NCBI RefSeq assembly: GCF_000430045.1
Contig: NZ_KE387023.1
Coordinates: forward strand, 2,506,073-2,548,497
DNA: 42,425 bases
Direction of reading: 5' to 3'
Source: Calidithermus chliarophilus DSM 9957
Lineage (GTDB): Bacteria > Deinococcota > Deinococci > Deinococcales > Thermaceae
The notes under the pieces were generated by a model that worked only from the letters and a program-made list of their open reading frames with translations, did no database searches and had not been told where the DNA came from. Positions 1-42,425 of the stretch are shown one piece after another; positions within the stretch are counted from its first letter, which is position 1; every line of letters starts with the position of its first letter. The position numbers and the translations under genes are program-made.

Positions 1-67
1 CTTTTTGAATCCTAGAGCACTCCCTTCGGTCGGGTTAGTTCGCCGCCATCCGGCGCCGAACTAACCG
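1..67 (-). repeat. Dispersed element E, copy 1, with terminator-like hairpin
   Basis: Read on the minus strand, this holds a hairpin whose 15-bp arms (33-47 and 52-66) have one mismatch, followed by a core (1-29) shared with 24538-24576 and 37243-37281. The shared core starts CCGAAGGGAGTGCTC and continues AGGATTCAAAAAG. The copy is cut by the window edge. It lies 10 bp beyond the stop of the 703-aa lipoprotein gene, so the hairpin may also terminate that transcript, although no clean U tract follows it. Confidence 0.7.
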
Positions 68-76
68 AATCTGGTA

Positions 77-2188
77 TTACTCCGAGACGATCCAGTGGAA
101 GTGGGTGGTGTGTCCCCCCAGGGGCCGGATTACGTCGCGTGCCTGCCGGCCGTCGTTGAGGGTCACGTTCCTGATGGCCTCCCAGAAGGCGTTGCCGTTG
201 GCCTGCTGGTACGTGACGTAGACGGTGAGGATGCGTGAGCCGTAGGTGGCGTCGTTGAGGTGACCGATGATGGTCTGGGCGGTCGCGGCGTCCCGCGCGT
301 TGTAGCCGTTGAACCAGCCGTCGGCATCGTTGCCGTCGTTATGCGTCTGGTGGGGCGGGAACGGGCCCCCGTTCATGTTGCTGAAGTCGCCCCAGGTAAG
401 ACCGGCGAAGTGCTCGATCACGGTCCTGACGCTGGGTTTGACCCAGTCATCGCCCCCCACCCCCTCGTCACGGCCACCGTAGCGGTTGGCGCCGGTGTAG
501 CGCACCAGTTTCTGCACCGCCCCGAACTCCTCGGTGGCCTCCTCGCCGTTCTGGGACTTGGCCCGCGCGCGCAGGGTGAGGTTGCCGTTGTTCTGCTGGT
601 TGACGGCGGCGGCCTGGGCTGAGGGGAGTTCGAAGAGCAGTTGCGAGTTGCTGACCTCCACCTTCTCGTCGTCGCCAAAGGCGGTGAGCAGGGTTCCCCG
701 GACCCCGGCCGCCAGGTTGGCCCTGGCCACCACCGCCCCCCCCTCGAGCACCTCGAGCTCCAGCGAGGTGAGCGAGTCGTCCTCGGCCCCCTCGACCGTG
801 ATGGTGCCGTGGATGCGGGTGTTGCCGCCGAAGTAGGTGTGTGCGGAGGCGCTCAGGTAATTGAGGGGCTGGTTGTTGATGTCGTTGAGCTGCAGCTTGG
901 TGATCGCTAGCTTCTTCTCTTCGACGATGTCCACCACCACCTGGGAGTCCAGGAGGTCGTCGGCAACGTTGGCCACGGTCAGATCCACCTGGATGGTGTC
1001 GCCCTCTTCGTCCACCGGCAGGTCCTGCTCACGCCAGGCCGTCGCTCCGCCGGCATCGAAGGCCGCCAGGCCCAGCCCGTTCATGCTGTTGCGCTCCAGG
1101 GCCGCGCCGCCGCCCTTCTGGCTGCGGATGGAAACGCCGAAGTAATCGTTGTACTTGGTGCCGAAATAGCCGCCAGGCACCTCGCTGGTGATGAAGCGAT
1201 AGCGCACCGTGACGTTCTTGGTTCCCGGCTTGATGGTGAAGGTGCGGGAGATGGACTGTGGCCCTTCACCGGAGGTGTTGAGCACTAAGTCCATGTCGTC
1301 GGCCTGGGGAGCGGTTGCGGCTCGCGTCCAGGGGGCTGGAGCGATGAAACCTGGCCTCCGCTCGAGCCGGGGCGGGGTTGCCGCGCCGGCGGGCAGGCTG
1401 CCGATGCTCCCTTCCACGTGGGGAGCGATCTCTACCGGAGCCTTCCCGTCCCCGTCGGTGTCCAGGTTCCAGCCGTTGGTGCCCTGGCTGAAGTCGTTGT
1501 TGTCCACGGCGCTGGGTGGGTCGAACCCCCTCAGCACCAGCTTGGGCGAATCCCCGATGATGGCGGCCAGCGAGGCAAAGCGGTTGCCGCTGGCCTTGGC
1601 CTCGAGGATGAAAGTCCGGTCGGGGAGGTTGTCGAAGGTCGCCTGGCCCCCGGTGCTCGTGGCCTGGGCGCTCACGCTCTGGTCGTCGTTGAGCCGGATG
1701 GTCACGGCGGCGTCGCTGACGGGCTGGTTGCCCTGGTCCACCACCTGGACCAGGAGGCTCTGGCTGCCGGCCCAGAAGCGGGTCTCGTAGGTGATGCCCA
1801 GCCCCTTGCTGTCGCGGGCGATGAGGGTGAACTCGTTGAGCCCTTCCTCGGTGATGGAAGGGAGGGTGACCTCGCTGCTCGAGACCTCGAGCGCGCCGTC
1901 GGGGACCTTGGTGTTGTTGTGCAGCACCAGCACGCTGCCCGGCGCGGTGTCGAGGGTCTCGCCGGAGATCACGAACTTCACCGTGCCGGCAGCGGCGTTG
2001 AAGCCGGTCTTGTTGACTCCTACCACGCTCACCTGTGCCGCAGACGTGGGCTCATCATCCGACGGGGTTGGCTCGGCCGGGCGGCAGCCGAAAAGCAGAA
2101 CTCCCGCCAGCAGTGCCAGGGGCCATCTCGAGCCGCTGGCCTGAATGACATGCCCCCTGATCCGCAGAATTGCTCCCAATGCGTCCAT
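77..2188 (-). CDS. Large secreted lipoprotein with beta-rich domains
   Basis: This 703-aa protein has no recognised specific function. Its N-terminus carries a hydrophobic stretch (residues 23-34) ending in the lipobox LLFGC, so Cys35 should be lipidated and the protein anchored outside the inner membrane. A Pro/Ser/Asp/Glu-rich linker follows, then an Ig-like beta region (about 50-140) and a carboxypeptidase-regulatory-like segment (about 142-200; 'DQGNQPVSDAAVTIRL'). Next comes a region beginning DNNDFSQGTNGW, of the kind seen at the start of jelly-roll or carbohydrate-binding modules. The rest is beta-rich and unassigned. The start is supported by AAGGAGG 6 nt upstream of ATG. It lies downstream of two other exported-protein genes on the same strand and may be co-transcribed with them. 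A role in surface attachment or sugar binding is only a guess. Confidence 0.85.
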   Translation of the reverse strand: MDALGAILRIRGHVIQASGSRWPLALLAGVLLFGCRPAEPTPSDDEPTSAAQVSVVGVNKTGFNAAAGTVKFVISGETLDTAPGSVLVLHNNTKVPDGALEVSSSEVTLPSITEEGLNEFTLIARDSKGLGITYETRFWAGSQSLLVQVVDQGNQPVSDAAVTIRLNDDQSVSAQATSTGGQATFDNLPDRTFILEAKASGNRFASLAAIIGDSPKLVLRGFDPPSAVDNNDFSQGTNGWNLDTDGDGKAPVEIAPHVEGSIGSLPAGAATPPRLERRPGFIAPAPWTRAATAPQADDMDLVLNTSGEGPQSISRTFTIKPGTKNVTVRYRFITSEVPGGYFGTKYNDYFGVSIRSQKGGGAALERNSMNGLGLAAFDAGGATAWREQDLPVDEEGDTIQVDLTVANVADDLLDSQVVVDIVEEKKLAITKLQLNDINNQPLNYLSASAHTYFGGNTRIHGTITVEGAEDDSLTSLELEVLEGGAVVARANLAAGVRGTLLTAFGDDEKVEVSNSQLLFELPSAQAAAVNQQNNGNLTLRARAKSQNGEEATEEFGAVQKLVRYTGANRYGGRDEGVGGDDWVKPSVRTVIEHFAGLTWGDFSNMNGGPFPPHQTHNDGNDADGWFNGYNARDAATAQTIIGHLNDATYGSRILTVYVTYQQANGNAFWEAIRNVTLNDGRQARDVIRPLGGHTTHFHWIVSE

Positions 2189-2344
2189 ACGGAACCTCCT
2201 TCCTGGCGAATGCAGTACCTGGCGTGTCCTTGAAGGTCACGCTCTGTAGTTCGGCATCCCAGTCTCTTGGGCGAGTTTACACGGTGGCAGAGAGCACCAC
2301 GGCGGGCCGGCTCGAGCTTCCCATAGCCGACCCACCACGGAGCC

Positions 2345-3607
2345 TTACCGCAACGTCACCAGCACCCGGATCAGGCCCGTTCCCTCCCTCAGGGGCTCGA
2401 GGGCCTTGCCGATGAGGATGCCGCCGGGATAGACCGCGACGCCGCTCACCCGCACCGGCGAGGCTTTCATGGCGTGGCCGGGGGTGCTCGAGGTCGTGAG
2501 CATGTCGCCGACCTCGATGGGGCCGTTCTCGGCGCTGGCCTTGGTGGGCACGATGCCCACGATGGCTACCGGCACGTCGCTGGCGTCCACGCGGGTGATG
2601 CCGTCTCCTTTCTCCGCGCCCAGGATGCCCGGCCGGGTGGAGTACACCCCGGCCACGCGGGGGTCGTTGGGGCGGCTGGAGCGCTCGACCCGGCCTGGGG
2701 TCTGCGTGCTCAGTACCAGCACGTCTCCGGGGCTGAAATCGGCCTTGTCGCCCAGGGCGGGCAGCGCTTCGGCGAAGTCCGAGCCGGCCACGAAGGTGCC
2801 GTCCTTGTTGATGTGGCACTTCCGCGCTTGCCCCTGGGCCTCGCACTCGAGGAAGTTCCCGCTCGAGTCCTTGTGCTTGATCAGCTTCAAGACCGCGTTG
2901 GCATTGGCCGCGCTGTCGGTGCGTAAGAGCGCGGCTTCGCCGGCGGTGGTGAAGTTGTAGGCCTCCAGCCCGGCCAAGGTCGCGGGGACGCTGGTGATCC
3001 CCCGCAACACCTGGACGTTGCCCGTGCCCACCGAGAAGACCAGGTCGCGGTTGTTGACCGTCTCCAGTACGGTTTGCGTGCCCCCGACCGGCTTGACGTC
3101 GAGAAAGGCGTTCGAGCCGGACAGCAGCCGCAGGGCCGGGCTCCCCTCGCTCACCGCGACGGTGGCTTTGGCGCCGGGGCTGGCCGTGCCGATGCCCACG
3201 TTGCCCCCTGTGTCCACCCGCAGCCGTTCCACGTTGTTCGTCCTGAACACCAGGGGCTGGTTATCGGCGGTGCCCAGGAAATTGCTGGCGGGGTTGGTCC
3301 CTGCGTTGCCCGTGAGCTTCCAACCCGCGTCCCCGCCGCCGCTCACCGCCTCGCAGGTCACGCTGCCATCGGCGTTGACGACCCGGATCGCCGAACCCGC
3401 CGCGCAGGTGCCGTTCACGCGGTTTTGCTTGCCGCTCTCCAGCGCGTCCACCGCGGTCTTCAGCGCGCCGAAGTTGGCGTTGACCTCGCTGGCCTTGATG
3501 GGCGTTCCCGGGGCGAAGGTGTGGGGAAGGCTCACCGCCACCACGTATAGCCCCGAGGCGGCCAGGGCTGCTCCGAGCACGAAGTGTTTCAGGTTTCCAC
3601 CGCGCAT
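2345..3607 (-). CDS. Exported protein with phage-tail-like beta repeats
   Basis: This 420-aa protein starts with a signal-peptide-like segment (residues 5-28). An 'IKASEVNANF' motif (about 38-47) follows, of a type often found just after the signal in exported proteins with tail-fibre-like architecture. The middle has Gly/Asn-rich beta repeats, including GNVGIGTASPGAK and 'PLVFRTNNVERLRV', as in phage tail-fibre and cell-surface fibre proteins. A conserved-looking C-terminal block (about 270-420) includes SDFAEALP, 'SPGDVLVLS' and 'AGVYSTRPG'. I do not see an intramolecular chaperone (S74) domain. It sits 15 bp after the 47-aa lipoprotein gene, whose stop region supplies the GGAG ribosome site, so the two are likely translated together. 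A surface or extracellular fibre role is inferred from sequence style only. Confidence 0.82.
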   Translation of the reverse strand: MRGGNLKHFVLGAALAASGLYVVAVSLPHTFAPGTPIKASEVNANFGALKTAVDALESGKQNRVNGTCAAGSAIRVVNADGSVTCEAVSGGGDAGWKLTGNAGTNPASNFLGTADNQPLVFRTNNVERLRVDTGGNVGIGTASPGAKATVAVSEGSPALRLLSGSNAFLDVKPVGGTQTVLETVNNRDLVFSVGTGNVQVLRGITSVPATLAGLEAYNFTTAGEAALLRTDSAANANAVLKLIKHKDSSGNFLECEAQGQARKCHINKDGTFVAGSDFAEALPALGDKADFSPGDVLVLSTQTPGRVERSSRPNDPRVAGVYSTRPGILGAEKGDGITRVDASDVPVAIVGIVPTKASAENGPIEVGDMLTTSSTPGHAMKASPVRVSGVAVYPGGILIGKALEPLREGTGLIRVLVTLR

Positions 3608-3622
3608 AATCCCCCCTCACTC

Positions 3623-3766
3623 CTATTGCCAGTTGGCGCCATCCCAGTTCGACTGATCCCAAACCCCGCCCTGCCCGCCCGGCTGGGGGCCACTACAGGC
3701 CACCGGGAGGAGGGCCAGCAGCAGGGCGAGACCGAGGCCGGCCACGGCTTTCGCGAGTCTTCGCAT
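3623..3766 (-). CDS. 47-aa small lipoprotein
   Basis: A short ORF in the same direction as the exported protein that follows it. The translation begins MRRLAKAVAGLGLALLLALL, then PVACSGPQPGG, and ends VWDQSNWDGANWQ. It therefore has a basic N-terminus, a hydrophobic core and the lipobox PVAC (Cys24), leaving a mature lipopeptide of about 24 residues with a Gly/Pro/Gln-rich linker and a Trp/Asn/Asp tail with two related copies of a W-D-x-x-N unit. The codons give a complete signal and lipobox, which is unlikely by chance. GGAGG lies upstream but rather far from ATG, so the ribosome site is only moderate. It is probably the first gene of the secreted-protein cluster. Its function is unknown. 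Confidence 0.7.
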   Translation of the reverse strand: MRRLAKAVAGLGLALLLALLPVACSGPQPGGQGGVWDQSNWDGANWQ

Positions 3767-3801
3767 GGCTATTCCCCCGCCTCCTACCCTGCCACCCTGC
3801 C

Positions 3802-3829
3802 CTCAACAAGCGCTCAACGTGGCTAGACT
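3802..3829 (+). promoter_or_regulatory. Leaderless promoter and direct repeats of the BTAD regulator
   Basis: A -10-like TAGACT (3824-3829) ends 6 nt before the ATG at 3836, which is the leaderless arrangement. The -35 region CTCAAC (3802-3807) is repeated at 3813-3818, exactly 11 bp later. SARP/BTAD regulators are known to bind direct repeats spaced about one helical turn and overlapping the -35, so this may be an autoregulatory site shared with the divergent lipoprotein gene (start 3766). Confidence 0.5.
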
Positions 3830-3835
3830 TGGGGT

Positions 3836-6568
3836 ATGTCGTCCAATGGGCAGGGTTGGGCCTGGGCGATCCCCAGGCCGCGCCTGATCAGGGCCATCGA
3901 CCAGGCTCAGGGCCCGCTGGTGCTGCTGCGGGCAGCCGCCGGCTACGGCAAGACCGTGCTGGCCGCGCAGTGGGCAGCGCAGCGTTCCGGCGTGCGCTGG
4001 CTCGAGCCAGGGGACGTTCTACCCGGCGGGTCGGGGGACGTGGTGTTCGAGAACTACCGGCCTGGCGACGCCGGGTTGGACCGGGCCCTCATCGCCCGGC
4101 TCGAGGCCCTCGAGCCGGGGGCCCGCCTGCTCCTGCTCGCGCGGGCCGAGCCAAGCCTGCCCATCCCCCGCTGGCTGGCGGAGGGCCGGGCCACCCTCCT
4201 GGAGGCCGAGGACCTGGCCTTCGACCCGGACGAGGCCGCGGCCCTCCTGGGCCGCCATGCCGGGGAGCACCTGGAGCAGGTCATGCAGCGCAGCGAGGGC
4301 TGGCCCCTGGCGCTGCGGTTGATGGCGCAGGCCCTCGAGCGGGGCGGGACGGCGGATCAGATCGCGGGCCGCTTACCCCCCCTCTCGGACTACCTCGAGG
4401 CCGAGGTCTGGCCGGCGCTCACGCCCGCCCAGCGCCGCTTCCTGCTTCGGACGGCGGTGCTGGAGGAGCTTTTCCCCCAGGAGTGCGACGCCGTGCTGGG
4501 CCGCAGCGGCTCGGCCCGCGGCCTGCGGGCGATGCAGGCGGCGGGAGTGCCGCTCTGCCCGCCCGCCAGGGTGGGCCAGGGCTACCGCTACCCGGCGCTC
4601 TTCCGCGACTTCCTGCTCTCCAAGCTGGACGAGACCCCCAAAGAGCGCCGGGGGCTCGAGGCCCGCGCCGCCCGGGTGCTGCTGCAGGCCTTCCAGCCCT
4701 TCCGGGCCGCGCCGCACGCCCTGGAGGCCCAGGACTGGGAGCTGGCCCTCACCTGCTTGTCCCAGGCCGCCGACAGGGTTTACCGCGAAGGCCAGGCCGC
4801 CACGCTGGAAACCTGCCTCCAGCGCTTCCCCGAGGACTACCGCGAGCGCCCGGAGTTCCTTCGCATCGAGGCCTACATCGCCTGGGGCTCCGGCAACTAC
4901 GCCATCGCCCTCTCCAAGGCCACCCGCGCCGCCCAGGCCGGCGATCCCGACCTGCGGGCCCTGGCCCTGGTGGTGGTGGCGGGGGTGCATCAGGCTCAGG
5001 GCCGCTGGGGCGAGGAGGTAGCCACCCTCGAGGCCGCCCTCGCCGCCCAGCCCCGCCAGCCCCTCACCCTGGGCATCGTGCGCCACCTGCTGGGCGCGGC
5101 CTACCTGCGGCTGGGACGGCTGGAGGAGGCCGAGGCCACGCTGAACCAGGCCCTGGAGGGCTTCAAGCCGCACCAGCCCGGCTACGCCAGCGTGCTGGGG
5201 CAGCTAGCCCTGCTGCACCTGTCGCGAGGTCGCCCCCGGTCGGCCGCCGAGGGGCTGGAGCAGGCCGCTTTGATGCAGCGGCGGCTGGGCAACCTGCGGG
5301 GAGAGGCGGTGGTGCTGTACAACCTGGCCATTGCCCTGAACCAGGCCGGGATGCACCGCCGCGCCCAGGGGGCCCTCGCCCAGGCCCGCCGGCTGGCCGA
5401 GCGCGTGGGCCTGACCCACCTCCTGGCCCTCATCGCCCGGGAGAGCGCCGATACCCTCCGCGACGTCGGCGAGGGGTCGGTGGAGCACTACCGCCAGGCC
5501 CTGGCCGCGCTGGAGGCCCTCCAGGCTTCCGCCGGCCTGCTCCACGCCTATCACGGCCTCGCCGTGCTGCACCGCCGCCGGGGGGAAATGGCTGCTGCCC
5601 GGCGGGCCGCCGAACAGGCCCTCCGCTTCGCCGCCTCGGGCGACCCGGCCTTCGTGGGGCTGGTGCGGGTTCACCGGGCGATGCTGGAGGGCGACGCCCA
5701 GGCCCTGGACCCGGCGCTGGCCGGGGTTCTGAAGGGGCCCAACCTCTACTATCAGGCCCAGGCCCTGCTCTACGCGGCCTCCAGGGGCCAGGACCCCGCG
5801 CTGAGGCAGAAGGCTTTGGAACTCATCGAGGACCAGGGCTTCGACCACCTGCTGCGGGAAGAGGAAGACCTGCTGGCGGTCCGGCTGGGGGCCGAGGCCT
5901 CTTCCCTCAGCGCCTCGACGCTGGCGGCGGGGTTGGAGTTGCGCATGCTGGGGGGCCTCGAGCTCAGGGCTCCGGGGGGCCAGCCGTCCGGCCTGAGGCC
6001 GCTGGCGCTGAGGCTCCTGGCTTACCTGGCCCTGCGCCGGGGGGCCACCGTGAGCCCCGAGCAGATCGCGCAGGCCCTGTGGCCGGACTCGAGCGAGGAC
6101 ATGCGCCCGACGCTGCAAACCCTCGTCTGGCAACTGCGCCGGGCCCTGGGCTCGGGCATAGTCCTCACCTACGGCGGGGGCTACTGCTTCGACCCCCCCT
6201 ACCCGGTCTGGACCGACGTGGAGGCCTTCAGCGAGAGGCTGCGCCAGGGTCGCCTGGCCGAGGCCGTCGCCCTGTACCAGGGCGAACTCCTGCCCGGGGT
6301 GGACTGGGCGCAGCTCGAGCGCCAGCACCTGGAGAACCGCTACCTGCAAGCCCTGGAGGACTTGGCCGAGCAGGAAGCCGGGCGGGGGAGCCTCGAGGCC
6401 GCCATCGCCCTCTTGGAGCGGGTGATCGAGCGCGATCCCCTGGCCGAAGAGGCCTACCGGCGGCTCATCTGCTGGCACCAGCAGGCGGGCCACCCGGACG
6501 CAGCCCGGCGGGTGCGGCAGGAGTTCAGCAGGGTGCTCGAGGCGGAGTTCGAGCCGGGGAAGCACTGA
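3836..6568 (+). CDS. MalT/SARP-like transcriptional activator (NTPase-TPR-wHTH-BTAD)
   Basis: A 910-aa one-component activator. Residues 10-130 resemble the signal-transduction NTPase of MalT-type proteins, with Walker A AAAGYGKT at 33-40. Residues about 270-640 are Ala/Leu-rich TPR-like helices (for example 'ALEAQDWELALTCLSQAADR'). The C-terminus (about 700-800) looks like an OmpR-type winged helix ('ALRLLAYLALRRGATVSPEQ', 'LVWQLRRALG') followed by a BTAD domain (about 800-905; 'EAVALYQGELLPG', 'ERDPLAEEAYRRLI'). In the family, ligand or partner binding to the TPR region releases ATP-dependent activation. No ribosome site precedes ATG, but a -10 box lies 6 nt away, so the mRNA is probably leaderless. 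It is divergent from the three exported-protein genes, which are its likely targets. Confidence 0.9.
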   Translation: MSSNGQGWAWAIPRPRLIRAIDQAQGPLVLLRAAAGYGKTVLAAQWAAQRSGVRWLEPGDVLPGGSGDVVFENYRPGDAGLDRALIARLEALEPGARLLLLARAEPSLPIPRWLAEGRATLLEAEDLAFDPDEAAALLGRHAGEHLEQVMQRSEGWPLALRLMAQALERGGTADQIAGRLPPLSDYLEAEVWPALTPAQRRFLLRTAVLEELFPQECDAVLGRSGSARGLRAMQAAGVPLCPPARVGQGYRYPALFRDFLLSKLDETPKERRGLEARAARVLLQAFQPFRAAPHALEAQDWELALTCLSQAADRVYREGQAATLETCLQRFPEDYRERPEFLRIEAYIAWGSGNYAIALSKATRAAQAGDPDLRALALVVVAGVHQAQGRWGEEVATLEAALAAQPRQPLTLGIVRHLLGAAYLRLGRLEEAEATLNQALEGFKPHQPGYASVLGQLALLHLSRGRPRSAAEGLEQAALMQRRLGNLRGEAVVLYNLAIALNQAGMHRRAQGALAQARRLAERVGLTHLLALIARESADTLRDVGEGSVEHYRQALAALEALQASAGLLHAYHGLAVLHRRRGEMAAARRAAEQALRFAASGDPAFVGLVRVHRAMLEGDAQALDPALAGVLKGPNLYYQAQALLYAASRGQDPALRQKALELIEDQGFDHLLREEEDLLAVRLGAEASSLSASTLAAGLELRMLGGLELRAPGGQPSGLRPLALRLLAYLALRRGATVSPEQIAQALWPDSSEDMRPTLQTLVWQLRRALGSGIVLTYGGGYCFDPPYPVWTDVEAFSERLRQGRLAEAVALYQGELLPGVDWAQLERQHLENRYLQALEDLAEQEAGRGSLEAAIALLERVIERDPLAEEAYRRLICWHQQAGHPDAARRVRQEFSRVLEAEFEPGKH

Positions 6569-6785
6569 TGATGGCCAGTCAATTGCTTCCTGATGGGGAA
6601 TTCCATGAAGCCGGGCTGCGGACGCAACGGCTCGAGAGGGCTGGAATTTTCAGGACAGGACGTGTTCGCCGGTGGGTCGTGCCCTAGGTGCTGACGTTTG
6701 CTGGTTTTTTCGCATCGCAGAGGAGCCCTTTCTGGGTCCACTGCGGACGACTTATCGGGAATCTAGATCCCTGAGCTGCAAAAGC
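6569..6785. other. Intergenic gap without a recognised gene
   Basis: Base composition is less GC-rich than in the flanking genes. There is a small dyad around 6757-6771 (GGGA..TCTAGAT..CCC). I see no convincing ORF, RNA or strong terminator for the upstream regulator gene. Confidence 0.5.
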
Positions 6786-6854
6786 TTGACGCATACTGCA
6801 TAAGTCGGTACTATAAAACTATCAAGCCCGGAGATGTCCGGGGTTTTTCTTTTT
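6786..6854 (+). promoter_or_regulatory. Promoter followed by terminator-like leader of the pseudouridine synthase gene
   Basis: TTGACG (6786-6791) and TACTAT (6809-6814) are separated by 17 bp, predicting a start near 6821. Six bases later comes a hairpin, CCCGGA (6827-6832), loop GATG, TCCGGG (6837-6842), then a T-rich run TTTTTCTTTTT (6844-6854). That is the form of an intrinsic terminator, and it ends 3 bp before the chosen ATG (6858). It could attenuate the gene or yield a very short RNA. Confidence 0.6.
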
Positions 6855-6857
6855 GAC

Positions 6858-7586
6858 ATGGCGAAAGAACGCTTGGACAAGGTACTGGCCCACCTGGGCC
6901 TGGGCAGCCGCAAGGAGATCCACCGGCTGGCCCGCGCCGGGCTGGTCTCGGTGGACGGGGAGGTGGTGCGCGACGCGGCCTTCAAGTTCGACCCCGCCCA
7001 GGCCCGCCTCGAGGTGGACGGCGAGGTGGTGGTCTACCGGGCCTTCTTCCACCTGATGCTGCACAAACCCGCCGGCTACGTCACCTCGACCAGCGACCGC
7101 GACGGCCAGCCCGTCACCGCGCTCCTGCCCGAGGAGTGGCAGCGCGACGACTGGATGCCGGTGGGCCGCCTCGACAAGGACACCGAGGGCCTGCTGCTGC
7201 TCACCACCGACGGCGAGCTGCTGCACCGCCTGACCCACCCGCGCTGGAAGGTGGGCAAGCGCTACTATGCCGAGCTGGCCGCCCCGGCCACCCCCGCCGA
7301 CGTGGAGGCGTTCGCCGCCGGGCTGGAACTCGAGGGCGAGCCCCTACAGCCCGCGGAGCTGCGCCTCGAGGCCGACGGCCGCAGGGTCGAGCTGGTGATC
7401 CGCGAGGGCAAGTACCACCAGGTCAAGCGCATGTTCGCCGCGCGGGGCAACCACGTCACCTACCTGAGGCGCGTGGCCTTCGGGCCGCTCGAGCTGCCCG
7501 AAGACCTGCCGATCGGGGAGTCCCGCCCGCTCGAGCCCGGCGAGGAGCGCAGGCTCTACGAAGCCGTAGACCTCGCTCCACGCTAG
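6858..7586 (+). CDS. 23S/16S rRNA pseudouridine synthase, RluB/RsuA family
   Basis: A 242-aa enzyme that isomerises a specific uridine in ribosomal RNA. The N-terminus is an S4 RNA-binding domain (residues 4-60; 'ERLDKVLAHLGLGSRKEIHR'). The catalytic domain follows, with the RsuA/RluB-type motif 'PVGRLDKDTEGLLLLTTDGE' (about 98-117) whose Asp is the nucleophile, and the later 'EGKYHQVKRMFAARGNHV'. I prefer the ATG at 6858 because MAKERLDKVL is the usual family N-terminus. An in-frame ATG at 6834 would add MSGVFLFD but lies inside the terminator-like hairpin. Neither start has a good ribosome site. The rRNA target cannot be decided from the sequence. Confidence 0.9.
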   Translation: MAKERLDKVLAHLGLGSRKEIHRLARAGLVSVDGEVVRDAAFKFDPAQARLEVDGEVVVYRAFFHLMLHKPAGYVTSTSDRDGQPVTALLPEEWQRDDWMPVGRLDKDTEGLLLLTTDGELLHRLTHPRWKVGKRYYAELAAPATPADVEAFAAGLELEGEPLQPAELRLEADGRRVELVIREGKYHQVKRMFAARGNHVTYLRRVAFGPLELPEDLPIGESRPLEPGEERRLYEAVDLAPR

Positions 7587-7726
7587 GGCCGCCCGGCCTG
7601 ATCGGGTGGGGTAGACTGGGGCTCGAGGCCTCCCATGACCTTCCCTCCCTGGTGATCCCACGGCGCTCGCCCTGATCCGGTCCTTTCAAAGGGCCGGGCA
7701 GTGGGGTCGTGCACCGGGATTCCTCC

Positions 7727-7745
7727 GCCGAGCCGTCGGCTTTTT
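7727..7745 (+). terminator. Intrinsic terminator after the pseudouridine synthase gene
   Basis: GCCGA (7727-7731), loop GCCG and TCGGC (7736-7740) are followed at once by TTTTT. It sits between the stop at 7586 and the start of the MFS gene at 7788, so the two genes are probably separately transcribed. Confidence 0.65.
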
Positions 7746-7787
7746 GGCCTTCGGCTTCGGGCTTTTGGACCTTCGGAGGAATACCGG

Positions 7788-9011
7788 ATGGCGTTTTGGC
7801 GATTTGGCAGTGGGACTGGCCTGGCGCTGCTGCGCGGCCTTTCGGCGGTGCTGGCGACCAGCCTGCTCGTCGAGTTCCTGGACGAACTGACCGACGGGGT
7901 GAGCGGGGCGGCCTGGCCGCTGATCCGGCAGGACCTGGGGCTCTCTTACCTCGAGATCGGCCTGTTGCTCTCGGCGCCCCGGATGCTCAGCATCCTGGCC
8001 GACCCCTGGCTGGGGCTGTTGGGGGACACCCGCTGGCGGCGGGCGCTGATCCTGGGCGGGGGGCTGGCCTTCGCCGTGGCCCTGGTTCTGACCGGGCTGG
8101 CGGAGGCCTTTTGGGTGTTGCTGCTGGGCTGGCTGGTGTTTTATCCGGCTTCGGGGGCCTTCGTCAACCTGATGCAGGCCACCTTGATGGACCACGACCC
8201 TTCCCGGCGCGAGCAGAACATGGCCCGCTGGGCGCTGGCCGGGTCGCTGGGAAACGTGCTGGGGCCACTCTTGGTCGGCGCGGCGGTGGCGCTGGGGCTG
8301 GGCTGGCGGCCGGTCTTCCTGGGGCTGGCCCTGCTGACGCTGGCGGCGGTGGCCGGGCTGTGGCGCTCGAGGCTGGCGGTAGGGGAAGGGGAGCCGGGCG
8401 GGCACGAGGCGGCCCCGGGGTTGGGTCAGAGCCTGCGCAAAGCCCTCGCGGCCTTGCGGCGGGGCGCGGTGCTGCGCTGGCTGGGGCTGCTCGAGGCCGC
8501 CGACCTGATGCTCGACGTGTTCCGGGGCTTCGTGGCGCTGTACTTCGTGGGGGTGGTGGGCACCGGCCCGGCGGAGGCCAGCCTTGCCGTAGCGGTGCTG
8601 ACCGGGGTGGGGCTGCTGGGCGATGCCGCGCTGCTGCCCCTGCTGCGGCGGGTACCGGGGCTGGTGTGGCTGCGCTCCAGCGCGCTGGCGATGCTGGGCC
8701 TGTACCCCCTGTTCCTGCTGGTGCCCTCGTTGGCCGCCAAGCTGGCGCTTCTCGGGCTTTTGGGTTTTCTCAACTCGGGCTGGTACGCCCTGCTCCAGGC
8801 CCGGCTCTACGCTGCCCTGCCCGGGCAGAGCGGCAGCGTGATGGCGCTGGGGAGCGTGGCGGGGTTGCTGGGGGGCCTGCTGCCGCTGGGGCTGGGCTGG
8901 CTGGCCGATCGCTTTGGCCTCGAGGCCGCCCTGTGGTGCTTGCTGGCGGGGCCGCTGGCGCTGCTCAGCGGCCTGCCCCGGCGGGAGGGTCCGAGCGAAG
9001 GGTCAGGGTGA
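7788..9011 (+). CDS. MFS transporter
   Basis: A 407-aa multi-pass inner-membrane protein with about 12 hydrophobic segments. It has major-facilitator features such as the loop 'LGLLGDTRWRRALILGGG' between the second and third helices and 'LADRFG' in the second half. The substrate is unknown. The ATG at 7788 is chosen over upstream in-frame codons because GGAGGAAT lies 6 nt before it and the first helix begins directly after. The last 47 bp overlap the 3' end of the convergent histidine kinase gene. It is not obviously part of an operon. Confidence 0.88.
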   Translation: MAFWRFGSGTGLALLRGLSAVLATSLLVEFLDELTDGVSGAAWPLIRQDLGLSYLEIGLLLSAPRMLSILADPWLGLLGDTRWRRALILGGGLAFAVALVLTGLAEAFWVLLLGWLVFYPASGAFVNLMQATLMDHDPSRREQNMARWALAGSLGNVLGPLLVGAAVALGLGWRPVFLGLALLTLAAVAGLWRSRLAVGEGEPGGHEAAPGLGQSLRKALAALRRGAVLRWLGLLEAADLMLDVFRGFVALYFVGVVGTGPAEASLAVAVLTGVGLLGDAALLPLLRRVPGLVWLRSSALAMLGLYPLFLLVPSLAAKLALLGLLGFLNSGWYALLQARLYAALPGQSGSVMALGSVAGLLGGLLPLGLGWLADRFGLEAALWCLLAGPLALLSGLPRREGPSEGSG

Positions 9012-10179
9012 ACACTGCCCCGCCCTCGGGGTGGTTGCTGGCCTCGAGCCGCCCCCCGTGGGCCTCCACGATGGCGCGGGCGATGGTCAGGCCCAGCCCC
9101 GAGCCCCCGCTGCCCTCCGCCCGCGTGCGTGAGGGGTCGGCGCGGTAGAAGCGCTCGAAGACGCGCTCGAGCGCCTCCGGGCTCAGCCCCGGCCCGTGGT
9201 CGCGCACCTGGACCTTCACCCCGCCCTCGTGGGGGATCGCGCTCAGCTCGATGGGGCCGGCGGCGTAGCGCATCGCGTTTTCGAGCAGGTTGCCCAGCAC
9301 GCGGGTGATCTGGGCGGGGTCGAAGCGGGCGCTGAGGCGGGAAGGCAGCAGTTGCAGCCGGACTTCCATGCCGGCCTGGGCTGCCCTGGGGGCGAAGGCT
9401 TCCGCCACCCCGCGCAGGAAGGGCTCGAGCTCGAGGGTCTCCAGCCGCAGCCCCAGCCCCCCGCTCTCGGCCAGCGAGAGGGTGCGCAGGTCGTCCACCA
9501 GCTTGGAGAGCAGCATCACCTGGGCGTGCAGCCGCCCCAACCCCTCGCCGCCCAAGGGGACCACCCCGTCCTGCATGGCTTCGATCTCGCTACGCAGCAC
9601 CGCCAGCGGGGTGCGCAGGTCGTGGGCGATGTCGGCGACCAGGTTGCGCCGCCAGGCCTCCTGGCGCTCGAGGCCCGTCGCCAGGTTGTTGAAGGCCACG
9701 GTCAGGGCCTGCAACTCGTCGTTGGCGCGGGGCACCCGCAGGCGCAGGCCGCGCTCGCCGGCCTCGAGGCGCTTGGCCCCGTCGGTGAGGGCCACCAGGG
9801 GCCGGGTCAGGATACGGGTCACGACGGCGGCGGCCACCGAGGCCAGCAGGAAGGCCAGGGTCCCCGACCAGAAGGCGGTGCCGGTGATGCGCCCGAAGAG
9901 CTCGCGGGCCTGCGCGAACTGGGGGTCGCTCCAGGCCCCCTGCCGCCAGTTCCACCAGCGGCCCTCATGTCCGCTCGCCTGCGGCGCGTCGCCGAAGAGG
10001 GCGCTGTAGACCGCCCCCAGGGTGAACCAGGTGGTGAGGAAGACGGCGGTGAGGGCCACGAAGGTGAAGAAGAAGGTCAGCCTGCGCCGCAGGCCCCAGC
10101 GCCCCCGCCAGTGCTCGCGGCGCTGCCAGACCCAGGGGGGCTCGGTCTCGCCCCGCCAGTGTCGCCGTCTCCAGTGCAT
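8965..10179 (-). CDS. Two-component sensor histidine kinase
   Basis: A 404-aa membrane kinase that should phosphorylate the adjacent response regulator. It has an unusual N-terminus rich in Trp, Arg and His (residues 1-33; HWRG occurs twice), TM1 (about 34-56), and an extracytoplasmic segment of about 45 residues with several Trp. TM2 (about 104-124) and a HAMP domain (about 124-176) follow. The HisKA domain has the phosphorylated His186 in 'ADIAHDLRTPLAVLRSEI', and the ATPase domain has the N box LLENAMRYA, G1 DHGPGLSPE and G2 GGSGLGLTIA. It starts 11 bp after the regulator's stop. The signal is unknown; linkage to an efflux pump and the His/Trp-rich segments suggest a metal, drug or envelope-stress signal, which is inference. 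Confidence 0.93.
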   Translation of the reverse strand: MHWRRRHWRGETEPPWVWQRREHWRGRWGLRRRLTFFFTFVALTAVFLTTWFTLGAVYSALFGDAPQASGHEGRWWNWRQGAWSDPQFAQARELFGRITGTAFWSGTLAFLLASVAAAVVTRILTRPLVALTDGAKRLEAGERGLRLRVPRANDELQALTVAFNNLATGLERQEAWRRNLVADIAHDLRTPLAVLRSEIEAMQDGVVPLGGEGLGRLHAQVMLLSKLVDDLRTLSLAESGGLGLRLETLELEPFLRGVAEAFAPRAAQAGMEVRLQLLPSRLSARFDPAQITRVLGNLLENAMRYAAGPIELSAIPHEGGVKVQVRDHGPGLSPEALERVFERFYRADPSRTRAEGSGGSGLGLTIARAIVEAHGGRLEASNHPEGGAVFTLTLRSDPPAGAGR

Positions 10180-10190
10180 GGCCGGTCCCC

Positions 10191-10868
10191 TCAAGCCGAA
10201 TCTACCAGCTTGTAGCCCACCCCGCGCACCGTCTCGATGCGCTCGCCGAAAGCCCCCAGCTTGCGCCGGATGTTTTTGACGTGGGCGTCCACGGTGCGCT
10301 CGTCGGCGTAGCTCTCGGCGTCGCCGGTCACGGCCAGCAGCTCGGGCCGCGTGCGCACCCGGCCCGGCTCCTTCGCCAGCAGCGCCAGCAGCCGGGTCTC
10401 GCTGGTGGTGAGGTCCACGGGCTTCCCGTCGCAGCGCACCTCGAAGGCGGCCAGGTCCACCTCGAGCCCCCCCACCCGGTAGACCTCGGGGGCCAGCACG
10501 CTGCCGCGCACCCGCCGCAGCACCGCCTTGACCCGCGCCACCACCTCGCGCGGGCTGTAGGGCTTGACCACGTAGTCGTCGGCGCCCAGGCCCAGCCCCA
10601 GCAGCTTGTCCACCTCGTCGTCGCGGGCGGTGAGCATGATGATGGGCACCGCGCTCTCGGCCCGGACGCGCCGGGCCACCTCGAGCCCGTCGAGCACCGG
10701 CAACATCAGGTCCAGCAGGATCAGGTCGGGCTGGAGGGCGCGCCACAGCTCCAGCGCCCGCCCCCCGTCCTTGGCCCGCTCGGTGCGGTAGCCCTCGCGG
10801 CGGAGGTAGTCCTCGAGGATGTCGGCCAGGCGGGCCTCGTCCTCGACGATCAGGATGCTGGCGCTCAC
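10191..10868 (-). CDS. OmpR/PhoB-family response regulator
   Basis: A 225-aa regulator. The receiver domain has acidic residues in IVEDEARLA, phosphoacceptor Asp53 in '[20 protein letters not shown]', the LTARD threonine and the VVKPYSPRE lysine. The C-terminal winged helix has '[19 protein letters not shown]' and '[13 protein letters not shown]', as in PhoB/OmpR proteins. The GTG start at 10868 overlaps the stop of the upstream methyltransferase gene as GTGA, the usual sign of translational coupling. The PhoB-like family binds direct repeats about 11 bp apart; such repeats occur upstream of the SHOCT gene (13789-13828) and upstream of pstS (15316-15341), but which sites this protein uses is not known. 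Confidence 0.94.
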
Positions 10869-11299
10869 AGCCACCGCCGCACCTTTCGCCGGTACTCGGC
10901 GTAGGGTGTTCCCAGCGCCTGCTCCACCTTGGCCTCCTCGCGGGGGATGTAGCTGTAGTTCATGAACAGCCAGTAGGCCAGCGGCGCGGCGAGCATCGGC
11001 CAGGAGCCCAGGAACAGCGCGACGGAGAACAGGGTGAGGGTCATGCCCAGGTAGATGGGGTTGCGGCTGAAGCGGTAGGGGCCGCTGGTCACGAGCCGCG
11101 TGGGCAGGGTGGTGGGCTCGACCGGGGTGCCGTGGCGCTGGAACTCCACGACGGCCCAGGCCGCCAGCCCGAACCCGGCCAGCAGCGCCAGCACCGCCAG
11201 CCCGAAGGGCGCGGGGAAGCGGGCGGGGATGAGCAGGTGCAGCAGCAGGCCCAGCAGGAAGGCCAGGCCTGCGATCTGCACGGGGACCAGGCGGGTCAT
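10865..11299 (-). CDS. ICMT/PEMT-like membrane methyltransferase
   Basis: A 144-aa membrane protein of the isoprenylcysteine carboxyl methyltransferase / phospholipid methyltransferase family. Three to four hydrophobic helices precede the signature region '[20 protein letters not shown]' (about 80-99), and the C-terminus has '[20 protein letters not shown]', which forms part of the SAM site in this family. In bacteria the methyl acceptor is mostly unknown. It lies between the DHA2 pump and the response regulator, 9 bp after the former and overlapping the latter by 4 bp, so all four genes form one unit. The membrane localisation may match that of the pump and kinase. Confidence 0.88.
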
Positions 11300-11308
11300 A
11301 CGCCCCGC

Positions 11309-13150
11309 TCAGTCGGCCGCCGCCGGGGCGGGCGCGTTGCTGCGGCGCAGGGGCAGCTCGGGGATGAACAGCGTCACCGCCAGCCCCAGCAGCACGATCA
11401 CGATGCCGATCTGGTACACCTGCCGGATGGCCGTGGTCAGGGCCTGCTTGAGCGCGGCCTCGACCCTGTCCACGGTGGCGAGGGCGCTCTGCCGGGCCTG
11501 CTCGAGCCCCCGGGTTGCCCCCGCCAGCACCGCGGCCCGGACCTCTGCCCCCGCGTTCCCCGCCTCCAGCGCCCGCCGCAACTCCTCGGGGGTGCTGGGG
11601 TCGGCCAGGAGCTTTTGCACGGCCTGGGGGTCGCCGGCCTCGAGGGCCGCCCTCAGGGCGCGTTCCTGCTCCTCGAAGCGCCGGGCGATCTGGGCCTTGA
11701 CCTTCTCGGCGTCGAAGGAGAGCTGCGCCCCGCCCTCGCCCCCCGCCGCGTTGCCCGAGAACTGGAACTGCGCGCGCAGGGCGGGGGGGAGGTCGGCGGT
11801 GGCGGCCTGGACGCGCGGGGTGAGCTCGGCGCTGAAGGTGTTGGCGAAGATGCTGCCCAGCACCGCCACCCCGATGGTCGAGCCCATCGAGCGGAAGAAC
11901 AGCGCCGAGCTGCTGGCGACGCCGGTCATCTGCGGGGGAACCGCGTTCTGGATGGCCAGCGTGTAGAGCGGGATGGCCGGGCCCAGCCCCAGGCCCATCA
12001 GGATCATCTTGAGCGTGACCTCGGCCTGGCTCGAGTCGGGCGTGAGGGTGAAGCCCATGATGGTGAAGGCGGTCGCCAGGAGCACGATGCCGGCGAGCAT
12101 CAGCGGCTTGTAGCGCCCGATGCGCGAGACCAGTTGCCCCGAGATCACGTTGCCGAAGACGATCCCGAAGGTCAGGGGCGTGACGGTGAGCCCGGAGCTG
12201 GTGGCCGAGAGCCCCACCACGATCACCATGAACAGCGGCAAAAACACGATGGCCGCCAGGAAGCCCGCCCCCAGCACGAAGGAGGCCGCGTTGCCCACCG
12301 CGAAGGTGCGGTTGGCGAAGAGCGAGAGGGGGAGGATGGGCTCCTTGACCCGCCGCTCGGTCAGCAGGAAGCCCGCCAGGCCGGCCAGGGCCAGCGCGAA
12401 CATCCCCAGGATCTGCCAGGAGCCCCACAGGTAGCCGGTCTCGCCGGGGCTGAGCTGGGTCTTGCCCAGCGAGAGCGCCAGCAAGAGCGGCACGGTGAAC
12501 ACCAGCAGCCACGCCGCCCCCAGGTAGTCGATCACCGGCCTGCGCTCGGAGAGCCGCAGCAGGGGCATCCGCAGCACGATGAAGGCCAGCGCCACCGCCC
12601 CGACGGGCAGGTTGACGAAGAAGACCCAGTGCCAACTGATGTTGTCGGTGAGGAAACCGCCCACCAGCGGCCCCACCACGCTGCTCAGCCCGAACACCGC
12701 GCCGAAGAGCCCGGTGTAGCGCCCGCGCACCGCCGGGGGGAAGATGTCGGCGATGATGGCGAAGGCGGTGGTGAAGAGCCCCGCCGAGCCCAACCCCTGC
12801 AAGGCCCGGAACAGGATGAGCTGCACGGCGCTCTGCGCCAGCCCGCACAAGAGCGAGCCCAGCAGGAAGATGCTGATGGCGGCGATCAGCACGGGCTTGC
12901 GCCCGTAGAGGTCGGAGAGCTTGCCGTAGATGGGCACGAAGACGGTGGAGGTCACGAGGTAGGCGGTGGTGATCCAGACGTAGAGCGAGGGCTCGATGCT
13001 GAGGTCGCGCTGGATGGCGGGGCCCGCCGTGGCCACGATGGTCTGGTCGAGGGCCGCCAGCAGCAGGCCCAGCAGGGTGCCCAGCAAGGTGAACAGGCGT
13101 TCTTGTGGGGTGAGTTCGGGGGTTTTGAACGGTGTGGGCTGTGCTGCCAT
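11309..13150 (-). CDS. DHA2-family (14-TM) drug/H+ antiporter
   Basis: A 613-aa MFS efflux pump of the DHA2 (EmrB/QacA-like) type. It has motif C-like 'GAVFGLSSVVGPLVGGFLTD', the first-helix LDQTIVATAGPAI and the loop GKLSDLYGRKP (motif A). It is longer than the usual 480-530 residues because roughly 130 polar, helical, Ala/Glu-rich residues (about 455-580) are inserted before the last helix. The ATG at 13150 follows GGAGG by 5 nt. It is the first gene of the unit with the methyltransferase and two-component genes. The substrate is unknown. A 13-bp palindrome (13171-13183) lies just upstream. Confidence 0.92.
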   Translation of the reverse strand: MAAQPTPFKTPELTPQERLFTLLGTLLGLLLAALDQTIVATAGPAIQRDLSIEPSLYVWITTAYLVTSTVFVPIYGKLSDLYGRKPVLIAAISIFLLGSLLCGLAQSAVQLILFRALQGLGSAGLFTTAFAIIADIFPPAVRGRYTGLFGAVFGLSSVVGPLVGGFLTDNISWHWVFFVNLPVGAVALAFIVLRMPLLRLSERRPVIDYLGAAWLLVFTVPLLLALSLGKTQLSPGETGYLWGSWQILGMFALALAGLAGFLLTERRVKEPILPLSLFANRTFAVGNAASFVLGAGFLAAIVFLPLFMVIVVGLSATSSGLTVTPLTFGIVFGNVISGQLVSRIGRYKPLMLAGIVLLATAFTIMGFTLTPDSSQAEVTLKMILMGLGLGPAIPLYTLAIQNAVPPQMTGVASSSALFFRSMGSTIGVAVLGSIFANTFSAELTPRVQAATADLPPALRAQFQFSGNAAGGEGGAQLSFDAEKVKAQIARRFEEQERALRAALEAGDPQAVQKLLADPSTPEELRRALEAGNAGAEVRAAVLAGATRGLEQARQSALATVDRVEAALKQALTTAIRQVYQIGIVIVLLGLAVTLFIPELPLRRSNAPAPAAAD

Positions 13151-13170
13151 AGGTCCTCCGTATAAATAAG

Positions 13171-13183
13171 GCAGTTTTACTGC
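13171..13183. promoter_or_regulatory. Perfect palindrome upstream of the DHA2 pump
   Basis: GCAGT TTT ACTGC is a perfect dyad located 21-33 bp upstream of the ATG at 13150, next to the A/T-rich stretch that probably contains the -10. It has the size and placement of a repressor operator, but no dimeric repressor gene lies nearby. Confidence 0.4.
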
Positions 13184-13278
13184 GCCCCTGCCCGCGCGAA
13201 TGTACAGCACGTTACCCGGCGGCCCCTTCCGGACCGGCCCGGCGGCGGCCAGGGGTCGCGCCGCACGCTCGAGGCGGC

Positions 13279-13305
13279 GGGGCGCGGGAGGTCCTCCCGC
13301 GCCCC
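13279..13305. terminator. Strong GC hairpin after the SHOCT gene
   Basis: A 13-nt arm (13279-13291) is followed after one base by its exact reverse complement (13293-13305). It starts 9 bp beyond the stop of the SHOCT gene in its direction of transcription. There is no T tract, so it may be an mRNA-stabilising hairpin or a terminator of the U-poor type. Confidence 0.5.
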
Positions 13306-13314
13306 TGGCTGTCC

Positions 13315-13728
13315 TCAGCCCTGAAGCCCCTGCTTGATGGCCTCGAACTCCTCGAGCGTGATCTCCCCCCTGGCGAAGCGGGCGCGGGCGACCTCGAGGG
13401 CGCTGTCGCGGTGCCAGAAGGGCTTCCAGTCCTCGTGCCCCTGCTCGCGCTCGAGGCCCGCCTTGATGCGCTCGTACTCCTCGCGCCCGATCTCGCCCTT
13501 GGCGAAGCGCTCGCGGGCCGCGTCCAGGGCGCTGTCGCCGCCGAAGGGCCCGCCCGCGTAGCGCATGCGCCGGCAGGGGCCCCGGCCCCAGTCGCCCCGC
13601 CCGCCGTGGCGGCCCCACACCAGGAAGCGGAAGACCCAGAACAGGAAGACGAAGAACAGCAGCGTGCCCAGAAAGTTCAAGAAGCCCAGGCCGAAGCCCC
13701 CGTAATGCCCCATTGCCATCGGTTCCAT
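13315..13728 (-). CDS. Small membrane protein with two SHOCT domains
   Basis: A 137-aa protein with one hydrophobic segment (about residues 13-36, 'LNFLGTLLFFVFLFWVFRFL'), a basic Gly/Arg/Trp-rich stretch, and two SHOCT motifs at the C-terminus. These are 'DAARERFAKGEIGREEYERI' and 'EVARARFARGEITLEEFEAI'; SHOCT is a short helical, oligomerisation-like domain. The function is unknown. I choose ATG 13728 because GGAG lies 7 nt upstream; the in-frame ATG at 13734 is only 1 nt from that site. Three TGTGAAC repeats lie 60-100 bp upstream, suggesting regulation by an OmpR-type protein. Confidence 0.85.
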   Translation of the reverse strand: MEPMAMGHYGGFGLGFLNFLGTLLFFVFLFWVFRFLVWGRHGGRGDWGRGPCRRMRYAGGPFGGDSALDAARERFAKGEIGREEYERIKAGLEREQGHEDWKPFWHRDSALEVARARFARGEITLEEFEAIKQGLQG

Positions 13729-13788
13729 CCTCATTCTCCTTTGGCGCCCGGTCTTCGCCGAGCGTTGGCCAAAGGGTAGGGCAGGGGC

Positions 13789-13828
13789 TGTGAACGGCGG
13801 GGGCGGGTTGTGTGAACGCGGTGTGAAC
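13789..13828 (+). promoter_or_regulatory. Three TGTGAAC direct repeats spaced 22 and 11 bp
   Basis: TGTGAAC occurs at 13789-13795, 13811-13817 and 13822-13828. The spacings are exactly two and one helical turns. This is the pattern bound by OmpR/PhoB-type response regulators, one of which is encoded at 10191-10868. The repeats lie between the divergent SHOCT gene (start 13728) and the arsC-like gene (start 13884) and upstream of a possible -35 (TTGACG at 13845-13850). Confidence 0.55.
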
Positions 13829-13883
13829 GAACCGGCTTCGGCGCTTGACGAACGGCTGACATAAGGGGGGGAGACTCGAGGTC

Positions 13884-14312
13884 ATGAAGCCTCGAGTGTT
13901 GATCCTGTGCACCGGCAACTCGGCCCGTAGCCAGATGGCCGAGGGGATCGTGCGGGCAGTGGCGGGCGACGCCGTCGAAGTGATGAGCGCGGGGCTCGAG
14001 CCCAAAGGCCTCAACCCTTACGCGGTGCGGGTCATGCGGGAGATCGGCATCGACATCGCCCACCACGCCTCCAAGGACGTGCGCGAGTTCCTGGGCCAGT
14101 CCTTTACCTACCTCATCACCGTCTGCGACGACGCCAAAGAGCGCTGCCCCATCTTTCCGGGAGTGATCTACCGCCTGCATTGGCCCTTCGAAGACCCCGC
14201 GGCCTTCGAGGGCAGCGAAGCGGAGACCCTGGCCAAATTCCGCGAGGTGCGGGACCAGATCCGGGAGAAGGTCGAGGGGTGGTGGGCGACTCTGCCGACC
14301 GGCCGTTCCTGA
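13884..14312 (+). CDS. arsC: Arsenate reductase, thioredoxin-coupled type
   Basis: A 142-aa protein of the low-molecular-weight phosphatase fold that reduces arsenate to arsenite. Nucleophile Cys9 lies in the P-loop CTGNSARS, and the redox pair Cys81 and Cys88 lies in CDDAKERCPIFPG, matching the Cys10-Cys82-Cys89 triad of Staphylococcus aureus ArsC. The C-terminus has HWPFEDPA as in the family. No arsenite pump or ArsR is adjacent, so arsenite export must be encoded elsewhere. Arsenate enters through phosphate transporters, and the pst operon begins 1 kb downstream, though they are not in one operon. The start has only a weak AGGT just before ATG. Confidence 0.93.
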   Translation: MKPRVLILCTGNSARSQMAEGIVRAVAGDAVEVMSAGLEPKGLNPYAVRVMREIGIDIAHHASKDVREFLGQSFTYLITVCDDAKERCPIFPGVIYRLHWPFEDPAAFEGSEAETLAKFREVRDQIREKVEGWWATLPTGRS

Positions 14313-14347
14313 GGCCGCTGTGGGCTACCCCGCCCGGTTAAAGAAGT

Positions 14348-14371
14348 AGGGGCGCAGCGTGCTGCGCCCCT
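14348..14371. terminator. Palindromic hairpin between convergent genes (GTAGGG family)
   Basis: The arms 14348-14358 (AGGGGCGCAGC) and 14361-14371 are exact reverse complements with a 2-nt loop. It lies between the stops of arsC and the convergent 132-aa gene. It resembles the longer perfect palindrome at 41954-41981, which also begins GTAGGG and ends CCCTAC, so it may belong to a dispersed palindromic repeat family that also acts as a bidirectional terminator. Confidence 0.6.
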
Positions 14372-14390
14372 GCCGGGGACTGACGGTCTC

Positions 14391-14789
14391 CTAGCTCGAG
14401 GCCCCGGCCTTCGGCTTGGGCCCCTCGCCCGGCGGGGTGCCGCCTTTGGACTTGCGGGTCAGGCCCGACCGGCGCTCGCTCTTGCGGGTGTAGCCCATGG
14501 CCTCGTAGAGGGCGCTGTCCGGGCCTAGGGCGGCGTCGGCCAGCACCGCGGCCACGACCCGCATGCGGGCGGCGAGGGAGACCTGGTCGGCCCGGTCGCG
14601 CTCGGCCTGGGCCTCGAGCAGCTCGTTCTGGAGCTGGGCGATGCGTTCGCGGGCTGCGAAGGAAGGGGCGATGAGGGCTCTGAACTCTTCGAGGGTCATA
14701 TCGGCCAGCCTGCGCTCCGGGGCCAACTGGCTCCACGCGACCTCGGCGGCCTGGATCTTCTCCAGGGCGGATTTCGGATTACCGGCCAT
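14391..14789 (-). CDS. Hypothetical helical protein
   Basis: A 132-aa soluble, mostly helical protein that I do not recognise. Residues 1-95 are rich in Ala, Glu, Leu and Arg ('FAARERIAQLQNELLEAQAE'), compatible with a coiled coil around 43-75. The C-terminus is basic, Gly/Pro/Lys-rich and probably disordered ('RKSERRSGLTRKSKGG'). The gene is supported by a strong ribosome site, GGGAGGTG, 4 nt before ATG and by codon use like that of its neighbours. It is transcribed away from the 21-bp repeat array. Confidence 0.75.
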   Translation of the reverse strand: MAGNPKSALEKIQAAEVAWSQLAPERRLADMTLEEFRALIAPSFAARERIAQLQNELLEAQAERDRADQVSLAARMRVVAAVLADAALGPDSALYEAMGYTRKSERRSGLTRKSKGGTPPGEGPKPKAGASS

Positions 14790-14906
14790 TCAACACCTCC
14801 CTCACGGGTATGCCCTGTGCGGGCGGGCATCATAATTGCGCTTTGATTCCAAAAATGTCAAGGTGGACCCCGTCCAGTCGCCCTCATCCGGTGGCTTGCC
14901 GGCCCT

Positions 14907-15116
14907 TTAGGCTCGACAGGAAGAAAACTCCTGCGCCGGAGAAGCCTTTTCTCCTTCGTGGGGGAAAGTCTCTTAGGAGGAAGAGACTAATTCCGCTTAA
15001 CAAGAAAAGAATTCTTACGCGCAGGAAGGGTATTCCCCCGGACAGGAGCATAAGTCCGGCGCATAGGATGAGCACTCTCCTGCGGGAGAAAGCCCTTCTC
15101 CCGCACGGGAAAACCC
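14907..15116. repeat. Degenerate tandem array, ten 21-bp units
   Basis: Ten consecutive 21-bp units run without any insertion or deletion: 14907, 14928, 14949, 14970, 14991, 15012, 15033, 15054, 15075 and 15096. Aligned by eye, position 2 is T in 10/10 and position 14 is G in 10/10. Position 3 is C in 9/10 and position 15 is A in 9/10. Positions 12 and 13 are purines in 10/10, and position 16 is a purine in 9/10. The other positions vary freely. Many units are imperfect dyads of the form TTCTCC..GGAGAA, so hairpins fold within and across units (for example 14968-14989 and 15081-15104). The flanking units are degraded beyond recognition. Confidence 0.85.
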
Positions 15117-15315
15117 TTCCTCTCGAGCCGCGCTGGTCAGGGCCGGGCCTCACCCGGCCAACGGGGCAACGCCCCATGGCGCTCTGCCGGGGGTGGCCCA
15201 TCGCTATAGGTGCCGGGGCGCTCGAGCGCGCCCCGGGAAGAGCCGGACGCTCGAGGGGCCGCCCCTGCGCCTCGGTCCCCGTGCCGCGGCACGGCCCCAA
15301 CCCCCTCCGCCCGCC

Positions 15316-15356
15316 TGACCCCTGATGACAATTCCCTGACACAAGCCGAGCAGTCT
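15316..15356. promoter_or_regulatory. Pho-box-like direct repeats and possible pstS promoter
   Basis: TGACC (15316), TGACA (15326) and TGACA (15337) form direct repeats 10 and 11 bp apart; read on the other strand these are TGTCA half-sites, the same half-site and spacing as the E. coli Pho box. A weak -10-like CAGTCT (15351-15356) follows at the distance expected when PhoB replaces the -35. This fits phosphate-starvation control of pstSCAB. Confidence 0.5.
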
Positions 15357-15377
15357 GGAGCCGTGGAGGTTACGCCG

Positions 15378-16424
15378 ATGAAACGAGCACTCGTTGCCGC
15401 CGCCGCCCTGCTGGGGCTGGCCTCGGCCCAGGTGACCCTGACCGGGGCCGGGGCCACCTTTCCCGCCCCGCTCTACACCGAGAAGTACATCCCCACCTTC
15501 TCCAAGCTCGCCAACGTCAAGATCAACTACCAGGCGGTGGGCTCGGGGGGCGGGCAGCGCCAGCTTCTGGACAAGGTGGTGCAGTTCGCCGGTTCGGACG
15601 CCCCCCTCACCGACGCCCAGATGAAGGAGTACCAGGACAAGACCGGCAGCGCCGTGCTGCACATCCCCGCCGCCCTGGGGCCGGTCGCCATCACCTACAA
15701 CCTGCCCGGCGTCAACGAGCTGCGCCTCGACGCCGACACCCTCGCCGCCATCTACCTGGGCAAGATCGTGCGCTGGAACGACCCCCGCATCGCCGCGCTC
15801 AACCCCGGCGTCAACCTGCCGCGCCAGGTGATCTCCGCCGTGCACCGCTCGGACGGCTCGGGCACGACCTACATCTTCACCGCCTACCTCTCGGCCATCT
15901 CCGCCGAGTGGAAGAGCAAGGTGGGGCAGGGCACCGCCGTCAACTGGCCGGCCTTCAGCAGCCTCGCCAACCGCGGCAACGCCGGCGTGGCGGGCCTGGT
16001 GCAGAAGTCGCCGGGGGCGGTGGGCTACGTCGAGCTGGCCTACGCGCTCGAGAACAACCTCCCCATCGCCAGCGTCAAGAACGCCGCCGGCAACTTCGTC
16101 AAGCCCAGCCTGGCCAGCGCCAAGGAGGCCGCCGAGGGCGTGGACCTGCCCAAGGACCTGCGCCTGGTCAACCAGGTGGTCAACACCAAGGACCCCGCCG
16201 GCTACCCCATCGTGGGCATGACCTGGCTGCTGGTCTTCCAGAAGCAGGAGGTCACCGCCAAGAGCCGCGAGCAGGCCAAGGCCGTCGTGGACTTCCTCAA
16301 CTGGGTCATCACCGACGGGCAGGAGCTCAACGAGTCGCTCAAGTACGTGCGCCTCTCGCCCAAGGTGGTCAACCAGGCCAAGGCCCTCATCGCCACCATC
16401 ACCTACAACGGCCAGAAGCTCTGA
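15378..16424 (+). CDS. pstS: Phosphate ABC transporter substrate-binding protein
   Basis: A 348-aa secreted binding protein that captures phosphate and delivers it to PstCA. The signal peptide is residues 1-18, with cleavage after ASA; there is no lipobox. Family motifs are 'LTGAGATFPAPLY' (20-32), the phosphate-contacting 'VGSGGGQRQLL', 'FAGSDAPL', 'VHRSDGSGTTYIFTAYL' and 'GAVGYVELAYAL'. The ATG at 15378 follows GGAGGT by 7 nt and begins exactly at the signal peptide. It is the first gene of pstSCAB; the structured gap after it may allow higher expression than the membrane genes. phoU is not in this cluster. Confidence 0.96.
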   Translation: MKRALVAAAALLGLASAQVTLTGAGATFPAPLYTEKYIPTFSKLANVKINYQAVGSGGGQRQLLDKVVQFAGSDAPLTDAQMKEYQDKTGSAVLHIPAALGPVAITYNLPGVNELRLDADTLAAIYLGKIVRWNDPRIAALNPGVNLPRQVISAVHRSDGSGTTYIFTAYLSAISAEWKSKVGQGTAVNWPAFSSLANRGNAGVAGLVQKSPGAVGYVELAYALENNLPIASVKNAAGNFVKPSLASAKEAAEGVDLPKDLRLVNQVVNTKDPAGYPIVGMTWLLVFQKQEVTAKSREQAKAVVDFLNWVITDGQELNESLKYVRLSPKVVNQAKALIATITYNGQKL

Positions 16425-16450
16425 GCAGGAGTAGTTTAGACTCGAAAAGC

Positions 16451-16530
16451 GGAGGGGTGAGCCCATCCCGCGTCGCCTGCATGGCCCCGGCCGTGCAGGC
16501 CCGATCACGGAGAACCCCGCTCGCCCCTCC
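16451..16530 (+). other. Nested inverted repeats between pstS and pstC
   Basis: An outer stem pairs GGAGGGGTGAGC (16451-16462) with GCTCGCCCCTCC (16519-16530), 12 bp with one G-U. It encloses GCCTGCA (16475-16481) paired with TGCAGGC (16494-16500), with more pairing inside. There is no T tract. In an operon mRNA this would protect the pstS 3' end or attenuate downstream transcription, giving more PstS than PstCAB. Confidence 0.6.
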
Positions 16531-16542
16531 CCGGAGAACGCA

Positions 16543-17511
16543 ATGGAACCTGTCCAAACGCGCAGCATCCACGTAAGCCAGTCACCGCTCTACCGTGCGC
16601 TGGGCGACAGGCTGTTCGTCGGCGCCATCCTCGTCTTGTGCCTGCTGGTGATCGGCATCGTGCTGGTCATGGGCTGGCAGTTGGGGTCGGCGGGGAGCGA
16701 GGCGCTGGCGGCGTTTGGTTTTTGGGGCTTCCTCTCGGGCAGCACCTGGGACCCCGTGCAAAACATTTACGGAGCCTGGCCCTTCATCCTGGGCACCCTC
16801 CTGACCAGCCTCGGCGCGCTGGCGCTGGCCTTTTTCCCGGCGCTGGCGGTGGCGATCTTCGCGGTGGAGTATGCCCCCCGCTGGCTGGGCAGCGCGCTGA
16901 GCTACGCGCTCGAGCTCCTGGCCTCCCTGCCCAGCGTGATCTACGGGCTGTGGGGCCTGTTCGTGCTGGTCCCGGCGGTGCGGGCGGTGCAGGAGAGTGT
17001 CTACTTCTGGGCCGCCGACTACGCCCCCTTCCTGCTGCCCCTGCTGGGCAACCCCATCGGCATCGGCATGACCAGCGCGGTGCTGGTGCTGGCGGTGATG
17101 ATCATCCCCTTCGCCGCCACCTTGGCCAAGGACTCCATCGCCCTGGTGCCCGCCGCCCAGCGCGAGGCGGCCTACGGCCTGGGGGCGACCAAGTGGGAGG
17201 TGATCCGCCTGGCCATCCTGCCCTACGCGCGCGGGGGCATCCTGGCCGGGGTGATCCTGGCCCTGACCCGCGCCCTGGGCGAGACCATGGCGGTGGTGAT
17301 GGTCATCGGCAACAGCAACAAGCTGCCCTTCACCCTCTTCGGGCCCGCGACCACCATCCCCTCGGCCGTCATCAACGAGTTCGGGGAGGCCCAGGGCTTG
17401 CAGCTCTCGAGCCTGCTGGCCCTGGGCTTCATCCTCTTCCTCATCAGCGGGGCGCTCAACCTGCTGGCCGCCTGGATTGTCAAGCGCATGAGCGTGGAGG
17501 GACGGCTGTGA
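16543..17511 (+). CDS. pstC: Phosphate ABC transporter permease PstC
   Basis: A 322-aa inner-membrane permease with about six helices. The N-terminal helix (about 25-48) is followed by the PstC-type 'GFLSGSTWDPVQNIYGAWPF', the conserved 'LLASLPSVIYGLWGLFVL', and the ABC-coupling loop 'EAAYGLGATKWEVIRLAILP' with EAA signature (about 206-225). It forms the phosphate channel with PstA. The ribosome site GGAG lies 6 nt before ATG. Its stop overlaps the pstA start as GTGA. Confidence 0.95.
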   Translation: MEPVQTRSIHVSQSPLYRALGDRLFVGAILVLCLLVIGIVLVMGWQLGSAGSEALAAFGFWGFLSGSTWDPVQNIYGAWPFILGTLLTSLGALALAFFPALAVAIFAVEYAPRWLGSALSYALELLASLPSVIYGLWGLFVLVPAVRAVQESVYFWAADYAPFLLPLLGNPIGIGMTSAVLVLAVMIIPFAATLAKDSIALVPAAQREAAYGLGATKWEVIRLAILPYARGGILAGVILALTRALGETMAVVMVIGNSNKLPFTLFGPATTIPSAVINEFGEAQGLQLSSLLALGFILFLISGALNLLAAWIVKRMSVEGRL

Positions 17512-18347
17512 GGCCCGGCGGCAACCTCGAGCGGCGCAAGCTCTTCGACCGCTTCATGCTGGGCCTGCTGATCCTGGGCAGCCTGCTGGTGGTCGCCCCG
17601 CTGGTGCTGGTGCTGGGAAAGGTCTTCCTCACCGGCCTCTCGGCCCTCAACCTGGCCTTCTTCGTCGAGCCCTACCGCCCGCTCGACGAGGGCGGCGGCG
17701 GGCTGGCCCACGCCATCGTCGGCACGCTGATGATGAACCTGCTGGCCCTGCTCATCGGCGGGCTGCTGGGCCTGGCGGGGGGCATCCTGCTCTCGGAGTA
17801 CCCCGACCACCCCGTCAACCCCTTCCTGCGGGTCATCTCCGACCTGCTCAACGGCCTCCCCGCCCTGCTCAAGGGGCTGGTGATCTACACCCTCTTCGTC
17901 ATCCCGATGGGCCGCTTCACCGGCCTCGCCGGGGCGCTGGCGCTGGCGCTGGTGATGGTGCCCATCGTGCTGCGGGCCACCGAGGGGGTGCTCAAGCTGG
18001 TGCCCTGGAGCGTGCGGGAGGCCGGCCTGGCGCTGGGCTTGCCCCGCTGGCGGGTCATCCTCTCGCTGGTGCTGCCCTCGGCGCTGCCGGGGGTGATCAC
18101 CGGGCTGATGCTGGGCTTCGCCCGCGCCGCCGGGGAGGCGGCCCCGCTGTACTTCACGGCGGGCGGTAACCTCAACCTGAGCTTCAGCCTGGGCGACCAG
18201 GTGGAGAGCCTGGCCCTGACGATCTACAAGTACGCGGGCGAGCCCTCGCCGGTGCGGCAGGAGCAGGCCTGGGCGGCCTCGCTGGTGCTGACGCTGCTGG
18301 TGCTGGCCGCCGGCCTGCTGGCCCGCTGGGCCACCCGCAAGCGATAA
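17508..18347 (+). CDS. pstA: Phosphate ABC transporter permease PstA
   Basis: A 279-aa permease partner of PstC with six predicted helices. Motifs include 'GIVGTL'-like [15 protein letters not shown], '[17 protein letters not shown]' and the EAA loop '[20 protein letters not shown]'. The GTG start at 17508 overlaps the pstC stop by 4 bp and has GGAGGG a few bases upstream, so translation is coupled. It is read in a different frame from pstC. Confidence 0.95.
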
Positions 18348-18358
18348 AGGTGATGACC

Positions 18359-19189
<831 letters not shown>

Positions 19190-19203
19190 GGGGTGGTGGG
19201 GTG

Positions 19204-19252
19204 GTCGTACGTCGTACGCCGAACGCAAAACGCAAAACGCAAAACGCAAAAC
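19204..19252 (+). repeat. Heptanucleotide array A
   Basis: Seven consecutive 7-bp units in register: GTCGTAC twice, GCCGAAC once, GCAAAAC four times. The units drift from one version to the next. It is placed between the pstB stop and the promoter of the next gene. Confidence 0.85.
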
Positions 19253-19255
19253 GCC

Positions 19256-19284
19256 TTGGCCCTCGGCCTTCGGCCTCCTATAAG
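19256..19284 (+). promoter_or_regulatory. Leaderless promoter of the DJ-1/PfpI-like gene
   Basis: TTGGCC (19256-19261) and TATAAG (19279-19284) are 17 bp apart, and the GTG start codon is 8 nt after the -10. The transcript should therefore begin at or within 1-2 nt of the start codon. The gene has no ribosome site, which agrees. Confidence 0.7.
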
Positions 19285-19292
19285 ATGACCCC

Positions 19293-19820
19293 GTGCAACT
19301 CGGCGTGTTGTTGAGCCCTGGTTTTCTCGAGGCCGAAGCTGCGTTAGCGCTGGAAGTGGCCCGACTTTTGAAGTGGGAGGCCTTCACCCTGGCGCGGGGG
19401 AGGACGGCGCTCGAGGGGGCCGGGGGTTCGGTCTGGACCCCGCGCTACGTGCTGGGCGCCCGTACGGCCTTCGACGTTCTCGTGATCCCCGGCGGCCCGC
19501 AGATGAGCAAGCTGGGCCGCGACCCCGACCACCAGGACTGGTTCGCCCAGGTCTGGGAGGGCTTGCGGGCGGTGTTCGCCGGCTCCAACGCCGCGCTGAT
19601 GCTGCTCGAGCTCGGCCACCTCCAGCGCTCCCAACCCCTAGCCGCCCACCCCCTCGCGCTCGAGGCCCTGCGCGAACAAGGCTTCCGGCCCGAGCCCAAG
19701 CCGGTGCTCTGGCAGGGCAAGGTCTGCACCACGCGGGGCTACCTCGAGCTGGCGCGGGCGCTGCTGGAATGGGCCGGCTTCTCGGAAGAGGCCAGGGCGC
19801 ACCTGGGGCTGTCGGTTTGA
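19293..19820 (+). CDS. DJ-1/PfpI-like protein lacking the usual cysteine
   Basis: A 175-aa protein with the flavodoxin-like glutamine-amidotransferase-1 fold seen in DJ-1/PfpI proteins: 'MQLGVLLSPGFLEAEAAL' at the N-terminus, the acidic residue region, and 'TAFDVLVIPGGPQMSKLGRD' (59-78). At the nucleophile elbow, where the family has Cys-x-Gly, the sequence is AGSNAALML with Ser98, so cysteine-based catalysis is not expected. It may be a structural or binding variant, or a transcription-factor-like remnant. The start is GTG at 19293, placed by the leaderless promoter. It stands alone between heptamer arrays. Confidence 0.72.
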   Translation: MQLGVLLSPGFLEAEAALALEVARLLKWEAFTLARGRTALEGAGGSVWTPRYVLGARTAFDVLVIPGGPQMSKLGRDPDHQDWFAQVWEGLRAVFAGSNAALMLLELGHLQRSQPLAAHPLALEALREQGFRPEPKPVLWQGKVCTTRGYLELARALLEWAGFSEEARAHLGLSV

Positions 19821-19825
19821 GGAAT

Positions 19826-20051
19826 GTCGATAGTCGATGGTCGATAGCCGATAGCTGATAGCTAAACGCCGGGCGCGGGTCGTACGTCCTACGTCGTACG
19901 TCGTACGCCAAACGCCAGACGCGAGACGCCAGACGCCTTGTTCCCCTTTAGCAAGGGGGGTTGGGGGGATAGCCCCTCCCCGCGTGCGGGGAGGGAAGGG
20001 GTGGGGTCAACCACGAGCCTTTCGCTGATAGCTGATAGCTGATGGCTTACA
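19826..20051 (+). repeat. Composite element: heptamer array B, hairpin element C, heptamer array
   Basis: Sixteen 7-bp units in exact register (19826-19937) run GTCGATA, GTCGATG, GCCGATA, GCTGATA through GTACGTC to AGACGCC. Then comes an approximately 80-bp element (about 19941-20019) with the perfect hairpin CCCTCCCCGC-gt-GCGGGGAGGG (19974-19995). Further heptamers GCTGATA, GCTGATA, GCTGATG and GCTTACA (20024-20051) run across the stop codon of glcF (20047-20049). A second copy is at 25317-25533. Confidence 0.8.
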
Positions 20052-21309
20052 GCTTTCCCTGGTACGCCAGGTCCAGAATCTCGACCGTGTGGTACATCGG
20101 GATCTCGTGCCCCAGCTTGCGCAGGTGGCTCTGAATTTGGGTGAAGCAGCCGATGTTGCCGGTGGCGATGGCCTGGGCGCCGGTGGCGAGGATGTTGCGG
20201 GCCTTGCGTTCGCCCAGCGTGGCGGCGATGGCGGGCTGCTCGAGGTTATAGGTCCCGGCGCTGCCGCAGCACAGTTCGCCTTCGGGGATCTCGAGCAGCT
20301 CGAGGCCCCCCACCGAGCGCAGCAGCTTGCGCGGCTCGGAGCGCACCTGCTGGGCGTGAGCGAGGTGGCAGGCGTCGTGGTAGGCCACCTTGAGGGGCTG
20401 CTTGAGGGCGGGGGGCTCGAGCAAGCCCAGGTTGGCGAGGAAGACCGACACGTCCTGCACGCGCTTGCTAAAGGCTTCGGCGGCCGGGTGCTCGGGCTCG
20501 CCCACGAAGAGCAGGCCGTACTCCTTGAGCCCCGAGCCGCACCCGGCGGCGTTGGAGAGGATGGCGTCCACGTCGGCGGGGAAGGCCTCCAGGTTCTGCC
20601 GGGCGAGGCCGATGGCGCGGCTGCGCTCGCCGGTGTGCAGGGCGGCGGCCCCGCAGCAGGCCTGGCCCCTGGGGATGAGCACCTCCACGCCGTTCTCGGC
20701 CAGCACCCGCAGGGTGGCCCAGTTGAAGTTGGGCTTGAGCACCTGCTGGGCGCACCCGGTCAGCAGCGCGACGCGGGCGCGGCGGGGGCCCTTGGCGGGG
20801 AAGAACTCGGGCAGGGGAGGGGCGGGCTCGAGGCGGTCGGGGAGGAGCTCGAGCGGCGCTTGCAGGGCCTTGGGGAGCAGCGGCTTGAAGACCTTGCCGA
20901 TCTTGCCGAGCTGGGCGGCGGCGCGGAAGCGCTGGGGGTAGGGCAGCAGCTCCATGACGCCCAGGCGGAAGGCCTTCTGGAAGGGCGAGCGGTGGCGGCG
21001 GGGCTCGGCCCAGCCCCGGTAGGTGCTGACGAGCTCGCCGTAGGGCACGCCGGAGGGGCAGGCCGAGACGCAGCCCAAGCAGCCGAGGCACTTGTCGATG
21101 TAGGGGGCGGCGTCCTCAGGGTTCAGGTTGCCCTCGAGCACCTCCTTCATCAGGAAGATGCGCCCGCGGGGGCTGTCCATCTCCTCGCCCAGCACCTGAT
21201 AGGTGGGGCAGGCGGGCAGGCAGAAGCCGCAGTGGACGCAGGCCTCGACGGCGTGGGCCATCACCTCGCCCTGCGGGCCGATGGATTGGGTGTCGATCTT
21301 GTGCTGCAT
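20047..21309 (-). CDS. glcF: Glycolate oxidase iron-sulfur subunit
   Basis: A 420-aa electron-transfer subunit of glycolate oxidase. Two [4Fe-4S] ferredoxin motifs are present: [12 protein letters not shown] (about 23-34) and [12 protein letters not shown] (about 74-85). Two CCG-type cysteine-rich domains follow ('[14 protein letters not shown]'; 'DACHLAHAQ' and '[12 protein letters not shown]'), as in GlcF, LutA and heterodisulfide reductase. It passes electrons from GlcD/GlcE towards the quinone pool. The ATG at 21309 is 5 bp after the glcE stop; the longer open frame upstream overlaps glcE and is not used. The last codons lie in a heptamer array. Confidence 0.94.
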
Positions 21310-21314
21310 AGCAA

Positions 21315-22412
21315 TCAGGGGTCGAGCGAGAACCGCCGGGTGGGGTCGAGCGCGGCACGGACGCGGCGGGCGAAGCTGTGTTCCAAGTCTATCCCGAGCA
21401 GGGGCGACTTTAGCGTTTCCTTCACCGCGGGGTAGGCGTCGCCCCGCAGCACTATGCCGCAAAGCCCATGAGCTTTCAGCAAGCTATCCAGCTTTTCGGC
21501 GGCGTCGAGCCAGTTGAGGTAGAGCAGGTTCCCAGCAGCGACGTAGCGGCGGATCCCCGGGGGCAGGTCGCGCTCGAGCGCGGCGATCTTGCCGGGTTGG
21601 AGGGGCACCTTGACCAGGTAGCCGTGGCCCCACTCGAGCCGGCCCACGAAGCGCCAGTAGCCCTGCTCCTTCTCGCCCTCCATCAGCAGGGTGTGGGTGT
21701 CGGGGGGGTGGCCCAGGAAGGCCCGCAGGCGCTCGAGCCGGGAGGGCAGGGCTTCGGGCTGCCCGCCGAGGCGCAGCGTCAGGGTCGCGGGGTTGGTCTC
21801 GAGGTCGAGGGCGTAGAACTCCAGCGGCGAGGAGGCGAGCTCGTGCATGGCCTCGAGGGCGGGCTCGAGGCGCTCGAAGGTCACCTTGAAGGTGGCGGTG
21901 GCCCGGGGGGAGGGGAAGACCTTGAAGGCCAGCTCGACCAGCACCCCCAGTTGCCCCCGGCTGCCCACCATCAGCTTGGGCAGGTCGAAGCCGGCGGCGT
22001 TCTTGACCACCTTGCCGCCCCCGCGCACCGCGTTGCCCTCCCCGTCCACGAACTGCACGCCCAGGATGAAGTCACGCACCCCGCCGTAGCGCTGGCGCAT
22101 GGGGCCAGAGAGCCCGGCCGCCACGGTCCCGCCCAGGGTGGCCCCCTGCTCGACGAAGGGCGGGTCGAAGGGCAGGTACTGGCCGTGCCGGGCCAGAAGG
22201 GCCTCGACCTCGGCCAGAGGGGTCCCGGCCAGGGCCACCAGCACGTACTCGGCGGGGTCGTACTCGAGCACCCCGCTCAGGCCGGTCATGTCGAGCACGG
22301 CCTGGCCCTCCCTCGGCGTGGAAAGGGCGGCCTTGGTGCCCCCACCCCTCGGCAGCAGCTTGGGGGTGGCCCTCACCGCCTCCAGGACCTCGGTGAGGGA
22401 GGTGGGCCTCAC
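21315..22412 (-). CDS. glcE: Glycolate oxidase FAD-binding subunit
   Basis: A 365-aa FAD-binding protein of the PCMH/FAD_binding_4 family that works with GlcD and GlcF in oxidising glycolate to glyoxylate. Visible features are [13 protein letters not shown] (FAD pyrophosphate loop, about 21-33), '[20 protein letters not shown]', '[20 protein letters not shown]' and [20 protein letters not shown]. The GTG start at 22412 overlaps the Nudix gene's stop (GTGA), so translation is coupled. Confidence 0.92.
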
Positions 22413-23008
22413 CCGGCCCTCCGCTTGCGCCACAGCGCGTGGGCCAGGCGGGCCTGCTCCTCCTGGTGCCCGTGCCAGACCGGGACTTCGTCGAGCTCCC
22501 AGTAGGCCAGGCCCAGGTCCTCGTGGGAGCCGCGCAGCTCGCCGCCCACCGCCTCGCAGAGGTAGACCGTGCTCACCAGGGTGAAGGCGGTGTACTCCTT
22601 CATGGGGAAGCGGGTGAACACGCCCACGAGCTCGAGCGGCCGCACCTCGAGCCCGGTCTCCTCCTTCGCCTCGCGCACGGCGCACTGCTCGGGGGTCTCG
22701 CCCACCTCCACCAGCCCGCAGGGCATGCACCAGCGGCGGTTGTCGCGGCGCAGCATCAGCAGGATGCGGCCCCCGGCGTCGAAGACGGCCGCGCCCGAGC
22801 CCACCTTGGGGGTCACGGCCCCGAGGTCCTTGAGCAGTTGCTCGCGCACCGCCTGCGGGGGGGCCTCGAGCAGCCGCCCGTAGTACTCGCTGGCGAGCTC
22901 GAGCAGTTGGCGGTAGCGCTCGGCGTCGTAGGGGTCCTTGCTGTAGTGAAGGCCGGTCTTGGCGATGGCCTGGATCTTCTCCAGCAGCGGCAGGGGGTCG
23001 GTGGTCAT
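22409..23008 (-). CDS. Nudix hydrolase inside the glycolate oxidase operon
   Basis: A 199-aa protein with an N-terminal helical region (about 1-60; 'LLEKIQAIAKTGLHYSKDPY') matching the Nudix_N type found in ADP-ribose pyrophosphatase-like proteins. A full Nudix box lies at 98-120 ('GLVEVGETPEQCA', then VREAKEETGL), with all the catalytic glutamates. The substrate is not certain: ADP-ribose, NADH, FAD and CoA are family possibilities. It begins 1 bp after the glcD stop and overlaps glcE, so it is fully embedded. A housekeeping role for the FAD or nucleotide needs of the enzyme is conceivable but only inference. Confidence 0.9.
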   Translation of the reverse strand: MTTDPLPLLEKIQAIAKTGLHYSKDPYDAERYRQLLELASEYYGRLLEAPPQAVREQLLKDLGAVTPKVGSGAAVFDAGGRILLMLRRDNRRWCMPCGLVEVGETPEQCAVREAKEETGLEVRPLELVGVFTRFPMKEYTAFTLVSTVYLCEAVGGELRGSHEDLGLAYWELDEVPVWHGHQEEQARLAHALWRKRRAG

Positions 23009-23009
23009 G

Positions 23010-24458
23010 CTATTCCCTCGAGAGGAGGCCCGCTTGCTCGAGCGGGTGGGGTCCGGAATGCCTGGGGGCACCTGTAGCGGCGGTGCCCTGGGGGAACATC
23101 TTGCCCCGGTTGGCGAGCTCGTCGGGGTCTAAGGCGCGGCGCAGGCGCTGCATGAGGGCGAGGTCGTCCTCGCTGAACATGGCGGGCATGTAGGCTTTCT
23201 TCTCCATGCCTACCCCGTGCTCGCCGGTGATGGAGCCGCCCAGCCCCACGCACAGCTTCAGGATCTCCCCGGCCAGCGCCTCGGCCTGCTCGAGCTGCCC
23301 CCCCACCTTGCCGTCGTAGAGGATGAGGGGGTGGAGGTTGCCGTCGCCGGCGTGGAAGACGTTGGCGACGCGCAGGCCATACTGCTGGGAGAGGCGCTCG
23401 ATCTCGAGCAGGGCCTGACCCAGCTTCGAGCGCGGCACCACCCCGTCCTGCACCAGGTAGTCCGGGCTCAGGCGGCCCACCGCCGAGAAGGCGGCCTTGC
23501 GGCCTTTCCAGATCTTCGCCCGCTCATCGGCGTCCCGCGCCACCCGCACCTCGTAAGCCCCGGAGGCGGCGATGACCTCCCCCAGGTGCCTCGCCTCGGC
23601 CTCGACCTCGGGGGCCTCGCCCTCGAGCTCCACGATCAGCAAGGCCCGCGCGTCCATCGGGTAGCCCGCCTTCACCGCGGCCTCGGCGGCCTCGATCGCC
23701 AGGTGGTCCATGATCTCCATCGCCCCCGGCAAAAGCCCGCTGGCGACCACCGCCGCCACCGCGTTGCCGGCCTTCTCGAGGCTGTCGTAGGCGGCCAGGA
23801 CGGTGTGGTACTTCTCCGGCTTGGGCAGCAGGCGCAGGGTGACCTCCACCGCGATGCCCATCAGCCCCTCCGAGCCCACGAACAGCCCCAGCCAGTCGGG
23901 GCCGACGGCCTCGAGGCTCTGCGAGCCCAGCTCCACCACCTCGGCATCCGGCAGCACCACCTTCGCACCCAGCACGTGGTTGGAGGTCATGCCGTACTTC
24001 AGGCAGTGCGCCCCGCCGGAGTTGAAGGCCAGGTTGCCGCCGATGGTGCTCACGGGCTGGCTCGAGGGGTCGGGGGCGTAGTAGAGCCCGTAGGGCGCGG
24101 CGGCGTTGGAGACGTGGAGGTTGATGAAGCCGGGCTGCACCACCGCGACGCGCTCTTTGGGGTCGAGCCTGAGCAGCCGGTTCATGCGGTTGAGCCCGAT
24201 CACCAGGCCGCCCTCGACAGGCAGCGACCCCCCCGAGAGGCTGGTGCCCGAGCCCCGGGCCACGAAGGGGACCTTGTGGCGCGCGCACCAGGCCACGGTC
24301 TGCACCACCTCCTCGGCGGTCTCGGGCAGCACGACCGCCAGGGGCCGGGCCCGGAAGGCGGTGAGCGCGTCCGACTCGTAGGGCGCGAGCTGGCCGGGCT
24401 GCACCAGCAGCCGCTCGGGCGGGTAGATGCGCCCCAATTCGCTCAGGGCAGGGTTCAT
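23010..24458 (-). CDS. glcD: Glycolate oxidase subunit, FAD-linked
   Basis: A 482-aa catalytic subunit of glycolate oxidase, related to D-lactate dehydrogenases. The FAD-binding part has '[18 protein letters not shown]' (about 62-79), '[20 protein letters not shown]' and '[14 protein letters not shown]'. The C-terminal cap has the conserved '[18 protein letters not shown]' and '[13 protein letters not shown]' with active-site histidines. The ATG at 24458 has AGGAGG 5-6 nt upstream. It is the first gene of glcD-Nudix-glcE-glcF. A possible promoter (TATCCT near 24478, minus strand) lies between it and element E copy 2. The product glyoxylate is the substrate of malate synthase encoded 8 kb away. 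Confidence 0.94.
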
Positions 24459-24502
24459 GGGGTCCTCCTCGAGATCAGGATACGGTCTAATGCCCGGTTC
24501 GG

Positions 24503-24576
24503 TCAGTCCGGCGCCGTCCGGCGCCGGACTGAAAGGGCCGAAGGGAGTGCTCCAGGATTCGAAAAGATAGCCTCTG
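24503..24576 (+). repeat. Dispersed element E, copy 2
   Basis: A perfect 13-bp inverted repeat (TCAGTCCGGCGCC at 24503-24515, its complement at 24520-24532) is followed by the core 24538-24576, which matches the core at 37243-37281 with three differences. It sits in the divergent gap between glcD and the BON-LysM gene and ends 46 bp before the latter's ATG. Confidence 0.75.
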
Positions 24577-24622
24577 ACCTTGTCCTCATGCCGGGCCGTA
24601 TGCTGGGAAAGGAGGTGCATTT

Positions 24623-25312
24623 ATGTGGCCGTTCGGTAAGTCGATTGCGGATCGGGTCAAGGACGCATTGAAGGAACTGCGCATCACCCAAAACCTCAAC
24701 CTCAACGTCACGGAGCGCGGCGGGGTGGTGAGCTTCGCCGGGGAGGTGCCCAACGAGCGCTACGTGCGGCTGCTCGAGACCGTAGCCATGGGCGTCAACG
24801 GCGTGAAGAGCGTGGACACCAGCGGGCTGGTGTTCGCCGCGTCGGCCCCCGAGCCCGAGGCGGCCACGGCCGAGCTCATCAAGGAGGCCGAGACCTCCTC
24901 GGCCATCGCCAAGGCGGTCTACAACAACATCCGCGCCAACGGCGAGCTCAAGGACGACCCCATCGACGTGCTGCAGAAGGGCACCGGGGTCATCCTGCGC
25001 GGTGCGGTGGACAGCCAGCACGAGTACAACCTCGCGGTGCAGCTCGCGCAGGGCACCCCCGGCGTGGGCGAGGTGGACGCCAGCGGCCTCAAGGTGGTGG
25101 AGGGTGCTAAGCAGAAGGCCAAGGCCGAGGCGGGCTACGTCAACGTGCCCGACGAGTGGTACACCGTGCAGCCGGGCGACACCCTCTCCGAGATCGCGCT
25201 CAAGTTCTACGGCGACGGCACCCGCGAGTCTTACATGAAGATCGCCAGGGCCAACGGGATCGAGAACCCCGACCTGATCCGGGTGGGGCAGAGGTTGCAG
25301 ATTCCGCGTTAG
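24623..25312 (+). CDS. BON and LysM domain protein
   Basis: A 229-aa protein without an evident signal peptide. The N-terminal half has two BON-like repeats ('DALKELRITQNLNLNVTE', about 11-75; 'IDVLQKGTGVILRGAVDSQ', about 85-160) joined by Ala/Glu-rich helices. The C-terminus is a LysM domain (about 178-227; WYTVQPGDTLSEIALKFYG). This order resembles the E. coli potassium-binding protein Kbp/YgaU but with a duplicated BON. The strong ribosome site GGAAAGGAGG lies 7 nt before ATG. It stands alone between element E copy 2 and the composite repeat. Confidence 0.85.
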   Translation: MWPFGKSIADRVKDALKELRITQNLNLNVTERGGVVSFAGEVPNERYVRLLETVAMGVNGVKSVDTSGLVFAASAPEPEAATAELIKEAETSSAIAKAVYNNIRANGELKDDPIDVLQKGTGVILRGAVDSQHEYNLAVQLAQGTPGVGEVDASGLKVVEGAKQKAKAEAGYVNVPDEWYTVQPGDTLSEIALKFYGDGTRESYMKIARANGIENPDLIRVGQRLQIPR

Positions 25313-25316
25313 GGAG

Positions 25317-25533
25317 GTCGATAGTCGATAGCTGGGCGCGGGTCGTACGTCCTGCGCCCGGCGTCGTACGCAAGACGCCAAACGCAAAACGCCAAACGCA
25401 AGACGCGAAACGCCCTTTCTTTACCCCCCTTAACAAGGGGGGCAGGGGGGGATAAACCCTCCCCGCGTGCGGGGAGGGTTGGGAGGGGTAAACCACGGGC
25501 TACAAGCTGACCGCTGACGGCTGATGGCTGAAA
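25317..25533 (+). repeat. Composite element, copy 2 (heptamers, element C, heptamers)
   Basis: Fourteen in-register heptamers (25317-25414) run from GTCGATA through GCTGGGC, GCGGGTC and GTACGTC to AAACGCC. Element C copy 2 follows (about 25424-25498), with the same CCCTCCCCGC-gt-GCGGGGAGGG hairpin (25457-25478). Then come GCTACAA, GCTGACC, GCTGACG, GCTGATG and GCTGAAA (25499-25533). It fills almost the whole gap between the BON-LysM and DUF58 genes and has the same order of parts as the copy at 19826-20051. Confidence 0.8.
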
Positions 25534-25550
25534 GATGCCAGATGCGGGGC

Positions 25551-26660
25551 TCAGGTCGGTTTGCTCAGGGTGGCGATGTTTTGGTTGCCGCGCAGGATGT
25601 GGACGCGGACGCCTTCGGCCTCGAGCAGGCTCTTCTTCTTCAGCAGGCGCAGCATGCCGTCGGTCTTGCCGAACACCGGGCGGCCGCCCTCGCCGGGGCG
25701 CAGGTAGAAGCCTTCGGGCAGGGCGATGAGGTGGACGCGGCTGGCCCGCGCTCGCGCCCGCAGCGCGCCCTCGATGACCTCGCTCGAGGCCTCCTGCGTC
25801 ACCAGGATGAGGTTGACGCCGGGGGGCGGGACGGGGACCGCGTGGGGCTCGGCTTCGGGGTCGGCCAGGGCCAGGGCTTGCAGCATCCGGGCGAGGTGGT
25901 CGGTGCCCCGGCCCAGCCCGACCTCGAGCCCCCCTACCGACAGCCCGAAGGCCAGCCCGTCGCGCTCGGCGGCGAGGAGCAGGCTGGTGGCGAGCGAGGC
26001 GGCGTGCTCGGCGTAGACCTCGCCCGGCTTGCCCTGCCCCTGCAGGTCGAGGTGCAGCCAGACCCCGCTGCTCTTGACCCTGGCGTACTCGCGCACCATG
26101 GGGCGGCCCTGGCGGGCGGTGGCCTTCCAGTGCAGCCGGTGCAGCGGGTCGCCCGGCGCGTACTCGCGCACCCCGGCGAAGCGGGAGGGGTCTTCGAGGC
26201 CCCCCGCCGCCTCGGGCCCGTCGGCCAGGAGGGTCAGGCGGAAGGCGGGGGAGTCGAGGGGGAAGGCCTCGGGGTAGGCCAGAACGCTCGAGCGCTCCTG
26301 CGGCAGGGACAGCTCGTGCTCGAGCAGCCCCAGCAGGTCCTTGACGAAGACCCGCACCCTCGGCAGCCGGTGTTCGCCCCGGTAGCGGGGGCTGTACTCC
26401 AGGGGCTCGCTGAAGCGGAACTCCCCCCACGCCAGGCCCCGCAGGCCGCCCGGCAGCAGCGAAAGCGAGCTCTGCCCCTCGCGCTCGAGGCGCACGTACA
26501 CCGGCAGCGGGCTGTGCAGGCAGAGCTCGAGGGCCCCCCGTCCCCTGCGCCGCGGGAACAGCCGGGGCTGATCGGCGCTCAGCCGCACCGTGCCCCGCAC
26601 CAGCCGGGGGCTGTAGAGCAGCCCGGCCAGCAGCAGGAGCGCGGTCACGAGCGCGAGCAT
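25551..26660 (-). CDS. DUF58 domain protein
   Basis: A 369-aa membrane-anchored protein. The N-terminal helix (1-20) is followed by a beta region and the DUF58 signature at 161-192, recognisable from VREYAPGDPLHRLHWKATAR and GRPMVREYA. A vWA-like fold follows in this family. DUF58 proteins are nearly always encoded with MoxR ATPases and are thought to act with them in assembly or insertion of partner complexes. Here a PIG-L gene lies between the two. The ribosome site is weak; the start is placed at the first ATG, 22 bp after the PIG-L stop. Confidence 0.88.
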   Translation of the reverse strand: MLALVTALLLLAGLLYSPRLVRGTVRLSADQPRLFPRRRGRGALELCLHSPLPVYVRLEREGQSSLSLLPGGLRGLAWGEFRFSEPLEYSPRYRGEHRLPRVRVFVKDLLGLLEHELSLPQERSSVLAYPEAFPLDSPAFRLTLLADGPEAAGGLEDPSRFAGVREYAPGDPLHRLHWKATARQGRPMVREYARVKSSGVWLHLDLQGQGKPGEVYAEHAASLATSLLLAAERDGLAFGLSVGGLEVGLGRGTDHLARMLQALALADPEAEPHAVPVPPPGVNLILVTQEASSEVIEGALRARARASRVHLIALPEGFYLRPGEGGRPVFGKTDGMLRLLKKKSLLEAEGVRVHILRGNQNIATLSKPT

Positions 26661-26682
26661 TTCCGGTCCGCCCTGCGCCCCC

Positions 26683-27489
26683 TCACTCCAACCCCTCGAA
26701 CAGGTCCTCCATCGGCCAGCGCGGGATGGGCCCCCGCGCCGCCCCCAGCGCGTAGTGCTCGTGGGTTTGAATTTCGCGCATCAGGGCGACGAACTCGGGG
26801 TCCGGGGGATTGGAGACGGAGGCGAACTGCGAGACGTGGGCGCGGTTGGCCTGCCACTTGCGCTCGAGGTAGGGCTCCACGTTGAGCCGCACGGCGACGA
26901 GCCGGGGGTCCACGCCGAAGACCTTGGGGTCGTTCTCGCCCAGGAGGTTGGCGAAGCGCTCGCTCTGGCGCATGCGTTCTAAGCTCGCCAGCGGCAACAC
27001 CCCGTAGAACAGGCGCTGGGGCGGGTTGGGCAGGTGGCTGCTGGAGAAGAAGGCGGCGGTGGTGGCCCGCTGCACCACCAGGTGATCGACGTGGCCGTAG
27101 CCGCCGTGGGGGTCGAAGGTGAGGATCACCTGCGGCTCGACCCGGGCGATCACCTCGCGAACGCGGGCTTCGACCTCGAGCCAGCCCGCGTTCATCAGGG
27201 CCAGCGGGTTGTCCTGCTGCACGCGCTCCTTGCGCCCCGAGTCGTGAAAGCCCAGGAACACCGGGGGCTCGATGCCCAGGATCTCGCAGGCCTTGCGCAG
27301 CTCCTGCTCGCGCAGGGCGCCGAGGTCCTTAACCTGGCCTAAGCTGGCGTCCTTGACCTGTCCGGCCTCGCCGCGGGTGGCGCAGGCCAGCACCACGCGG
27401 TAGCCCTTGGCCGCGTAGTGGGCGAGCGCGCCGCCGCTGAAGCCTTCGTCGTCGGGGTGGGCGTAGACCGCCAGGAGGGTTTTGGGCAT
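26683..27489 (-). CDS. PIG-L family deacetylase, BshB1-like
   Basis: A 268-aa zinc-dependent N-deacetylase of the PIG-L/LmbE family. Zinc ligands and catalytic Asp are in AHPDDE (10-15) and HVDH (133-136, GGYGHVDH). The family includes BshB, which deacetylates GlcNAc-malate in bacillithiol synthesis; bacillithiol is made in Deinococcus-Thermus, so that role is plausible but not proven, and sugar or lipid deacetylation is possible. A short internal duplication GQVKD..GQVKD occurs at residues 43-55. It sits 13 bp after the MoxR gene in the same operon. Confidence 0.85.
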   Translation of the reverse strand: MPKTLLAVYAHPDDEGFSGGALAHYAAKGYRVVLACATRGEAGQVKDASLGQVKDLGALREQELRKACEILGIEPPVFLGFHDSGRKERVQQDNPLALMNAGWLEVEARVREVIARVEPQVILTFDPHGGYGHVDHLVVQRATTAAFFSSSHLPNPPQRLFYGVLPLASLERMRQSERFANLLGENDPKVFGVDPRLVAVRLNVEPYLERKWQANRAHVSQFASVSNPPDPEFVALMREIQTHEHYALGAARGPIPRWPMEDLFEGLE

Positions 27490-27502
27490 GGGCTCACCTC
27501 GC

Positions 27503-28432
27503 TCAGGACTCTACCGGCACCGGCACCCGCTCGAGGATGACGTGCAACACGCTCTCGGGGGTGAGGCCCTCGAGCCGCGCCTCGTAGGAGAGGATCAGGC
27601 GGTGGCCCAGCACCGGGAAAACCGCGTCCTTGAGGTCGTCGGGGATCACGTAGTCGCGGCCCTCGAGCGCGGCCAGGGCCTGGGCGAAGCGCTCCAGCGC
27701 CAGCGCCGCGCGGGGGCTCGCGCCCAGCACCACGCCCTGCGCCTTGCGGGTGGCGGCCACGACCTCGAGCAGGTAGTCCTCCATCTCCGGGCTCACCCGC
27801 ACCTTGCGCACGGCGCGCTGGGCCTCGAGCACGGCCTCGGCGGTGGTGACGGGCCTCAGCTCGTCGAGCGGGCTGGCCTGCCGCATGCGCCGCAGCATCT
27901 CCCGCTCGCTCTCGCCCTCGGGGTAGCCCAGCCGGACGCGGGCGGTGAAGCGGTCGAGCTGCGCCTCGGGCAGGCGGTAGGTGCCCTCCTGCTCGATGGG
28001 GTTCTGGGTGGCGATGACCAGGAAGGGCCTGGGCAGCGGGTGGGTGTGGCCCTCGAGCGTCACCTGCCCCTCGGCCATGGCCTCCAGCAATGCCGACTGG
28101 GTCTTGGGGGTGGCGCGGTTGAGCTCGTCGGCCAGCAGCAGCCCGGTGAAGAGGGGGCCGCTGCGGAACTCGAACTCGCCCTGCCGGAACACGTAGACGC
28201 CGGTGAGGTCGGAGGGGAGCAGGTCGGGGGTGAACTGCACGCGGCGGAACTCGAGGCCCAGGCTCTTCGCCAGCGCCCGCGCCAGCGTGGTCTTGCCGGT
28301 GCCCGGCACGTCCTCCAGCAGCACGTGCCCGCCGGTGAGCAGCGTGGCCACCACCCGCCGCACCTCCTCGTGCTTGCCCACGATGACCTGCTCGACGTTC
28401 GAGCTGAGTTTGTGAAACCAAGTCTGGATCAT
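27503..28432 (-). CDS. MoxR-family AAA+ ATPase
   Basis: A 309-aa AAA+ ATPase. Walker A is in EDVPGTGKTTLARAL (about 40-54), Walker B is LLLADELNRA (98-107), and 'ATQNPIEQEGTYRLPEAQLD' holds sensor 1 and the family-specific segment. The C-terminal lid follows. MoxR proteins act as chaperones for metal-cofactor or vWA-domain partners; the DUF58 protein in the same operon is the expected partner. The ATG overlaps the stop of the DUF4129 gene by 4 bp (ATGA). Confidence 0.94.
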   Translation of the reverse strand: MIQTWFHKLSSNVEQVIVGKHEEVRRVVATLLTGGHVLLEDVPGTGKTTLARALAKSLGLEFRRVQFTPDLLPSDLTGVYVFRQGEFEFRSGPLFTGLLLADELNRATPKTQSALLEAMAEGQVTLEGHTHPLPRPFLVIATQNPIEQEGTYRLPEAQLDRFTARVRLGYPEGESEREMLRRMRQASPLDELRPVTTAEAVLEAQRAVRKVRVSPEMEDYLLEVVAATRKAQGVVLGASPRAALALERFAQALAALEGRDYVIPDDLKDAVFPVLGHRLILSYEARLEGLTPESVLHVILERVPVPVES

Positions 28433-29847
28433 GCTTTTTCCCTTTGCTGATCGCCCGTGGCGTCCAGGGTATAGCTGAAAGCGTCAGGCACCAACTCGGC
28501 CAGTCGCTCCGCCCGTTCGGCCTGGGCCTCGTCGGCGTAACCACCGTAGCGTACCGGTTCGTAGAGCCCGGTCAGTTCGTGAAGCTCGGCATGCACGGCC
28601 GGGCTATGCTTCCCTAACCGCGTGGCGTATTCGCGGGGGCTTTCGTACACGGTGCGGGGGTAGCCCCGCTGCTCCATCAGCCGCAGGAACTGCTGGTAAG
28701 CCCGGCGGATGCGGCTCGCCGACGCCGCTTTTTCCCCCTCACCCCGGCGGGGTGAAGCTTCAGGGGGATGCGACGGCTCCTTCTTAAGTTGCCTCGCGAG
28801 GCTCCAGGCAACGGCCGACAGAACGACGACCGCCGCGAGTGCGGCGAGCAGGCCCACCACTGCGGATGCGTCCAGGACGGGGAGCGCTGAACTGCCTCCC
28901 GGAGCTACCGTCTGATCGGCGCTCCCTCCCGGCGCTCGAGGAAGCGCGGTGACCGGACCCTCCGCCGCACCGGCGTCCCCCCGGCTCAGTTGGAACCAGG
29001 CGAGAAGCATGCCCAGCCCGAACGACGCTACGAGCAGGGGCATCAAGTGCCCACGAAGTAGTGGTTGTCCTCTCGCCCGGGCCCGGACCGCCAGCACGAA
29101 GGCGATGCCCAGGACCAGCACGGCTAGGGCCAGCGTGACTTGGATGAAAATGTCGAGCAGCGGGAGCGGGTTCGTCTGGGTGGAAACGGCGCGTGCCCGC
29201 TTGCTCGAGGCGAGGTTCCCGCCTTCCGGAAGGCCGGGCTCGCTACGGGGCTCGGCAGGGGCAGGGGGCTTCACGGCGTGAGCGCCAGGCTCCGCGACCT
29301 TGCTTGGCGGAGGGCTATCCGTGGCTATGCCCAGCGGGGCCAGGGAGGCGCCAGCAGCCAACACCACGGCGGCGGCCAACAGCCCGGCCGGTGCCTTAGG
29401 GGTCGTGACCCAGCGCCTGCCCAACTGCCCCGAAAGGCTCGCTTCTCTCGTCAGCGTCCACAGCGATTGAATGAGGAGGACTATGCCCAGCAGGTAGCCC
29501 TCCGGCCGCAAGGCGATGAGGGGCAGCAGGTACAGCACCGGAAACCTTGCGCCTCGAGACGCCGACGAGACCGTAAGGCTCAGAAGGAGCAACCCGAACG
29601 ACACCAACCCCCAGGCACCGAAGGCCGCCAGGAGTGACTCTTGCGTAGCCTCGACCCCGAGAAAGTGATACAGCCCGGGCAGCGAGGAAAACCAGGCGAA
29701 GCCTTCCCTATAGTGGGACCGCCATAACGCCCAAAACAAAATCACGCCGCAAACCAATCCCGGCCAGCTTTCCTTTGGTAATGCCAGGAAGGAGAAGATC
29801 AGTACCAAAGCCCACTGTGCCTGCACCATCACTGGCTGAAAACGCAT
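28429..29847 (-). CDS. Multi-pass membrane protein with C-terminal DUF4129
   Basis: A 472-aa membrane protein with helices clustered in residues 10-150, one near 235-260 and another near 340-370. Proline- and Ser/Gly-rich linkers lie between them. The cytoplasmic C-terminus (about 390-470) resembles DUF4129, with 'AYQQFLRLMEQRGYPRT', 'SPREYATRLG' and 'ELTGLYEPVRYGG'. In many bacteria DUF4129 is fused or linked to a transglutaminase-like protein in MoxR/DUF58 operons; no transglutaminase domain is visible here. ATG 29847 has GAGGT about 8 nt upstream (a TTG at 29850 is also open). It is the first gene of the operon, behind an A/T-rich divergent promoter region. Confidence 0.8.
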   Translation of the reverse strand: MRFQPVMVQAQWALVLIFSFLALPKESWPGLVCGVILFWALWRSHYREGFAWFSSLPGLYHFLGVEATQESLLAAFGAWGLVSFGLLLLSLTVSSASRGARFPVLYLLPLIALRPEGYLLGIVLLIQSLWTLTREASLSGQLGRRWVTTPKAPAGLLAAAVVLAAGASLAPLGIATDSPPPSKVAEPGAHAVKPPAPAEPRSEPGLPEGGNLASSKRARAVSTQTNPLPLLDIFIQVTLALAVLVLGIAFVLAVRARARGQPLLRGHLMPLLVASFGLGMLLAWFQLSRGDAGAAEGPVTALPRAPGGSADQTVAPGGSSALPVLDASAVVGLLAALAAVVVLSAVAWSLARQLKKEPSHPPEASPRRGEGEKAASASRIRRAYQQFLRLMEQRGYPRTVYESPREYATRLGKHSPAVHAELHELTGLYEPVRYGGYADEAQAERAERLAELVPDAFSYTLDATGDQQREKA

Positions 29848-29871
29848 CAAGCTAACCTCATTCCTGGGATA

Positions 29872-29970
29872 TTGACGAAATATTTATACATAATATAACC
29901 TAATAACAACCTAGCCGTGTAACAGCTCTAACACCTGTGCACCATAACCTACGCGATGTTCGCGCGCTAG
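29872..29970 (+). promoter_or_regulatory. Promoter and leader of the 45-aa peptide gene
   Basis: TTGACG (29872-29877) and TATAAC (29894-29899), spacer 16 bp, predict a start near 29906 and a leader of about 80 nt. The leader holds a tiny ORF ATG-TTC-GCG-CGC-TAG (29956-29970) directly before the AGGAGGT ribosome site. On the other strand the same A/T-rich stretch offers TTGTTA-17-TAAATA for the DUF4129 operon. Confidence 0.6.
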
Positions 29971-29987
29971 GTCAGGAGGTCAGGCTC

Positions 29988-30125
29988 ATGGTTAGAAGGT
30001 CTAAGTTCATACTCGCGGCGCTCTTCCTGATAAGCCTCGGCGCCATGCCTGCGGTAAACGCTTCGGCGACCCCTGACAACGGCTGCGGGACGACGGTACA
30101 CGACTGCCCATACACACAAATGTAA
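29988..30125 (+). CDS. 45-aa putative secreted peptide
   Basis: A very small gene with the marks of an exported peptide. It has a basic start (MVRRSK), a hydrophobic core (FILAALFLISLGAM) and a signal-peptidase-like site near AVNA-SA. The mature tail would be about 20 residues, SATPDNGCGTTVHDCPYTQM, with two cysteines seven residues apart that could form a disulfide. AGGAGGT lies 8 nt before ATG, a consensus-like promoter lies upstream, and a strong hairpin terminator follows, so it looks like a complete single-gene unit. I do not recognise the family. A signalling peptide, bacteriocin-like product or envelope peptide are possible. Confidence 0.68.
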   Translation: MVRRSKFILAALFLISLGAMPAVNASATPDNGCGTTVHDCPYTQM

Positions 30126-30172
30126 GTGAATTCGCGATGCTGGAATAGGTTCCCTTCCTGGCTTTCGCCTTA

Positions 30173-30235
30173 CACCCCGGTTGGTTTGCCTGGCGAGCAA
30201 GCTGGTCAGCCAACCGGGGTGATTTCGTTCTTCTA
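30173..30235 (+). terminator. Long-stem terminator after the peptide gene
   Basis: CACCCCGGTTGG (30173-30184) pairs perfectly with CCAACCGGGGTG (30210-30221) across a 25-nt loop, followed by the T-rich ATTTCGTTCTTCT. It lies 47 nt after the peptide stop codon. Confidence 0.65.
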
Positions 30236-30307
30236 CGCTTGCCCTTCCTGACGCGGTTATTGGCGACTTCCGCAAGAGGTCTATCGGGCAGGGCCACGAA
30301 TTCGTTT

Positions 30308-30712
30308 TCAGCTCCCGGCCTGCCGCGCGTAGTTCCTCAGAAACATCCCGGCCGCCCTACGCATCCCGAAGCGCTCGTAGAAGGGGGCCAGCTCGGGCTC
30401 GCACAGCAGGTCGGCCATGTAGAAGCCCTCGAGCTGTTCGAGCATCCGCCGCATCAGCTCGCTCCCGACGCCGCGGCCCTGGTAGGGCGGGAGCACCTCG
30501 AGCAGGGGAATGTACGCGCTGAGCACGCCGTCGCTGATGGCGTTGACGAACCCCACGACCCTTTCGCCGTCCAGCGCCAGCACCACGTGGCTGCTGCCCT
30601 TCAGGATTCGCAGGTGGGTCTGGGGCGAGGGCGGGTTGGGCCAGCCGACGAAAAAGCCTTCCAACTGCTCGGGGGTGATGCCCTCGAGGCTCGAGGTGTA
30701 GATCAGGTCCAC
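30308..30712 (-). CDS. GNAT-family N-acetyltransferase
   Basis: A 134-aa acetyltransferase of the GNAT superfamily. The acetyl-CoA-binding motif A is 'LEVLPPYQGRGVGSELMRRM' (71-90), and the C-terminal 'ELAPFYERFGMRRAAGMFLR' is the usual beta-alpha end of the fold. The substrate is unknown. GTG 30712 is chosen because AGGAGG lies 6 nt upstream; the open frame continues much further but would run through the neighbouring gene. It is divergent from the Uma2 gene. Confidence 0.88.
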   Translation of the reverse strand: MDLIYTSSLEGITPEQLEGFFVGWPNPPSPQTHLRILKGSSHVVLALDGERVVGFVNAISDGVLSAYIPLLEVLPPYQGRGVGSELMRRMLEQLEGFYMADLLCEPELAPFYERFGMRRAAGMFLRNYARQAGS

Positions 30713-30817
30713 GCGTGCCCTCCTGCCAATAGCCAAGCTCGATCCTTCAAGCCGATCGCCAGCGCCCGTGCAAGAATCAGCGAATTTTCCCAAGAAGCAT
30801 GGCCCGATTGTACCTGC

Positions 30818-30823
30818 TACACT
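30818..30823 (+). promoter_or_regulatory. -10 box of a leaderless Uma2 gene
   Basis: TACACT ends 6 nt before the ATG at 30830, the same geometry as at 3836 and 33785. No good -35 is visible. Confidence 0.5.
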
Positions 30824-30829
30824 CGAGGC

Positions 30830-31378
30830 ATGTCGGCCCGGCCTCTGCCCCCGAACCTCAGCCCGGAGGAGTACCTCGCGCTCGAGGAGAAATCTCCCGT
30901 CCGGCACGAGTATGTGGACGGTATCGTCTACGAAATGCCGGGTGAGTCCAAAGAACACAACGAGGTTGCCGGGAACATCTACACCGCGCTGCGCCCCGTG
31001 GCGCGTTCGCGGGGTTGCTGGGTCGCCTTCGAGGGCGTCAAGCTCTGGATTCCCCAGCTCCACCGTTACTACTACCCCGACGTGATGGTGCTGTGCGACC
31101 CGGCAGAAACCCAGAGCCACATTTTCCAGCGCCCGTGCTTCATCGCCGAGGTGACCTCGCCCACCACCGAGGCCACCGACCGGCGCGAAAAGCTTCAGGC
31201 CTACCGGAGCATCGAAAGCCTGTCCACCTACCTCATCGTTGACCCTGAGGCCCGCTGCGTGGACGTGTTCCACCGGGCTTCCGCGGGGTGGCAAACCCTG
31301 CGCCTCGAGACAGGCTCGGTGGACGTGCCTTGCCTGGGGTTCTCGCTCCCGCTCGAGGCCATATTCGAGGGCCTTTAG
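30830..31378 (+). CDS. Uma2 family (DUF820) putative endonuclease
   Basis: A 182-aa protein of the Uma2 family, which has a PD-(D/E)XK nuclease-like core. The N-terminus has LSPEEYLALEEKSPVRHEYV and 'GIVYEMPG', the core has 'YYYPDVMVLCD' and 'CFIAEVTSPTTEATDRREKL', and the C-terminus has 'YLIVDPEARCVDVFHR'. Asp of PDV and Glu of AEVTS are the predicted metal ligands. These genes are abundant in cyanobacteria, Chloroflexi and Thermaceae; their biological role is not settled. No ribosome site is present, in keeping with a leaderless mRNA. Confidence 0.9.
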   Translation: MSARPLPPNLSPEEYLALEEKSPVRHEYVDGIVYEMPGESKEHNEVAGNIYTALRPVARSRGCWVAFEGVKLWIPQLHRYYYPDVMVLCDPAETQSHIFQRPCFIAEVTSPTTEATDRREKLQAYRSIESLSTYLIVDPEARCVDVFHRASAGWQTLRLETGSVDVPCLGFSLPLEAIFEGL

Positions 31379-31430
31379 GGTCCGGCCTCGGGCGGGTAGC
31401 CCCCGAACGATAGCCGTCAGCCAGCCGTGC

Positions 31431-32015
31431 TCAGCCCTTATCCCACCAGACGACGACCACCGTCGCGGGGAGGTTCTCGGTGCGCCCGGCGGGTTCCCCG
31501 AGCTTTTTCCTGAGCCAGGCGAGCTTTTTCTCGATGGCCTCGAGGGAAGGCCCGTAAAAGCCCAGGATCAGCCGGCTTGCCGTAGCCCCCAGAGCTTCGT
31601 CCAGATAACGCTGGGCCCAGGGCTGCTCGAACTCGAGGTCGTCCCAGACGTTCCAGTAGACGAAGTCGAACCGGGTGGGCAGGGCGTAGTCGCTCAACCG
31701 CCTCAGCTCTCCGAGCCCGATGGGGGCGAGATGGCTGGCGTACTCGGGCAGCAACCCGCGCGCCGCGTCGAGCCGCTGCGGGTCGGGGTCTATCCCGTAG
31801 GGGACAAGCGGATGGGGGCTCCAATCCAGCAGGCACCGCAGCAGGAGGCCGTTCGCGCAACCGACGTCCAGAAGGGTGCCCGGGTGATGGATGGCCTTGG
31901 CGATCAGGCGACGTTGCCCCTCCCAGTCCGACAAGGTAGAACCCATCAAACAGCTGCCCTCGAGCAGTTCGCGCTCCCTATCCGGGTCAGCAAACAGGCG
32001 TTTTAGAGATTCCAC
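31431..32015 (-). CDS. SAM-dependent methyltransferase
   Basis: A 194-aa class I methyltransferase with motif I LLDVGCANG (48-56), an acidic ribose-binding position in YGIDPDPQRL, and 'FDFVYWNVWDDLEF' in the motif IV region. The substrate is unknown. I use GTG 32015, 5 bp after the malate synthase stop, which would couple the two genes; an in-frame ATG at 31946 would remove the first 23 residues and is possible. Neither start has a strong ribosome site. Confidence 0.78.
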   Translation of the reverse strand: MESLKRLFADPDRERELLEGSCLMGSTLSDWEGQRRLIAKAIHHPGTLLDVGCANGLLLRCLLDWSPHPLVPYGIDPDPQRLDAARGLLPEYASHLAPIGLGELRRLSDYALPTRFDFVYWNVWDDLEFEQPWAQRYLDEALGATASRLILGFYGPSLEAIEKKLAWLRKKLGEPAGRTENLPATVVVVWWDKG

Positions 32016-32020
32016 GGAGT

Positions 32021-33610
<1,590 letters not shown>

Positions 33611-33697
33611 GGGGGCTCCTTTGCTGGGGGTGCGGATGGCGGATGGCGTATCGCCAGGCGGCGACCGGCCAAGCGCTATCCGCGCTTCATGTTCATG

Positions 33698-33778
33698 AGC
33701 CTAGCTTTCAGGTCGTTGTTTGTCAATGTATGAACAGATTTTGCGTGTATTGAAAAATACCCGGCCCTCGAGTAAGCT
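33698..33778. promoter_or_regulatory. Divergent aceB/IclR promoter region
   Basis: On the minus strand TTGACA (33721-33726) and TAGGCT (33698-33703), 17-bp spacer, serve aceB. On the plus strand TTGAAA (33750-33755) and TAAGCT (33773-33778), also 17 bp, serve the regulator, whose ATG is 6 nt after the -10. The dyad GTATT-gaaa-AATAC (33747-33760) overlaps the regulator's -35 and is a candidate IclR-family operator. Confidence 0.75.
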
Positions 33779-33784
33779 GGCCGT

Positions 33785-34582
33785 ATGGAGAACAAACGCC
33801 GACCCGGGCGCACCCGCAGCACCGAGGTGGGGGAGGTGCGCACGCTCGAGCGCGGTCTGCACCTGCTCGAGGCCCTCTCCGAGGCCGAGACCCTCTCCCT
33901 CTCCGAGCTCGCCCGGCGCACCGAGCTCTCGCCCAGCACCGCCTACCGGCTGCTCGAGACCCTCCGCAAGCGGGGCTTCGCCGACTGGGACGAGGACCGG
34001 GGCCTGTGGAAGGTGGGGCTGCGGGCCTACCAGGTGGGTTCGGCCTTCCTGACCCGGGGCGGGCTGGTGGACGCCGCCATGCCCGAGATGGAAAAGCTAG
34101 TGGACGAGCTCAACGAGACCGTCAACCTGGCCGTACTCGACGGCAACGAGGCGGTCTATATCGCCCAGGTCGAGGGGCGGCAGCTCATCCGCATGTTCAC
34201 CCGCATCGGGGCGCGGGCGCCGCTGTACTGCACCGGGGTGGGCAAGGCCCTGCTGATGGGCCACAGCGAGGCCGAGACCCGGCGCATGCTGGGGGCCGGG
34301 CCCTTCAGGGCCTTCACCGACAAGACCCTCACCAGCCCCGAAGCCTTCCTCAGCGCGATCGGCGAGGCGCAAAAGCGCGGCTTCGCCCTCGACAACGAGG
34401 AGCGCGAGGAGGGGGTGCGCTGCATCGCCGCGCCGGTGCGGGACAACCGCGGCAAGGTGGTGGCCTCCATGTCGCTCTCCGCCCCCGCCAGCCGTGTGCC
34501 CGACGAGCGCCTGGATGGCCTGGGCCAGCGGGTGCGCCGCGCCGCCGACGCGGTCTCCGCCCGCCTGGGCTGGGCGGGCTAG
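33785..34582 (+). CDS. IclR-family transcriptional regulator
   Basis: A 265-aa regulator. The N-terminal winged helix-turn-helix (about 17-75) contains 'LHLLEALSEAETLSLSELAR' and 'LSPSTAYRLLETLRKRGF'. The effector domain contains 'AVLDGNEAVYIAQVEGRQLI', 'PLYCTGVGKALL' and 'GFALDNEEREEGVRCIAAPV' (ligand pocket residues include the late Cys). It is divergent from malate synthase, so it probably senses glyoxylate, pyruvate or a related acid and controls aceB and itself. The mRNA is likely leaderless. The stop codon overlaps that of the convergent peptidase-like gene within one CTAG. Confidence 0.94.
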   Translation: MENKRRPGRTRSTEVGEVRTLERGLHLLEALSEAETLSLSELARRTELSPSTAYRLLETLRKRGFADWDEDRGLWKVGLRAYQVGSAFLTRGGLVDAAMPEMEKLVDELNETVNLAVLDGNEAVYIAQVEGRQLIRMFTRIGARAPLYCTGVGKALLMGHSEAETRRMLGAGPFRAFTDKTLTSPEAFLSAIGEAQKRGFALDNEEREEGVRCIAAPVRDNRGKVVASMSLSAPASRVPDERLDGLGQRVRRAADAVSARLGWAG

Positions 34583-37111
34583 GGGAGCTTCCACCCCGCG
34601 GGCAGCAGGGCCCGCACCGCGCCGTCGGCCAGCACCAGCCCGAAGCCGAAGCCGCTCTGGCTGTAGTAGTTCACCTCCACGCCCACGCCCAGCCCCGCGA
34701 AGTAGTTGAGGATGAAGTCCCCCAGCACCTGCACGCCCCCGCCGTATTCGAAACTGGCGTTCACGCCCCGCGCCCCGGCGAAGGGCACCAGGGACAGCCG
34801 CTCGAGCGCGTAAACCCCGTCCCCGGCCCGCCACTCCAGCCGCAGGGGGTAGTGCGCCGACAGGCGGGCCTCGCTGAGGACGGGGTCCGAGGCGTTCCAA
34901 CCGCCCTGGTAGCCGCTCAGTTGCAGCGCCAGGTTCTGCTCGAGGACGCTCCCCGCCAGCGTGAACCGCCCCTCCCAGCCCGAAAGCCGCGACGCCGCAC
35001 CCCCGAGGCCCCAGCCCTGCTCGAGGTAGCCGAAGGGGTCGAAGCCGAGGTTGCCGAGGTCCAGGCGCGCGCCCGCGTCCCAGCCCGCGTTGCTGTAGTA
35101 GGCCGCGAAGGGCTGCAGGCGGTAGGCGGCGAGCCCCAGGCCCGGGAGTTCGCCCACGCCGCGGTAGGCTGGGCTGAGCCCCACGGCCCAGCCCCCCGGG
35201 CCTGTAGCTCCCAGCGAGGGTCAGCCCCCACTCGAAGGTGGGGGTGAAGCTGTACTGCGCCTGCGCGGCCAGGCCGCCCGCCTCGGCCACGCCCAGCCCC
35301 ACCTCATAGGCGTGGAGCCCGGCCACGTCGTTGCCGTAGACCGTGGCCCCCAGCCCGAAGGCCCCTGGCCCCACCGGCAGCCAGTAGAGCGGCAGCAGGT
35401 GCGGGGTGTAGGGCTCGACCGGGTACGGCCTCGCCTTGGGGCAGGGCGGGGGCGGGGGGCTCCGAAGCCTGGAGCGACCCCACCTCGAGGCCCTCCGGCA
35501 GGCGCTCGAGCCGCTTGACCTCGAGGCCGAGGCCGCCGTAGCTGGAGAAGGCGACCCCCTGGGGCGAATGGCTGACGCTGAACACCCCCCCGGGGGTTGG
35601 GCGGTGAGCTGGAGGAGCTGCCCCTCCCGCACCCGGTAGAGCTGGGAGCTTCCCCGGCGGTCGGAGGCGAAGAGGAGCTGCCCTTCGGGGGTCCAGGCGG
35701 GCCACCAGTCCTGGAAGAAGTCGGAGGTGACGAACTCGAGCGCCCCCTCCCGCAGCAGCGCCACGTCGAGGAAGCCGCCCGGGCGCCACACCGCGAGCGC
35801 GACGGCGCCGTCCGGGCCCGGGGCGGGCTGGAAGAGCTGCCAGCCCCCGGGGGCCGCGTAGACCTCCCGGTCCTGCCCCCCGCACCAGCGGCGCAGGGCC
35901 GAGCGGTCCACACTTCGGCGCACGTACAGCACGCAGTCGCCCTCCGCCACCGCGTCGCTGGCGCGCGCGCCGTGGGTCAGGCGGGTCTCCTGCCCGCCGG
36001 GCCCCAGCCGGAACACCTCGCCGTAGCTGGTGCCCCCCTGGCGCACCACGCGGGAGTAGACCAGGCTGCCGCTGCGGTCCCAGGAGAGCCGGTCGGGGCG
36101 GCCCGGCAGGGGGACGGCGGAGGAGAAGCCGGTCGTGGCCTGCCGCCGGTCGGCCCACCCCACCCGCACCGCGCCGCCCTGCCACCAGGCCAGCAGCCCG
36201 TCGGGGCGCCAGGCCGGGCTCGAGCCCGCGCTCAGCCGCTCGGCCTGCGGGAGCTCGGTGCGTCGCAGCGCCTCCGCCTCGGCCTGGGCCCGGGCGAGCT
36301 CGAGCCCGCTCCACAGCTCCCACAGGGGTTCCAAGCGCGTTCCCAGCGCCCTCTCCCAGGCTTCTGAGAAGTCGAAGCCCCCGGCGTTGTAGGCCCGGAT
36401 GACCTTCCGCAGGCCGTCCTCGCCGAACTCATCGGCCAGGAAGGCCACGAAACCGGCCCCGAAGCTGTAGCGGGTGTTGCCGCCGGGGTAGCGCTCGAGC
36501 GGCCCGATCCCCGCGTCGGCCAGGGTGGGCCACTTCCCCTCGCGCGCGATCTGCGCCCGCAGGGTGCGGGTGGTGGTGTCGGCCACGCGGCCCCCGCTGG
36601 TCAGGATGGACTCGAGGTATACCGCGTAGCCCTCGATGAACCAGGCCGGCGGAACGCGGGCGGTGTTGCTGCCCGGGTAGCGGCCCAGGATGGCCGTCAG
36701 CGGGTCGTCGCCGTGGGTGGTGAGGTGGGCTATGTGCGTGTACTCGTGGACGAGCAGCACCTCGAGCACGTCCTGCCACTGCACCCCGATGAGCCCGGGC
36801 TGCGGGAACGTGGCGTAGATGCGGATGACGGGGTAGGGAAAGACCATCGCGAAGCCGTTGAACTCGTCGGTCTCGTCGCCCACCAGGACGTAGGTGCGCG
36901 GCGGCTGGTTGCCCACGATCCCGCTCACCGCCTCCCGCACCGCCTCGGCCGTGGCCGCGACCCGCCGGGCGTAGCCCTCCAGGCGCGGCGGGTGGACCAC
37001 GGTGAAGTGCGGCGTGACCACCTGCTGCAGCGGCACCTCCCCGATGAGCTGCGCTCGAGCCGAACCCAGGGCCGCCAGCACCAGCAGCACCCAAAAGACG
37101 TGGCGGAACAT
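34579..37111 (-). pseudogene. Secreted zinc-peptidase/propeller/barrel gene with three frameshifts
   Basis: The product starts with a signal peptide (1-20, cleavage after ARA) and a gluzincin-type peptidase domain, with HEYTH at 122-126 and WFIEGYAVYLES supplying a likely third ligand. Beta-propeller repeats follow ('LFASDRRGSSQLYRVREG'), then a C-terminal beta-barrel of outer-membrane type ending VLADGAVRALLPAGWKLP. The reading frame changes three times, at runs of C in the plus strand: 35585-35591 (one base short), 35438-35459 (one extra) and 35192-35197 (one extra). The first two compensate, leaving about 50 garbled residues; the third would lose the barrel. All lie in homopolymers, so sequencing error is as likely as true decay. 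Confidence 0.8.
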
Positions 37112-37171
37112 GCGCCTACTTTACCGGCCGGGCGGCCGGGTTTGATGACGGTCGGCGGCGTGGTGTGGTTC

Positions 37172-37234
37172 GCCGAACGCCTAACGCCTAACGCCTAACG
37201 CCGAACGCCGAACGCCTAACGCCGAACGCCGAAC
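37172..37234 (+). repeat. Heptanucleotide array D
   Basis: Nine in-register units alternate between GCCGAAC and GCCTAAC with no other variant. The last unit runs directly into element E (TAACCCGACCGAAGGG). Confidence 0.85.
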
Positions 37235-37242
37235 TAACCCGA

Positions 37243-37316
37243 CCGAAGGGAGTACTCTAGGATTCAAAAAGATAGCCTCTGGAGTTTTTTGATTTGGAAG
37301 ATTATCTTTTTGAATC
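37243..37316 (+). repeat. Dispersed element E, copy 3, with inverted extension
   Basis: The core 37243-37281 matches copies 1 and 2. Its inner part GATTCAAAAAGATA (37261-37274) recurs as an exact inverted copy at 37303-37316 after a 28-bp A/T-rich spacer, so this copy can form a 14-bp stem. Confidence 0.75.
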
Positions 37317-37389
37317 CGGTATAAAACACCAGACGCATGATGCCGTCGGCAGGCCTCGCGCTGGCCTGTGCCCATTCTCCCAAGAAGCC

Positions 37390-37411
37390 AGGCCCCGCCT
37401 TGGCGGGGCCT
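37390..37411. terminator. Hairpin terminator after speD
   Basis: AGGCCCCGCC (37390-37399) and GGCGGGGCCT (37402-37411) are exact complements with a 2-nt loop. In the speD direction it is followed by GGCTTCTTGG, a modestly T-rich tail. Confidence 0.6.
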
Positions 37412-37444
37412 AGTCAGGCTATCAGCTATCGACTATCGACTTGT

Positions 37445-37885
37445 TCAGCTCACTCGAGCTTCCAGGTACTCGCGCTCGCCCAGCACGATCTGGCGGGCTA
37501 AGTCGGGGTCTTTGGGGAATTCCTTGCCCCGGTTGATGAGGTAGGTCTCGTAGCGCCCGATCTCGAACTTCTCGACTATGCTCGAGAGCGCCTTGGAGAG
37601 GTCGAACTCTTTGCAGGAGAAGATGTCCACGCTGACAAAGCGTTTCTCGGGGAAGGTGTGGATGGCGATGTGGCTCTCGGCGATGAGGACCACGCCGGTA
37701 ACGCCGGAGGAGTGCCCGGTGTGCCCGTCATAGCGGTGCACGAAGGGGGGCAGCACCTTGGTCATGCCCATCTCCATGGGAAGCTCGTCCAGAACGCGCC
37801 GGACGAGTTCAAAATCGGCCAATTTGTCGGCGTTGGCGTTGTAGCCGTCGATCATCAGGTGCGGGCCAAACCCAAAGAGTTCCAA
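37445..37885 (-). CDS. speD: S-adenosylmethionine decarboxylase proenzyme
   Basis: A 146-aa proenzyme that makes decarboxylated SAM, the aminopropyl donor for polyamines. The self-cleavage site is ESHIAIHTFPE (70-80), where Ser71 becomes the pyruvoyl group. Conserved 'VSVDIFSCKEFD' holds the catalytic Cys, and the early His is in 'GPHLMIDGYNA'. Thermaceae make long and branched polyamines, which fits. The start codon is TTG at 37885, 6 nt after GGAG. The leader of about 80 nt is structured. It is divergent from sdhC. Confidence 0.95.
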   Translation of the reverse strand: MELFGFGPHLMIDGYNANADKLADFELVRRVLDELPMEMGMTKVLPPFVHRYDGHTGHSSGVTGVVLIAESHIAIHTFPEKRFVSVDIFSCKEFDLSKALSSIVEKFEIGRYETYLINRGKEFPKDPDLARQIVLGEREYLEARVS

Positions 37886-38003
37886 CCTTATCTCCTTAAG
37901 TGGCCTACGGGTGTCTCCCGGCAGGCTTTCTCACCCCGTCGAGCGGCGTAGGAACGCCGTTTCAACAGCCAATCATTATGGGGCCGGGGGGGTGGGGTGT
38001 CAA
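37886..38003 (-). promoter_or_regulatory. speD promoter and structured leader
   Basis: On the minus strand TTGACA (37998-38003) and CATAAT (37975-37980), 17-bp spacer, predict a start near 37968. The leader can form CGGCGU-uccu-ACGCCG. It can also form a second hairpin GCCU-gc-CGGG-agaca-CCCG-u-AGGC that ends just before the ribosome site. An alternative pairing of ACGGGGUG with CACCCGU would break the second hairpin, so a switch-like regulator is possible. Confidence 0.6.
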
Positions 38004-38163
38004 GGACGCGAAGGGCATGAGGCGGTGTAATTACCCCGCCGTCACCGGGGACGAAAATCCCGAGGGTTGGACACCGTGATACGCACGCGAAAATCGAACA
38101 ATTGGCCGCCTACAGTTTCCCTCCCTGACGGTGTTATTATTGGCTTCGTGAGAGGAGGCAACA

Positions 38164-38529
38164 ATGTATCGCGGTAGAGAAGGGCAATGGGCCTTTTTCC
38201 TGCACCGGATATCGGGGATAGCCATCCTGCTCTATCTCCTGATCCACGTGCTCAACATATCGGCGGCGATGTGGGGCGAGGAAGCGTCGAAGAGCTTATT
38301 CGCCATCTTCCACATCTGGTTCTTCCGACTAGGGCTGCTGGGGGTGATCGGCGCGGTGCTCTACCACGCCCTCAACGGGCTGCGCATCATCCTCATGGAC
38401 TTTACCGGATGGGGTGTGAAGTACCAGCGGGAGCTTTGGTACGGGGTGTGGGGGCTGTTCGTGCTGTTCTACGTCCCCGCGCTCGTGAAGATCGTGCCGG
38501 AGATCGTCCGGGACATCACGGGGGCCTGA
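38164..38529 (+). CDS. sdhC: Succinate dehydrogenase cytochrome b subunit
   Basis: A 121-aa membrane anchor with three helices. 'WAFFLHRISGIAILLYLLIH' holds the quinone-site Ser/Arg region and a helix II His, and 'VLYHALNGLRIILMDF' holds the heme-binding His motif of SdhC. It binds heme b and quinone together with SdhD. The ribosome site GAGGAGG lies 6 nt before ATG; a -10-like TATTAT (38135-38140) lies upstream. It is the first gene of sdhCDAB. Confidence 0.94.
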   Translation: MYRGREGQWAFFLHRISGIAILLYLLIHVLNISAAMWGEEASKSLFAIFHIWFFRLGLLGVIGAVLYHALNGLRIILMDFTGWGVKYQRELWYGVWGLFVLFYVPALVKIVPEIVRDITGA

Positions 38530-38530
38530 C

Positions 38531-38968
38531 ATGGCAGTGCGCGCGCGTCGTTATCAAGAGGCCAAGGCCCAGGCCGGGACCAACCTCGAGCTCGCCTGGT
38601 GGGTGTTCATGCGGGTCTCGGGGCTGGTGCTGGTGTTCTTGGTGCTGGGCCACCTTTACATGAGCAACATCCTGATCAACGCCGGGAAGGTCGAGTACAC
38701 CTACATCGCCGAGCGGCTGTCCAACACCACCTGGAAGATCTACGACTGGGCCATGCTCTCGCTGTCGCTGCTGCACGGCATGAACGGCCTGCGCTACGTG
38801 CTCGACGACTGGGTGCGCGACCCCGCCCGCCGCTTCTGGGCCAAGGTGGTCGCCTACTCCCTGGCGGTGCTGGTGTTCTTCGTGGGCAGCATGTCGCTGC
38901 TGAACCACGACTTCTCCAAGGGGCTCAGCGAGAACACCCGGCTCGAGCAGAGCGAGGGCACGAGGTAA
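38531..38968 (+). CDS. sdhD: Succinate dehydrogenase membrane anchor subunit
   Basis: A 145-aa protein with three helices. 'WWVFMRVSGLVLVFLVLGHL' and 'LSLLHGMNGLRYVLDDW' carry the paired His residues typical of SdhC/SdhD anchors. It begins 1 bp after the sdhC stop. The 5' end lacks a strong ribosome site, so translation probably depends on sdhC. Confidence 0.92.
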   Translation: MAVRARRYQEAKAQAGTNLELAWWVFMRVSGLVLVFLVLGHLYMSNILINAGKVEYTYIAERLSNTTWKIYDWAMLSLSLLHGMNGLRYVLDDWVRDPARRFWAKVVAYSLAVLVFFVGSMSLLNHDFSKGLSENTRLEQSEGTR

Positions 38969-38971
38969 ACC

Positions 38972-40702
<1,731 letters not shown>

Positions 40703-40703
40703 T

Positions 40704-40762
40704 GCCGATAGCCCATAGCCGATAGTCGATAGCCAAAGGGCTATTAGCTATCGGCTATCAGC
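40704..40762 (+). repeat. Inverted heptamer arrays between sdhA and sdhB
   Basis: GCCGATA, GCCCATA, GCCGATA, GTCGATA and GCCAAAG (40704-40738) face a complementary set ending GCTATCGGCTATCAGC (40739-40762). Together they can fold into one hairpin in the operon mRNA, ending 13 nt before the sdhB ATG and just before its GGAGG ribosome site. Confidence 0.75.
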
Positions 40763-40775
40763 GTCCGGAGGACAA

Positions 40776-41486
<711 letters not shown>

Positions 41487-41503
41487 CCTCGAGCCCCCTC
41501 TCT

Positions 41504-41536
41504 AAGGGTGAACCGTAGGTTCGCCCTTTCGTTTTT
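41504..41536 (+). terminator. Intrinsic terminator of the sdh operon
   Basis: AAGGGTGAACC (41504-41514) pairs with GGTTCGCCCTT (41518-41528; one G-U) over a 3-nt loop and is followed by TCGTTTTT. It lies 17 bp after the sdhB stop. Confidence 0.85.
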
Positions 41537-41660
41537 GCTTCTGGAGAGGCCGGTTCGCGGCGCGGTGGTTTGGCGGGGACTGTTCCGCCGTCAGGGGCCG
41601 GAGGGGGAGGCCATTCCACGTGGCGAGGGCATCGCGGTACGCGACCCGGCATACGCCGGA

Positions 41661-41802
41661 AACCTGCTCCCCCTGGGCTCCCCCGAGGGACTCCAGGTTA
41701 CCGGCAGAGCCGGTATGGCCTACGGCCACCCCCTCGCGGACGTGCCGCCGGGCCTCAGTGCCCGCGTGTGCGGGGGTGCGGGCCGCACCTTGACCCGGCG
41801 GC
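41661..41802. ncRNA. Possible structured RNA: consecutive hairpins and a three-way junction
   Basis: Consecutive exact inverted repeats occur. AACCTG/CAGGTT encloses 41667-41693. TACCGGC-aga-GCCGGTA spans 41699-41715, and TGGCC-tac-GGCCA spans 41716-41728. A 9-bp stem GCCGCCGGG/CCCGGCGGC (41744-41752 with 41794-41802) encloses two hairpins, CCCGC-gtgt-GCGGG (41761-41774) and GGTGC..GCACC (41775-41789). I could not match it to RNase P, tmRNA, SRP or 6S RNA, and the strand is undecided. Confidence 0.4.
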
Positions 41803-41953
41803 CTGCCCGTCTGCGCCACCCCGCCCACCCCCTCCCCCGTGAGCCGCACACCCCGGCCGGGGCACGGCAGCAACCACTGAGCAAATGTCCCCTGGGGAGT
41901 GGGGCTGTAGTCGGCCTGCGGGCGGGGCACAACCCCAGCGGATGATTAACTTT

Positions 41954-41981
41954 GTAGGGACGCGAGGCCTCGCGTCCCTAC
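41954..41981. repeat. 28-bp perfect palindrome (GTAGGG family)
   Basis: Starting GTAGGGACGCGAGG and ending in its exact complement, it forms a 14-bp-arm cruciform or hairpin. It is related in outline to 14348-14371 and lies between the structured region and heptamer array G. Confidence 0.75.
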
Positions 41982-41982
41982 G

Positions 41983-42031
41983 GCGTTTTGCGTTTTGCGT
42001 TCGGCTATCGGCGTTCGGCTACCGGCGCATC
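41983..42031 (+). repeat. Heptanucleotide array G
   Basis: Seven in-register units (GCGTTTT twice, GCGTTCG, GCTATCG, GCGTTCG, GCTACCG, GCGCATC) are the reverse-complement form of the AAAACGC/CGAACGC family. The last unit overlaps the stop codon (42030-42032) of the Roadblock gene. Confidence 0.8.
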
Positions 42032-42425
42032 ACGCCAAGTGTGCGACGATTTGCGGCAGCTGCCGTTGCACGAGGTAGCGCAGGACGCCGAGTTGGCCGT
42101 TGCCGCGCACGACCAGGACGAGGCTGTGCTCGAGGTCGATGCGGTGGAAGACGAGCTGGTGGCCGCGGTACTCCAGGGTGAGGCTGTCGAGGGTGGAGTA
42201 GCCGGTGCGGTCGCCGAGCACGCCCGCGATGGAGAAGAGGGTGCGGCAGTAGACGGTGAAGACCTCGGGGTCGGGGGGCATCTGGCCGACCTGGCCCAGC
42301 ATGGCGCCGCCGGGGCCGATGACCATGGCCGTTTCGACCTCGGGCTTGTCGAGGAAGGGGGAGAGGAGGGGCTCGAGGCCCGGCTTGAGCACGGGCTCGG
42401 GGGCGGGCGGGGTGGGGGAGGGGGG
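42030..42425 (-). CDS. Roadblock/LC7 domain protein, 5' end outside the window
   Basis: The visible 131 codons encode a Roadblock/LC7 domain: 'VETAMVIGPGGAMLGQVGQM', 'RTLFSIAGVLGDRTGYSTLD', 'LEYRGHQLVFHRIDLEHSLV' and 'VRGNGQLGVLRYLVQRQLPQ'. Such domains dimerise and act with Ras-like GTPases (MglA/MglB polarity systems) or in signalling. A GTG at 42392 could start a 120-aa protein. However, the frame is open to the window edge with a Pro-rich run (PPSPTPPAPEP), so the gene probably extends beyond the window with an N-terminal linker. No partner GTPase is visible. Confidence 0.82.
   Translation of the reverse strand, partial: PPSPTPPAPEPVLKPGLEPLLSPFLDKPEVETAMVIGPGGAMLGQVGQMPPDPEVFTVYCRTLFSIAGVLGDRTGYSTLDSLTLEYRGHQLVFHRIDLEHSLVLVVRGNGQLGVLRYLVQRQLPQIVAHLA

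Follow-up and report, generated by a model that had tools for sequence, protein, structure and literature searches.

Known systems of phased repeats

Phased tandem sites lying upstream of the gene of their binder, around its promoter, are known from ParR/parC, from iteron-type centromeres and from the Rep iterons of plasmid origins. In type III toxin-antitoxin systems (ToxIN), a tandem repeat array is likewise found directly upstream of a small protein gene. The closest working analogy to the locus described here is that of StbA and the stbDRs of plasmid R388, two sets of five 9-bp tandem repeats with 2-bp spacers, one turn apart and bound by StbA, whose neighbouring ATPase StbB is dispensable for plasmid stability (PMC3098194). 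In both cases, with no claim of family membership, the repeats lie around the promoter of a small gene and stay in helical register, the product of that gene being the binder in R388. A further likeness is offered by BldC, a small protein that binds direct repeats as cooperative multimers (PMC5859096), the filament on DNA repeats at promoters being a feature of BldC.

Here we describe an array of 21-bp tandem units and its partner gene within a window of 42,425 nucleotides (the whole stretch of DNA analysed) from the genome of Calidithermus chliarophilus DSM 9957, a member of the Deinococcota. A period of 21 bp corresponds to two turns of B-DNA. As in partition and segregation modules, tandem cis repeats stand near the promoter of a protein gene, in helical register. 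In contrast with StbA and the stbDRs, however, the period is of two turns rather than one, the units are dyads, their sequence is specific to each locus, and the protein, whose binding to the array is only predicted, is unrelated to any known family; moreover, most of the homologous loci examined do not reside on plasmids, and up to nine homologous matches occur in a single genome. Phased tandem sites upstream of a gene and around its promoter are also what this module shares with ParR/parC and iterons, with a binder that we infer here, but no ParM or ParA motor and no Rep gene lies beside it in the window, and divergence among the units of a single array is far greater than iterons usually show. 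BldC is a MerR-like protein with sites of variable length, whereas the protein of this locus is predicted to be a long helix with tails and its putative sites measure strictly 21 bp. Unlike in ToxIN, there is no strand-specific RNA folding, a promoter follows the array, and the protein shows no ribonuclease-like fold. A search of the open literature, whose coverage leaves out most subscription journals and preprints, gave no description of such arrays, and no known system came to our notice in which the array period is conserved and the sequence replaced beside an unannotated gene family.

The array of the window and its partner gene

The array spans positions 14907-15116, with ten units that start at 14907, 14928 and so on up to 15096 in a strict 21-bp register; in the sense of the small gene that follows it on the minus strand, it runs from 15116 to 14907. 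An exact period over 210 bp had been proposed from a sequence-only reading and is fully borne out, with a mean column identity score of 0.463 against 0.251 +/- 0.014 in 2000 dinucleotide shuffles (z ~15.7), so that shuffles of the same composition do not reach the column conservation of the array. The maximum z in 500 shuffles was 4.6 for periods 10-42, and across the 42-kb window the period of this array is the strongest among periods 10-40. The conserved skeleton claimed in the same reading also holds for the nine well-conserved units at 14928-15116, the unit at 14907 being degenerate: T2, C3 and G14 are invariant in all nine, A15 occurs in eight (with one G), only pyrimidines occur at position 4 and only purines at 12-13, and position 16 is a purine in 8/9. 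Written as TCY-N7-RRGA, the pattern shows a single mismatch among 63 fixed positions over nine successive units, and even its three-unit version is expected only 0.08 times when the entire window is shuffled. The unit has dyad symmetry, TCYNNNGCNNNRGA, about an axis that falls between positions 8 and 9 (column-order permutation p < 0.001), in agreement with the dyads noted earlier. The lower local GC content of the same reading is likewise found, at ~53% against 70-79% on the flanks.

TRF at a score of 30 misses this array because its units are too diverged. No homologue of its DNA was found by BLAST in the family, in plasmids or in phages, as its sequence turnover would predict, and a five-unit pattern search in 111 genomes returned the window locus only, together with two matches in another genome (G101) that resemble coding heptads. 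The array is closed by a perfect inverted repeat, with the left arm GGCTCGA at 14910-14916 and the right arm TCGAGCC at 15123-15129, and a second one, CCGGCCCT/AGGGCCGG, lies at 14899-14906 and 15139-15146, both being placed symmetrically at the array ends. The layout of a CRISPR array, in which unique spacers separate conserved repeats, is not seen, since the 21-bp units are contiguous and have no spacers. Many short heptanucleotide tandem repeats (units AACGCAA, GTCGATA, ACGCCAG, GCTGATA and CGCCGAA) occur elsewhere in the window, at 19222-19254, 19826-19937, 20024-20054, 25317-25531, 37171-37234, 40704-40762 and 41983-42027, mostly outside obvious genes, and also in the region of a paralogue (L108), near 3416, 6431 and 12463; the genome is apparently rich in 7-bp repeats, which are unrelated in sequence to the 21-bp array.

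The partner gene (14391-14789, minus strand) encodes a helical protein of 132 residues without any known domain, which ends in the basic tail RKSERRSGLTRK. It is preceded by a sigma-70-like promoter at 14832-14861 (TTGACA at 14861-14856, an 18-nt spacer and AATTAT at 14837-14832) and by a ribosome-binding site read from the sequence, AGGGAGGTG, at 14794-14802, both on the minus strand, so that the order in the sense of the gene is array, promoter, ribosome site and coding sequence. The protein has no match at a useful level in Pfam, NCBIfam or PHROGs, no fold match in the PDB at E 0.001, no recognised DNA-binding motif, and no known partition DNA-binding family by Pfam, NCBIfam, PDB or fold. 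An AlphaFold2 model built with 14 homologues (mean pLDDT 86) predicts helices at residues 5-22 and 33-84, followed by a basic tail of low confidence, and the second helix, of 52 residues, has a pLDDT above 90. The N-terminus is usually positive, the helix negative and the tail positive, and the conserved part of the protein is the C-terminal tail, not the N-terminus. The protein is probably a dimeric coiled coil with basic ends. A helix of 52 residues would measure ~78 angstrom against 71 angstrom for 21 bp, a closeness in length to be taken as a suggestive coincidence at most.

On its other side, the array neighbours pstS (15378-16424, plus strand), and the sequence-only reading had taken it for an element of this gene. 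With the PstS protein as query, 24 further pstS upstream regions were retrieved in the family. The closest orthologues, at 73-74% identity, have no array, and their short intergenic regions carry TGACAATCCCCTGACA or a near variant, the same element that is found in the window at 15326-15341 (plus strand) as the Pho-box-like direct repeat TGACAATTCCCTGACA. The TGACA-N6-TGACA form of this repeat is kept before pstS in L073, L082 and, as a near variant, L074. The array thus neighbours pstS but does not regulate it, both pstS and the Pho-box-like repeat lying outside the module, and the array belongs 5' of the divergent minus-strand gene. The array itself can be ruled out as a Pho box, because it is absent upstream of the pstS orthologues; it shares with the Pho box its position before pstS and a build of tandem direct repeats, those of the Pho box being of one turn, but the Pho-box-like site is kept where the array is missing. 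That related strains might lack the period, which had been named as grounds for doubt, is therefore true of pstS and false of the divergent partner gene.

Homologous loci and the turnover of their repeats

Among 111 Deinococcota genomes, a direct search found the partner protein in this genome only, where it occurs in two copies, the 110 others being without it, and a profile search added one weak and partial match. Because it is absent from the relatives, the module of gene and array was apparently acquired horizontally, a conclusion drawn from this distribution. The second copy (W2; L108:5474-5869) is 43% identical and 462 kb away. When its surroundings were scanned without prior expectation, a period of 21 again came out strongest, with a score of 0.72, right next to the gene on its upstream side; the array comprises ten CATCCCCAAAGCCTGGGGATG-type units, after which TTGACA and TATA-like elements follow. 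A profile of both proteins led to two Chloroflexota homologues, each with an upstream 21-bp array, and profiles of 4 and then 14 proteins were used to gather further ones. Arrays of this period occur in the window (W1), at W2, and at L109, L110, L113-L116, L118, L120, L121, L123 and L129, plus 22 further loci; at L115, an 8-bp repeat further out scores slightly above the 21-bp array. Two homologues found by protein search on cyanobacterial plasmids of 1.0-1.2 Mb also have one, with scores of 0.56 in Kovacikia and 0.94 in Nostoc, the unit of the latter being GATGCATTCATAATGCAAGCC.

Altogether, a 21-bp array lies directly 5' of the gene at 37 loci from three phyla (Deinococcota, Chloroflexota and, on plasmids, Cyanobacteria), a count that takes in all homologues with available upstream DNA and a match extending to the N-terminus. 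Weak or fragmentary matches (L117, L119, L122, L124-L128, L148, L149 and L151), most of which are without the gene start, show no array of their own. As controls, a score of 0.5 at period 21 is reached in none of 68 windows taken from the ends of the same loci, and among the 24 pstS upstream regions 21 is the best period in only one, with 0.449 as the highest lag-21 score. Relatives were found neither in viral contigs nor in phages, nor in 276 Actinomycetota genomes. Some Chloroflexota genomes (G586, G955 and G915) have five to nine matches to the small protein each; those of G586 include L113, L120 and L123-L129, and its contig C964 holds three truncated or tandem matches at which no array was seen.

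What is kept among these loci is the spacing. All 29 extracted arrays score best at a lag of exactly 21, lags 20 and 22 staying close to background, and in most of them the score at lag 42 equals or exceeds that at lag 21, as does lag 84 in some, which indicates that arrays grow by duplication of segments. Unit sequences are unrelated between loci, and they turn over faster than leader and protein. The W1 and W2 arrays of the same genome show no similarity (z -0.2); in the pair L144/L157, with leaders 88% and proteins 85% identical, array similarity has a z of ~0.5, and in L138/L154, with a leader identity of 73%, it is 0.0. Similar arrays are found in the pairs L144/L146 and L110/L133. Among the 13 arrays tested for dyad symmetry of the unit, eight exceed column-permuted controls (p <= 0.007), the symmetry of L110, L118, L121 and L123 not being significant. 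At L114 and L121, single units are inverted (ACCTC/GAGGT and TCCTCC/AGGAG, respectively) with the 21-bp phase intact, as would be expected if a symmetric dimer reads the array. Gene and array thus form a module with a constant period of 21 bp, frequent dyads and a fast turnover of sequence in three phyla.

The promoter layout of the window is also that of the paralogue and of at least ten Chloroflexota loci. Counting all loci, at least a dozen have a promoter in the interval from array to gene, with no comparable consensus upstream of the array, and about ten (L120, L132, L134, L144, L146, L147, L153, L157, L158 and others) have no clear promoter in this interval. Directly behind the promoter or the array, hairpins are conserved in the 5' leaders of the small genes, CTGGGGGTGTGCCCCAG and CAGGTGGGAAAACCGCCTG, in L135, L137, L138, L140, L154 and L155, and in L144, L146 and L157; they are possibly stabilisers of the mRNA.

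What may read the array

The sites would most likely be bound by the product of the partner gene itself, although the binder could be a different host protein. Some indication comes from a regression, over 26 loci of three subfamilies, of array similarity on three identities: that of the protein's first 16 alignment columns, that of its remainder and that of the 60-bp leader. The N-terminal 16 residues gave a beta of 0.41 (permutation p 0.0045), against 0.08 (p 0.33) for the rest of the protein and 0.21 (p 0.055) for the leader, figures to be read knowing that the 16-column span was picked after seeing L144/L157 and that the statistics carry no correction for phylogeny. As the leader sits between array and gene, linkage alone would predict a stronger effect of the leader than of the N-terminus, so the result favours a reading of the array by the N-terminal arm of the gene's own product, to be taken as suggestive only. 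Alternatively, a host transcription factor or nucleoid protein might occupy the array, which would then serve as an upstream activating region and drive very strong expression of the small gene, whose own product would not be a binder. Such a role would fit the many loci where the array is directly followed by a near-consensus promoter (TTGACA-17-TGCATACT), a 5' hairpin and a strong ribosome site. We nevertheless find it rather unlikely: a shared factor would not tolerate units that differ wholly between loci, even between W1 and W2, array similarity follows the partner's own N-terminus, and relative to the -35 box the dyad axis shows no constant helical phase (Rayleigh p 0.70), which also argues against a rigid contact with RNA polymerase.

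That the array acts as RNA, in the form of a transcript of tandem hairpins such as an RNA antitoxin or a sponge for the small protein, of the type III toxin-antitoxin kind, seems to us improbable. The window array and several others do fold far better than shuffles (z ~-4.9), pairing shows a weak covariation (combined z 2.7), and some loci have no promoter between array and gene. But the two strands fold equally well, as double-stranded DNA sites should, with sense-antisense z values over 29 arrays of -0.99 by column permutation and -0.28 by order permutation; L110, L113, L118, L134, L135, L144 and L155 fold no better, or hardly better, than controls; G-U cells are not enriched in the covariation test; no Rfam covariance model matches; and, besides the position of the promoter after the array at many loci, there is no evident reason in RNA for a fixed period of 21 nt. 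Within the units of the window array, compensatory changes do not exceed chance (43 paired cells against 43.7 expected). A structured RNA, one of the options of the sequence-only reading, is therefore not supported as a general case. Its proposal of bent DNA fares worse, and we hold it to be highly improbable that intrinsic curvature, with the bends of 21-bp units adding up over two turns, accounts for the arrays: seven of them are predicted to be strongly curved (L110, L114, L116, L121, L133, L138 and L154), but most are predicted straight, including that of the window (end-to-end ratio 0.98), and predicted curvature, obtained with a set of wedge parameters, does not exceed that of column-permuted arrays (combined p 0.59). 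A coding function can practically be discarded. Heptapeptide repeats had been considered; 21 nucleotides do make seven codons, and frames are indeed open in some arrays (the plus strand of the window and W2), yet at L114, L118 and L120 each of the six frames is interrupted by stops, and in the window the invariant T2 and G14 occupy the third position of codons in the frames that are open. With coding, RNA structure and curvature unsupported, double-stranded DNA sites two turns apart remain. Finally, these repeats might be neutral minisatellites, copy-number-variable, bound by nothing and placed by chance, for which super-periods of 42 and 84 bp and the nearly perfect recent copies of L135, L136 and L138 would speak as marks of expansion by segment duplication; we judge this very unlikely, as neutral arrays would vary in period, whereas a period of 21 is shared by 37 loci of unrelated sequence, indels seldom occur, and invariant dyad positions persist in the oldest arrays.

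Of the functions initially envisaged, a phased array of dyad binding sites is the best supported, by its period of always 21 bp, its mostly dyadic units, its strand symmetry and its tracking of the N-terminus, once its link to pstS is given up. In the reading that we prefer, the array would be the cis half of a two-part module and the gene at 14391-14789 the other half. Dyad sites exactly two B-DNA turns apart would all face one side of the helix, just upstream of the promoter; the partner protein would bind its own array through the N-terminal arm and then spread or oligomerise along this face; and the resulting nucleoprotein patch would control its own promoter and perhaps organise or mark the locus, like plasmid centromere repeats or iterons. 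The sites, copied and homogenised within each locus, could drift fast in sequence while the geometry of the protein holds their spacing. Several observations weigh against it: the protein shows no recognised DNA-binding motif and is conserved in its C-terminal tail and not at the N-terminus, the dyads are not in phase with the -35 box, about ten loci are without a clear promoter after the array, and four arrays give no significant dyad symmetry. To this reading as a whole, in which phased dyad sites are bound by their own oligomerising protein, we give an even chance. We also put forward, more tentatively and with the balance somewhat against it, that these loci represent an undescribed class in which a satellite-like array serves as the nucleation site of an abundant small coiled-coil protein, the two-turn period being kept across phyla while the sequence is rapidly replaced, so that each paralogue would co-evolve with its private array.

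If the proposed mechanism is true, the module works like the known repeat-binding systems. An orphan gene family is now tied to a DNA signature at every usable homologue in three phyla, and a 21-bp period upstream of a gene for a protein with a KSERK tail provides a search rule for more members. Conservation of helical spacing without that of sequence is unusual for protein sites, and predicts that geometry is recognised first, with a sequence private to each locus. If the protein does bind the array, these loci would offer many natural protein-array pairs in which to study the co-evolution of DNA specificity and its sites, and, should the wider proposal of a satellite-like class be true, they would be a prokaryotic equivalent of rapidly evolving centromere satellites with the proteins that bind them.
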